From Halomonas sp. (GTDB lineage Bacteria > Pseudomonadota > Gammaproteobacteria > Pseudomonadales > Halomonadaceae), in contig NZ_JACUUD010000013.1 in NCBI RefSeq assembly GCF_014859505.1, forward strand, positions 1 through 46,108: a stretch of 46,108 nucleotides of DNA, written 5' to 3'. A program made the position numbers and the translations under genes. Shown here one piece after another: positions 1 through 46,108 of this stretch (its first letter is position 1; every line of letters begins with the position of its first letter). The notes below the pieces were generated by a model that was given only the letters and a program-made list of their open reading frames with translations, was not told where the DNA came from and did not search any database.

Positions 1-297
1 GAGGCTGGCGAGGCGCTCGGCCTGCCCCTTCTCGGCGGCCAGCAGCACCTCCGTGACCCACTCCGGCGCGGTCTCGGCAATGCGGTAGTAGACCCACTGG
101 CCCTCGCGGCGATCGCTGAGCAGGCCACAGCTGCGCAGCTGCGCCAGGTGGCGCGACACCTTGGGCTGTGACTCATCGAGGGCATGGGTCATCTCGCAGA
201 CGCAGAGTTCTCCCTCGCGACGAATCAGCAGGGTCAGGGTCAGGCGGGTCTCGTCGCCCAGGCACTTGAGCAGTCGAGCGGGTTCGAGAGCGATCAA
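1..297 (-). CDS. ArsR/SmtB-family transcriptional repressor (3' end outside window)
   Basis: The first 99 codons of a winged-helix metalloregulator; the gene runs off the left edge. Seen: a TTG start at 297 preceded by GAGGA, an N-terminal LLKCLGDETRL helix, then the ELCVCEM stretch, which matches the ELCVCDL metal-binding loop of arsenite-sensing ArsR proteins. The recognition helix follows (SQPKVSRHLAQLRSCGLL), then the wing (REGQWVYYRI). Family knowledge: these dimers sit on an operator overlapping their own promoter and leave it when As(III), Sb(III) or another thiophilic ligand binds the cysteine pair. The neighbouring MFS gene is broken, so any regulated transport partner here is probably lost. 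The C-terminus is unseen, so ligand specificity is not certain. Confidence 0.9.
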   Translation of the reverse strand, partial: MIALEPARLLKCLGDETRLTLTLLIRREGELCVCEMTHALDESQPKVSRHLAQLRSCGLLSDRREGQWVYYRIAETAPEWVTEVLLAAEKGQAERLASL

Positions 298-323
298 GGC
301 GTTCCTCGTGGTGGTCTTTCCAA

Positions 324-335
324 AGGATTAATCCT
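324..335. promoter_or_regulatory. Candidate ArsR operator: perfect 12-bp palindrome
   Basis: AGGATTAATCCT is a perfect palindrome centred about 32 bases upstream of the arsR TTG start. On the minus strand it overlaps a TAGGAT sequence that could act as a -10 element. Autoregulated ArsR genes usually carry an operator here. Assignment as the ArsR site is inferred from symmetry and position. Confidence 0.45.
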
Positions 336-382
336 ATGCCAAATCCCGCCGGGTCGACAGCGACCGGGGTGGCCGCGATGCC

Positions 383-955
383 TCAGGCGGGCCGGCGGAT
401 CGCCAGCAGCGCCAGACAGGCCCCCAGCATCAACCCCGAGGTCAGCCATAGTACACCCGCTCCGTTCGCTTCCAGCAGCAGCCCGAAGAGCAGGGGAGCC
501 GCCGCCACGGCCACCGGCAGCGAGACCCCGGTCTCCTGGAGCAGCCGCGGCAGGTGCGCCGCCATGGCCGTGGGGACGAACCAGCCGGCGGCGAACACAT
601 AGGCCAGCAGGACCATGGTCAGGCGGACGCGACGGGCGCAGGCGGATCCTCGCCGTCGCTGGCCTCCAGCGTCTCGATGGGGCCGGCCTGGGGCAGCCGC
701 CAGCACCAGGTTGGAGACCACCAGCATGTCGCGACCGCCCCGGCGATCGATGCAGCGGCCCACGAAGGGGCCGAGGACCGCCGAGATCACCAGGGCCAAC
801 GAGAAGGCCGCAAAGACGCTGGCGCTGGAGAGGCCCAGCCCTCGCGCCATGGGCACGGCCAGTATCGCCGGCAGGTAGTAGCTGGAGGCCCAGGCCAGGG
901 TCTGGGTGGTCCCCAGCCGGAGCGTCAGGGGGAGATAGGGATGGTGGCCGACCAC
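383..955 (-). pseudogene. Internally deleted MFS transporter remnant
   Basis: The 190-codon frame begins like a normal 12-helix MFS permease (GTTQTLAWASSYYLPAIL, then a GRCIDRRGGR cytoplasmic loop between the second and third helices). After SNLVLAA it runs into about 25 residues of Arg/Gly-rich, non-membrane sequence. It resumes with a mid-protein helix (MVLLAYVFAAGWFVPTAMAAHL) and jumps from LPVAVAAA directly to the final helix (PLLFGLLLE, then GVLWLTSGLMLGACLALL). A complete relative would have roughly 390-400 residues, so about half is missing, with at least two internal losses. The start is a GTG at 955 without a strong ribosome site. It lies next to arsR, so it may once have been an ArsR-controlled exporter. 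A working half-size protein is unlikely. Confidence 0.7.
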
Positions 956-1045
956 GCTACGACGTCCTTTGTCATCTGCTTCGGCCCAGTATAGGCGGCC
1001 CGAGGCGGCTCCCGCCCCGGCCTGCCCCCCAACTTCCTCCCAAAC

Positions 1046-1864
1046 CTAGCCGTAGCGGCCGGTGATGTAGTCCTCGGTCTGCTTCTTGGCGGGCTCGGTG
1101 AAGATCTTGTCGGTCTCGTCGTACTCCACCAGATCACCCAGATACATGAAGGCGGTGTAATCGGAGACCCGGGCCGCCTGCTGCATGTTGTGGGTCACGA
1201 TCAGGATGGTGTACTTGTCCTTGAGCTCATTGATCAGCTCCTCGATCTTCAGCGTGGAGATGGGATCCAGCGCGGAGGCCGGCTCATCGAGCAGGATTAC
1301 CTCGGGCTCGATGGCAATGGCCCTGGCGATCACCAGACGCTGCTGCTGGCCGCCGGACAACCCGAAGGCGTTGTCGCCAAGGCGATCCTTGACCTCGTCC
1401 CACAGCGCGGCGCCGCGCAGCGAGCGCTCCACCACCTCATCGAGGACGGCCTTGTTGTTGACGCCCTGCAGGCGCAGGCCATAGGCCACGTTTTCATAGA
1501 TCGACTTGGGGAAGGGGTTGGGCTTCTGGAACACCATGCCAACCTTGCGCCGCAGCTCCGCCACATCGACGCCCCGGGCGTAGATGTCCTCGCCGTCCAG
1601 CAGGATCTGCCCCTCAACCCGGCACACGTCCACCAGGTCGTTCATGCGGTTGAAGCAGCGCAGCAGGGTGGACTTGCCACAGCCGGACGGCCCGATGAAG
1701 GCGGTGACCTTGTGACGAGGGATGTCCAGATTGATGCTCTTGAGCGCCTGCTCCTTGCCGTAGTAGAGGTTGAGGTCGCGCACCTGGAAGGTGACGCCTT
1801 TCATTCCCGAGGGAGTCCGGGCAGGGCTGGCGACGGGACGGGGAGCGGTAGTCATTGAGGTCAT
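1046..1864 (-). CDS. pstB: Phosphate ABC transporter ATP-binding protein PstB
   Basis: ATPase of the high-affinity phosphate importer on the cytoplasmic face; hydrolysis drives phosphate through PstC/PstA. 272 residues, close to the family norm with an N-terminal extension of about 20. Walker [10 protein letters not shown] is at about residues 58-66, the Q-loop in [11 protein letters not shown] near 113, the LSGGQQQR signature at 169-176, Walker [12 protein letters not shown] at 190-200, and the switch His in [16 protein letters not shown] and [10 protein letters not shown] are typical of PstB. Two ATGs (1864 and 1855) could start the protein; neither has a strong ribosome site. It is last in pstC-pstA-pstB. 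PhoU, which often follows PstB, is not encoded next to it. Confidence 0.97.
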
Positions 1865-1887
1865 GGTCTCGTGTCTCGTGTTCTGGT

Positions 1888-1911
1888 GATCGGCGGCCTT
1901 GACCGCCGATC
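1888..1911 (-). other. Intercistronic stem-loop between pstA and pstB
   Basis: GATCGGCGG and CCGCCGATC form a perfect 9-bp inverted repeat around a 6-base loop in the 70-bp gap between pstA and pstB. No T-run follows on the minus strand, so it does not look like a full terminator. It could stabilise a processed mRNA end or lower pstB expression relative to the permeases; this role is inferred. Confidence 0.5.
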
Positions 1912-1934
1912 GTTATCCGGAGAATCGCCGTCCA

Positions 1935-3611
1935 TCAGTCCGAAGCGGCGCGATAGCGCTCGCGCAGCCGATTACGAATACTGATGGCGGTCAGGTTGAG
2001 GACGATGATCAGGATCACCAGCACCAGTGCCGTGGCGTAGACCAGTGGGCGGGCAGCCTCGACGTTGGGGCTCTGGAAGCCAACGTCATAGATATGGAAG
2101 CCCAGGTGCATGATCTGCCGCTCCAGATGAATAAACGGAAAAGTGGAATCCACCGGCAGGGTCGGCGCCAGCTTGACCACCCCCACCAGCATCAGCGGCG
2201 CCACCTCGCCCGCAGCCCGGGCAATGGCCAGGATCATGCCGGTCATCATCGCCGGCGTGGCCAGCGGCACCACCACCTTCCAGAGCGTCTCCGACTTGGT
2301 CGCCCCCAGCGCCAGGGAGCCATGTCGCACCGACGAGGGAATCCTCGCCAGGCCCTCCTCGGTGGAGACGATCACCACCGGCAGGGTCAGCAGTGCCAGC
2401 GTCAGCGAGGCCCAGATCAACGCCGGCGACCCGAAGGTGGGGGATGGCAGCCGCTCAGAGTAGAACAGCTGGTCGATAGACCCCCCCATGGTGTAGATGA
2501 AGAAGCCCAGGCCGAAAACCCCGTAGACGATGGAGGGCACCCCGGCGAGGTTGTAGACCGAGATACGGATCAGACGCAGCAGCGGGCCCTGTGTGGCATA
2601 TTCGCGCAGGTAGATGGCGGCCAGCACGCCGAAGGGGCTGACGATCATCGACATCAGCAACACCATGGTCACGGTGCCGAAAATCGCCGGGAAGATGCCG
2701 CCGGCCGTATTGGCCTCGCGAGGCTCACCGCTGACGAAGGCCCAGAACTGTTGCACATACTCCACAGCCTTGGCGGTCAGGGTCAGGCTGTTGGGCTGAA
2801 CGGCCCGCACGATATCGCCGATGCGAATCTGGACCTCCTGCCCCCCGGTGACCGATGCCACCAGGGTGTCGCGATAGAGCTCGCTGCGCAGGATATCGAT
2901 CTCACCGCGCAGGGTCTGGAACTCCTGATCCAGAATGGCCTGCCGATCCTGGATCTGGCCGAGCTGCGCCTGAAGCGTGGCGGGCTCGATATCGGGCTCA
3001 CGCTGCAGGGCACGCTCCCGCAGGCGCAACTCCTCCATTTCCGAGCTGATCACCCCCACGTCGTTACGCTCGATTCGGTTAAGCTCCCTATAAAGTGTGT
3101 TGGCGCGAGCAACCCGTGACTGCACCGTGTCCCACAGCCCCTCGCCTTCGGCGACCACCTCGCCATCCTCCAGCACGCGCAGCGCATAACCGTAGAAATC
3201 GCCCCATTCGCGGCGCTCCAGGCGCATGGCATCCGGTGGCGCCTGCCACTCGGACATCTGCAGTTCGGCGTACCAGGCGAAATCGCTGCCAGTCACGTCG
3301 CGGTTTCCCTGCTTGATCAGATGCCGGGTCACCAGCTCATCGTCGCTTAGCTCGGGGGGCACCGCGATGCCCGCATCTCGCGCCACGGGCACCGGGATGG
3401 TCTCGGCACGCACGTGCTCACCCATCACCATCTGGACGAGGCCCAGCTCCGGGTCACCCACCTGAAATTCGACGATTTCGGTGGGATAGAAGTGGCTGAG
3501 TCCGCGCACGGCAATCAGGCCGATCAGACCCACCACCATGATGATCGAGATCGCCACCGCGCCGGCATTCAACCACACCCAGGGGGCACCGCTTTTCCAC
3601 CAAAGTTTCAT
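1935..3611 (-). CDS. pstA: Phosphate ABC transporter permease PstA (long form)
   Basis: One of two inner-membrane permeases of the phosphate importer. 558 residues against about 296 in Escherichia coli. An N-terminal membrane segment (about 12-37) is followed by roughly 240 residues of predicted periplasmic sequence, including a charged helical stretch (ERNDVGVISSEMEELRLRERAL onwards) likely to form a coiled coil. The usual permease core starts near residue 300 (IFGTVTMVLLMSMIVSPFGVLAAIYLREYA). The EAA-type coupling loop that contacts PstB is seen as ARAAGEVAPLMLVGVV. It follows pstC by 15 bases and precedes pstB. Long PstA/PstC pairs are known in pseudomonads and halomonads; the job of the extra periplasmic part is not established here. 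Confidence 0.95.
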   Translation of the reverse strand: MKLWWKSGAPWVWLNAGAVAISIIMVVGLIGLIAVRGLSHFYPTEIVEFQVGDPELGLVQMVMGEHVRAETIPVPVARDAGIAVPPELSDDELVTRHLIKQGNRDVTGSDFAWYAELQMSEWQAPPDAMRLERREWGDFYGYALRVLEDGEVVAEGEGLWDTVQSRVARANTLYRELNRIERNDVGVISSEMEELRLRERALQREPDIEPATLQAQLGQIQDRQAILDQEFQTLRGEIDILRSELYRDTLVASVTGGQEVQIRIGDIVRAVQPNSLTLTAKAVEYVQQFWAFVSGEPREANTAGGIFPAIFGTVTMVLLMSMIVSPFGVLAAIYLREYATQGPLLRLIRISVYNLAGVPSIVYGVFGLGFFIYTMGGSIDQLFYSERLPSPTFGSPALIWASLTLALLTLPVVIVSTEEGLARIPSSVRHGSLALGATKSETLWKVVVPLATPAMMTGMILAIARAAGEVAPLMLVGVVKLAPTLPVDSTFPFIHLERQIMHLGFHIYDVGFQSPNVEAARPLVYATALVLVILIIVLNLTAISIRNRLRERYRAASD

Positions 3612-3626
3612 CAGAGTCTCCCGGTA

Positions 3627-5915
3627 TCAGAGGTTGCCGTAGCGCTTGCGCAGACGCTGGCGAATGATCTCGGCCAGCGTATTGACCAGGAAGGTCATGC
3701 CCAGCAGCACCAGGGCGGCCAGGAACAGGACCCGGAAGTGGCTCGAGCCCACCGCCGACTCCGTCAGTTCCACCGCGATATTGGCCGACAGGGTGCGCAT
3801 GCCCTCGAAGATATTGAAGTTCATGATCGGGCTGTTGCCGGTGGCCATCAGCACGATCATGGTCTCTCCCACCGCGCGACCAAAGCCCATCATCACCGCA
3901 GAGAACATGCCGATGCTGGCAGTCGGCAGCACCACACCGACTACGGTCTGCCAGCGAGTGGCACCCAGCGCCAGCGAGCCCTGGGTGAGGTGCTTGGGCA
4001 CGTTGAAGACCGCATCCTCGGCGATGGAGAAGATCGTCGGGATCACCGCGAAGCCCATGGCGATGCCTACCACCAGGGCGTTGCGCTGGTCGTAGGTGAA
4101 ACCGTTGTCGGTCAACCACTGGCGCATGCTGCCATCGAAGAACATGATCTCCACATAGGGGCTCGCCGTGACGCAGGCCCAGCCTACGAAAATGATGATC
4201 GGTATCAGCAGCACCGCCTCCCAGCCGTCAGGCACCCAAGTGCGCAGCCGCTCTGGCAGGCGACTCCAGAGGTAGGCGAAGACCAGCATGGCAATGGGCA
4301 TCAGGATCAGGATGCTGAACACTGCCGGCAGCCGATTCTCGACGAAGGGGGCGAGCCACAGCCCCGCCAGGAAGCCGAGGATAACCGTGGGCAGCGCCTC
4401 CATGACCTCGATGGTGGGCTTGACCTTGCCGCGCAGCTTCGGCGACATGAAATAGGCGGTATAGATGGCTCCCATCAGCGCCAGCGGCGTGGCAAACAGC
4501 ATGGCATAGAAGGCCGCCTTGAGCGTGCCCAGGGTAAGCGGCACCAGGCTCATCTTGGACTCGAACTCATCGCCCCCCGCCGAAGACTGCCAGACAAAGC
4601 GCGGCTCGCTGCTGCCCTCATACCACACTCGCTGCCACAGCGAGGAGAGGGAGATGTCGGGATGGCGGTTGCTGACGCTGGCCACCTGGAGTTGGTGGTT
4701 CTCGTCGGCAAACAGCGCCATCGAATTGACCGGCGAGATGGCGATACGCTTCAGGGGGCCCTCGGTCATCGGGGCGTCGAAGACATCAGCTCCGGCGGTG
4801 GCGTGATGAATGCCCAGGTTGCCGATCGCATCGCCGACCAGAAAACCCCGGCGCCCATATTCCGCCTCGATGTGAGTGATCGGCGCAGCGTAGGGCGCGA
4901 AATCGCGAATATGGGTCAGGTCGTGCTGGTTCTGATCGTCGCGTACCGGAAAGTACTGGCGCACCTGCCCATCGGATGTGCCGGCAATGAGCGACACGGT
5001 ACCGTTGAGCAGCGTCATGTAGGAAACGTAGCCGTTATCGGTGACTCGCAACGCGCCACGGTAGTCGGGGTCGCGCAGGTTGCCTATATCGTAGTGATGG
5101 ATGTAGCCATCGTTATCTGAAACGTAGAGATGGCGAAAGCGGTTGTCCATCAGGATCTGATGGGCGCGGCCGTCGAAACCGGGCAGCTCGGCCGTGGTCC
5201 GCTCCACGCTAACCTCGCCGGTCATGATGTTCTCCCGGCGATCGAAGGAGGTCACCATCAGGGTGCCGTCCTCGAGTTCGGCAGCGGCATAGGTACCGCG
5301 ATCGCTGACCTGCAGACCCAGCACCCGGATGGCCCGTCCCGCCTCGTCCAGGGTCAGTGGCTCCTCGCCGAAGGGAAACTTCAGCTCGGGCTCGATGTGG
5401 CGCAGGTTATCCGGGTAGGTGATCGCGTAGTCCACCCGGCCGAGGCTGATGGTGCCGTTGTCGTACCCGTAGGCGAAGGCGCCCGTGGTGGCGAAGGCGG
5501 TGGCGAATGCCGAGCGCGTCGCGCCATCGGGCCGGGGCATCTCGAACGATGAACGCCAGGCGCCTCCGTCCAGATCGAAGAAGGTAATGCGCCCGGTGCC
5601 GGTGAAGCTCGCCCCCAGGGTGTCGTAGCGGTCGATGATCAGGTGCTCGAGTGACTCGCCGCCTTCCACCCCGGGAATGGCATAGGCCTGCTGCGTCGAG
5701 ACCTGGGCCGACTTGAAGAGCGGCATGACCTCGGAGAACAGGTAGACGAAGATCATCCCGAGGGCGATCACGACTCCGATGCCGGCGGCACCGATACCGT
5801 AGCGGGAAATGTTGTCCTTCAGCGTGCGCTTGCGCCGCAGGCGCTCGCGCTGCTCGGGGGTGGGCAGCAGCGACCGGCCTTGACCCGACCTGGGGCGTTG
5901 GGACATGTCATTCAT
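3627..5915 (-). CDS. pstC: Phosphate ABC transporter permease PstC (long form with periplasmic sensor-like domain)
   Basis: Second permease of the importer, 762 residues against about 319 in Escherichia coli. A basic cytoplasmic tail leads into a membrane helix (about 39-62). About 380 residues of periplasmic beta-rich sequence follow, with repeated strands resembling a propeller (GTISLGRVDYAITY, LYVSDNDGYIHHYDIG, VSLIAGTSDGQVRQYF). The permease core begins near residue 460 (VPLTLGTLKAAFYAMLFATPLALMGAIYTAYFM). The coupling loop is GFGRAVGETMIVLMATGNSPI. First gene of pstC-pstA-pstB, with its own Pho box at 5970-5987 about 55 bases upstream. ATG at 5915 was chosen; an in-frame ATG three codons later is possible. 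The propeller-like domain is inferred from the strand pattern. Confidence 0.95.
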   Translation of the reverse strand: MNDMSQRPRSGQGRSLLPTPEQRERLRRKRTLKDNISRYGIGAAGIGVVIALGMIFVYLFSEVMPLFKSAQVSTQQAYAIPGVEGGESLEHLIIDRYDTLGASFTGTGRITFFDLDGGAWRSSFEMPRPDGATRSAFATAFATTGAFAYGYDNGTISLGRVDYAITYPDNLRHIEPELKFPFGEEPLTLDEAGRAIRVLGLQVSDRGTYAAAELEDGTLMVTSFDRRENIMTGEVSVERTTAELPGFDGRAHQILMDNRFRHLYVSDNDGYIHHYDIGNLRDPDYRGALRVTDNGYVSYMTLLNGTVSLIAGTSDGQVRQYFPVRDDQNQHDLTHIRDFAPYAAPITHIEAEYGRRGFLVGDAIGNLGIHHATAGADVFDAPMTEGPLKRIAISPVNSMALFADENHQLQVASVSNRHPDISLSSLWQRVWYEGSSEPRFVWQSSAGGDEFESKMSLVPLTLGTLKAAFYAMLFATPLALMGAIYTAYFMSPKLRGKVKPTIEVMEALPTVILGFLAGLWLAPFVENRLPAVFSILILMPIAMLVFAYLWSRLPERLRTWVPDGWEAVLLIPIIIFVGWACVTASPYVEIMFFDGSMRQWLTDNGFTYDQRNALVVGIAMGFAVIPTIFSIAEDAVFNVPKHLTQGSLALGATRWQTVVGVVLPTASIGMFSAVMMGFGRAVGETMIVLMATGNSPIMNFNIFEGMRTLSANIAVELTESAVGSSHFRVLFLAALVLLGMTFLVNTLAEIIRQRLRKRYGNL

Positions 5916-5953
5916 GGCGGATGGGCAATCCCGTCAGGTGGAAAGATACGCAG

Positions 5954-5987
5954 AGGGTAAGCAGGGTCCGTGACAGCTTTGTGACAG
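5954..5987 (-). promoter_or_regulatory. Pho box and -10 for pstCAB
   Basis: On the minus strand, 5987-5970 reads CTGTCAC AAAG CTGTCAC, two perfect PhoB direct repeats with the normal 4-base spacer. Ten bases further down lies TACCCT (5959-5954), where PhoB-dependent promoters place their -10. pstC starts about 40 bases beyond. PhoB binding replaces a -35 contact under phosphate starvation (family knowledge). The site lies just past the pstS terminator, so pstCAB is transcribed on its own as well as by any read-through. Confidence 0.88.
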
Positions 5988-5991
5988 CCCC

Positions 5992-6021
5992 TGAAATAAA
6001 GAAGGGGCGCCTGAGCGCCCC
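5992..6021 (-). terminator. Rho-independent terminator after pstS
   Basis: GGGGCGC, a 4-base loop and GCGCCCC form a perfect 7-bp GC stem (6021-6004). It is followed on the minus strand by TTCTTTATTT. It lies 26 bases past the pstS stop. It would make pstS mRNA more abundant than pstCAB, matching the excess of binding protein that such importers need. Confidence 0.85.
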
Positions 6022-6046
6022 GGTCAACAACTTGTATATCAGATGG

Positions 6047-7003
6047 TTAGTCGATGCCCAGCTCGCCGCGCACGCGACTGGCCACGGTCTCGGGCAGCGG
6101 GATGTAACCGTCACGGGCGGTCACTTCCTGGCCCTGTTTGGAGAGCACCATCTTCAGGAACTCGGCCTGCTGCGGGGCCAGTTCTTCATTGGGGTGCTTG
6201 TTCACGTAGACCATGAGGAAGCGGGCCAGCGGGTAATTCTCGTTATCGACCGTGAAGGCTTCCTCGCCCTCGTCACGAGCTACCGGCAACGCGCGAACCT
6301 GGGAAGTGATGTAGCCGATGCCGGAGTAGCCGATGCCGTTGATCGACTCGCTCACGCCCTGAACCACCGAAGCAGAACCCGGCTGCTCGTTGATGCTATC
6401 CCTGAAATCGCCGCCACACAGGGCATTCTCGGCGAAGAAGGCGTAGGTGCCGGAAACGGCGTTACGGCTATACAGGGTGAAGTCGCGGTTTTCCCAGTTG
6501 CCCTCCAGACCCAGTTGGCCCCAGCGGGTGATGTCTTCCGGATAGCCGCAGCGGCGGGTGTCGGAGAAGATGGCGTCGACCTGCGGTAGGGTGATGCTTT
6601 CCAGGGGGTTGTCCTGGTTGACGTAGACGGCCAGGGCGTCGATGGCCACAGGCACCATGGTGGGCGGATAGCCGAAGCGATCTTCGAAGGCCTGAACTTC
6701 GGAAGTGCGCATCTCGCGGCTCATCGGACCGAACTGGGCGGTGCCCTCGGTCAGGGCGGTGGGGGCGGTGCCAGAGCCAGCACCCTGAATCTGGATATTG
6801 ATATTGGGATAGATGCTGGCGAATTCTTCTGCCCACAGGGTCATCAGGTTGTTCAGGGTATCGGAGCCGATGCTGGTCATGTTGCCGGAAATGCCGCTCA
6901 CGGACTCATAGTCGGGCAGGTTAGGGTCGACGCGTTCCGCCATGGCGGCGGTGCTGACGAAAGAGGCACCGATAACGGCTGCAGCGATGAGCTTGAGTTT
7001 CAT
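6047..7003 (-). CDS. pstS: Periplasmic phosphate-binding protein PstS
   Basis: Binds phosphate in the periplasm and hands it to PstCA. 318 residues. A clear Sec signal peptide ([22 protein letters not shown]) precedes mature [11 protein letters not shown]. Phosphate-contact motifs of the PstS family are visible: [45 protein letters not shown] and [21 protein letters not shown]. The C-terminus ([19 protein letters not shown]) is also typical. ATG at 7003 is preceded by TGGAGACCAAG and starts the signal peptide exactly; longer in-frame upstream sequence has no signal and crosses the promoter. Followed by its own terminator and then pstCAB. Expression is almost certainly PhoB-dependent. Confidence 0.97.
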
Positions 7004-7079
7004 CTTGGTCTCCAGGTGTCGTGCGCCGCATGTCGCAGCGTTGAGGACTCGATCCGCTATCCGTGGATCGATGGAGGCG

Positions 7080-7113
7080 ACTATAGGGAGACCCCATGAC
7101 ACTTCGGTGACAT
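7080..7113 (-). promoter_or_regulatory. Pho box and -10 for pstS
   Basis: The minus strand reads ATGTCAC CGAA GTGTCAT (7113-7096), each half matching CTGTCAY at 6 of 7 bases. After exactly 10 bases comes TATAGT (7085-7080), a near-consensus -10. This is the standard PhoB promoter architecture, about 77 bases upstream of the pstS ATG. A second, weaker box (TTGTCAC ACAA TATTCAT, 7145-7128) lies 32 bases upstream, about three helical turns away, and could bind another PhoB dimer. Confidence 0.88.
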
Positions 7114-7163
7114 GACGCGCCGGATTGATGAATATTGTGTGACAACACTTTCCAGGCGCAACG

Positions 7164-7898
7164 TCACAACAGCAGCCCCAGCGCCGCCAGGGTGCAGAGC
7201 GCAAGCGACGCCCCCTGAAGCAGTCGGCGGTCGAGGCGATGGGCGACGCGGCTGGCCAGCCAGCTGCCGGCCAGCACCCCCGGGACGAAGGTCAGCGCCA
7301 TGCCGAAATGCCAGGCGCTGACCAGCCCGGCCGGGACCAGGGTGACCAGGGTCATCAGGGCGGTAACCACGAAGAAGGCCGAGAGAGTGCCGCGCAGGCG
7401 GTCCGGCGAGAAGCCGTGCAGCAGCAGCACCAGGGGCGGGCCGCTGAGCGCGGCGATGGTGCCCAGGATTCCCGAGAAGACCCCGGCACCGAACAGGGTG
7501 GCGCGGTTGACCGGCAGGCGGAAGCGGAACAGGGTCACCGCCACGGCGAACAGCACGCTGCCGGCGATCAGCTTCTCCAGTAGCGCCATGGGCGCGGCGA
7601 GCAGCAGCCAGAGTCCCAGGGCATTGCCGGGGATTCGCCCTACCAGGGCCATGCCGATCTCGGCCAGGCGAACCTCGCGCCAGTAATAGCGCAGGGTAGT
7701 CAGGGCCACGGTGAAGCCGAACAGTACCAGGATCACCGGGACCAGCCGCGGCTCCAGCATCAGCAGCAGCGGCGCCCCCACCACGGCGAGGCCGAACCCG
7801 GTCGCACGCTGCACGAAAGCCCCCAGCGCCAGCACCGCCGCGCAGCCGAGCCAGGTGCCGAGACTCATGTCTAGCCAGGCAAGCAGGGCGTCAGGCAT
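7164..7898 (-). CDS. TSUP (TauE/SafE) family membrane transporter
   Basis: 244 residues, nearly all hydrophobic, with about seven or eight predicted helices. The family signature appears as a repeated half: [27 protein letters not shown] near the N-terminus and [33 protein letters not shown] near residue 150. TSUP proteins are inner-membrane permeases for sulfite, sulfoacetate, taurine-derived or similar small organosulfur anions, mostly uptake or export without ATP. The substrate cannot be read from sequence. Its ATG overlaps the stop of a 50-codon gene, suggesting translational coupling. It lies back to back with pstS but has no visible Pho box, so a phosphate role is not supported. Confidence 0.88.
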
Positions 7899-8043
7899 GG
7901 CCGGCGCGACCCGCCAGCAGGCGGATATTGAGCCGACTGAAGACCGCCATGGCCATCACGTTGATGCCGAACACCAGCGGATAGAGCCCAGGCGACAGGT
8001 CGCAATGCTCCGAGTAGAGAAAGCGTCGAGCGTCGAGGATCAA
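7891..8043 (-). CDS. Small membrane protein, 50 residues, coupled to the TSUP gene
   Basis: A 50-codon frame starts at TTG 8043, five bases after a strong AGGAG (8053-8049). It ends in a TGA that overlaps the TSUP ATG (ATGCCTGA). The product has a short polar start (ILDARRFLYSEHCDLSPG), one likely membrane helix (LYPLVFGINVMAMAVFSRLNI) and a basic tail ([10 protein letters not shown]). No family is recognised. The ribosome site, the overlap and the compact hydrophobic segment favour a real gene. It may be a single-span helper protein, or a leader whose translation feeds ribosomes to the transporter start. Confidence 0.55.
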   Translation of the reverse strand: MILDARRFLYSEHCDLSPGLYPLVFGINVMAMAVFSRLNIRLLAGRAGHA

Positions 8044-8171
8044 GGAAGCTCCTGATGATGCATAGATAGGCGGCTAATAATAGCCCATTGTCGCCTTCCC
8101 TGCCGGTCCCTGTTCCCTGTCATACTGGCTTGATAGAGTGACCGGTCCCATTTCCACGAGGAGCCCAGCCC

Positions 8172-9107
8172 ATGGCCGACGATCTGCTTTCGCAACTGCG
8201 GCAGATGACCACCGTGGTCGCCGACACCGGCGACATCGACGCCATCCGTCGATTCCAGCCCACCGACGCCACCACCAACCCCTCGCTGATCCTGCAGGCC
8301 GCCCAGTTGGAGGGGCGCCGCGAACGGCTGGGCGAGATCGCCCGCCAGGCCGCCGATATCGACGACGCCCTGGATGCCGTGGCCGTGGAGATCGGCAGCG
8401 AGATCAGCTCCCTGGTGCCGGGCTACGTCTCCACCGAGGTGAGCGCCAGGCTCTCCTTCGACACCGATGCCACCCTGGCCCGAGCCCGCTCGCTGATCGA
8501 GCGCTATGGACGCCACGGGGTCGGACCGGAGCGGATCCTGATCAAGGTCGCCGCCACCTGGGAAGGCATCCGCGCCGCCCAGCAACTCGAGCGTGAAGGC
8601 ATCCACACCAACCTGACCCTGCTGTTCGGCTTCGCCCAGGCTCAGGCCTGCGCGGACGCCGGGGTGACCCTGGTCTCGCCCTTCGTGGGGCGCATCCTCG
8701 ACTGGCACAAGGCCCAGTCACCGGAGGCCGACTTCAGCGGCGACAACGACCCCGGGGTCCAGTCGGTGAAGCGCATCTATGAGCACTACAAGGGGCACGG
8801 CTACGACACCATCGTGATGGGGGCGAGCTTCCGCAACAGTGGCGAGATCCTGGCGCTGGCCGGCTGCGACCGGCTGACCATCTCCCCTGCCCTGCTCGGC
8901 GAGCTGGCCGACACCAGCGGCACCCTGGCACGCCGGCTCTCTCCTCAGGATGCCGAGACCCGCGCCCCGGAGCCGCTGCACGAGGCCGACTACCGCTGGC
9001 ACATGAACGAGGACACCATGGCCACCGAGAAGCTGGCCGAAGGCATCCGCAAGTTCATGGAGGACCAGCGCAAGCTGGAAGCGCTGCTGGGCGAGCTGCG
9101 CCGGTGA
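8172..9107 (+). CDS. talB: Transaldolase (class with TalB)
   Basis: Moves a three-carbon dihydroxyacetone unit between sedoheptulose 7-phosphate and glyceraldehyde 3-phosphate in the non-oxidative pentose phosphate pathway; cytosolic. 311 residues, close to TalB at 317. N-terminal [16 protein letters not shown] and [11 protein letters not shown] are family marks. The Schiff-base lysine is in [12 protein letters not shown] (about residue 125). [19 protein letters not shown] and [10 protein letters not shown] form later strands of the barrel, and the C-terminus has the KLAEGIRKF helix. A GAGG ribosome site lies about eight bases before the ATG. It is a single plus-strand gene between minus-strand neighbours, so probably monocistronic. 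Confidence 0.97.
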
Positions 9108-9135
9108 TAGCGTCGCAGGGAGGAGGACGCTCGGA

Positions 9136-9651
9136 TCAGTGGTGGTGAGAGGCGGCCTCCTGGGCCTCGAGCATCTCCACCAGTGGCTGGAACTCCTCCC
9201 GGTTATGCTCGCTCATCCGCATCAGGATGCGATGGGATTCGAGAATGCGCCGTCGGGTCTCCTCCACGTCGCAGGGGATCTCCGGCAGGTCACACAGCTC
9301 ACAGACCTCGGTGATGGGTGCCTCCACCTGGGTGAAGTAGCGGGCAAAGCCCATCACATCCAGCATGCGCTGGATGTCGGGATTGTCGGCAACGATGGTG
9401 GGGCGCTCGGCCAGGCGCCCTTCCACCGCCATGGCCACCTTGGCGAGGAAGCCCAAGGCCGTGGAGTCCACATTGGTGGCCTCGCGCAGATCGATGATCA
9501 GCGTCGTGAGCCCCGGGGTCTCGGCGAGCTGCTGGGCCTGGCTATCCAGGGTCGCGCAGAGGGTCAGGCGTACATCGCCGCACAGCTTGAGGACGAAGAC
9601 ACCGGCTTCGAATGCCGCCTTGATGCGTCCTTCATGGTTCAACATTGCCAA
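9136..9651 (-). CDS. STAS-domain anti-sigma factor antagonist (HsbA-like)
   Basis: 171 residues. An STAS fold covers about residues 5-110, with the phosphorylatable serine in LREATNVDSTALGFLAK (Ser63 from this start). A C-terminal helical extension has three cysteines (VCELCDLPEIPC) and ends in three histidines. Family knowledge: the serine is phosphorylated by a kinase-type anti-sigma factor and dephosphorylated by a PP2C-like phosphatase, switching partner binding. The upstream gene encodes just such a phosphatase and the frames overlap by 20 bases, so the two form a partner-switching module like HsbR/HsbA of pseudomonads. No anti-sigma kinase is encoded nearby. ATG 9645 is an alternative start. 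Confidence 0.88.
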   Translation of the reverse strand: MAMLNHEGRIKAAFEAGVFVLKLCGDVRLTLCATLDSQAQQLAETPGLTTLIIDLREATNVDSTALGFLAKVAMAVEGRLAERPTIVADNPDIQRMLDVMGFARYFTQVEAPITEVCELCDLPEIPCDVEETRRRILESHRILMRMSEHNREEFQPLVEMLEAQEAASHHH

Positions 9652-10819
9652 ATCCGCTCAACATCATGATGGTCAGGTCGTCGGGCAGCGCCTCGATTCC
9701 CGTATCCAGGCTGGCGTTGTCACCGCTGGCCACTTGGCCAAGCGCCAGACTGTTCCGCAGGTCCTCCAGTGTTTCGCTGGCCAGAGCCCGCTGCTCGAGT
9801 TCCCTGAGCCGCATGTCGAGCGTTTCGCCCGGCAGGCATTCCAATACTCCATCCGAACACAGCCACAGGCGGAAGTTCTCGGGTAGCGAACACCCCAGGG
9901 TAGGGTATTCGGCACCAGGGAAAAGCCCCACCGGCATGCCTACGCCCGGCAGAGGATGAGCCTCACCCTCCGCCACCAGCAGGGGCATGGGCAGCTGTGC
10001 GCCCAGCGAATAGTGAAGATAGCGACGCTCCAGGTCAATGACCCCGACGAACAGGGTGGCATGCTTGCCGATGCCGGTGTCCAGCAACTCGCGGTTGAGA
10101 TCCGACAGCCAGCGCGGCGGCAGGGCCTCCGGCGCCGTCCCGTCCCACTCCCCCTGCCAGCGGTTGGCCAGATACTTGAGCAGTACCGTGACGAAGGCCG
10201 ATGAGGCACCATGGCCGGAGACATCGGCAAAGTAGAACAGCAGGTGCCGTTCATCCAGACGCTGAAAGTCGAGAAAATCGCCTGAGAGGTAGAGCCAGGG
10301 AGCGAACCAGTAGTCGCAGGTCACCCCGGCCGCCGTCTGAGGCCGGGGGGGCAGCAGCTTGCGCTGGATCTGGCCGCCGGCCTGCTGGTCGAGGCGCAGC
10401 ATCGCCAGGTGGGTCTCCAGGCTCTCGTTGAGCTCCTCGAGCCGTGCCTGATCCTCGCGCCGCGCCTCTTCCAGCTGGCGCAGCTCGATCACCTTGCGAA
10501 TCATGCGCCGCAGCAGCTGGCCGTGGCGCAGCGGCTCGACGATGTAGTCCACCAGCCCGACATCCACCGCCGAGAGCAGCCCGGGCGCCTCGCGGCTATC
10601 GCTGACCACCAGGGTCGGCAGCCGCTGGCAGAGGGGCGCCCACTGGTCGTCGGACAGCCCCCGGACGTGGGCCACCACCAGCGACACCTCCGGCGGCAAC
10701 CCATCAGGGCTTTCGGCGGCGATCACCGCCAGGCCGTCTCGAGCGATGGTCTCGGCCAGGGCATCACGCGCCGGGCCCGGGGCATCGATCACACCGATCA
10801 GCTGCTTGGGACTATCCAT
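9632..10819 (-). CDS. SpoIIE/PP2C-type phosphatase with degenerate receiver domain (HsbR/RssB-like)
   Basis: 395 residues. Residues 1-110 align with a response-regulator receiver, 110-150 form a coiled-coil linker (LEEARREDQARLEELNESLETHLAML), and 165-390 form a PPM/SpoIIE phosphatase. Phosphatase metal ligands are present: Asp181 in LSGDFLDF, Asp199 in FADVSGHG, Asp in LCSDGVLECLPGE and the pair in PDDLTIMML. The receiver is odd. The expected phospho-acceptor Asp at the end of strand 3 is His51 (LVVAHVRG), the first-strand acidic pair is reduced to one residue (VIDAPG), and the conserved Lys is Glu95 (YIVEP). It may therefore be constitutively folded or respond to binding rather than phosphorylation. 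Its likely substrate is the STAS protein just downstream. Confidence 0.88.
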   Translation of the reverse strand: MDSPKQLIGVIDAPGPARDALAETIARDGLAVIAAESPDGLPPEVSLVVAHVRGLSDDQWAPLCQRLPTLVVSDSREAPGLLSAVDVGLVDYIVEPLRHGQLLRRMIRKVIELRQLEEARREDQARLEELNESLETHLAMLRLDQQAGGQIQRKLLPPRPQTAAGVTCDYWFAPWLYLSGDFLDFQRLDERHLLFYFADVSGHGASSAFVTVLLKYLANRWQGEWDGTAPEALPPRWLSDLNRELLDTGIGKHATLFVGVIDLERRYLHYSLGAQLPMPLLVAEGEAHPLPGVGMPVGLFPGAEYPTLGCSLPENFRLWLCSDGVLECLPGETLDMRLRELEQRALASETLEDLRNSLALGQVASGDNASLDTGIEALPDDLTIMMLSGFGNVEP

Positions 10820-10830
10820 GGAAAGGAGCC

Positions 10831-11613
10831 TCAGTCGGAGAAGGCGTCGTCGAAGGCGTCGTCGTCGAAGTCCGTATCATCGAAATCGAAATCATCCGCG
10901 GCGAAGGGATCATCGCCCATCTCACCATCGCTGATCTCGAAGCGGCGACGCTGCAGCCAGGCATCGCGGATGAAGCTGTAGCGATCGCCGCTGATCAGCT
11001 CCTCCTGGTCGAGCAGCCCGGCGCGCATGTCCACGATCCTCAGCGCCGTCAGGGCGAGCTCGAGTTCGGCGTCGTCGAAATAGTAGAGGGGATAGGTCAC
11101 CGCATCGGCAGGCAGGCCGCCGGTGTCGCGAACGGTGCTCGGCCCCAGCAGGGGCAGCACCAGGTAGCGCGACTCCTCCCATCCCCAGACCGCCAGGGTC
11201 TGGCCGAAGTCCTCGTCGCGGCCGGTGATCTCCATATGGGTGGCGAAGTCCCACAGGCCACCGATGCCGATGGTGGTGTTGATGAAAAAGCGCGACATGG
11301 CGATGCCGGCATTGCCGGGCTTGCCCTGCAGCAGGCTGTTGAGCGCCGTGCGCGGCTCGCCCAGGTTGGAAAAGAAGTTGCCCACGCCGGTCTGCACCGG
11401 CTGCGGCGTCACCGCCCGATAGCCCCTGGCGGTCGGCTTGAGCACCGCGCGATCCACGGCATCGTTGAAGACGAAGACGCGCCGGTTGAAGCCCTCCCAG
11501 GGATCGTCAGGATGGCGCTCCTCCATCGCCGCCGTGCTGGCGCATCCCGCCAGCAGTCCCACCGCAAGCAGACCCGCCAGCGCCTTGCCCCACGTTACCG
11601 TCCTGCTGGTCAT
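10831..11613 (-). CDS. mlaA: Outer membrane lipid asymmetry lipoprotein MlaA (VacJ)
   Basis: Removes misplaced phospholipid from the outer leaflet of the outer membrane and passes it to periplasmic MlaC. 260 residues from ATG 11613, with a lipoprotein signal and lipobox (LLAVGLLAGC). MlaA motifs follow: HPDDPWEGFNRRVFVFND, NFFSNLGEPRTALNSLLQG, FFINTTIGIGGLWD and DFGQTLAVWGW. The pore region is GPSTVRDTGG. A distinctive acidic tail (about 27 residues, mainly Asp, Ala and Phe) follows the conserved part. GGGAG lies upstream of the chosen ATG; the longer in-frame start lacks a signal. The rest of the Mla system is not in this window. Confidence 0.95.
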   Translation of the reverse strand: MTSRTVTWGKALAGLLAVGLLAGCASTAAMEERHPDDPWEGFNRRVFVFNDAVDRAVLKPTARGYRAVTPQPVQTGVGNFFSNLGEPRTALNSLLQGKPGNAGIAMSRFFINTTIGIGGLWDFATHMEITGRDEDFGQTLAVWGWEESRYLVLPLLGPSTVRDTGGLPADAVTYPLYYFDDAELELALTALRIVDMRAGLLDQEELISGDRYSFIRDAWLQRRRFEISDGEMGDDPFAADDFDFDDTDFDDDAFDDAFSD

Positions 11614-11671
11614 CAGCGTTCTCTCCCTGCGGCTTTTTGTGCGAGTTGTCCTGTCAATTATCACGAGGGCG

Positions 11672-12793
11672 TCAGACACGTTTCACCACCACGCTGCCCG
11701 CGCTGTAGCCCGCCCCGAAGGAGCAGATCACTCCCAGGTCTCCGGCGGCAAGGTCATCGCGATGCAGATGGAAGGCGATGATCGAGCCCGCCGAGCTGGT
11801 GTTGGCGTAGCGATCGAGAATCACCGGCGCCTCCTGCTCGCTGGGATCGCGGCCCAGCACCCGGCGGCCGATCAGGTCGTTCATGTGGCGGTTGGCCTGG
11901 TGCAGCCACATCCGCGCCAGGTCATCGCCGCTATGGTCCAGGCTCGCCAGGTGGTCGCTGATCAGCGCCGCCACCAGGGGGCAGACCTCCTTGAACACCC
12001 GGCGCCCCTCCTGGACGAAGAGCTTGTCCAGCGCCTGGGGGTCCGAATCCGTCACCCGATTGAGGAAACCGGCGTTGTTGCGGATGGCATTGGAGAAGCG
12101 GGTCACCAAGCGCGTGCCGAGGATCTCGAAGCGCGCCTGGGAGGTGGCCAGATCATCGCGCTCCAGTACGATGGCGGTGCAGGCATCGCCGAAGATGAAG
12201 TGGCTGTCGCGGTCCCGGAAATTGAGGTGCGCCGAGCAGATCTCCGGACTGACCACCAGCGCACGGGTCGCGTTTCCGGCGCGGATGGCGTTGGCGGCAG
12301 TCTCGATGGCGAAGGTGGCCGAACTGCAGGCCACGTTCATGTCGAAGGCGTAGCCGCCGGCACCGAGCAGGGCCTGCAGTTCCACCGCCACCGCCGGGTA
12401 GGGGCGTTCCAGGTTGGAGCAGCCGACGATGACGAGATCGATATCGGCGGCGTCGACACCGGCGTGCGCGAGGGCCTGGCGGGCCGCGGTGGCGCCCATC
12501 TCGCCCTGGATGGAGGGCTCGTCGTTGCTGCGTTCGCGCAGCCGCGGGCGCATGCGCTCGGGATCGAGTATGCCCTTCGCATCGAGCACATGGCGACTGT
12601 GGATGCCCGACGCCTTGACGATGAAGTCGCTGCTGGAGTGCGCCAGGGACTCACGCTCGCCTGCGGCAATCGCCTCGGCGTGGCGCGCGTTCTCGGCGTC
12701 CACCCAGGCATTGAACGAGGCCACCAGGGCATCGTTGTCGATGGTGTTCTCCGGCGTGAAGAGTCCTGTGCCGGTGATCACGACGTTGGTCAT
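11672..12793 (-). CDS. Beta-ketoacyl-ACP synthase III-like enzyme (FabH family)
   Basis: 373 residues from ATG 12793, which has GGGAG six bases upstream. A thiolase-fold decarboxylating condensing enzyme with a complete FabH triad: Cys156 in NVACSSATF, His298 in LHQANRH and Asn331 in RYANTSSAG. It is longer than housekeeping FabH (about 320). It resembles the long paralogue in Pseudomonas aeruginosa (PA3286) that, to my knowledge, condenses medium-chain acyl-CoA with malonyl-ACP and so returns beta-oxidation intermediates to synthesis. fadD lies 4.2 kb upstream on the same strand, beyond hrpA, which fits but does not prove this. Other acyl-CoA starters are possible. Confidence 0.88.
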   Translation of the reverse strand: MTNVVITGTGLFTPENTIDNDALVASFNAWVDAENARHAEAIAAGERESLAHSSSDFIVKASGIHSRHVLDAKGILDPERMRPRLRERSNDEPSIQGEMGATAARQALAHAGVDAADIDLVIVGCSNLERPYPAVAVELQALLGAGGYAFDMNVACSSATFAIETAANAIRAGNATRALVVSPEICSAHLNFRDRDSHFIFGDACTAIVLERDDLATSQARFEILGTRLVTRFSNAIRNNAGFLNRVTDSDPQALDKLFVQEGRRVFKEVCPLVAALISDHLASLDHSGDDLARMWLHQANRHMNDLIGRRVLGRDPSEQEAPVILDRYANTSSAGSIIAFHLHRDDLAAGDLGVICSFGAGYSAGSVVVKRV

Positions 12794-12858
12794 ACGTTCT
12801 CCCTTTCGCGGCCACTGCCGCCAAGGCCGCTCACCGCGGCCGCTGTTCATGCGGGCGC

Positions 12859-15800
12859 TCAGGGGCGCCCGGTGATCTCCGCCCAGCGCTTCTCGAGGCG
12901 CTTGGCGGAAACCGCAAATCGGGTACCCAGCTGCTGGGCGAAGAGCGAGACCCGCAGCTCCTCGATCCACCAGCGGAACTCGGCCAGCGCCGGGGGCGCC
13001 ATGCCGCCGCGACGCTCGCTCTGAAGGCGGGCCTCGAGGCGCGACTCCAGGGCGTGGATCTCCTGCATGTGCATCTGGTCGCGCAGGCGCTCCCGGGGCG
13101 CCTTCTCCAGGCGGATCTGGGCCGCCTCCATGTAGCGCGGGTACTCGTCGAGCCACTCGCCGGCCTCGCCGACGAAGCCGGGGTGCACCAGCCGCGCCAT
13201 CTGGGCCTTGAGGTCACTGTATACCAGCGCCAGGGCCAGATTCAGGTTGCCCTTCAACGCCTTGGTGACCGCCAGATGGCCCTTGAGGGCGGCCTCCAGG
13301 GTGGCCACCAGGGCCTCGGCCCGGGGCAGGAGCTCGGCGCGGGTCGCCGCCAGGCGCGCCTTGAGCTCGGCCGCCGAGCGCGGCAGCGGATCCTGCGCCA
13401 CCCCCCGGATAAACACCGCCCGCACCACGTCGTCGGTCAGCTGGCGCTTGCTGCCCACCTTGGCGAACAGCAGCGCACAGGTGCCGAGCCCCTTGAGGCG
13501 CTCGATCTCGCGCACCGCGTCGGGCAGGCGGCGCATGGCCAGGCGCACGATGCCGTCGCGGTGGGCCTCGCGGGCCTTGTCCGGGTGGTCGAAGAGCTCG
13601 ACCCGGAAGGCCTCCCCCTCGGGCACCAGGGCCGGGAAGGCCTCGACGCGGATGCCCGCCTGGGTGGTCACCCGGGACTCGGGCAGCGCGGCCTCGGGCA
13701 GCCCTTCCACCGGCGCCTCCAGGCGCGCCTCGGCGGCCAGGGCACGGGCCCCCTGCCCCGCCGCGGCCTCGAAGCGGCGCTCCAGCTCGCGGGCATCGCG
13801 CCCCTGGCCCAGGGTCCTGCCCTCGTGGTCCACCACCTTGAGGTTCATTATCAGGTGGGGCTCGAGCTGGTCGAGCTGCCAGTCATCGGGGTGGACCCGC
13901 ACGCCGGTCCGCCGACGCAGGAACTCGCCCAGCGCCTCGGTGAGCGGCACGTCGTCGGCGACGAAAGTCTCCAGGGCGGCATCCACCCAGTCGGGGATCG
14001 GCACCACCTGACGGCGCACCGCCTTGGGCAGCGACTTCATCAGCGCGATGCACTTCTCGCGCAGCAGGCCCGGCACCAGCCACTCGAGCCGCGCCAGAGG
14101 CAGCTGGGGCAGCATGGCGGCGGGCACGGTCAGGGTCACCCCGTCGTCGACCGCGCCGGGCTCGAAGTGATAGGCGAGCGGGTAGCGCACGCCGTTCAGG
14201 GAAATCTCGTCCGGGTAGTCGGCCTGGGTGATCTCGCTGGCCTCCCGGGCCAGCAGGGCGGCGCGATCGAACTTGAGCACCCCGGGGTTCTCGGCCTCGG
14301 CCTGCTTGCGCCACGCCTCGAAGCCACGGCCGTTGTGGATGCCCTGGGGGAGGCGCTCGTCGTAGAAGGCGAACAGGGTCTCCTCGTCCACCAGGATATC
14401 GCGGCGCCGGGCGCGGTCCTCGAGGTCCTCGACCTCCTCGACCAATGCCCGGTTGTGGGCGAAGAAGTCGCCGCGGGTGCGAAACTCCCCCTCCACCAGC
14501 GCCCGGCGGATAAAGAGCTCTCTCGACTGTGCCGGATCGACCGGACCAAAATGTACCTTGCGCCCGGCGACGATGGGCAGGCCGAACAGGGTGACCTGCT
14601 CCTTGGCGATCACCTGGGCGCGCTTCATCTCCCAGTGGGGCTCGGCGTAGTTGCGCTTGACCAGGTGCCCGGCCAGCGGCTCGATCCACTCGGGATCGAT
14701 CTTCGCCACGGTGCGGGCGAACAGTTTCGTCGTCTCCACCAGCTCGAAGGCCATCAGCCACTTGGGCGACTTCTTGCCGAGCCCCGACCCGGGGTGGATG
14801 ACGAACTTGCGGTTGCGTGCCCCCAGGTACTCGCGGTTCTCGGTGAGCAGCCCCAGGTGGGAGAGCAGCCCGGGCAAGAGCGCCCGATGCAGGGTGGCGG
14901 CCTGGCGGCGACGGCTCTCCTTGCGCGCCTTCTCCGCATCGCCCTCCTCGGGGGCGGGCCAGGGGACCGGGGGCGGCACCTCGATCTGCATGTCGCGCAG
15001 CAGCTGGCGCAGCTGGCGGAAGGTGTCGTGCCATTCGCGCACGCGCAGGTAGTTGATGTAGTGCTCCTTGCACCAGCGCCTGAGCTGGTTGCCGGAGAGC
15101 GCTTCCCTGGCCGCCTCGACGCCGTCCCAGAGGTTGAGCAGCGCCACGAAGTCGGAGTCCGGGTCCTGCCAGCGGCGGTGGGCCTGGTCGGCGGCCTGGC
15201 GCTTCTCCGCCGGGCGGTCGCGGGGGTCCTGAACGGCGAGGCCCGCCACCACGATCAGCACCTCGCGCAGGCCACCCTGCTCGGCCCCGGCCAGCACCAT
15301 GCGTGCCAGGCGCGGGTCGATGGGCAGCCGGGCCAGCTTGCGACCGATGGGGGTGATGCCGCCCTTCTCGTCCACCGCGCCCAGCTCGAAGAGCAGCCGG
15401 AAGCCGTCGGTGACGAAGCGCGAATCGGGCGGGTCGACGAAGGGGAACGCCTCGATGTCACCGAGCTTCAGCGACAGCATGGAGAGGATCACCGAGGCCA
15501 GGTTGGTGCGGCGGATCTCGGGGTCGGTGAAGGCGGGCCGGGCGAGGAAGTCCTCCTCGTCGTAGAGGCGAATGCAGACCCCCTCGGCCACGCGGCCGCA
15601 GCGCCCCATGCGCTGGTTGGCGCTGGCCTGGCTGACCGGCTCCACCGGCAGGCGCTGGATCTTGGTGCGGTAGCTGTAGCGGCTGATGCGCACCAGGCCG
15701 GGGTCGATCACGTAGCGGATGCCCGGCACGGTCAGGGAGGTCTCGGCGACGTTGGTGGCCAGCACGATGCGCCGCCCGGCGTGGGGCGCGAAGACGCGAT

Positions 15801-16893
15801 TCTGTTCGGCGTTGGAGAGCCGCGCATAGAGCGGCAGGATCTCGGTGCCGCGCAGGTCGGCCCGGCGCAGGGTATCGGCGGTCTCGCGGATCTCCCGCTC
15901 GCCGGGCAGGAACACCAGGATGTCGCGGGGGCCATGGAGCCAGCGCTTCTCGCGCTCGATGCGCTCGACCTCCTCCACCGCATGCAGGATGCCCTCCTGC
16001 AGGGTGCGATCCTCCTCGTCCTCGGCCTCCCGCACCAGCGGGCGGTAATGCAGCTCCACCGGGTAGGTGCGGCCGGAGACCTCCACCACCGGCGCCGGCC
16101 GGTCGGGCGCATCGCCCCGGCCGGGCCGGGCGAAGTGGGCGGCGAAGCGCGCAACATCGATGGTGGCCGAGGTGATGATCACCTTGAGGTCGGGACGCCG
16201 CGGCAGCAGGCGCTTCAGGTAGCCGAGCAGGAAATCGATGTTGAGGCTGCGCTCGTGGGCCTCATCGATGATGATCGCTTCAAAGCGGGTGAGGTCGGGA
16301 TCGTGGCGCGTCTCCGCCAGCAGGATGCCGTCGGTCATCAGCTTGACCAGGGTCTGGTCGCTGCTCTGGTCGGTGAAGCGCACCTGGTAGCCGACCTGCT
16401 CCCCCAGCGGCGTCTCCAGCTCCTCGGCCAGGCGCGCGGCCACCGAGCGCGCCGCCAGGCGCCGCGGCTGGGTGTGGCCGATCAGCCCGCGGCGCCCCAG
16501 GCCCAGCTCCAGGCAGATCTTGGGCAGCTGGGTGGTCTTGCCGGAGCCGGTCTCGCCGGCCACCACCACCACCTGGTGGTCGCGCAGGGCGTCGAGGATC
16601 TCCTCGCGACGCTCCGCCACGGGCAGCTCGGCGGGATAGTTGAGCGTCACCGGCCGGGCCGCGCGCCGCGCCACCATCTCGCGGGAGCGCGCGACGGCCT
16701 GGGCCACCTCGTGCAGCCCGCGATCCACCGGCTTGCCCTCCTTCACCCGCCGCGCCAGGCCGTGCAGGCGCTTGTCGAGCGACGCACGGTCGCGCAGCAG
16801 CACGCCGTCGAGGGCCTGGTGCAGGGCACGCAGGCGGTCGGTATCGGTCAGGGCGTCGGTGGCGGGAGAAGGGTCGGTGGTCACGTCGGACAC
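12859..16893 (-). CDS. hrpA: ATP-dependent RNA helicase HrpA (DEAH box)
   Basis: 3'-5' RNA helicase; family members act on mRNA and rescue stalled or collided ribosomes. About 1344 residues, close to Escherichia coli HrpA at 1300. Motifs in order: GETGSGKTTQLPK (Walker A), IIIDEAHERSLN (DEAH), ITSATID, FLPGEREIRET, ATNVAETSLTVPGIRYVIDPG and QRMGRCGRV. The helicase-associated and OB-fold region and the long HrpA-specific C-terminal domain follow. The frame is open upstream to a TTG at 16920, but GTG 16893 is preceded by CGGAG at good spacing and was chosen. It ends 65 bases before the ketoacyl synthase gene on the same strand. Confidence 0.96.
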   Translation of the reverse strand: MSDVTTDPSPATDALTDTDRLRALHQALDGVLLRDRASLDKRLHGLARRVKEGKPVDRGLHEVAQAVARSREMVARRAARPVTLNYPAELPVAERREEILDALRDHQVVVVAGETGSGKTTQLPKICLELGLGRRGLIGHTQPRRLAARSVAARLAEELETPLGEQVGYQVRFTDQSSDQTLVKLMTDGILLAETRHDPDLTRFEAIIIDEAHERSLNIDFLLGYLKRLLPRRPDLKVIITSATIDVARFAAHFARPGRGDAPDRPAPVVEVSGRTYPVELHYRPLVREAEDEEDRTLQEGILHAVEEVERIEREKRWLHGPRDILVFLPGEREIRETADTLRRADLRGTEILPLYARLSNAEQNRVFAPHAGRRIVLATNVAETSLTVPGIRYVIDPGLVRISRYSYRTKIQRLPVEPVSQASANQRMGRCGRVAEGVCIRLYDEEDFLARPAFTDPEIRRTNLASVILSMLSLKLGDIEAFPFVDPPDSRFVTDGFRLLFELGAVDEKGGITPIGRKLARLPIDPRLARMVLAGAEQGGLREVLIVVAGLAVQDPRDRPAEKRQAADQAHRRWQDPDSDFVALLNLWDGVEAAREALSGNQLRRWCKEHYINYLRVREWHDTFRQLRQLLRDMQIEVPPPVPWPAPEEGDAEKARKESRRRQAATLHRALLPGLLSHLGLLTENREYLGARNRKFVIHPGSGLGKKSPKWLMAFELVETTKLFARTVAKIDPEWIEPLAGHLVKRNYAEPHWEMKRAQVIAKEQVTLFGLPIVAGRKVHFGPVDPAQSRELFIRRALVEGEFRTRGDFFAHNRALVEEVEDLEDRARRRDILVDEETLFAFYDERLPQGIHNGRGFEAWRKQAEAENPGVLKFDRAALLAREASEITQADYPDEISLNGVRYPLAYHFEPGAVDDGVTLTVPAAMLPQLPLARLEWLVPGLLREKCIALMKSLPKAVRRQVVPIPDWVDAALETFVADDVPLTEALGEFLRRRTGVRVHPDDWQLDQLEPHLIMNLKVVDHEGRTLGQGRDARELERRFEAAAGQGARALAAEARLEAPVEGLPEAALPESRVTTQAGIRVEAFPALVPEGEAFRVELFDHPDKAREAHRDGIVRLAMRRLPDAVREIERLKGLGTCALLFAKVGSKRQLTDDVVRAVFIRGVAQDPLPRSAAELKARLAATRAELLPRAEALVATLEAALKGHLAVTKALKGNLNLALALVYSDLKAQMARLVHPGFVGEAGEWLDEYPRYMEAAQIRLEKAPRERLRDQMHMQEIHALESRLEARLQSERRGGMAPPALAEFRWWIEELRVSLFAQQLGTRFAVSAKRLEKRWAEITGRP

Positions 16894-16920
16894 GGCGGCT
16901 CCGGAGGTGGAGGGCGGCAA

Positions 16921-16954
16921 GGAAAACTGCCCGCACCGGCGAGCCGGTACGGGC
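16921..16954 (-). terminator. Rho-independent terminator after fadD
   Basis: On the minus strand GCCCGTACCGGC, a 2-base turn and GCCGGTGCGGGC form a 12-bp stem with one G-U pair (16954-16929). AGTTTTCCTT follows. It lies about 90 bases past the fadD stop and just before hrpA, so it should separate the two transcripts. Confidence 0.7.
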
Positions 16955-17042
16955 AGATCATTGTAACGCCGCCGCGCGGGCGGCGCCTAATCCGGGCCAT
17001 TGAGGCTGGCTATGGCTCGGCCAGGCAGCGGCTATCGCCGGC

Positions 17043-18725
<1,683 letters not shown>

Positions 18726-18784
18726 CACGTCTCTCCGCTGTGTCGCCGATGGACCACCGGCGCTTGTTGTTGTCCCGGGGCCCT

Positions 18785-18813
18785 ACCTTAAACCGGCCGA
18801 CACAGACTGTAAA
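18785..18813 (-). promoter_or_regulatory. Possible sigma-70 promoter for fadD
   Basis: TTTACA (18813-18808) and TAAGGT (18790-18785) are separated by 17 bases on the minus strand, about 60 bases upstream of the fadD start. The -35 matches 5 of 6 bases and the -10 only 3 of 6, so this is tentative. No clear FadR or PsrA-type palindrome is seen. Confidence 0.35.
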
Positions 18814-18920
18814 ACGATCGATTGAAACGACAGCTTGAAACCGGTGAGGCTATCCCTTAATGCCGGGTCCCCTTACCGACAGCCTGGGCCATCCCCGCCC
18901 CCAGGGGCAACCGGTCGATT

Positions 18921-19718
18921 TCACGCGCCAGGCCGGCCGATGCGCGCCTGGATCACGCCGTCACGCCATACCAGCAGTTCCCCCGGGACCATGCGCTCCC
19001 AGTCCTCGTTATCGGTAAGGGGTTCGGTGGCGATCACCGAGACGATGTCATGGGTCGTGGTGTGCTCGGCAAAGTTCACGGTGAGCTCGGCATCCGAAAG
19101 GCTCGCCCGGCCGAAGGGGGCACGCCGGGTGATGTGGGCCAGCTTGGTGGAACAGAAGGTATAGAGGTAGTCGCCGTCGGCCAGCAGCAGGTTGAACACC
19201 CCGAGGCCGCGCAGGCGCTCGCAGAGCTGGTGGAGCAGCCGCCACAGCCCCTGACGCTCGGCGTCGCTCTCCGGGCACTGGGGGAAGCAGCGGCGCAGCT
19301 CGCCCAGCAGCCAGCAGAAGGCATGCTCGCTGTCGGTATCCCCCACCGGGCGATAGAAGCTGAGCGGCAGGCCCTGCCAGCCTTCGAGCTGGCCGTTGTG
19401 GGCATAGCACCAGGGGGCGCCCCACATCTCGCGCACGAAGGGGTGGGTGTTGGCCAGGCGCACCTGGCCGACGTTGGCCTGGCGAATATGGCTGATGACG
19501 ATATTCGACTTGATGGGGTAGTCGGTGATCAGCCGCGCGATGGGCGAATGCACCGAGGGGTGGGGGTCGCGGAAGTCGCGGTAGCCGCCCTCCTCGTAGA
19601 AGGCGATGCCCCAGCCATCGCGATGGGGGCCGGTGCCGCCCCCGCGATGCAGGAAGCCGGTGAAGCTGAAGCAGATATCGGTGGGCACGTTGGCGCTCAT
19701 GCCCAGAAGCTCACACAT
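18921..19718 (-). CDS. Class II glutamine amidotransferase (YafJ family)
   Basis: 265 residues. An Ntn-hydrolase whose nucleophile is Cys2, exposed once Met1 is removed (MCELLGMSANVP). Other glutaminase-domain marks are present: FLHRGGGTGPHRDGWGIAFYEEGG, VISHIRQANVGQV, NTHPFVREMWG, CYAHNGQLEG and DTDSEHAFCWLL. Stand-alone YafJ proteins hydrolyse glutamine or related gamma-glutamyl compounds; their physiological acceptor is unknown. No synthase domain is attached. The ATG overlaps the stop of the upstream von Willebrand gene by eight bases (ATGTGTGA), so the two are translationally coupled and probably co-expressed. Confidence 0.92.
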   Translation of the reverse strand: MCELLGMSANVPTDICFSFTGFLHRGGGTGPHRDGWGIAFYEEGGYRDFRDPHPSVHSPIARLITDYPIKSNIVISHIRQANVGQVRLANTHPFVREMWGAPWCYAHNGQLEGWQGLPLSFYRPVGDTDSEHAFCWLLGELRRCFPQCPESDAERQGLWRLLHQLCERLRGLGVFNLLLADGDYLYTFCSTKLAHITRRAPFGRASLSDAELTVNFAEHTTTHDIVSVIATEPLTDNEDWERMVPGELLVWRDGVIQARIGRPGA

Positions 19719-21330
19719 ACGGATCCTCCCGGTGGATGGCCCTGCGCGGCCGGCGTCGATGCCGCCATGCCAGCAGAATCAGAAGCGTCAGAACGACCAG
19801 GCCCGCCACCGCCCACTGGCGCGGGTCGCCGGCGAAGGCCGCGCCACGGCGTTCGAGCCAGGGCCGGCCTTCGCGCCACAGGGCGGCGGCCTGGGCCGGC
19901 AGGTCGTTGATGAACTCGATGAATCGGTCGGCGGCGCTGTCGGGCACCGCCTCACCCTCGCGGCCGGTGGCGAGATCCTCGTGGAAGCGCTCGCCCGATG
20001 CGCTCAGGCCCGCTCCTCCGGCAAGCCCGAGGCCCTCCTCGGCGTCATCCATGAGGCTCAGCAGCGACTGTACATTGACCGCCAGGTAGCGCTGGCGGAC
20101 GATCCCCTGCCCCTGGGCATGCAGGCGCAGGCGGGCGGCGCCGGAGAGCTCCGGCACCGTCAGTTCGCCGACGAAGCGATCCCCCTGGCGCTCCATTTCC
20201 ACCTCCACCCGGGGTGTGTCCTCACCGTCGAGCAGGGCGGCGCCGATGGCGAGATCCTCCGGCGCCGCCTCCCAGGGCTCCCCCCCGCGGGCCAGCCAGG
20301 CCTCAAGCGGCAGCGCCAGCCCCGGGTGAATCACCGCCGGCAGCGGTGCGAGCTGCAGGCTCACCGCGCCGCGCACCCCGATCCGGCTGTCGTCGGCGAT
20401 CTCTCCCTCCAGGCGCCACTCGCCGGGGGCGGGATCGGGCACCCGCAGCAGGTCGAAGCGCGGCTCCACCTGCCACCGCGCGCCGGGGGGCGGGCTCTGG
20501 GGATCATGGCGAGTGCCGTCCGGGGCGACCAGGGTCAATGGAGCGGCGTCGGGGGCGTGGAAGAGCAGCGCCGAGAAGGCCTCGACGCCGGGCTCAATGG
20601 AGAAGCGACCCTCGACCAGAGGCACCTGGTCGGCGGGGAAGATGCGTTCGACGATATCGACGAACGCGCCGAGCAGGCTCTCCGGCGAGTGGACCATGGC
20701 CGGCAGCCCGCCGGTCATCCGGGAGAGGCGCTCCACCAGAGCCAGATCCGCCGCATCGGAGAAGGCGATGGCATGCACTACCACGCCGCGCCGGGCCAGC
20801 GCCGGGGCGAGCTCCTCGAGCAGGGTGCGCCGAGAGGCGAGGTCCACCTCCGGCTTGGTCCCCCGTGCCGGCGACAGGTCGATCATGCCATCGGTGAGCA
20901 GCACCAGATGGCGCCAGCCGTTGGCCGGGCTCTCGGCGGCCTCGCGCACGGCCGCCTCGATGTCGGTGTGCTGCTGGTACTCCACCAGGGCGGGACGCAG
21001 GGCCATGGCACGCTCGCGCCACCCGTCATCGACCGGGTCGAGCGGAAGCGGGGTGTCGACGCGCTCGCCGAAGGTCCAGACGCCGGCCGGCGTGCCGTCC
21101 GGCAGCAGCGCGGCCAGCAGTTCCAGGGCGCTGGCGGCGAGCTGGTCGGGATCGTTGCTGCGCATGCTGCCCGAGACATCGATGATCACCCGCACATCCG
21201 GGTTCTCCTCGACCGGCTGAGCCACCCCCGAATCGGCTGCCAGCCAGAGCAAACTCGCGAGCAGCAGGCAATACACCCCCCGCCCTGTCGGACTGACCTT
21301 CCATGACCCAGTCATCCACGAACCAGCCAT
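19711..21330 (-). CDS. Membrane-anchored von Willebrand factor A domain protein
   Basis: 539 residues from ATG 21330, chosen because AAGGAG lies seven bases upstream. The layout is a signal peptide (GVYCLLLASLLWLAADSGVAQ), then a vWA domain at about 45-225. Its metal-ion site shows as DVSGSMRSNDP, a Thr in QHTDIEAAV and LLTDGMIDLSP. A beta-sandwich-like periplasmic region follows, and a C-terminal membrane helix (WAVAGLVVLTLLILLAW) ends in an Arg-rich cytoplasmic tail. vWA domains bind protein partners through Mg2+. Most of the protein should face the periplasm. It is coupled to the amidotransferase gene by an 8-base overlap. No MoxR ATPase or batABD-like gene accompanies it, so its system is unknown. 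Confidence 0.8.
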   Translation of the reverse strand: MAGSWMTGSWKVSPTGRGVYCLLLASLLWLAADSGVAQPVEENPDVRVIIDVSGSMRSNDPDQLAASALELLAALLPDGTPAGVWTFGERVDTPLPLDPVDDGWRERAMALRPALVEYQQHTDIEAAVREAAESPANGWRHLVLLTDGMIDLSPARGTKPEVDLASRRTLLEELAPALARRGVVVHAIAFSDAADLALVERLSRMTGGLPAMVHSPESLLGAFVDIVERIFPADQVPLVEGRFSIEPGVEAFSALLFHAPDAAPLTLVAPDGTRHDPQSPPPGARWQVEPRFDLLRVPDPAPGEWRLEGEIADDSRIGVRGAVSLQLAPLPAVIHPGLALPLEAWLARGGEPWEAAPEDLAIGAALLDGEDTPRVEVEMERQGDRFVGELTVPELSGAARLRLHAQGQGIVRQRYLAVNVQSLLSLMDDAEEGLGLAGGAGLSASGERFHEDLATGREGEAVPDSAADRFIEFINDLPAQAAALWREGRPWLERRGAAFAGDPRQWAVAGLVVLTLLILLAWRHRRRPRRAIHREDPYV

Positions 21331-21384
21331 TCCCGGCTCCTTAGCCGATACTCGGCTCATGATGGGCCGATGGTCGGCATGCGA

Positions 21385-21819
21385 TCAGCCGATCACCGGC
21401 TCACGACGCCCGCCACCGCCACGCTTGGCAGGGGGAGCATCGTCCTCGTTGTCATCCATGTCGACATAGTGGTCACGGGCGTTGCCGCGCCAGGCCAGCA
21501 GCAGCCCGAAGGCCACACCCGCCGCCGCGCCGGCCGCGGTCAGCATCAGCGCCGGCAGCATCAGGCCGCTGTCGCGCTCGAGGAAGCCCACCAGGGCCAC
21601 CACCACCGCCGGCGCCAGACCGGTGTAGAATTCCCCCTCCTCCAGCAGCGGCATATGAAAGCGCGTCGGCACCCACATCACGCCGGCCACCAGCCAGGTG
21701 ATCGGCAGACGCAGCAGCCGTGGCAGGAAGGCCAGGCCCAGGTAGCCGGTCAGCAGCACCACCAGCGACAGGACGGCATAGACCAGCCATAGTAGGGGCA
21801 TCGAATCGGTAATCGGCAT
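21385..21819 (-). CDS. Small inner-membrane protein of unknown function
   Basis: 144 residues with an AGAGG ribosome site just before ATG 21819. Three or four membrane helices are visible (LLWLVYAVLSLVVLLTGYLGL, LPITWLVAGVMWVP, LAPAVVVALVGFL, LMLPALMLTAAGAAAGVAFGLLL). A soluble acidic then basic tail follows (DMDDNEDDAPPAKRGGGGRR). Family not recognised with certainty; it resembles small proteobacterial membrane proteins of unknown role. Its start is only 45 bases from the divergent oligopeptidase gene, so the two share a promoter region. It ends about 55 bases before the vWA start and may be in the same transcript as vWA and YafJ. Confidence 0.75.
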   Translation of the reverse strand: MPITDSMPLLWLVYAVLSLVVLLTGYLGLAFLPRLLRLPITWLVAGVMWVPTRFHMPLLEEGEFYTGLAPAVVVALVGFLERDSGLMLPALMLTAAGAAAGVAFGLLLAWRGNARDHYVDMDDNEDDAPPAKRGGGGRREPVIG

Positions 21820-21864
21820 TGCCACCTCTCTTTTCACAGTCTTGAGTATGGTACATCTCCCACC

Positions 21865-23955
21865 ATGAAAGCACAGCCGCCGCATCGCCCCGACAGCCCG
21901 GCCGCCGCCTCCCCGGTGGTCCACTTCCGTCGCCCGGAGGACCCCGAGTGGCACTGGCTGGAAAACCGCGAGGAGCCGGCGGTCGCCGACTTCCTGGAGG
22001 CGGCCAACGCCGAGTTCGCCGCCTGGTTTGCCCCCCTGGACGACCTGGTGGAGCGGCTCTACCACGGCCACCTGGCCCGCCGCGAGCTGGCCGTGCATGG
22101 CCTGCGCTCCCCGCTGGACCACTACACCTACTGGAGCGAGACCGCCGCCGAGGCCGACTACCCGGTATGGTGGCGCCACCCCAACGGCAAGCCGGACCGC
22201 GCCGCGCCCTTCCTGGACCTCGAGGCCCGCGCCGCCGACCACGACTTCCTGGAGCTCGGCGACATGGCCCTCTCACCCGACGAGCGCTGGCTCGCCTGGA
22301 CCGAGGACACCCGGGGCGACGAGATGTTCGACCTCTTCCTGGCCCGGCTCCCCGATGGCGAGCCGGTGCGCCTGCTGGAGGGCATCGGCCCCGAGCTCAC
22401 CTGGGCCGAGGACAACACCACCCTGTTCTTCACCCGCTTCGACGCCACCCAGCGCCCCGAGAGCATCTGGCGTCTGGCGCTGGCCGAGAGCGTGGCGGGC
22501 GAGCCTGCGCTGGTGCTGCGCGAGGAGGACCCGGAATTCTGGCTGGGGCTCGGCAAGACCCGCTCCCGGGAGTGGCTGGTGCTGGAGAGCGCCTCGAAGG
22601 ACACCAGCGAGAGCTACCTGATTCCGGCCCGGGCGCCGGCCACCCCCCCGCGTTGCTTCCGCCCCCGGGAGAGCGGCGTGGAACTCTCCCTGGACCATCG
22701 CCCCGGCCACTTCTACCTGCTGCACAACCGCGGCGCCCCCCACTTCCGTCTCGACGTGATCGACGAGGCGCATCTGGACGCTGCCGCCGACGCCGACCGC
22801 TGGCAGCCGCTGATTCCCCACCGCGACGAGGACACCCTGGAGGGGGCCGATGCCTTCGCCTGGGGTCTGGTGATCACCGAACGCGACCACGAGGAGGCCC
22901 AGGTCAGGCTCCGGGTGATGGAGTTCGATGCCGGCCACGGCGTGACCCGGGACGAGCGCCTGCCGCTGCCGGAGACCCCCTGCAGCCTGGCGCTGGGCGA
23001 TGCGCCCCACTTCGACCAGCGCCGCCTGCGCCTGCGCGAGGAGTCCTTCGTGCTGCCGGTGAGCTGGATCGAGCACGACCTGGACAGCGGCGAACGCCTC
23101 CTGCTCAAGCAGCAGCCGATTCACGGCGACCTCAAGCCCGAGGAGCTCGCCTGCGAACGGCTGTGGGCGACCTCCCACGACGGCGAGCGCATCCCCGTCT
23201 CGGTGGTGATGCGCGCCGACCTGGCGGGCCATCCCCTGCCGACTCTGCTCTACGGCTACGGCGCCTACGGCGAGGTGCTCGACCCCTGGTTCTCGGTGGC
23301 GCGCCTGGAGCTGCTGGCCCGCGGCGTGGCCTTCGCCGTGGCCCACGTGCGCGGCGGCGGCGACCGCGGCGAGCCCTGGTATCTGGCCGGCAAGCTGGAG
23401 CACAAGGCCAACAGCTTCCGGGACTTTCTCGCCGCCCGGGACTGCCTGGTGGAGCACGGCATCAGCGACGGCGAACGCATCGCCGCCTACGGGGCCAGCG
23501 CCGGCGGCCTGCTGGTGGGCGCCAGCCTCAACCTGGCGCCGGAGGCCTTCTGTGCGGCGGTGCTCGACGTGCCCTTCGTGGATGTGCTGCGCACCATGGA
23601 GAACCCCGACCTGCCGCTGACCACTGCCGAATACACCGAGTGGGGCAACCCCGACGAGCCCGACGCCCGCAAGCGCATCCGTGCCTACTCGCCGCTGGAC
23701 AACCTGGCCGCGGCTCCCTACCCGACCCTGTTCCTGCAGGGCAGCTGGCACGATACCCGGGTGCCCTACTGGGAGCCTGCCAAGCTCTACGCCCGGCTGA
23801 CGGAGCTGGGCACCGCCCGGGGGCCGGTGCTGCTGCGCACCGACATGGCCGCCGGCCACGGCGGCGCCTCGGGTCGCTTCAAGGCATGGCATGACGGCGC
23901 CCGCCAGGACGCCTATATCCTCTGGGCGCTGGGCCTGGAAAACCGCGAGGCATAA
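21865..23955 (+). CDS. ptrB: Oligopeptidase B (S9A prolyl oligopeptidase family)
   Basis: Cytosolic serine peptidase that cuts short peptides after Arg or Lys. 696 residues, close to the usual 680-700. The N-terminal half is a seven-bladed propeller gating access; it starts with EDPEWHWLENREEPAV, which is typical of the family. The catalytic triad is complete: Ser545 in YGASAGGLL, Asp630 in WHDTRVPYWEPAK and His665 in AAGHGGASGR. The preceding strand GYGAYGEVLDPWFS and loop AHVRGGGDRGEPWY match oligopeptidase B. The region is very GC-rich, with strong third-position bias. Its start is divergent from the small membrane protein gene. A weak GGCTC/GAGCC stem at 24035-24055 may end the transcript. 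Confidence 0.95.
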   Translation: MKAQPPHRPDSPAAASPVVHFRRPEDPEWHWLENREEPAVADFLEAANAEFAAWFAPLDDLVERLYHGHLARRELAVHGLRSPLDHYTYWSETAAEADYPVWWRHPNGKPDRAAPFLDLEARAADHDFLELGDMALSPDERWLAWTEDTRGDEMFDLFLARLPDGEPVRLLEGIGPELTWAEDNTTLFFTRFDATQRPESIWRLALAESVAGEPALVLREEDPEFWLGLGKTRSREWLVLESASKDTSESYLIPARAPATPPRCFRPRESGVELSLDHRPGHFYLLHNRGAPHFRLDVIDEAHLDAAADADRWQPLIPHRDEDTLEGADAFAWGLVITERDHEEAQVRLRVMEFDAGHGVTRDERLPLPETPCSLALGDAPHFDQRRLRLREESFVLPVSWIEHDLDSGERLLLKQQPIHGDLKPEELACERLWATSHDGERIPVSVVMRADLAGHPLPTLLYGYGAYGEVLDPWFSVARLELLARGVAFAVAHVRGGGDRGEPWYLAGKLEHKANSFRDFLAARDCLVEHGISDGERIAAYGASAGGLLVGASLNLAPEAFCAAVLDVPFVDVLRTMENPDLPLTTAEYTEWGNPDEPDARKRIRAYSPLDNLAAAPYPTLFLQGSWHDTRVPYWEPAKLYARLTELGTARGPVLLRTDMAAGHGGASGRFKAWHDGARQDAYILWALGLENREA

Positions 23956-24272
23956 GGGTCCACATGGAATCTCCCGCCAGCATTAACCGCTCCTGAGCAG
24001 AAGACCTCCCCCGCCCGCTTTCAACATGCAAGCTGGGCTCCGCGGGGCGAAGAGCCGGGTTTTGTGGGAGATGGGCTCCGCCCGGCGAATGGAGACCGAA
24101 GGGCTCCTGGGCGGTATGCGCCAACGCCGACAACACCGCCGGGGCGGCTTCGCCGCCATTCGCCCGGCAGAGCCGATCTCCCACCAGTGGATTGAAGTCC
24201 TGGAGGTTATTCACCCCCCCCACCAGTAGCCTCAAGGCTTGAGAGGTTACAGCAGCTCTTCTCCTGGCAGGA
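23956..24272. other. Gene-free stretch between ptrB and ycgN holding a REP-like pair
   Basis: 317 bases with no convincing coding frame. It contains a weak stem (GGCTC with GAGCC, about 24035-24055) followed by GGGTTTT, which may end ptrB transcription, and then the inverted REP-like repeats at 24064-24184. The remainder is unstructured as far as I can see. The two flanking genes converge on it. Confidence 0.6.
24064..24184. repeat. Inverted pair of REP-like elements (REPIN-type)
   Basis: Two 29-base arms (24064-24092 and 24156-24184) are inverted copies of each other with only three mismatches. Each arm begins GTGGGAGAT and ends GGCGAATGG when read outward in, with a GGGC-type small palindrome inside. 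A 63-base spacer lies between them. The GTGGGAG head resembles the REP elements of pseudomonads, which are spread in pairs by REP-associated tyrosine transposases. It lies between two convergent genes, the usual place. Genome-wide repetition is expected but cannot be seen in one window. Confidence 0.7.
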
Positions 24273-24719
24273 TCAATCGATGGGGATCACCGCGATGATA
24301 TGGTCCTCGTACTCACCCTCGGGGACCCCGCGACTGGTGACGGCGAAGCTGCGCACGCTGATCCCCTTGCGGTGGACCCGCTCCGGGTCGCCGGAGAGCA
24401 GCGGGTGCCAGCGGGCCAGCTTGCGCCCCTCGGCCACCCGACGATAGGCGCAGGAATGGGGCAGCCAGCGGAACTGGTGGATCAATTCCGGGGTGAGCCG
24501 GGTGCACTCCGGCACCCGCTCGAGCCGGTGCTCGTAGTCGCTGCAGCGGCAGCTGTGGGTATCCAGCAGCTCGCAGGCCAGGTTGAGCACCGCCAGCTCG
24601 CCGCTCTCGTCATCCTGGAACTTGAGCAGGCAGCACTGGCCGCAGCCGTCACACAGCGCCTCCCACTCCTCGGCGGTAAGCTCCTCGAGGGGGTACTGCT
24701 CCCAGAAGCGTTCTCTCAT
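24273..24719 (-). CDS. ycgN: YcgN family (UPF0260) cysteine-cluster protein
   Basis: 148 residues, the family size. A zinc/iron-chelating type cysteine cluster is seen near the N-terminus (CDGCGQCCLLKF), with further cysteines in CELLDTHSCRCSDYEHR, VPECTRL and PHSCAYR. The start RERFWEQYPLEELTAEEWEALCDGCG is characteristic of YcgN. GGGAG precedes ATG 24719 at good spacing. The biochemical role is unknown; the cysteine pattern resembles metal-binding Fe-S or Zn proteins. It is on the same strand as ycgL and rnd upstream, but a 186-base repeat-containing gap separates them. Confidence 0.92.
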   Translation of the reverse strand: MRERFWEQYPLEELTAEEWEALCDGCGQCCLLKFQDDESGELAVLNLACELLDTHSCRCSDYEHRLERVPECTRLTPELIHQFRWLPHSCAYRRVAEGRKLARWHPLLSGDPERVHRKGISVRSFAVTSRGVPEGEYEDHIIAVIPID

Positions 24720-24760
24720 GACGTCTCCCGTTCATACTGCCATCTTGCAGAAGCGACGAC

Positions 24761-24874
24761 GGGGCTGTTCCGGGGACAAGCCTGCGAGAGAGGCGCTGTG
24801 AATACCTCCCTGTACGCTACCGATGCCGTCCCTGGCATAGGACCTCCTCTTCGGCTTGTCCCCGGCGCCCCTTC
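24761..24874. repeat. Extragenic palindromic repeat element upstream of ycgN
   Basis: CCGGGGACAAGCC (24770-24782) and GGCTTGTCCCCGG (24853-24865) are perfect 13-base inverted repeats. Flanking GGGG and CCCC extend the stem imperfectly. The loop holds a degenerate TACCTCCCTGTA palindrome and a TGCC/GGCA mini-stem. I recall similar elements, containing GCTGTGAATACATCC-like cores, recurring between genes in Halomonas and related marine genomes. No transposase is present. It fills almost all of the ycgL-ycgN gap and could end ycgL transcription. Confidence 0.6.
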
Positions 24875-24905
24875 CCACAGGCAGTGACTGCCATGCTCAG
24901 CCAGC

Positions 24906-25217
24906 TCAATAACGCGCCTCGGTGGGGGTGCGGTAGAGATCGAGAAGGTACTCCTCCTTGGCCGGGGGCATCTGCAGGTAGAAACCCTTCTCGCGAATCG
25001 ACGCCATGACGTCGGCCGCCTGGGCGCGGCCCATGCGTTTGTCGGGGGTCAGGATCAGGGTCATCGCCGGCTGCGGCTTGCCGAAGCGCTCGAGCAGCGG
25101 CTCGGGCACCCGGGCAAGCCCCTCGCGCTTGTCCACATAGAGATACATCTCATCCATGCGCGAGCTCTTGAACACCTCGCACAGCAGCTTGTCGCCACGC
25201 ATCCGGTCGTCGTTCAT
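24906..25217 (-). CDS. ycgL: YcgL domain protein
   Basis: 103 residues. Family marks: [35 protein letters not shown], then [32 protein letters not shown]. YcgL is a small alpha/beta fold common in gammaproteobacteria; its function is unknown. Its ATG overlaps the rnd stop by four bases (ATGA), and rnd-ycgL pairing is widely conserved, which hints at a link to RNA turnover. Longer upstream in-frame sequence is only rnd read in another frame, so the overlap start was chosen. Confidence 0.92.
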
Positions 25218-26341
25218 CGGGGCTGTTCCTCCAGGGACTTCACCAGGGCCGCATTCAGTTGCTCGCCGCGCCATCCAGAGGGCAGCGGCAGCGGTTCGTC
25301 GTCCAGGTGGGCGGTGACCAGAGCTTCCAGGTCCCGACGGCGCAACAGCACCTCCGGCGCCAGCCCCTGGGCCTCGGCCGCGGCGTTGACCACCTTCTTC
25401 AGCGCCTTGAGCACCCGCTTGAACTCCGGCGCCATGGGCGACGGCAGCGCCGGCGGCAGCTCGGCCTCGTCCAGGTGGCGCGCCTCGGCCACCAGCGCCA
25501 GCAGGGTATCGCCGTCGCGCTTGATCAGGCTCGGCTTGACGTCCTCGATGCGGGCCAGCTCGAAGCGGTTCTCGGGCAGTGCCTCGGCGATGGCATAGAG
25601 CACCCGGTCGTGGACCAGCCAGCCCCGCGGCAGGTTGCGGGCCCGGGTCTCCCCCTCCCGCCAGGTGGTCAGGCGGCGGTAGGCCTCGACCTGGCGCGGG
25701 GTCAGGCGCCACAACTGGCGCTGGCGCAGGTACCACTGAGCATCGGACTCGCCGTTGCGCCCCGCCTGGGCCACCAGTTCGGCGCAGTCCGCCATGAGCC
25801 AGGCAAGCCGACCGTGGCGCTCCAGCGACTCGCGCTGCTGCTGCCACACCTCGATCAGGTAGATCACGTCCAGGGCCGCATAGGCCTGCTGGGTCTCGGA
25901 GAGCGGACGCTTGAGCCAGTCGGAGCGGGTCTCGTCCTTGGGCAGGGTGTGGCCGGTCCAGTGCTCCACCAGCTTCTGGTAGCCCATGGACGGGGTCTCG
26001 CCCAGCAGGCCCTGGGCCAGCTGGGTATCCACCAGCGGCGACGGTGTGACGCCGGCCCAGCCGGCGAAGACCTCGAGGTCCTCGCTGGCCGCGTGGACGA
26101 GCTTCAGCGGCCCCTCGGCCAGCAGCCGACGGAAGGCGTGGGTGCAGGCCACCGCCTGGGGGTCGACCAGCCACGCCGGGCCGCCGATGGAGAACTGGAT
26201 CAGCGCCGGCACCGGGTGGAAGGTATTCTCGCGGAAGAACTCGGTATCCAGCGCGATGACATCGGCGGCGGCCACCTCGGCACAGGCAGCGTCCAGAGCC
26301 TCTGGAGTATCGATCCAGCGTATTTCGGGGGTCAATGGCAT
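25214..26341 (-). CDS. rnd: Ribonuclease D
   Basis: 3'-5' exoribonuclease that trims tRNA and other stable RNA ends. 375 residues from ATG 26341, exactly the Escherichia coli length. GGAA lies upstream, while the ATG 14 codons earlier has no ribosome site. The DEDDy active site is intact: Asp32 and Glu34 in [12 protein letters not shown], Asp88 in [10 protein letters not shown], and Tyr154 with Asp158 in YAALDVIYL. The C-terminal half carries the HRDC domains ([19 protein letters not shown]). First of rnd-ycgL, coupled by ATGA. The gene starts about 55 bases downstream of recR and may be transcribed with it. Confidence 0.96.
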
Positions 26342-26395
26342 GGGGGTTCCGGCAGGTCGGTAAGCGAGAGGGTGGGGAGACATGGGGACAGTGGG

Positions 26396-27001
26396 TCAGT
26401 CGCCCCGGAACGGCAGGCGACCGTTGAAGGCGCGGCTCAGGGTACCGCCATCCACGTATTCGAGCTCGCCCCCCATGGGCACACCATAGGCGAGGCGCGA
26501 CAGGCGCACCCCCCGGGACGCGAACTGGGCGGCGATGTAGTGAGCGGTGGCCTCGCCCTCCACGGTGGGGTTGGTGGCGAGGATCATCTCTTCGATACCG
26601 CCCTCGGCCACCCGCGACTCGAGCTGGTCGAGGCCGATATCCTCGGGGCCAATGCCGTCCAGCGGCGAGAGGTGGCCGTGCAGCACGAAGTAGCGCCCGC
26701 GGTAGCCGCCGGCCTCCTCGATGGCGAGCTGGTCGGCGGGGGATTCCACCACGCAGAGCAGGGCGTCGTCACGCCTCGCGCTCTCGCACAGCCCGCACAC
26801 TTCCTCCTCGGTGAGGGTGCGACAGCGCCGGCAGTAGCCGACCCGCTCAATGGCCTCATCGAGCACCGCGGCCAGGCGACGGCCGCCGTCGCGGTCGCGC
26901 TCGAGCAGGTGCATGGCCATGCGCTGGGCGGTCTTGGGCCCGACGCCGGGCAACACCCGCAGCGACTCCATCAGTTTCTCGACGAGGGGGGAGAAGCTCA
27001 T
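26396..27001 (-). CDS. recR: Recombination mediator RecR
   Basis: Works with RecO (and RecF) to load RecA on gapped DNA coated with single-strand binding protein. 201 residues. A helix-hairpin-helix is seen in [19 protein letters not shown]. The zinc finger is Cys57, Cys60, Cys69 and Cys72 ([17 protein letters not shown]). The Toprim domain is [37 protein letters not shown]. The C-terminal Walker-like segment ends in [20 protein letters not shown]. Its ATG overlaps the ybaB stop by one base (TGATG), the usual dnaX-ybaB-recR arrangement. Confidence 0.98.
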
Positions 27002-27327
27002 CAGAACGGCATCTTGAAGCCCGGCGGCAAGTTCATCCCGGCGGTGACCTCCTCCATCCTGGCCTTGGAGTTGGCCTCCACCTTGCGCACCGCGTCGTTC
27101 ACCGCGGCGGCCAGCAGATCCTCGAGCAGCTCCTTGTCCTCCTCCATGACGCTGGGGTCGATGTCGACCTTGCTGACGTCGTGGCGTCCGTTCATGGTGA
27201 TCTTGACCATGCCCGCGCCCGCCTCGCCCTGCACTTCGGCCCGAGCGACCTCCTCCTGGACGCGCTGCATCTTCTCCTGCATTTCCTGGGCCTGCTTCAT
27301 GATGTTGCCCATTCCACCCTTGAACAT
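27001..27327 (-). CDS. ybaB: YbaB/EbfC nucleoid-associated protein
   Basis: Small dimeric DNA-binding protein, 108 residues (Escherichia coli 109). The start [26 protein letters not shown] matches the family N-terminal helix; ATG 27327 fits the AGAGGA site better than the ATG two codons before it. The core [44 protein letters not shown] and the C-terminal [12 protein letters not shown] are diagnostic. It lies between dnaX and recR and overlaps recR by one base. The leader between dnaX and ybaB (27341-27380) contains a 16-base near-repeat. Confidence 0.97.
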
Positions 27328-27443
27328 GGTCATTCCTCTCTATCGGTCTGTTTATCTATCGATGTATCGGTCCGTGAATCGGCATGCGTCTGGTGCGTCT
27401 GACTATGATATCGCGGCGGCCCCGCCGTTCAGGAACGCGCCTG

Positions 27444-29408
27444 TCAGGAAGGTGCCCCGGCATCGACGGGCTTGACCGTGGACTCCACCAGGCGCGCGCC
27501 GAAGGCCTGCTGCAGCTTCTGGATATTGGGGTCGCGCTGCAGGGCGGCAACCGCCTCGGCGTGGCGCTGGGCCGCCAGCCGTTCGGCCTGCTGGCGCGGG
27601 GTCTCGACGCCCTCGGGCAGGGTCCCCTCCTCCACCGCCAGCCGCCGCACGATGCCATGGTTCGCCAGGGCATCGCGCATGCGCTCCAGGTGGATATCGG
27701 CCTGCATCGCGGCCAGCGACGGGTCCAGGCGCATCCGCAGCACCTCGCCGTCGTCCTGCTCCACCACGCAGTTGGCCGCCAGGTTGCGGGTCAGGCCGCC
27801 CAGGCCCAGGGACTCGAAGCAGGCCAGCCACTCGGCGTGACCGAAGAGTCCCTCCCTGCCAGGGAGCGGGACGGCGGAAGGCGCCTCGACCGGGGCGGGG
27901 GACGCGGCCTGCTGCTGCTCGTCCGAGGCCACCGCCATCTTTTCTGGTTCAGGCTCAGGCTTGGGTGCGGGCGCAATTTCGGGGGGGCGAGGCTCGGTAT
28001 GCTCCCGGGGCTCCAGAGCCGCCTCGTGATGGGGCTCGGGGGCAGGCTCCGAGGGCGATTCGGGCAACGCCTCCCAGGGCGGGGGCGCCTCCGCCTGCGC
28101 CGCCTGCGCCTCGGGTTCGGCCGCCGCGGCGGCCGGCTCCGGCTCTGGCATGGGCGCGGGCGCAGCCTCCCTCGCCGCGGACGGCGAAGGAGCCGGCACG
28201 GGAGGCGCCGAGGAAGCGCCTGGGGCGGCCTGCGGGGCACTGGACGCCTGCACACTCGGTCCCGGGCCGCGCAGCGGCAGCGCCGTGCTGGCTGGCTTCG
28301 GCACGCCCTGGGGGCGGAAGGCCAGCATGCGCAACAGGGTCATCTCCAGGGCAGTGCGCAGGTCAGGCGCATGCTCCATGTCGCCGCGCCCCTGAATGCC
28401 GATCTGGTAGTAGAGCTGCACGTCCTCGGCGGTGAAGCGTGCGGCGAGGGCGAGCAGCGCCTCGCGGTCGCCGTGGCCGTTGTCCAGGGCGTCGGGCACC
28501 ATCTGGCCGATGGCCAGGCGGTGCAGCACCGCGGTGAGCTCATCGAGCACGGCGGCGAAGTCCGGGGCGCGCTCGGCCAGCGCCGCGACCTCGGCCAGCA
28601 GGCGGGCGGCGTCCACCTCGGCCAGGGCCTCGACCAGCGCCAGCACGTGGCGCTGGTCCAGGGTACCGAGCATGGCCGCCACGTCGGCATGCTCGACCCG
28701 CCCCTGCCCGAAGGCGATGGCCTGGTCGGTGAGGCTCATGGCATCGCGCATGGAGCCTTCGGCGGCGCGGCCCAGCAGCCACAGGGCGCTCTCCTCGAAG
28801 GGCACCGACTCGGCCTCGAGCACCTTGGCCAGGTGGCCGACGATGCGCTCGGGGGGCATGTGCTTGAGGGTGAACTGCAGGCAGCGCGAGAGCACCGTGG
28901 CGGGCAGCTTCTGCGGGTCGGTGGTGGCCAGCAGGAACTTCACGTGGGGCGGCGGCTCTTCCAGGGTCTTGAGCAGCGCATTGAAGCTGCTGGTGGAGAG
29001 CATGTGCACCTCGTCGATGAGGTACACCTTGTAGCGCCCCTGGGTCGGCGCGTACTGCACGTTGTCGAGCAACTCGCGGGTGTCCTCCACCTTGGTGCGT
29101 GAGGCGGCGTCCACCTCGATCAGGTCGACGAAGCGCCCCTCGTCGATGGCCAGGCAGCTGGAACACTCACCGCAGGGGGTCGAGGTGATGCCCTCGTCGC
29201 CATGACCGCCGGCCGTGCAGTTGAGGCACTTGGCAAGGATCCGCGCCAGAGTGGTCTTGCCGACCCCGCGGGTACCGGTGAACAGGTAGGCATGGTGCAG
29301 TCGGCCCTGGTCCAGGGCGTTGACCAGCGCACGCTGGACGTGCTCCTGGCCCACCAGTTCGTGGAAGGTACGCGGCCGCCACTTGCGGGCCAGAACCTGA
29401 TAGCTCAT
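27444..29408 (-). CDS. dnaX: DNA polymerase III subunit gamma/tau
   Basis: Clamp-loader ATPase that joins the replicase cores and helicase. 654 residues from ATG 29408. Walker A GTRGVGKTTLA is at about 45-55, a zinc module follows (Cys64, Cys79, Cys82 and Cys85 in CLNCTAGGHG and PCGECSSC), Walker B VYLIDEVHM is at about 129 and the SRC arginine finger is at 174-176. The segment from about 380 to 530 is a Pro/Ala/Glu-rich linker, then the tau-specific domain binds polymerase alpha (GHAEWLACFESLGLGGLTRNLAANCVV). No AAAAAAG-like slippery heptamer is seen, so a short gamma form made by frameshift is not supported. Upstream in-frame codons do not resemble DnaX. Confidence 0.97.
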   Translation of the reverse strand: MSYQVLARKWRPRTFHELVGQEHVQRALVNALDQGRLHHAYLFTGTRGVGKTTLARILAKCLNCTAGGHGDEGITSTPCGECSSCLAIDEGRFVDLIEVDAASRTKVEDTRELLDNVQYAPTQGRYKVYLIDEVHMLSTSSFNALLKTLEEPPPHVKFLLATTDPQKLPATVLSRCLQFTLKHMPPERIVGHLAKVLEAESVPFEESALWLLGRAAEGSMRDAMSLTDQAIAFGQGRVEHADVAAMLGTLDQRHVLALVEALAEVDAARLLAEVAALAERAPDFAAVLDELTAVLHRLAIGQMVPDALDNGHGDREALLALAARFTAEDVQLYYQIGIQGRGDMEHAPDLRTALEMTLLRMLAFRPQGVPKPASTALPLRGPGPSVQASSAPQAAPGASSAPPVPAPSPSAAREAAPAPMPEPEPAAAAAEPEAQAAQAEAPPPWEALPESPSEPAPEPHHEAALEPREHTEPRPPEIAPAPKPEPEPEKMAVASDEQQQAASPAPVEAPSAVPLPGREGLFGHAEWLACFESLGLGGLTRNLAANCVVEQDDGEVLRMRLDPSLAAMQADIHLERMRDALANHGIVRRLAVEEGTLPEGVETPRQQAERLAAQRHAEAVAALQRDPNIQKLQQAFGARLVESTVKPVDAGAPS

Positions 29409-29638
29409 GCAGCGCGGAATCCTTGCGGTGGTCGGAAGTCGGCGAGATGCCGGCGCCCGGTATATTGATCGGCGCCCGAGGCCCGATGGGATCATTCATT
29501 CTAGCGACTGGGGCCGGCCGCGGAAAGCAACCCGGGCCGCAGGTCCCGAGAAGCGGGCTCCGGCCTCTGCGCCGACCTCCGGCTGTGGTAGTCTCGGCCC
29601 GAATGACAGCCCAGCGCGCCTCGAACAGGGATGAGACC

Positions 29639-30601
29639 ATGAGCCGACAGCCTTCCGCACCGCCCACGGCGGGGATTTCCTATGAACAGGTCGCCGCCGC
29701 CGCCGAGAACCTCGAGGGGCGCGGGGCAGAGCCCACCCTGGCACGGGTCTGCGAGCACCTGGGCGCCGGCTCGCCCAACCGTATCCAGCGCCACCTGAGC
29801 GCCTGGCGCGCCGCGCGCCCTGCGTCGTCGCCCCCCGCTCCCCGGCTGCCGGAGGCCCTCATCGCCGCGCTGGAGGAGGAGCTCGAGCGACACGCCAGCG
29901 CCGCCCTGTCACGCGGGGAGCAGCTCGCCGATGAGGCCCGCAGCGACGCCGCCAGCCTGGCCGAGCTGGGCGAAGCGATGGAACAGCGCCTCGCCGAGCG
30001 AGAGACTCGACTGGCCGCCGCGGAGAGCGCTGCCGAGCAGGCCCTCGCGCGTCGCGATGAGCTGCAGGCGAGTCTCAACGAACTGCGCGAGAGCCTTGAG
30101 ATCGAACAGCGCGAGGCGCGCACCCATCGCGAGGCGCTGCTGCAGACCCGCCAGCAGGTGGATATGCTGCGCGAGCAGCTTGAGGAGGCCGTGCAGGCCC
30201 GGCTGGCCGCCGAGCGCCAGGCGCGGGACGCCGATGCCGAACGCATCAAGGCGGAGCGCAGCCAGGCCGTGGCCGAGGCCCAGCGCGACAGTGCCCTGGC
30301 TCAAGTACGCGAGAAGACCGAGCAGCATGCCGAACTGCACAAGGAGTTGCAGGCCGATCGCGCCCGTCAGCGTCAGGAGATCGCCGAGATGCGCAGCGAA
30401 CAGAAGCAGCGCGTGGATGCCATGGAACGAGCCCGCAACGAGGCCCAGAAGCAGGCCCAGGAGGCAGCTCAGCGGGCCTCCAAGGCCGAGATCCGCGCCG
30501 AGGCGTTGCAGGCCACCCAGGCCGCCCTCAAGTCACGCATGGACGCGATGCAGGTTCAGCAGCGCCAGCGCAGCCAGCGCCCCATCGGCGAACGCGATTA
30601 A
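29639..30601 (+). CDS. KfrA-like DNA-binding coiled-coil protein
   Basis: 320 residues from ATG 29639. The N-terminal 60 residues match the KfrA-type DNA-binding domain (ISYEQVAAAAENLEGRGAEPTLARVCEHLGAGSPNRIQRHLSAWR), a winged-helix-like region. The remaining 240 residues are an almost continuous coiled coil rich in Glu, Ala, Arg and Gln (SLAELGEAMEQRLAERETRL onwards). KfrA proteins were described on plasmids such as RK2, where they bind their own operator and help partition plasmid DNA; chromosomal relatives are less well known. No plasmid gene surrounds it here. It is divergent from dnaX across 230 bases, suggesting a chromosome-maintenance or repressor role, which is inference. Confidence 0.8.
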   Translation: MSRQPSAPPTAGISYEQVAAAAENLEGRGAEPTLARVCEHLGAGSPNRIQRHLSAWRAARPASSPPAPRLPEALIAALEEELERHASAALSRGEQLADEARSDAASLAELGEAMEQRLAERETRLAAAESAAEQALARRDELQASLNELRESLEIEQREARTHREALLQTRQQVDMLREQLEEAVQARLAAERQARDADAERIKAERSQAVAEAQRDSALAQVREKTEQHAELHKELQADRARQRQEIAEMRSEQKQRVDAMERARNEAQKQAQEAAQRASKAEIRAEALQATQAALKSRMDAMQVQQRQRSQRPIGERD

Positions 30602-30721
30602 CAGCGCTCGAACCCGCTCAGCACATTGGCGACGTTGACGCCGATCCCCTCCACCCACGAAAGACTCCGCTGCCGAATACCCTTGACTGCGATAACCTCA
30701 ATGCATGGGCTAGTGAAGGGA

Positions 30722-31186
30722 ATGCCAGCCGTGACAGACGAATGGGTCGATACGGGCCACCTGCTGGTGGCGGGCACCACCTTCGCCGTGGTGGTGGCCT
30801 GCGTGCTGCTGCACTACGAGGTGGCCATCACGCTGAGCCGGCTGATGGATAAGAACTCCGGCACCCAGCGGCGGCGCTTCCTGATGCTGATCTTCGGCCT
30901 GCTGGGCGCGCATATCGCCGAGATCTGGCTGTTCGGCCTGGCCGCCTGGCTACTGCTCGACCATCCCCTGGCGGGCAGCCTCGCCGGCTTCGAGTCGCTC
31001 ACCTTCCTCGACCATGTCTATCTCTCGGCCGTGACCTATACCACCCTCGGCTACGGCGACCTGGTGCCGCGGGGTCATATCCGCTTTCTCATGGGCACCG
31101 AGGCGCTCACCGGCTTCATGCTGATCACCTGGTCGGCCTCGCTGACCTTCATCGAGATGCAGAAGCACTGGGAGGGGGGCAGGTAA
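30722..31186 (+). CDS. Potassium-type ion channel protein (Ion_trans_2 pore)
   Basis: 154 residues. A pore loop with a selectivity-filter sequence is clear: HVYLSAVTYTTLGYGDLVP, where TLGYGD corresponds to the TVGYGD filter of K+ channels. Predicted helices: an N-terminal one (LLVAGTTFAVVVACVLLHY), a second before the pore (FLMLIFGLLGAHIAEIWLFGLAAWLLL) and a last one after it (LMGTEALTGFMLITWSASLTFIEM). No cytoplasmic RCK or cyclic-nucleotide domain follows, so gating input is not visible. ATG 30722 follows GAAGGG closely; GTG 30731 has better spacing and is an alternative. In a halophile such a channel could serve osmotic or membrane potential control. Confidence 0.85.
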   Translation: MPAVTDEWVDTGHLLVAGTTFAVVVACVLLHYEVAITLSRLMDKNSGTQRRRFLMLIFGLLGAHIAEIWLFGLAAWLLLDHPLAGSLAGFESLTFLDHVYLSAVTYTTLGYGDLVPRGHIRFLMGTEALTGFMLITWSASLTFIEMQKHWEGGR

Positions 31187-31282
31187 GAGTCGCACCGGAA
31201 GAGGCGTCGATCGACGGCTCGGTGGACGAGAGGCAGGCACGCAGGAAGAGGAAAAATCGGAAAAGACGAGGCCCGAAATGGA

Positions 31283-31392
31283 GGCGGCCCCGACAGCCAC
31301 ATCCCGGCACACGCGTCCACCACTACCGTTGCTCCCTTCCGGGCCTGGCGGGGTTTGCGGCTTAGCATTGCGGGAGGACCGACGGGGCCACC
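31283..31392 (-). ncRNA. ffs: 4.5S RNA of the signal recognition particle
   Basis: RNA partner of Ffh, which targets inner-membrane proteins to FtsY and the translocon. The minus strand shows the conserved hairpin: CCUCCCGCAAUGCUAAG on the 5' side, the apical CAGGCCCGGAAGGGAGCA with its GGAA tetraloop, then GACGCGUGUGCCGGGAUGUGGCU on the 3' side. Each part is near identical to Escherichia coli 4.5S RNA. The ends pair as GGUGGCCCC with GGGGCCGCC, which set the boundaries (about 110 bases). U-rich stretches (CUUUUCC, then AUUUUUCC) follow in the 31240-31270 region and may help termination. Exact mature ends are estimated. Confidence 0.95.
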
Positions 31393-31473
31393 ATTGCAGG
31401 ACGTCTTTAACGTCAACGTCAAGGGCTCGGGGACTGGAGCGTTGGTAATCAACGCCTTGCCGAGTGCGGACGC

Positions 31474-31502
31474 ACTATAACAACGCGGGGACCGGCCGGC
31501 AA
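31474..31502 (-). promoter_or_regulatory. Probable promoter for ffs
   Basis: TTGCCG (31502-31497) and TATAGT (31479-31474), 17 bases apart on the minus strand, form a good sigma-70 match. Transcription would start near 31467 and leave a leader of about 75 bases before mature 4.5S RNA. That leader holds a perfect GCGTTG/CAACGC stem (31439-31455) and a GACGT/ACGTC stem near 31400-31415. RNase P processing of 4.5S precursor leaders is established in Escherichia coli. Confidence 0.5.
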
Positions 31503-31633
31503 GGGCCGTTTTCACCCACGGGCCAGGGTGAACCCGACCGATCGTTGCTGTATCGTGGAAAAAAACTTCCCCCCCCAAGGCTTGACCCGAGGTCGGCCTG
31601 GGAACCTGTCCACTCCCCCATCTGGAGGCACCC

Positions 31634-32857
31634 ATGAATAAGGATCCGAACAAGGGCTACATTGCTCTGCTTGGCTGGAGCCTGAACGCCATCGAAGCTG
31701 CCGAAAACTTCGACCGACGCTACGTGGTGGTCGCCCCGGACTGGGCGGAAGAGTACTGCCAGAAGCACGACATTCCCTATGTGCCCTGGAACTTCGAACG
31801 CTTGAACGACCGCTCCCTGGAGATCGCCCACACCCTCCAGGAGATGAAGGTCGACGTCGCCATCCCGCTGTTCGAGGAGACCGTGGAGTGGGCCGGCGCC
31901 ATCAACTCGGTGCTGCTCGACAACCCGCGCCTCTACGGCCAGTCGCTGCTGCTGCGTGACAAGGCATTGATGAAGCGACGCGCCCAGCTGGGCGGCATCC
32001 GCGTGGGCATCTTCGAGGAGGCCCATGACAAGGAGGATGTCGTGCGCTTCCTCAAGCGGGTCAACCAGACCCTGCTCAAGCTCGACGGCGACCCCAACGA
32101 CCCGATCCACCTCAAGGCCTTCGACAAGGCCGGCTGCCTGGGCCACCGGGTGATCCGCACCCCGGACGAGGTCGATACCATTCCCGACGAGGAGTTCCCG
32201 GTGCTGATGGAGTCGCACCTGGACGGCTGGGAGTTCGCCGTGGAGGCGTGGATCCACAACGGCAAGATCGCCTTCCTCAACATCTCCGAGTACGTGACTC
32301 TAGGCTACTCGGTATTCGTGCCCGCCTCCCCGGAACTTGAGCACTATCGCCCCCAGATCACCGCCCAGATCGAGAAGCTGATCAAGGCCTTCGACATCGA
32401 GTTCGGCCTGATTCACCCCGAGTACTTCGTCACCAGCGACGGCGAGATGTACTTCGGCGAAGTCGCCTACCGGCCGCCGGGCTTCAAGGTGTTCGAGCTG
32501 CTCGAGCGGGTCTACGGTTTCAACGCCTACCAGGCCTCCATGCTGGTGTTCGATCCCAGGACTACCCCGGAGGAGGTCGCCGCCTTCTTCCCGAAGGAGG
32601 TGGTGGACGCCGACGGCTATGCCGGCTGCTTCGGGGTCTATCCGCGCCGCCGCGTGGTCAGCAAGCTGGAGATTCCCGAGGAGGTCGAGGACGACCCCTA
32701 CTTCGAGTCCCACGAGCTGACGCCACCGATGGAAGAAACCGTGACCAAGCGCACCGCCTTCGGTACCCATTGGGGCCTGGTCTACTTCAAGGGCGATGAG
32801 GCGGCACGCATGAAGGAACTGCTCAAGCATATGGAAGAGCTTGATTTCTATGTCTGA
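31634..32857 (+). CDS. ATP-grasp ligase, substrate unknown
   Basis: 407 residues. N-terminal Rossmann-like preATP-grasp domain (IALLGWSLNAIEAAENFDRRYVVVAP), then an ATP-grasp fold. Likely nucleotide and metal residues: Lys161 in HLKAFDKAGCLGHRV (the lysine plus glycine-rich loop), Glu193 in VLMESHLDGWEFAVEAW, Glu263 in LIHPEYF, and Glu276 with Arg280 in YFGEVAYRPPG. Such enzymes form an acyl-phosphate and join a carboxylate to an amine or thiol, often making peptides or modified metabolites. No carrier, PurT or biotin-carboxylase partner domain is seen. A GGAGG site lies seven bases upstream of the ATG. First gene of an operon with the 678-residue protein (45-base gap) and TlyA. Specific product not recognised. 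Confidence 0.85.
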   Translation: MNKDPNKGYIALLGWSLNAIEAAENFDRRYVVVAPDWAEEYCQKHDIPYVPWNFERLNDRSLEIAHTLQEMKVDVAIPLFEETVEWAGAINSVLLDNPRLYGQSLLLRDKALMKRRAQLGGIRVGIFEEAHDKEDVVRFLKRVNQTLLKLDGDPNDPIHLKAFDKAGCLGHRVIRTPDEVDTIPDEEFPVLMESHLDGWEFAVEAWIHNGKIAFLNISEYVTLGYSVFVPASPELEHYRPQITAQIEKLIKAFDIEFGLIHPEYFVTSDGEMYFGEVAYRPPGFKVFELLERVYGFNAYQASMLVFDPRTTPEEVAAFFPKEVVDADGYAGCFGVYPRRRVVSKLEIPEEVEDDPYFESHELTPPMEETVTKRTAFGTHWGLVYFKGDEAARMKELLKHMEELDFYV

Positions 32858-32902
32858 TACAGGCGTCATGGAAAGGTGACAGCCTGACGACAAGGAGTCG
32901 GC

Positions 32903-34939
32903 GTGACCACGCACCGACAGACGCAAGACACGAATGCAACGCCTGCGGCCAACGATAAACTCGTTGGCCTCTGCCAGAAACTGGATGAGGCGATCAGCCT
33001 CCTGACTCACTCCCGAGAGTTTGCCAAGCCCGGCAAGCTGCCTCGGGTGTTCGACACCGCCCGCCGGGTGCTGCTTCAGGAGGGCGGTGCCGCCGCCATC
33101 GAGGCCCGCGCCCAGGCTTTCGAAAAGGCCGGGGTCTTCCTAGGCTCAGACTGGGAGACTCCCCAGTTTCTGGTGCCTTCTCTGACCACCCATGCGCTCA
33201 AGAGCCCCGACCCCAACATGGTGGTGATCGAGGCATTGAGCGAGTTGCGTCTATTGGCCGTGGCCAAGGGGGAGTACCTGCATGACCAGATCTCCGCCGA
33301 GCAGGCGCACCACTACCTGACCCAGGTGATGGCGATCAATCTGTGGCTGCTGTTCGGCGCACCCAGCGAGGCAGAGCGCGAGACCCAGGGCCGCCTGGCC
33401 CAGATTCCCCGCCACCTGTTCCAGCATCTGGCCCAGCGCATCGGCTACGAGCACATCATCGACCGTCTGATCGAAGAGATCTGGCGGATCCTGCAGCAGC
33501 GCCCCATCCAGGTGGAGCCGGTCAAGGCGATGATCACCCAGATCGCCATCTGCCAGGCCAATCCGGAGATCGACCTGGGCATCAGCGGCCAGGGCGCCGA
33601 CCGCCTGGTCAGCTCGCTCTACGGACCTACCCGGGCCTGCCGCGAGGATCCGGGGCACGAGATCTATCGTGAACGGCTCTCCAGCATGGATAGCGCCGCC
33701 CTCCAGGGAGAAGCCACCGGATTTGCCCGCGCCATGCACGACACCGGGCTGGTCTCGTCCTACCACCCGGTGCTGCTGCGTCACCTGCTGGATCACAGCG
33801 ATCACCTGGTGGCCGAGGCGCTCGGGCTCTCGGCCACCGGTCGCGACTGCCTGCTCTGCTACCGCGAGCTGGTCTCCGCGCTGATCCGCAGCGGCGTGCA
33901 CCCGACCACGCCCCAGGCCGTCTTCGGCCTGGCGCTGCTGCTGGAGCGCGGCATCCTCTACCAGCCGCCGGTCGCCCCGGCCATGTGGCGCCAGCTGAGC
34001 CTGACGCTCTCCGAATGGTCACAGGCGCGGCTCAACCTGGCCTTTGGTGAGACGGTCTCACCCAGGGCCCGGCTGCTGGAGGGGGTGTTGTGCATGCTCG
34101 GCCAGCCGCTGGGCGTCGGTCAGGGCAACAACCCCACCTGCCAGTCGGCCCGGGCGCTCTCCATGTGGGCCTACAACGACCCCGACTACATGCTGCAGAT
34201 GGTGGCCTGGGCAGCCCGCGACGACGAGATCATCATGCACTTCGAAGGCCAGCCGATCTCCTCGATGGAGAGCAGCGGCGGCGTGGCCCAGAGCCTGCCC
34301 CTGGACCTCGACCCAGTGTCGCTGATCGTGGTGCCCCACCTGGATCGCATCTATGCCGAGATGGGCCGACGATGCATCGGCCGAGAAGGCGACCCCCACC
34401 GCTGGGTCAACCCGGAATTCCATGGCTGGTGGTCGGGGCGAGGCTTTCGTATCAACGTCGACGTGGCCACGGGCCAACTCCATGAGCTGGACACCTTCCT
34501 GCGCCACTTCTATGCGAGCTACCACCCCTATTACAACGGTAACCAGCCGCTGATACACCCCCAACCGGCGGGCATTGCCGTGACCGACAGCGCCGCACGC
34601 TTCATCGGCTGGCACGCCATCACCGTGCTGCGCGTCTCGCTGGACCCCTCTGACGTGATGCGGGTCTATTTCTACAATCCCAACAACGACAGCGGTCAGG
34701 ACTGGGGTGACGATATCAAGGTCAGCACCGCCGACCACGGTGAGCGTGCGGGAGAGGCCTCGCTGCCCTTCGAGCAGTTCGCCTCACGACTCTACATCTT
34801 CCACTACGACCCGCTGGAGCGCGGCGAGCTGGCCCAGGTCACCCAGGCGGAGCTGGACCTTGTGATCGGTCACATCCACCGCAGCTGGGGGGCAGACAGA
34901 GTCCCGCCCACCGACCTGCAGGCCGACGAAGGACCCTAG
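32903..34939 (+). CDS. Uncharacterised protein with papain-like Cys-His-Asn motif
   Basis: 678 residues; family not recognised. GTG 32903 follows AAGGAG at good spacing. Residues 1-380 look helical and soluble, without signal peptide or membrane helix. In the C-terminal part, Gln407 and Cys413 lie in a GQGNNPTCQSARALSMW stretch, His571 in IGWHAITVLRV, and Asn592 in VYFYNPNND. The six-residue Gln-to-Cys step equals that of papain (Gln19, Cys25). The His-to-Asn distance of 21 (papain 16), with His on a predicted strand, also fits a papain-like or transglutaminase fold. The function is inferred only. The ATP-grasp gene precedes it and TlyA follows after six bases, so the three are probably one operon. 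A peptidase, amidase or transglutaminase paired with the ligase is the leading idea. Confidence 0.6.
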   Translation: MTTHRQTQDTNATPAANDKLVGLCQKLDEAISLLTHSREFAKPGKLPRVFDTARRVLLQEGGAAAIEARAQAFEKAGVFLGSDWETPQFLVPSLTTHALKSPDPNMVVIEALSELRLLAVAKGEYLHDQISAEQAHHYLTQVMAINLWLLFGAPSEAERETQGRLAQIPRHLFQHLAQRIGYEHIIDRLIEEIWRILQQRPIQVEPVKAMITQIAICQANPEIDLGISGQGADRLVSSLYGPTRACREDPGHEIYRERLSSMDSAALQGEATGFARAMHDTGLVSSYHPVLLRHLLDHSDHLVAEALGLSATGRDCLLCYRELVSALIRSGVHPTTPQAVFGLALLLERGILYQPPVAPAMWRQLSLTLSEWSQARLNLAFGETVSPRARLLEGVLCMLGQPLGVGQGNNPTCQSARALSMWAYNDPDYMLQMVAWAARDDEIIMHFEGQPISSMESSGGVAQSLPLDLDPVSLIVVPHLDRIYAEMGRRCIGREGDPHRWVNPEFHGWWSGRGFRINVDVATGQLHELDTFLRHFYASYHPYYNGNQPLIHPQPAGIAVTDSAARFIGWHAITVLRVSLDPSDVMRVYFYNPNNDSGQDWGDDIKVSTADHGERAGEASLPFEQFASRLYIFHYDPLERGELAQVTQAELDLVIGHIHRSWGADRVPPTDLQADEGP

Positions 34940-34945
34940 GGGAAG

Positions 34946-35722
34946 ATGCCGCGTCTCGACCAGCTTCTCGTCACCCTGGGCCTGGCCCGTTCACGCACCC
35001 GCGCCCAGCGGCTTATCCGCCACGGGCGGGTGAGCCTGGACGAGGGCGGCCGCGTGCTGACGAAGCCCGGCGAGAAGCTGCCGGCGGATACCCGGCTGGC
35101 GGTGCAGGAGGACCCCGAGGAGCGCTATGTATCGCGGGCGGGGCTCAAGCTGGAGGGACTGATCGAGGCGCTGGGACTCGACCTGACGGGCCGACTGGTC
35201 CTCGACGTGGGCCAGTCCACCGGCGGCTTCACCGACTGTGCCCTGGCCCATGGAGCCCGCCACGTGATCGGCGTGGAGGTGGGCCACGAGCAGCTCGACC
35301 CAGGCCTGCGCGAGGATTCCCGGGTCACCTGCCTGGAAGGGCTCAACGCCCGGGCCATGAGCGCCGACCCTCGCCTGCGGGCGGCCTTCGAGGCACAGGG
35401 CGCCGCGGGGCCGGACCTGGCAGTGATGGATGTCTCCTTCATCTCCCAGACCCTGATCCTGCCGGAGATCAGCGCCCTGCTGCGCGAGGGTGGCGAGCTC
35501 GCCAGCCTGGTTAAGCCGCAGTTCGAGGTCGGACCGGGCGGTGTCAACGCCCGCGGGCTGGTCACCGATCCCGCCCGCTACAAGGAGGTGGAAGCAAGGA
35601 TCCGCGCATGCTGCGCCGGGGTGGGCCTGGCGATCCGCCACTGGCAGCCAAGCCCGCTGCTGGGTGGCGACGGCAACCGCGAGTTTCTGCTCCACGCCGT
35701 GCGCGAGCCGTCGCCGGCCTGA
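34946..35722 (+). CDS. TlyA-family ribosomal RNA 2'-O-methyltransferase
   Basis: 258 residues. An S4 RNA-binding domain (RLDQLLVTLGLARSRTRAQRLIRHGRVSLD) precedes an FtsJ-like SAM methyltransferase. The catalytic K-D-K-E type residues are present: Lys68 in YVSRAGLKLE, Asp in AVMDVSFIS, Lys in SLVKPQFEVG and Glu in NREFLLHAV. The SAM loop is DVGQSTGGFTDCAL. Known TlyA enzymes methylate 16S and/or 23S rRNA cytidines; some were first called hemolysins. The start codon follows GGGGAAG just after the stop of the papain-like gene, consistent with one operon. Which rRNA site it modifies cannot be read here. Confidence 0.94.
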   Translation: MPRLDQLLVTLGLARSRTRAQRLIRHGRVSLDEGGRVLTKPGEKLPADTRLAVQEDPEERYVSRAGLKLEGLIEALGLDLTGRLVLDVGQSTGGFTDCALAHGARHVIGVEVGHEQLDPGLREDSRVTCLEGLNARAMSADPRLRAAFEAQGAAGPDLAVMDVSFISQTLILPEISALLREGGELASLVKPQFEVGPGGVNARGLVTDPARYKEVEARIRACCAGVGLAIRHWQPSPLLGGDGNREFLLHAVREPSPA

Positions 35723-35728
35723 CGGGAC

Positions 35729-38700
35729 TCAGCGTCCGCCGTCTCCCCCGCCACCGCCGTCTCCCCCGCCGTCAAGATCGACCTCCCCCGGGTCGCCGTG
35801 GGCGCCGGGAGGCGGGTGGGCCGGCGCAGGCTCGCCGGCGGAGAGCACCTGCTGGACCCGCTGTGACGCCCCGCCGGGGCGATGCAGCCAGACATCGAGC
35901 TGGTTGAAGGCGATATCGACCTCGTGCTCGGCGAACAGCTCACCCACCCGGCAGTTGACCTCGTCGGTGGCATAGAGTCGATCACCCAGAGCGTTGACGA
36001 AGATGCGCAGCTCGAAGTTCAAGGTGCTCTCGCCATAATCCATGAAGAACACCTGAGGCTCGGGGTCGGCCAGCACCCGAGTGTTCTCGTCGGCAGCCTG
36101 TCGCAGCAGGCGATGCACCAGGCGATGGTCCGAGCCGTAGGCGACCCCGAAGGTCAGCACCACTCGCGTGACCGTGTCCGACAATGACCAGTTGATCAGC
36201 TGGTCGGTGATGAAGGTCTGGTTGGGGATGATGATTTCCTTGCGATCGAAGTCGGTCACCGTGGTGGCGCGGATGCGGATCTTGCTCACCGTGCCGGTGA
36301 GGTTGCCCAGCGTCACGGTGTCACCGATACGTACCGGCCGCTCGAAGAGGATGATCAGCCCCGAGACGAAGTTGGCGAAGATCGCCTGCAGGCCGAAGCC
36401 CAGGCCCACGCCAAGCGCGGCCACCAGCCACTGCAACTTGTCCCAGGAGACGCCGAGGGTGCCCAGCGAGGCGACCAGGCCGGTACCGATGATGGTATAG
36501 GAGAGCAGCGAGGTGATGGCGTAGGCACTGCCCTGCTTCAACTCCAGGCGCGACAGCACCATCACCTCGAGCAGGCCGGGCAGGTTGCGCGCCATCATCA
36601 GGGTCAGCCCGAGGATCAGCAGCGCGGTGAAGATATCGGCCACCGACAGGGTACCACCGACCAGGTCGGCGCCCTCGGCCTCGTCGGTCTCCCAGATCGC
36701 CACCTGCTCCAGGTAGCCCAGCACCGTCAGCAGGTCGGCCCAGACCAGGTAGAGCAGGAACACGAAGCCGATCAGCAGGATCAGCTTGGAGAGGCGCAAT
36801 GACTGCTGATTGATCTGCTCCATGTCCAGGGGTGGCTCCTCCACCACCTCCAGCCCCCCGTCGGCTCCCTCCTGGGCATGGGCCCGCCGCCGGGCCAGGG
36901 CACGCTTGAAGGCCAGGCGACGTGCCGCCACCGCCAGGCCTCGCACGACCGCGGCCTCGACCAGAATCCACAGTCCCAGCAGATAGAGGGTGATGGCGAA
37001 GCGTCCCACCAGGCTCAACGCCGTGTACTCGTAGCCCGCCGCGATCAGTCCGAGCAGCGCTAGCGGCACCGCGGCCATGCTGAGCCCCAGCACCAGCCGG
37101 AACAGCCGCACGCCGAAGAAGGGTGCATGGGCCAGGATCAGCCGCGCCAGCACCAAGCTCATGGCCAGCAGGCCCGAGACCAGCAGCCCCAGGGCGACCG
37201 GGCGGTGGTTGAGGCCAAAGTCGGTGTCCCGCGCCAGGGTGGCGATCATCAGCACCGGCACCAGCGAGACACCCAGCCAGCCGAGCAGCCGGCGCAGCCT
37301 TGCGGCATAGTCCGCCGGCCAGTAGAAGTGCTTGGTGGCCACGCCATCGGGCACCAGCAACCGGCGACCCCAGGCGACCACCAACCAGGCCAGCGAGAGC
37401 TGCTGGGCGGCCAGGCCCAGGCCGTGGGCGATGCCCTCGCCGCCTGCCAGCAGGGCGCTGCCGACGGCTGCCAGAGCCAGGGGCCCGGGAAGGGCCAGCA
37501 GGGCATTGAGCAACACCGCCCGAGGCGTATGCAACTGGGTATCGCTGCGGAGCCGACCGATCTGCTCATGCAGAACCGCCAGACGGGCCTTCAGGCGCCG
37601 GCGCACCCACAGCATCACGACAGCGGCCAGCAGCAGGGGGACCCCGACCAGGGCACCGGCCGTGGGCAGGCGCCAGTGAACCGGCAGCACCTCCCGCCAC
37701 TCGCCCTCCTGCCACTCCAGCACGAGGTTGGCGGGCAGCTGGCGCACCCAGGCCAGGTCCAGGGGCCGGGTATTGGCGACCCAGAAGAGCTGCTCGTCGA
37801 TGGTCGCGCTCAGCTCTCGCGAGGTCTCGAGCAGCTGCTGCTGGTTGAGCTGCAGCTCGATGGCCGAGCTCAGCAAGCTGCCGTAGGTCTGCTCCAGGCG
37901 GTCCACCAGCTCGCGCCGTGACTGGTAGAGGCGCTGCAGGGAATCGACCAGGGCATCGCTGACCTCGACGCCGGCCTCTTCCAGCCGCTGGTTAGCCAGG
38001 CGCTCACCCTGGCGCAGCTGATCGCGCTGGCGCACCAGATCGAACTGGCGCAGTCGCAGATCGGCGATCTCGTCCTGGAGATCGCGGCGCGGCGCCACCT
38101 GGGGCAGGGAGCGGCGCTGCTCGCGCAGAATCCGAGACAGCAGCATGCTGCCACGGATCGCGTCGATCTGCTCGTTGAGGCTGCGCTGCAGCTGGCGGAC
38201 ATTGTCGAGCTGGCTGCGCGTCGTGAGGCTCTCGCGCACCAGCGCATTGGTGCGGTCGTTGGCGCGCAGCAGTTCCAGGCTGAGGTCGCGGTTGATCTCC
38301 TGGGCGCGCTCCAGCACCGGATGACCCGCCTCGAGCAGCGGATCGTTCCGGGCGGCATCGGCAATGGCCTGCTCCGAGGCCAGGCGCCGCTTGCGCTCGA
38401 TGACGTTCTGCAGCAGGGAGAGTTCCGACTCCTGGCGGGTGATCTGCTGGATCATCAAGTCGCGGCGCTGCTGGTCGAGCTCGCGCAGGCGATTATTGGT
38501 GCTCAGCTCACGCTGATGAAACAGCAGGGTCAGCTCGGCCAGGCGGCGCTCCACCTGGTGCTGCCAGACCCCGGGGGCATCGCTGGGCAGCTCACGGTTA
38601 TCGATCTCATCCTGGGCACGACGCACCCGCTCCACCGCCTGCATGGCCTCGGAGATGGACTGCTGGGCGCGTTCGGGCAGGGTCTGGGCGTTGAGCAACT

Positions 38701-39178
38701 GAGCGTTGACCTCGGCCAGGCGATCCTGCAGCCGCTGCAGCTCGATCACCGCCTCCTGCTGGCGCTGCTCCAGTTCGTCGAGAGGCAGGTCGTCAAGGTC
38801 GGTGGCCGACATGCCCAGGGCCGCCTCCTCCTCGGTCAGCAACTCCCGCTCAAGGCGCAGCAGCTCGGCGGGCGCTCGCTCCACCCGCGCCTCCAGAACC
38901 TCCAGGCGCTCCTCGACCCTGGCCATTTCATCCAGGCCCGTCAGCGTGCCTTCCAGGGCCTCGATCTCACGACGCTGTGTCGCACCGGGGCTTTCGCCCT
39001 CCTCGGGAGCCAGGGCGGCGAGCCGCGCCTCCACGTCGTCGCGCTTCGGCAGTTCCACCTCTGCCCGGGCCGGCTGCAGCGCCGTCAGCAGCAGCAGGGC
39101 CAGGAGCGCCAGTGCAAGCCATCCCCGGCGACTCGCTGCGCCTCCCTTCGCGGCGCTTGCGCCCACACCTTTATCCAC
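35729..39178 (-). CDS. Large mechanosensitive channel of the MscK/MscM type
   Basis: About 1149 residues. Signal peptide (GWLALALLALLLLTALQPARA), then a long periplasmic coiled-coil domain of about 480 residues (MscS-porin type, ELPKRDDVEARLAAL onwards). About eight membrane helices follow, then the MscS core with the pore helix (LVAALGVGLGFGLQAIFANFVSGLIILFERPVRIGDTVTLG) and its beta domain (GTVSKIRIRATTVTDFDRKEIIIPNQTFI). Domain order equals Escherichia coli MscK (1120) and YjeP. It releases solutes on hypo-osmotic shock. The frame is open up to TTG 39244; GTG 39178 was chosen because GAGG lies six bases upstream. The C-terminus ends in a Gly/Asp-rich tail made by a short tandem repeat. It converges with tlyA six bases away. 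Confidence 0.93.
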   Translation of the reverse strand: MDKGVGASAAKGGAASRRGWLALALLALLLLTALQPARAEVELPKRDDVEARLAALAPEEGESPGATQRREIEALEGTLTGLDEMARVEERLEVLEARVERAPAELLRLERELLTEEEAALGMSATDLDDLPLDELEQRQQEAVIELQRLQDRLAEVNAQLLNAQTLPERAQQSISEAMQAVERVRRAQDEIDNRELPSDAPGVWQHQVERRLAELTLLFHQRELSTNNRLRELDQQRRDLMIQQITRQESELSLLQNVIERKRRLASEQAIADAARNDPLLEAGHPVLERAQEINRDLSLELLRANDRTNALVRESLTTRSQLDNVRQLQRSLNEQIDAIRGSMLLSRILREQRRSLPQVAPRRDLQDEIADLRLRQFDLVRQRDQLRQGERLANQRLEEAGVEVSDALVDSLQRLYQSRRELVDRLEQTYGSLLSSAIELQLNQQQLLETSRELSATIDEQLFWVANTRPLDLAWVRQLPANLVLEWQEGEWREVLPVHWRLPTAGALVGVPLLLAAVVMLWVRRRLKARLAVLHEQIGRLRSDTQLHTPRAVLLNALLALPGPLALAAVGSALLAGGEGIAHGLGLAAQQLSLAWLVVAWGRRLLVPDGVATKHFYWPADYAARLRRLLGWLGVSLVPVLMIATLARDTDFGLNHRPVALGLLVSGLLAMSLVLARLILAHAPFFGVRLFRLVLGLSMAAVPLALLGLIAAGYEYTALSLVGRFAITLYLLGLWILVEAAVVRGLAVAARRLAFKRALARRRAHAQEGADGGLEVVEEPPLDMEQINQQSLRLSKLILLIGFVFLLYLVWADLLTVLGYLEQVAIWETDEAEGADLVGGTLSVADIFTALLILGLTLMMARNLPGLLEVMVLSRLELKQGSAYAITSLLSYTIIGTGLVASLGTLGVSWDKLQWLVAALGVGLGFGLQAIFANFVSGLIILFERPVRIGDTVTLGNLTGTVSKIRIRATTVTDFDRKEIIIPNQTFITDQLINWSLSDTVTRVVLTFGVAYGSDHRLVHRLLRQAADENTRVLADPEPQVFFMDYGESTLNFELRIFVNALGDRLYATDEVNCRVGELFAEHEVDIAFNQLDVWLHRPGGASQRVQQVLSAGEPAPAHPPPGAHGDPGEVDLDGGGDGGGGGDGGR
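35736..35771. repeat. 18-bp tandem duplication in the 3' end of the mechanosensitive channel gene
   Basis: Two adjacent copies of an 18-base unit beginning CCGCCGTCTCCC match at 17 of 18 positions. On the coding strand they encode the terminal GGDGGGGGDGG-type tail. The in-frame repeat has probably grown by slippage and may vary in number between strains. Confidence 0.6.
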
Positions 39179-39331
39179 AGCCCACCTCGCTTGCCGAAGG
39201 GATCCATCAGTGACGATTCTCTTACCCTGCTGCAGGCATGGCAATCACCTCCGGCAGGGTACCACGTGTTGACTTGACCGCCGGGCGTGGTAGAAGGACG
39301 GTCTGAATCTCGTTCTCTTCCGGATCTCCCC

Positions 39332-40396
39332 ATGACCTCGCTCAACCTCCCTGCTACCCTCGCCGGCGCCGCCCTGGCACTGCTGCTGCTCGCAGGCGTA
39401 GTGCGGGCAGAGACTCCACAACCCGGAGAGGCAAGCTTCGGGGAGAGCGCCGCGGACCGCGCCTCCCTGCAGGCCCGCATCCGGGCGCTCAACGAGGAGC
39501 TGGAGTCGCTGCAGAGCGAGCTGCAGGCGCTGCCCGACGACGACGTCACCCAGACAGAAACGATCCCGGTGGAAGAGGTTGCGGCCCTGGAGGCCGTGGA
39601 GCGGCGCCAACTCGAGCTCGAGTCCCGCCGCAACCCCTATGCCATCACCACCTACCGGCGCAACTACCTGTTCCCGGCGAGCTACACCACCAGCCCCAAC
39701 CGAGAGGCCTTCCGCGAGATCTCCGACATCAACGGGCCCAGCGACCTGGAGGTGAAGTTCCAGTTCAGCGCCAAGGTCAATCTGATCGAGGGGCTGTTCG
39801 GCGACACTGGCGATCTCTACTTCGCCTTTACCCAGCGCAGCTGGTGGCAGGCCTACAACACCGACTCCTCCTCGCCCTTCCGCGAGACCAATTATGAGCC
39901 GGAAATCTTCATGAACTTCGACAACGCCTGGCGGGCCCTGGGGTGGACCAACGTTCGCAACCGCCTGGCACTGAACCATACCTCCAACGGTCGCTCCGAT
40001 CCGCTCTCGCGCAGCTGGAACCGGATCTATCTGGAGAGCATCTTCCAGCGCGGCGACTGGGCCTTCAGCCTGGCCCCCCACTGGCGCATCCCGGAGTCCA
40101 AGAGCGAGGACGACAACCCCGACATCGAACGCTTCATGGGCTATGGGGACGTCACCGTGGCCCGGCGCTTCGGCGACAACGAACTCAGCCTGCTATGGCG
40201 GGGCAACCCCAGCGCGGGCAACATGGGTACCCAGGTCGACTACTCCTGGCCGCTGTTCAACAGCAATGTCCGCGGCCACGTGCAGTACTACTACGGCCAC
40301 GGCGAAAGCATGATCGACTATGACCACCGTAACCACCGTCTTAGTCTGGGCTTCAGCCTCAATCCGCTGTTCAGCGGCGGCAGCATGACGCGCTGA
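39332..40396 (+). CDS. pldA: Outer membrane phospholipase A (OMPLA)
   Basis: Calcium-dependent outer-membrane lipase that destroys phospholipid displaced into the outer leaflet; active as a dimer. 354 residues from ATG 39332. Signal peptide TLAGAALALLLLAGVVRA, then a roughly 75-residue charged coiled-coil-like insert before the barrel, longer than in Escherichia coli. The barrel begins at NPYAITTYRRNYLFPASY. The catalytic residues are His216, Ser218 and Asn230 in NHTSNGRSDPLSRSWNRIY. Complements MlaA at 10831-11613, which handles the same defect by transport. It is divergent from the mechanosensitive channel gene. Confidence 0.94.
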   Translation: MTSLNLPATLAGAALALLLLAGVVRAETPQPGEASFGESAADRASLQARIRALNEELESLQSELQALPDDDVTQTETIPVEEVAALEAVERRQLELESRRNPYAITTYRRNYLFPASYTTSPNREAFREISDINGPSDLEVKFQFSAKVNLIEGLFGDTGDLYFAFTQRSWWQAYNTDSSSPFRETNYEPEIFMNFDNAWRALGWTNVRNRLALNHTSNGRSDPLSRSWNRIYLESIFQRGDWAFSLAPHWRIPESKSEDDNPDIERFMGYGDVTVARRFGDNELSLLWRGNPSAGNMGTQVDYSWPLFNSNVRGHVQYYYGHGESMIDYDHRNHRLSLGFSLNPLFSGGSMTR

Positions 40397-40500
40397 CCCT
40401 GACTCGAATCACGTCCTCCTCTCCCAACCGGTCACAGCCGTGGCAAGAGCGGCACCGGCTGCTATGCTGTTCCTGTCATTCACCGTCAGAGGAAGACCCG

Positions 40501-40833
40501 ATGGCAAGACGCGCCCACCATACCGAAGAATCCACCCAGCAGCTCAAGGAAGACCTGCACCACCTCACCCAGACCATCGAGGAGCTGGTCAGCGCCACTG
40601 CAGATGACTCCCGAAGCAACATCAAGGAGCTGCGAAACCGCGCCGAGAAACGCCTGAAGGAGACCCGCGACCGCCTCGAGGATCGCGGCGAGCGCCTCTA
40701 TGGCGAGGCCCGCGATTCCGTCGAGCACCAGGTCGATGCCGTCGATCGCTACGTTCACGATAATACCTGGACCAGCATCGGCGTCGGCGCCGCCCTGGGC
40801 GTGGTCGTCGGCATGCTGATCGGGCGTCGCTGA
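40501..40833 (+). CDS. DUF883 family protein (YqjD/ElaB-like)
   Basis: 110 residues. An amphipathic, charged helical region (KEDLHHLTQTIEELVSATADDSRSNIKELRNRAEKRLK, then RDRLEDRGERLYGEAR) ends in a glycine-rich C-terminal membrane anchor (SIGVGAALGVVVGMLIGRR). YqjD and ElaB are inner-membrane tail-anchored proteins that associate with ribosomes in stationary phase. GAGGA lies eight bases before the ATG. Its stop overlaps the next start by one base (TGATG), beginning a three-gene operon like yqjD-yqjE-yqjK. Confidence 0.93.
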   Translation: MARRAHHTEESTQQLKEDLHHLTQTIEELVSATADDSRSNIKELRNRAEKRLKETRDRLEDRGERLYGEARDSVEHQVDAVDRYVHDNTWTSIGVGAALGVVVGMLIGRR

Positions 40834-41240
40834 TGCAGGAAAGCCAGGGACCGGCGCAACGCCTGTTCATTGCCGCCCGGCGTCTGCTGGGCAGCCTGCT
40901 GGCCACCGGCGAGACGCGTCTGCGTCTCGCCGTTCTCGAGCTCGAGGAGGAGCGAGTTCGGCTGGTGAGCCTGCTGCTGATCGTGGGGCTCAGCCTGATT
41001 CTGCTGATGCTCGGCATCGGGGTGCTGACTACCCTGGTGATCGTCGCCTTCTGGGACAGCTATCGGCTCACCGCCATCGCGGTCAGCGCCGGGGTGCTGC
41101 TGGGCGGCGGCCTGCTGCTGGCGCTGCGCGCGCTGCAACTGGCCAAGCGGCGCACCCTGCTGGCCAGCACCCTGAAGCATCTGGCCACCGACCGCGATCT
41201 GGTGGAACGCGAGCGGCGGGAGGAACGCCATGAGCGCTGA
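40833..41240 (+). CDS. YqjE-like phage holin family membrane protein
   Basis: 135 residues with two central membrane helices (VSLLLIVGLSLILLMLGIGVLTTLVIVAFW and LTAIAVSAGVLLGGGLLLALRAL). The N-terminus is basic and amphipathic (LFIAARRLLGSLLATGETRLRLAVLELEEERVR) and the charged tail is ERERREERHER. It belongs to the family named after a holin-like fold; cellular YqjE proteins are not phage lysis genes and no prophage surrounds it. The start overlaps the upstream stop, and its end overlaps the next gene by 11 bases. Confidence 0.9.
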   Translation: MQESQGPAQRLFIAARRLLGSLLATGETRLRLAVLELEEERVRLVSLLLIVGLSLILLMLGIGVLTTLVIVAFWDSYRLTAIAVSAGVLLGGGLLLALRALQLAKRRTLLASTLKHLATDRDLVERERREERHER

Positions 41241-41550
41241 TACCAGAACCAGGCTGCCGGCACGCCACGAGGCGCTCGAGCCCTCTCGTGCCGAACGCAA
41301 GACCCAGCTTGAAGCCAGGATCGAACAGCAGCGTATCGATATCCTGGTGGAAGCGAGCCGCTTGCGGGAGGCGAGCCGCCCCATCGACGAGGGATGGCAG
41401 ACGCTGATGCGTTTCAAGGCGCCGCTTTACGCCATCGGCGGGGTGCTGCTGCTGAAGAGCGCCCGCCACCCGAACTCCCTGCTGCGGGTGGCCAAGCGGA
41501 TAGCCGCTGGCGTCCTGCTGCTGCGTCGCGCGCGGCGCCTGCTGCGCTGA
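41230..41550 (+). CDS. YqjK-like small protein
   Basis: 106 residues, basic. An N-terminal charged helix (RAERKTQLEARIEQQRIDILVEASRLREAS) leads to a short hydrophobic segment (LYAIGGVLLLKSARHP) and an Arg-rich end (LLLRRARRLLR). Position after the YqjD- and YqjE-like genes with an 11-base overlap matches the yqjDEK arrangement. Molecular function unknown; it probably binds the inner membrane with its two neighbours. Confidence 0.8.
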   Translation: MSADTRTRLPARHEALEPSRAERKTQLEARIEQQRIDILVEASRLREASRPIDEGWQTLMRFKAPLYAIGGVLLLKSARHPNSLLRVAKRIAAGVLLLRRARRLLR

Positions 41551-41553
41551 CGC

Positions 41554-42063
41554 CTAATCCCCCTCTCCCAGCCCCACCTCCGGTAAGTGTGGCAAAGCTG
41601 TCAGCCACGCCGGTACTTCGCTGTCGGCGCTTATATGTTCGGCTTCGGCTCTGGCATCCGATCCCTCTTCGACCAACAGGACCGCCAGGGTCTTCCCCCG
41701 AACCGCCCAGTGGTCACAGGCTTCCCTCATCAGATCCAGAAAAATGGCCATGGCCGTGTCGTCGGCAGGGGCCGCGGGTAACAAGATCACCTGCGCCCTG
41801 CCCGCCTCCCATCCGAGCTCCGTCAGGCAATCCCAGGCCGCGTCCCAGTTACGGCCAAAGTAGTCGGGAAAGGCCAGGCTCACCGCCAGGGCATCCAGCA
41901 GCGTCTCGCGGGTCCAGCGATGCGGGACAGACAGACAGTGCCAATCAAGGCCATCGGCCTCGATGAAGCCCTCGGCCCTTGAGGCCGTCAGACGATAGAC
42001 GCCGCCATGGGCGGGGTCGGCCAGGAAGCGCGCCAGCGCCTGGCTGGAAGAATGCGAGGTCAT
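41554..42063 (-). CDS. Barstar-family ribonuclease inhibitor
   Basis: 169 residues. The barstar core is visible: GLDWHCLSVPHRWTRETLLDALAVSLAFPDYFGRNWDAAWDCLTEL, where FPDYFGRNWDAAWDCL corresponds to the barnase-binding loop and helix including the key acidic residues. The strand VILLPAAPADDT and the final helix region follow. It is longer than Bacillus barstar (90), with N- and C-terminal extensions. Its ATG overlaps the stop of the barnase-like gene by four bases (ATGA), so toxin and inhibitor are translated together. It converges on the yqjK-like gene three bases away. Confidence 0.92.
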   Translation of the reverse strand: MTSHSSSQALARFLADPAHGGVYRLTASRAEGFIEADGLDWHCLSVPHRWTRETLLDALAVSLAFPDYFGRNWDAAWDCLTELGWEAGRAQVILLPAAPADDTAMAIFLDLMREACDHWAVRGKTLAVLLVEEGSDARAEAEHISADSEVPAWLTALPHLPEVGLGEGD

Positions 42064-42437
42064 CGACGATCCTCCAGCACCCGGAAGGAGGCGTAGTGGT
42101 CATCGGTGAAATAGAAGATCTCCGGCGGGTCGCCGCCGGTGACGATGCGTCGCGCGCCACGATGGGACAGCCCCGGGGTCTCGACCGTGTACTCACGGTA
42201 GTAGCCCCTTGGGCGTTGAGGCAGCAGCCGCTCGCGATTCTGGAAGGTCGTGCCGTCCTGGGCGTGCGGAAAGGGCCCGCTCCGCTCGATCAGCCGCAGG
42301 GTCTCGTCGATCTGGGCTTGACCGGTAAGGCGCTGCTCTACGGAAGCAGGCTCTCCGGACCCGAACCAGGAGCCAATCTCCTCGAACTGGGAGACGCCCG
42401 CCAGGGCCAACAAGGCTATGAGCAGTATCTTCTTCAT
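42060..42437 (-). CDS. Secreted barnase-like ribonuclease (N1/T1 family)
   Basis: 125 residues with an N-terminal signal sequence (MKKILLIALLALAGVSQ), so exported. The microbial RNase core is clear: TTFQNRERLLPQRPRGYYREYTVETPG, then RGARRIVTGG and IFYFTDDHYASFRVLE. Matching barnase, the general base is Glu82, an Arg at 96 or 97 binds phosphate and His114 is the general acid; all are present, so it should be active. Cleaves RNA, usually after guanosine. The barstar gene follows with a 4-base overlap. It may serve nucleotide and phosphate scavenging or competition; export without an attached delivery domain suggests release into the periplasm or medium. Confidence 0.93.
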   Translation of the reverse strand: MKKILLIALLALAGVSQFEEIGSWFGSGEPASVEQRLTGQAQIDETLRLIERSGPFPHAQDGTTFQNRERLLPQRPRGYYREYTVETPGLSHRGARRIVTGGDPPEIFYFTDDHYASFRVLEDRR

Positions 42438-42589
42438 GAGTTTCCCGGCGTCGACAACAAGTCGCCGACCATCATGCCGCGAGACGGCGCCGCCCACCAG
42501 CCGCGGGTGACGCTGAGCGCCGGACCGCGCTATGGTGCGGGAAAGGCACTCCACCATCCCGCTGACCCCATCGACGAAAGGAATCCCCC

Positions 42590-43045
42590 ATGTCTCTCGC
42601 CATTACCCTGCACGTGCTCGCCTCTCTCCTCTGGGTAGGCGGCATGTTCTTCGCCTGGATGATCCTCAGGCCGGTGGCCGCCGGACTGCTGGAGCCTCCG
42701 GTACGCCTGACCCTGTGGCGCGGCGTCTTCGCCCGCTTCTTTCCCTGGGTGTGGGCGTCCGTGGCGGTGCTGCTCGTCACCGGGCTGTGGATGCTGTTCG
42801 CGGTGTTCGGCGGCATGGCCGGCGCGCGCTGGCACATCCACCTGATGCTGTTGCTGGGCCTGGCGATGATGGCGATCTACCTGCACGTCTGGTTCGTCCC
42901 CTACCGTCGACTGTGCCGCGCTGTGGATGGCACCGACTGGCCCGAGGGCGGACGCCAGCTCGCTCGTATCCGCCGACTGATCGGCGTGAACCTGATCCTG
43001 GGTCTGCTCACCGTCGCCATCGCCTCGGGCGGGCGCTATATCTGA
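42590..43045 (+). CDS. CopD-like four-helix membrane protein
   Basis: 151 residues with four predicted helices (LAITLHVLASLLWVGGMFFAWMIL, WVWASVAVLLVTGLWMLFAVFG, IHLMLLLGLAMMAIYLHVWFVPY, LIGVNLILGLLTVAIAS). Histidines in the first (LHVLASLLWVGGM) and third helices fit the CopD/cytochrome-b561-like family, which can bind heme or copper. AAGGA lies seven bases upstream of the ATG. Function not established. It overlaps the convergent tetR stop by 10 bases. Confidence 0.8.
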   Translation: MSLAITLHVLASLLWVGGMFFAWMILRPVAAGLLEPPVRLTLWRGVFARFFPWVWASVAVLLVTGLWMLFAVFGGMAGARWHIHLMLLLGLAMMAIYLHVWFVPYRRLCRAVDGTDWPEGGRQLARIRRLIGVNLILGLLTVAIASGGRYI

Positions 43046-43692
43046 CGCGCCACCTCGTGACCCCTGTCATGCGCGTGGCCGCCGGGTACCCAGCGCATCC
43101 AGCGCGAGCCACAGGCCAGGCGCTTCTCGAGGAAGCGCCTGGTTTGCGCCTGGCCCTCGCTTGCGTCGCCGGCCCATACTGCCAGGGTGGCCAGGAAGAG
43201 CCCGGTCAGGGACAGCTCCTCGATCTGGGCGCGCCGGGTGCCGTAGGGCGACGGCAGGCGGGCCGCCTCGCGCCACCACTGCACGGTGCGCGACAGGTCG
43301 AACACCATCGGCACCCAGGTATGCAGGTGCGGCAGATGGGCCTTGGTGCGCAGCATCGCCACCGTGATACGGCGATGAACCGCCAGGGCGTCGAGCCAGG
43401 CCAACAGGCAGTGCTCGAGGCGCTGCGCTTCGGGCCAGTGAGCGAAGCCGTCGGGCTTGTCGGCGAGCAGCGCCTCCAGGCCGCGCTGGAACCAGGCATT
43501 GGCCACCGCATCGATGTCGCGGAACTCCGCCAGCACCGCGGCCATCGGCACCTCCAGGCGAGCGGCCACCTCGGTGAGGTGCACCGCCTCCCAGCCTTGC
43601 GACTCGGCCTGACGCAGAGCCTCGTCCACCACGCGATCGCGCAGCGACGTCGCGTCGGCACCGGGGTCGCGGTGAACGGCGATCAGGGTCAT
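43036..43692 (-). CDS. TetR-family-like transcriptional regulator
   Basis: 218 residues from ATG 43692, with GGAGG six bases upstream. An N-terminal three-helix DNA-binding part is seen (LRDRVVDEALRQAESQGWEAVHLTEVAARLEVPMAAVLAEFRDIDAVANAWFQRG), where LTEVAARLEVPMAAVLAEF is the helix-turn-helix. The C-terminal helical domain would bind a ligand or partner and is not recognised. COQ9-like proteins share this overall shape, and that is the main alternative. It is divergent from the ParA-like gene across 205 bases, which could be its target. The last 10 bases overlap the convergent CopD-like gene. Confidence 0.72.
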   Translation of the reverse strand: MTLIAVHRDPGADATSLRDRVVDEALRQAESQGWEAVHLTEVAARLEVPMAAVLAEFRDIDAVANAWFQRGLEALLADKPDGFAHWPEAQRLEHCLLAWLDALAVHRRITVAMLRTKAHLPHLHTWVPMVFDLSRTVQWWREAARLPSPYGTRRAQIEELSLTGLFLATLAVWAGDASEGQAQTRRFLEKRLACGSRWMRWVPGGHAHDRGHEVARQI

Positions 43693-43775
43693 GTAGCACC
43701 TCCAGGGAATCCAAGCCTTGCGGCACACGAGCCGTCTCTGCCACGAGGATAGACGTTACGGCGCGAGCTGGCCGA

Positions 43776-43793
43776 CTGTCAGAAAACTGTCAT
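43776..43793 (+). promoter_or_regulatory. Pho box upstream of the ParA-like gene
   Basis: CTGTCAG AAAA CTGTCAT reads on the plus strand, two PhoB half-sites matching 6 and 7 of 7 bases with the correct 4-base spacer. It points toward the ParA-like gene starting 105 bases downstream. The normally spaced -10 (43804-43809) is poor; TAATGT at 43816-43821 is the nearest AT-rich candidate, 22 bases away. PhoB may therefore act from a non-standard position. Confidence 0.65.
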
Positions 43794-43897
43794 CTAAAGG
43801 GACGCCTGAAGCTGCTAATGTAATTGGCCTCTCCGCCTGGCCGGAGTGGCGCGAATAACGGAAACAGGCCGGAAGGAACGGGGAAGGGAGGGTCGCC

Positions 43898-44632
43898 ATG
43901 CGCATGCTGGCGCTTTACAGCATCAAGGGCGGGGTCGGCAAGACCGCCTCGGCGGTGAACCTGGCGGCCGAGGCCGCCGCCGCCGGCTGGCGCGTCCTGC
44001 TCTGGGACCTCGACCCCCAGGCCGCCACCACCTTCTACCTGCGCGCCAAGCCCAAGGTGCGCGGCGGCGTGGCCCGGCTGGTAAAGGGCGATGCCGCCTT
44101 CGACAAGGTGATCCGTGCCACCGAGATCGAGCGCCTCGACCTGCTGCCGGCCGCGCTGGCCTCCCGGGAGCTGGACCACCTGCTCGCCGCCCGGCGCGAC
44201 ACCCAGTTGCGCCGCATTCTCAAGCCCGTCCGCGACGTCTATGACCTGGTCATCCTGGACTGCCCGCCCAGCCTCTCGACACTCTCCGAAAGCGTCTTCG
44301 CCAGCGTCGACGCCCTGCTGGTGCCCGTCGTGCCCACGGTGCTCTCGGTGCGCACCCTGGAGCAGCTGCGCGACTTCCTCGACGAGCGCGACATCCCCTG
44401 CCAGGTATGGCCCTTCGTGACCCTCGCCGATCGCCGACGCACCCTGCACCGCGAGACCATCGCCGCGCTGCCGGAGCGCTGGCCGCTACGCCTCTCCACC
44501 ACCATCCCCGGGGCCAGCGTGGTGGAGCGCATGGGCCTGGAGCGCGCCCCGCTGCGCCACTTCGCCCCCGCTACCCCCGCGGCCCGGGCCTACCGGGCCC
44601 TGTGGGAGGAGATCGCCCAGCGCCTGGCCTAG
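43898..44632 (+). CDS. ParA/MinD-like P-loop ATPase
   Basis: 244 residues. The deviant Walker A motif is complete (KGGVGKT, residues 10-16, with signature Lys10). Switch I lies in LLWDLDPQAATTFYL, and Walker B in DLVILDCPPSLSTLSES. Such ATPases dimerise with ATP on DNA or membranes and position chromosomes, plasmids or protein complexes. No ParB, parS-like array or replication gene is next to it, so it is an orphan; related orphans position chemoreceptors, carboxysomes or cellulose synthase. A GGGAGGG site precedes the ATG. A Pho box lies 105 bases upstream, an unexpected sign of phosphate control. It converges with the flavoprotein gene 29 bases away. Confidence 0.9.
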   Translation: MRMLALYSIKGGVGKTASAVNLAAEAAAAGWRVLLWDLDPQAATTFYLRAKPKVRGGVARLVKGDAAFDKVIRATEIERLDLLPAALASRELDHLLAARRDTQLRRILKPVRDVYDLVILDCPPSLSTLSESVFASVDALLVPVVPTVLSVRTLEQLRDFLDERDIPCQVWPFVTLADRRRTLHRETIAALPERWPLRLSTTIPGASVVERMGLERAPLRHFAPATPAARAYRALWEEIAQRLA

Positions 44633-44634
44633 CA

Positions 44635-44668
44635 CCTCTGAACCTGGCGCCTGACGCCCCCTCAGAGG
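44635..44668. terminator. Possible bidirectional terminator between parA-like gene and flavoprotein
   Basis: CCTCTGA (44635-44641) and TCAGAGG (44662-44668) bracket an inner GGCG/CGCC stem, giving a nested hairpin in the 29-base gap between convergent genes. It overlaps the last codons of the flavoprotein gene. No T-run is seen on either side, so termination is tentative. Confidence 0.3.
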
Positions 44669-45852
44669 GCACTGCCACAGGCCACCCCGCTGGCCCAGGC
44701 CCACTGGAAGTTGTGCCCGCCCAGCTCGCCGGTGACGTCGAGTACCTCGCCGATGAAACGCAGCTGGGACAGCCCCTCCACCGCGAAGGTCTTCGACGAC
44801 ACCGCTCGGGTGTCCACACCGCCCAGCGTCACCTCGGCGGTGCGCCAGCCCTCGGTGCCGGCGGGCTTGAGTCGCCAGTCGCCGAGATGGGCCGCCCAGG
44901 CGGCCAGCTCGGCATTGCTGCGCTCGGCCAGCACGCCGTCGCCGCCGTGCCACTCCACCAGCGCCTGGGCCAGGCGCCTGGGTAGCCGCTCGGCCAGCCA
45001 GCTGGAGAGCTGGCGCCTGGGCGTCTCCCGACGCGCTGCGCACAACGCCTCGAAGGCCGCCACCCCCGGCAGCAGGTCGATGGCCAGCTCGTCGCCCGGC
45101 TCCCAGTAGCTGGAGATCTGCAGCATCGCCGGTCCCGACAGGCCACGATGGGTGAAGAGCAGGGGCTCGCGGTAGTGGCCGCGAGCCTGGCCGCAGCGCA
45201 GGGTGCGCACGGCCACCGCGCAGGACACCCCGGCGAGCGCCTCGGCCCGCGCCTTCCACTGCGAGGTCAGGGTGAAGGGCACCAGTGCCGGGCGGGTCTC
45301 GGTGACGGCGAGGCCGAACTGGCGGGCGAGATCAAAGCCGAAGCCGGTGGCGCCCATGGTGGGAATGGAGAGCCCGCCGGTGGCCACCACCACCGCGCCA
45401 CAATCGATGGTGCCCGCCGAGGTCTTGAGCCGCATGCCCTCGCCGTGGCGCTCGATGCCCTCCACGGCGGTCCTGAGGCGCAGCTCCACCCCAGCCCACT
45501 CGCACTCGGTGAGCAGTACCCGCACGATCTCCTTGGCGGAGTCGGCGCAGAACAGCTGGCCCGGTGCCTTCTCCACGTAGTCGACCCCGTGGCGCTCCAC
45601 CAGCTCGACGAAGTGCTCCGGGCGGTAGCGCTTCAACGCCGAGATGCAGAAGTGCGGATTGGCGCTGAAGAAGTTGGCGGGCGTGGAGGCCAGGTGGGTG
45701 AAGTTGCAGCGGCCGCCACCGGACATCAAGATCTTTCGGCCGGCCCGGTTGGCATGGTCGATCACCAGCACCCGCCGCCCGGCATAGCCCGCCGTCAGTG
45801 CGCACATCATCCCGGCGGCGCCCGCGCCGATGATCACCGCGTCATAGGTCAT
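44662..45852 (-). CDS. BaiN/YhiN-family FAD-dependent oxidoreductase
   Basis: 396 residues. The N-terminal dinucleotide-binding loop is DAVIIGAGAAGMMCALTAG. The family signature is GRKILMSGGGRCNFTH, followed by GQLFCADSAKEIVRVL and the second FAD contact GAVVVATGGLSIPTMGATGFGFDLA. The C-terminus (GVDTRAVSSKTFAVEGLSQLRFIGEVLDVTGELGGHNFQWAWASGVACGSAL) closes the flavin site. HI0933/YhiN proteins are soluble flavoproteins; BaiN reduces bile-acid enones, but the substrate in most bacteria is unknown. ATG 45852 follows GGGAG; a GTG two codons earlier is less likely. Confidence 0.94.
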   Translation of the reverse strand: MTYDAVIIGAGAAGMMCALTAGYAGRRVLVIDHANRAGRKILMSGGGRCNFTHLASTPANFFSANPHFCISALKRYRPEHFVELVERHGVDYVEKAPGQLFCADSAKEIVRVLLTECEWAGVELRLRTAVEGIERHGEGMRLKTSAGTIDCGAVVVATGGLSIPTMGATGFGFDLARQFGLAVTETRPALVPFTLTSQWKARAEALAGVSCAVAVRTLRCGQARGHYREPLLFTHRGLSGPAMLQISSYWEPGDELAIDLLPGVAAFEALCAARRETPRRQLSSWLAERLPRRLAQALVEWHGGDGVLAERSNAELAAWAAHLGDWRLKPAGTEGWRTAEVTLGGVDTRAVSSKTFAVEGLSQLRFIGEVLDVTGELGGHNFQWAWASGVACGSAL

Positions 45853-45885
45853 GCTCACTCCCGGCCGCGTCTCGAAGGGACGCGC

Positions 45886-45914
45886 ATTCTAGCAGGGCTG
45901 CGACATCCTGTTGA
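45886..45914 (-). promoter_or_regulatory. Likely sigma-70 promoter for the flavoprotein
   Basis: TCAACA (45914-45909) and TAGAAT (45891-45886), 17 bases apart on the minus strand. TAGAAT differs from the -10 consensus at one base. Transcription would begin near 45879, about 27 bases before the ATG. Confidence 0.55.
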
Positions 45915-45964
45915 TGTACGTCTCGTTGACAGCCTGATGGCAAGCAAGAGGTGCACAGCACCGG

Positions 45965-45997
45965 AACCAATGTACAATACTTGTACACTAATTGGTT
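45965..45997. promoter_or_regulatory. Compound palindrome, likely operator
   Basis: AACCAAT (45965-45971) and ATTGGTT (45991-45997) bracket GTACAA and TTGTAC around a TAC centre. The outer and inner dyads are offset by four bases on the right. Located in the 235-base gap between the flavoprotein and the gene starting at 46088, it could bind a TetR- or GntR-type regulator. The factor is unknown. A TGTGA-N7-TCACA dyad lies just downstream at 46011-46027. Confidence 0.5.
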
Positions 45998-46016
45998 CGC
46001 GTCACCCGCTTGTGAA

Positions 46017-46044
46017 TTGTTGTCACAGTGTTGACGGGTATTAT
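46017..46044 (+). promoter_or_regulatory. Possible promoter for the right-edge gene
   Basis: TTGTTG (46017-46022) and TATTAT (46039-46044) are separated by 16 bases, 43 bases before the ATG at 46088. The -10 matches 5 of 6 bases; the -35 is weak. TTGACG at 46031-46036 with TGTTAA 16 bases on is an alternative. Confidence 0.35.
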
Positions 46045-46087
46045 GGCTAGCCTGTTAAGCACTCGGACCACGGCAGGAGGCCCGCCG

Positions 46088-46108
46088 ATGCTGAGCCATC
46101 CTCTTATT
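46088..46108 (+). CDS. Start of an unidentified gene (cut by window edge)
   Basis: ATG at 46088 follows a strong AGGAGG with seven bases between. Only seven codons are inside the window (MLSHPLI), too few to name a product. The preceding promoter-like and operator-like sequences support a real, regulated start. Confidence 0.6.

Follow-up and report, generated by a model that had tools for sequence, protein, structure and literature searches.

Two adjacent genes of a Halomonas strain, one encoding an ATP-grasp ligase (AG) and the other a papain-like protein (TG), may form a hitherto undescribed module for osmoadaptation in salt-adapted, ectoine-producing proteobacteria; the ligase would make an amide and the papain-like protein would cleave or transfer it. 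We give this reading a probability of about 0.4. It is the presence of AG and TG together, in bacteria that also carry a biosynthetic gene for ectoine, a salt protectant, that suggests a salt-adaptation system. The pairing of AG with TG at the genome level was without exception in the samples examined, and TG belongs to an unnamed family whose active residues are invariant.

The genes lie in a stretch of 46,108 nucleotides (hereafter, the window). The open frames of AG, TG and TlyA have the coordinates assigned in a first-pass annotation of this DNA, and the TG frame is intact. The features are as follows:

31634..32857, + strand: AG, an ATP-grasp carboxylate-amine ligase-like protein of 407 aa, ATG start (open frame)
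32903..34939, + strand: TG, a papain-like candidate of 678 aa, GTG start, with an N-terminal helical region and a C-terminal catalytic domain (open frame, models)
32945..34051, + strand: TG residues ~15-383, helical, probably a repeat (ARM/HEAT-like) (model, weak fold matches)
34052..34936, + strand: TG residues 384-678, papain-like catalytic region (conservation, model, Foldseek)
34121..34123, + strand: codon CAG of Gln407, putative oxyanion-hole residue (invariant 117/117)
34139..34141, + strand: codon TGC of Cys413, putative nucleophile (invariant 117/117)
34613..34615, + strand: codon CAC of His571, putative general base (invariant 117/117)
34676..34678, + strand: codon AAT of Asn592, putative third triad residue (invariant 117/117)
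34946-35722: TlyA, starting 6 bp past the end of TG

TG family, conserved residues and predicted fold

TG had been put forward in the first-pass annotation as a papain-like candidate of unknown family, with Gln407, Cys413, His571 and Asn592 as its active residues. The codons place all four residues where they had been assigned, and each was kept throughout a set of 117 near-full-length sequences, all distinct and as low as ~40% in identity (query span >600 residues; mostly Halomonadaceae, with the window copy included and fragments and frame-broken copies excluded). A 20-row alignment, made up of the window copy, present twice, and 18 other sequences with identities down to 41-43%, likewise showed the quartet in every row. 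Over the distinct near-full-length set, 62/281 positions are invariant in the catalytic part (residues 384-664) and 21/364 in the helical part (residues 20-383).

Neither TG (best E 0.17) nor its 20 aligned homologues (best E 0.016) scored above a curated cut-off in Pfam; the Pfam matches of the aligned members, scattered over six families with 1-3 members each (E 0.016-0.23), were at chance level. Searches of NCBIfam, PHROGs and PADLOC gave zero matches up to E 1. Against PDB sequences, the single TG sequence likewise found zero matches up to E 1, and the TG profile found nothing better than E 0.2. A phage or defence origin was rejected, as there was no phage match, no confirmed viral-contig match and no PADLOC match. 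Among plasmid records TG was seen once, on a 1.8-Mb Halomonas replicon. Secondary copies of TG were fragmentary or frame-broken in G002, G003, G005, G028 and G032, which indicates that selection does not act on every copy. TG lacks any segment with the hydrophobicity of a membrane helix (highest mean over 19 residues 1.17). The AG-TG system is probably cytoplasmic.

Structure predictions, each fed with 55 close homologues, were of low confidence (mean pLDDT 64.5 for the whole of TG and 56.1 for its catalytic part), probably because the input homologues were all close. Residues 21-180 were modelled as helical, with block pLDDT values of 76-96; in the catalytic part the block values ran from ~30 to 90, and were only ~30-40 around Cys413. 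At this low confidence, both models placed Cys413 at a helix or two residues ahead of it, His571 in a strand and Asn592 directly past the next strand. When the catalytic part was submitted to Foldseek, the top 14 rows were calpains and a staphopain (E 0.015-0.12, the best calpain being 1mdw), with no match at 0.001 and a best E of 0.015; a VIA fold search gave a best Z of 5.2, with an rmsd of 3.9 over 104 residues. Overall, the weak fold matches of this part were mostly to the papain superfamily. For the whole model, most Foldseek rows were armadillo/HEAT-like, with no E better than 0.016, and the modelled N-terminal region is probably an ARM/HEAT-like repeat. By the secondary structure and weak fold matches of these low-confidence models the catalytic part looks papain-like, and the invariant quartet and the lack of a significant family match also support the initial assignment.

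In the papain superfamily, as outlined in the available part of PMC10318531, the core helix carries the catalytic Cys at its N-terminus, and a His and a polar third residue join it. TG resembles its members (calpain, staphopain, bleomycin hydrolase, papain) in the Gln-Cys-His-Asn order and in the predicted placement of Cys, His and Asn, but differs in matching none of the superfamily's Pfam families and in the ~380 helical residues that precede the catalytic part. The same portion of that source describes the oxyanion-hole element as usually missing from transglutaminase-type papain-like families; the invariant Gln407 thus favours, at the level of sequence, a peptidase-type TG, while still allowing for transfer. 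Transfer would be central if AG made a short precursor and TG linked the units like phytochelatin synthase, which belongs to the same superfamily. Transferases do exist among papain-superfamily proteins (PMC10318531, in part), and the weak fold matches of TG do include a phytochelatin synthase, 6tho. However, this structure appears only at row 47 (Z 4.0, rmsd 4.9, 136 residues), tied with many peptidases, and ordinary papain peptidases share the Gln-Cys-His-Asn set, so that we regard such a transpeptidase as quite improbable.

AG and the neighbourhood of the pair

The description of AG as an ATP-grasp ligase with its key Lys, Glu and Arg in place held up well. Lys110, Lys161, Glu193, Glu200, Glu276 and Arg280 are each invariant in 113/113 distinct sequences spanning >360 residues, and judging from these residues the enzyme looks active. 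We take the conserved residues to be the ATP-binding Lys, the hinge Glu, the Mg-binding Glu and the substrate Arg. The match of AG to Pfam ATP-grasp_4 (PF13535; E 1.4e-5, 25.2 bits) does not reach the curated cut-off of 27. In the PDB, its profile matched 4dim as well as 4wd3 and 3vot, both of them L-amino acid ligases (E 0.0004-0.001). E193, E200, E276 and R280 line up with these chains; for K161 the alignment is to 4dim.

A survey found that AG does accompany TG: the two occur in an identical 39/58 relatives and in an identical 10/321 class-wide genomes, where true AG scored at least 847.8 bits vs 52-84.5 bits for four weak matches. The latter came from G171, G126, G355 and G158. An intact AG lies directly upstream of TG in 70/80 named loci and is missing from that place in 10/80 (a decayed fragment was not counted). 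At one of the ten, L057, a second TG-AG pair adjoins, and for the other nine a diverged AG was found elsewhere in the genome (9/9). Five of these nine genomes have no TG within 1.5 kb on either side of the diverged AG, which, standing apart from TG, implies that AG and TG probably act in trans.

The presence of TlyA next to TG had raised the possibility of a ribosomal target. Among 78 named loci with room downstream of TG (Halomonas and relatives, one labelled Haliea), TlyA follows at <400 bp in 51 and at ~1.1-4.4 kb in 20, and was unseen in 7; in TG regions from other families it was missing throughout (0/18). TlyA therefore represents a synteny confined to Halomonas and relatives, and as a general account of the pair a ribosomal target is rejected.

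In the TG regions compared, the only recurrent neighbours of TG were AG and a histone-deacetylase-family gene, the latter adjoining it in 3/20 (G316, G237, G553), and no third partner common to most TG regions was found by a gene calling that misread some high-GC antisense frames. Weaker histone-deacetylase-family matches (33-38%) were seen in 10 Halomonas loci. Single loci have MscS-type channels (the window and G217), a BCCT (G217) or a Na+/H+ antiporter subunit (G344) near the pair; non-osmotic neighbours occur as well, namely TlyA in the window and an ammonium transporter, a desaturase and a cupin at other loci.

Ectoine synthase and the proposed role

Ectoine synthase (EctC) was found in 39/39 TG-positive vs 7/19 TG-negative relatives (Fisher 6e-8) and in 10/10 TG-positive vs 34/311 TG-negative genomes of the class sample (Fisher 9e-10), both values being uncorrected for kinship and both samples including the window's genome. 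It was also found in 17/17 further TG-positive genomes. Physical linkage occurs in three lineages: in G038, AG and TG overlap and EctC begins 1 bp past TG on the same strand; G316 has, all on one strand, the order TG, histone-deacetylase-family gene, AG, EctC; in G760, EctC adjoins AG convergently. The pair-linked EctC is the only one found in G038 and G316, with EctA on a different contig. EctC occurs without the AG-TG pair in 34 class-sample genomes and in G001, of the same genus, which has ectABC.

A general metabolic module that simply happens to be common in marine and halophilic ectoine-making proteobacteria might behave similarly while having no link to salt as such. MnhE, a salt/alkali antiporter marker, is enriched too (9/10 TG-positive vs 119/311 negative class genomes), so that part of the EctC signal may come from a salt-adapted lifestyle, of which EctC co-occurrence would in part be a marker. 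Most AG-TG pairs do not adjoin EctC, which was next to the pair in only 3/65 TG-positive genomes with EctC placed; at most examined EctC loci it accompanied EctB and EctA, away from the pair. Proteome acidity did not differ significantly between TG-positive and TG-negative stretches (p 0.13, 17 vs 18; from 20 intended per set, the negatives lost two that did not exist, and the positives lost one for that reason and two that were short). Nevertheless, the enrichment of EctC exceeds that of MnhE, and EctC runs on from the pair in G038 and shares its strand in G316, and we find a module with no link to salt rather unlikely.

The first-pass annotation had proposed that the ligase and the papain-like protein make and remove a tag. 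Such a role is possible; the genomic context favours osmoadaptation instead. In its fuller form, AG would tag a protein with an amino acid or peptide and TG would strip the tag in the RimK/RimB manner, with the helical repeats picking the target. The modelled combination of helical repeats and protease would suit a protein substrate, and TG copies outnumber AG copies in G055, G011 and G020, which fits one tag with several erasers. A ligase-protease pair acting on a ribosomal protein, RpsF, is known in RimK/RimB (PMC12239564, in the part available). However, over the genera compared, no third gene that might encode the target was repeatedly found next to AG and TG. By its matches, which do not include RimK, AG is similar to L-amino acid ligases that act on small molecules, and the EctC linkage suggests metabolites. 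Protein modification seems to us unlikely.

For the osmoadaptation module, the chemistry that we infer, including the direction of the TG reaction, would run as follows. AG would use ATP to activate a carboxylate as an acyl-phosphate and then join it to an amine; the papain-like domain of TG, through Gln407/Cys413/His571/Asn592, would cleave or transfer the resulting amide, and the helical repeat region would probably hold the partner or substrate. The product would be a small amide, for example a solute resembling a peptide, or a conjugate that contains a diamino acid or an intermediate of the ectoine pathway; most likely it would serve osmoadaptation, being built as salt rises and degraded as salt drops.

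A narrower version, which we consider tentative and somewhat doubtful, combines AG, TG and EctC (plus, in some species, the histone-deacetylase-family amidohydrolase) into an unrecognised osmolyte branch: AG would form the amide from a diamino acid, from ectoine or from one of its precursors, TG would split or rearrange it, and EctC would share the pool. Ectoine producers, Halomonas among them, are used in industry, and the tie to EctC offers a concrete starting point for finding the substrate of the pair. If true, the branch would also provide a role for some ectoine synthases encoded apart from ectAB; the role of solitary ectoine synthases was called open in a 2018 review (PMC5924519, in the available part).

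Comparison with known ligase-peptidase couples

Glutathionylspermidine synthetase/amidase makes and breaks one amide through an ATP-grasp synthetase and a papain-superfamily (CHAP) amidase, but is a single fused protein from families other than those of AG and TG. In the N-acetylglutaminylglutamine amide (NAGGN) operon an ATP-grasp-type ligase makes a dipeptide osmolyte, and the partner genes differ from those of the AG-TG locus. No title or abstract opening in the literature covered, which left most subscription journals outside its scope, describes the AG-TG pair.

RimK/RimB of Pseudomonas, as presented in the available part of PMC12239564, couples an ATP-grasp glutamate ligase to a retropepsin-like aspartic peptidase. 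AG-TG is a similar two-part couple of ligase and candidate peptidase, but the candidate, TG, looks to be of the papain-like cysteine type, with probable helical repeats; AG comes closest to L-amino acid ligases of the ATP-grasp_4 type, and a ribosomal link was not found. Neither a RimK-type ligase nor an aspartic (retropepsin-like) peptidase turned up when AG and TG were scanned against Pfam and NCBIfam to E 1.

The same part of PMC12239564 ties the ATP-grasp protein of the rlo operon (RloA/RloB/RloC) of Pseudomonas aeruginosa to osmotic-stress tolerance, and describes RloA as a secreted aspartic peptidase and RloB as a protein whose inactive transglutaminase domain is carried by seven transmembrane helices. 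Here too an ATP-grasp protein stands alongside a candidate component of peptidase or transglutaminase type; going by these descriptions, TG is set apart from RloB by having no membrane helix and by keeping all four active residues. In the Anbu operon, an ATP-grasp gene adjoins a transglutaminase-like gene much as AG adjoins TG; this operon comprises four genes in conserved order (ATP-grasp, alpha-E, transglutaminase-like protein and the proteasome-like Anbu; PMC6376114, in part), whereas the neighbours that recur in the TG regions compared, AG and a histone-deacetylase-family gene, form no such set. Couples of a ligase and a peptidase are already known; in the one described here the papain-like partner comes from an unnamed family, and its active residues are invariant.

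Layout and pairing of the two genes

AG, the ATP-grasp ligase-like protein of 407 residues, and TG, the papain-like candidate of 678 residues, are encoded in the following setting, in a genome of Halomonas type going by its best named matches, which are Halomonas.

Features around AG and TG in the window
29423-30601: KfrA_N-domain protein (plasmid replication-region DNA-binding family)
31634-32857, plus strand: AG, intact open frame
32903-34939, plus strand: TG, intact open frame, 45 bp from AG
starting 6 bp past the end of TG: TlyA
35729-39244, minus strand: MscS-family mechanosensitive channel, 1171 aa, just after TlyA and second gene downstream of TG

The gene adjoining the KfrA_N-domain protein looks, from its sequence, like dnaX. 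The window's own genome also carries a second, diverged pair (TG 54%, AG 77%) in reversed order, TG first (G000:C150, locus L002, 1-3381).

The first-pass annotation had raised the question whether an ATP-grasp gene always accompanies TG, and across genomes the pairing proved constant. TG occurred in 39 of 58 relatives, and AG in the identical 39. In the class-wide sample, which shares the window's genome with the relatives, TG was found in 10 of 321 genomes and AG in the identical 10, at 847.8 bits or more, with four others reaching just 52-84.5 bits. The phylum sample, in which AG was looked for in TG-positive genomes only, had TG in 11 of 398; three of these were already counted in the other samples, and the remaining eight all had AG on the fetched loci.

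At 70 of 80 named loci, TG was immediately preceded by an intact AG in the same orientation. Among the ten exceptions, one (L057) had a second TG-AG pair adjoining, and the other nine (9/9) had an AG of a different subtype elsewhere in the genome; for five of the nine, TG was absent within 1.5 kb either side of that AG. Likewise, 5 of 19 fetched TG regions held no AG, though it was present in their genomes. Two Halomonas-type genomes have decayed AG fragments immediately upstream of TG (L101 5658-5971; L182-L184) and retain a further AG at another place. TG and AG seem to depend on each other's presence in a cell rather than on sharing an operon.

Broken TG copies occur as well: the only TG of G002 and of G032 is in two pieces, and second copies in G003, G005 and G028 are broken. 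In G055 (contigs C10, C11 and C12) we found five near-full-length TG places, one of them interrupted by a stop codon within the match, plus one fragment, versus only two AG genes.

Conserved residues and predicted fold

Judged by its sequence, AG is an ATP-grasp protein. It matched PF13535 with E 1.4e-5 (25.2 bits, cut-off 27), and its profile matched PDB 4dim and the L-amino acid ligases 4wd3 and 3vot (E 0.0004-0.001). The key residues reported earlier are indeed in place, each of six ATP-grasp positions being conserved in 113 of 113 distinct AG sequences.

TG, by comparison, still belongs to no named family, as first noted: Pfam gave no match above its curated cut-off (best DUF4274, E 0.17), NCBIfam, PHROGs and PADLOC none up to E 1, and PDB sequences none that was significant. 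Its papain-like series Gln407, Cys413, His571 and Asn592 stood up to alignment. Each residue was invariant in 117 of 117 distinct, near-full-length sequences (window copy included, mostly Halomonadaceae; matches spanning 600 residues or fewer excluded). In this set 62 of 281 positions were invariant in residues 384-664, versus 21 of 364 in residues 20-383. Of the 20 rows in the TG alignment, two are the window copy, entered once directly and once through its genome locus; the remaining 18 reach down to 41% identity.

The full TG model had a mean pLDDT of 64.5 and a pTM of 0.45, and the catalytic part modelled alone 56.1 and 0.58, respectively. The N-terminal part is predicted to be helical, with block pLDDT values of 76-96 for residues 21-180 in the full model and weak fold matches of armadillo/HEAT type. 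Cys413 is placed at a helix start in the full model and two residues ahead of the helix in the catalytic-part model; both models put His571 within a strand and have Asn592 immediately follow the next one. Foldseek returned no match at E 0.001, its top 14 rows being weak matches to calpains and one staphopain (E 0.015-0.12). VIA rows were mostly papain-superfamily by title, again weak (best Z 5.2, rmsd 3.9, 104 residues). On these models we read the fold as probably papain-like.

An invariant Gln ahead of the Cys suits peptidases of papain type more than families of transglutaminase type, in which this oxyanion-hole element is almost always missing (PMC10318531).

Association with ectoine synthase

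Ectoine synthase (EctC), called by PF06339 at scores above the cut-off, is associated with TG. Among relatives it was present in 39/39 TG-positive versus 7/19 TG-negative genomes (Fisher 6e-8, uncorrected for kinship), and in the class sample in 10/10 versus 34/311 (Fisher 9e-10, likewise uncorrected). A further 17 of 17 TG-positive genomes had it: the phylum sample supplied eight, and the other nine are named genomes that may repeat species already counted. By taxonomic labels, TG-positive genomes span 13 families. EctA was found in 28 of 28 TG-positive genomes tested, a subset of 65; these are therefore probably ectoine producers. The control MnhE, an Na+/H+ antiporter subunit, was enriched too (9/10 TG-positive versus 119/311 TG-negative class genomes), so lifestyle accounts for part of the EctC signal.

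By coordinates, EctC adjoins AG or TG in 3 of 65 genomes, and in all three its NCBIfam name is ectoine synthase. In G038, the AG and TG frames share 8 bp, and EctC starts 1 bp past TG, reaching the contig end; in G316 the order on one strand is TG, histone-deacetylase-family gene, AG, EctC; in G760, EctC is convergent with AG across a 109 bp gap, and a second EctC lies alongside EctB and EctA. G038 and G316 each show a single EctC, with EctA on a different contig, both assemblies being fragmented and G038 just 75% complete. Assuming uniform placement and independent genomes, the rough expectation is 0.13 adjacencies per 65 genomes (P ~0.0003 for at least three). In G055 the sole EctC found (L235 7688-8086) is isolated, ~60 kb from EctA and not adjoining AG/TG.

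Among other neighbours, seen at single loci, G217 has an MscS-type channel as well as a BCCT transporter, G344 an Na+/H+ antiporter subunit and G215 a cation efflux protein; elsewhere the neighbours are unrelated genes, for an ammonium transporter, an aldehyde dehydrogenase, a desaturase and a cupin. The apparent osmotic theme among these neighbours, the MscS-family channel of the window included, comes from selected loci. A histone-deacetylase-family gene adjoins TG in three lineages, G316, G237 and G553 (L159 2360-3562; L157 6605-7567; L165 6591-7706), and these genes received no NCBIfam name at E 1e-5.

Possible role and known relatives

ATP-grasp enzymes form amides via an acyl-phosphate. 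AG should accordingly make an amide through such an intermediate; TG would cleave or transfer it, and the product would serve osmoadaptation. We hold this reading tentatively, at a probability of roughly 0.4. That the pair modifies a protein, closer to the modification system suggested at first, we consider rather unlikely, as we do a module independent of salt; that TG acts as a transpeptidase appears quite improbable.

RimK/RimB resembles the pair as a ligase-peptidase couple, but AG and TG did not test as members of that system. The AG/TG pair would also work in a manner like that of the rlo operon, for which a link to hypoosmotic stress is described (PMC12239564), and is reminiscent of the Anbu operon (PMC6376114).
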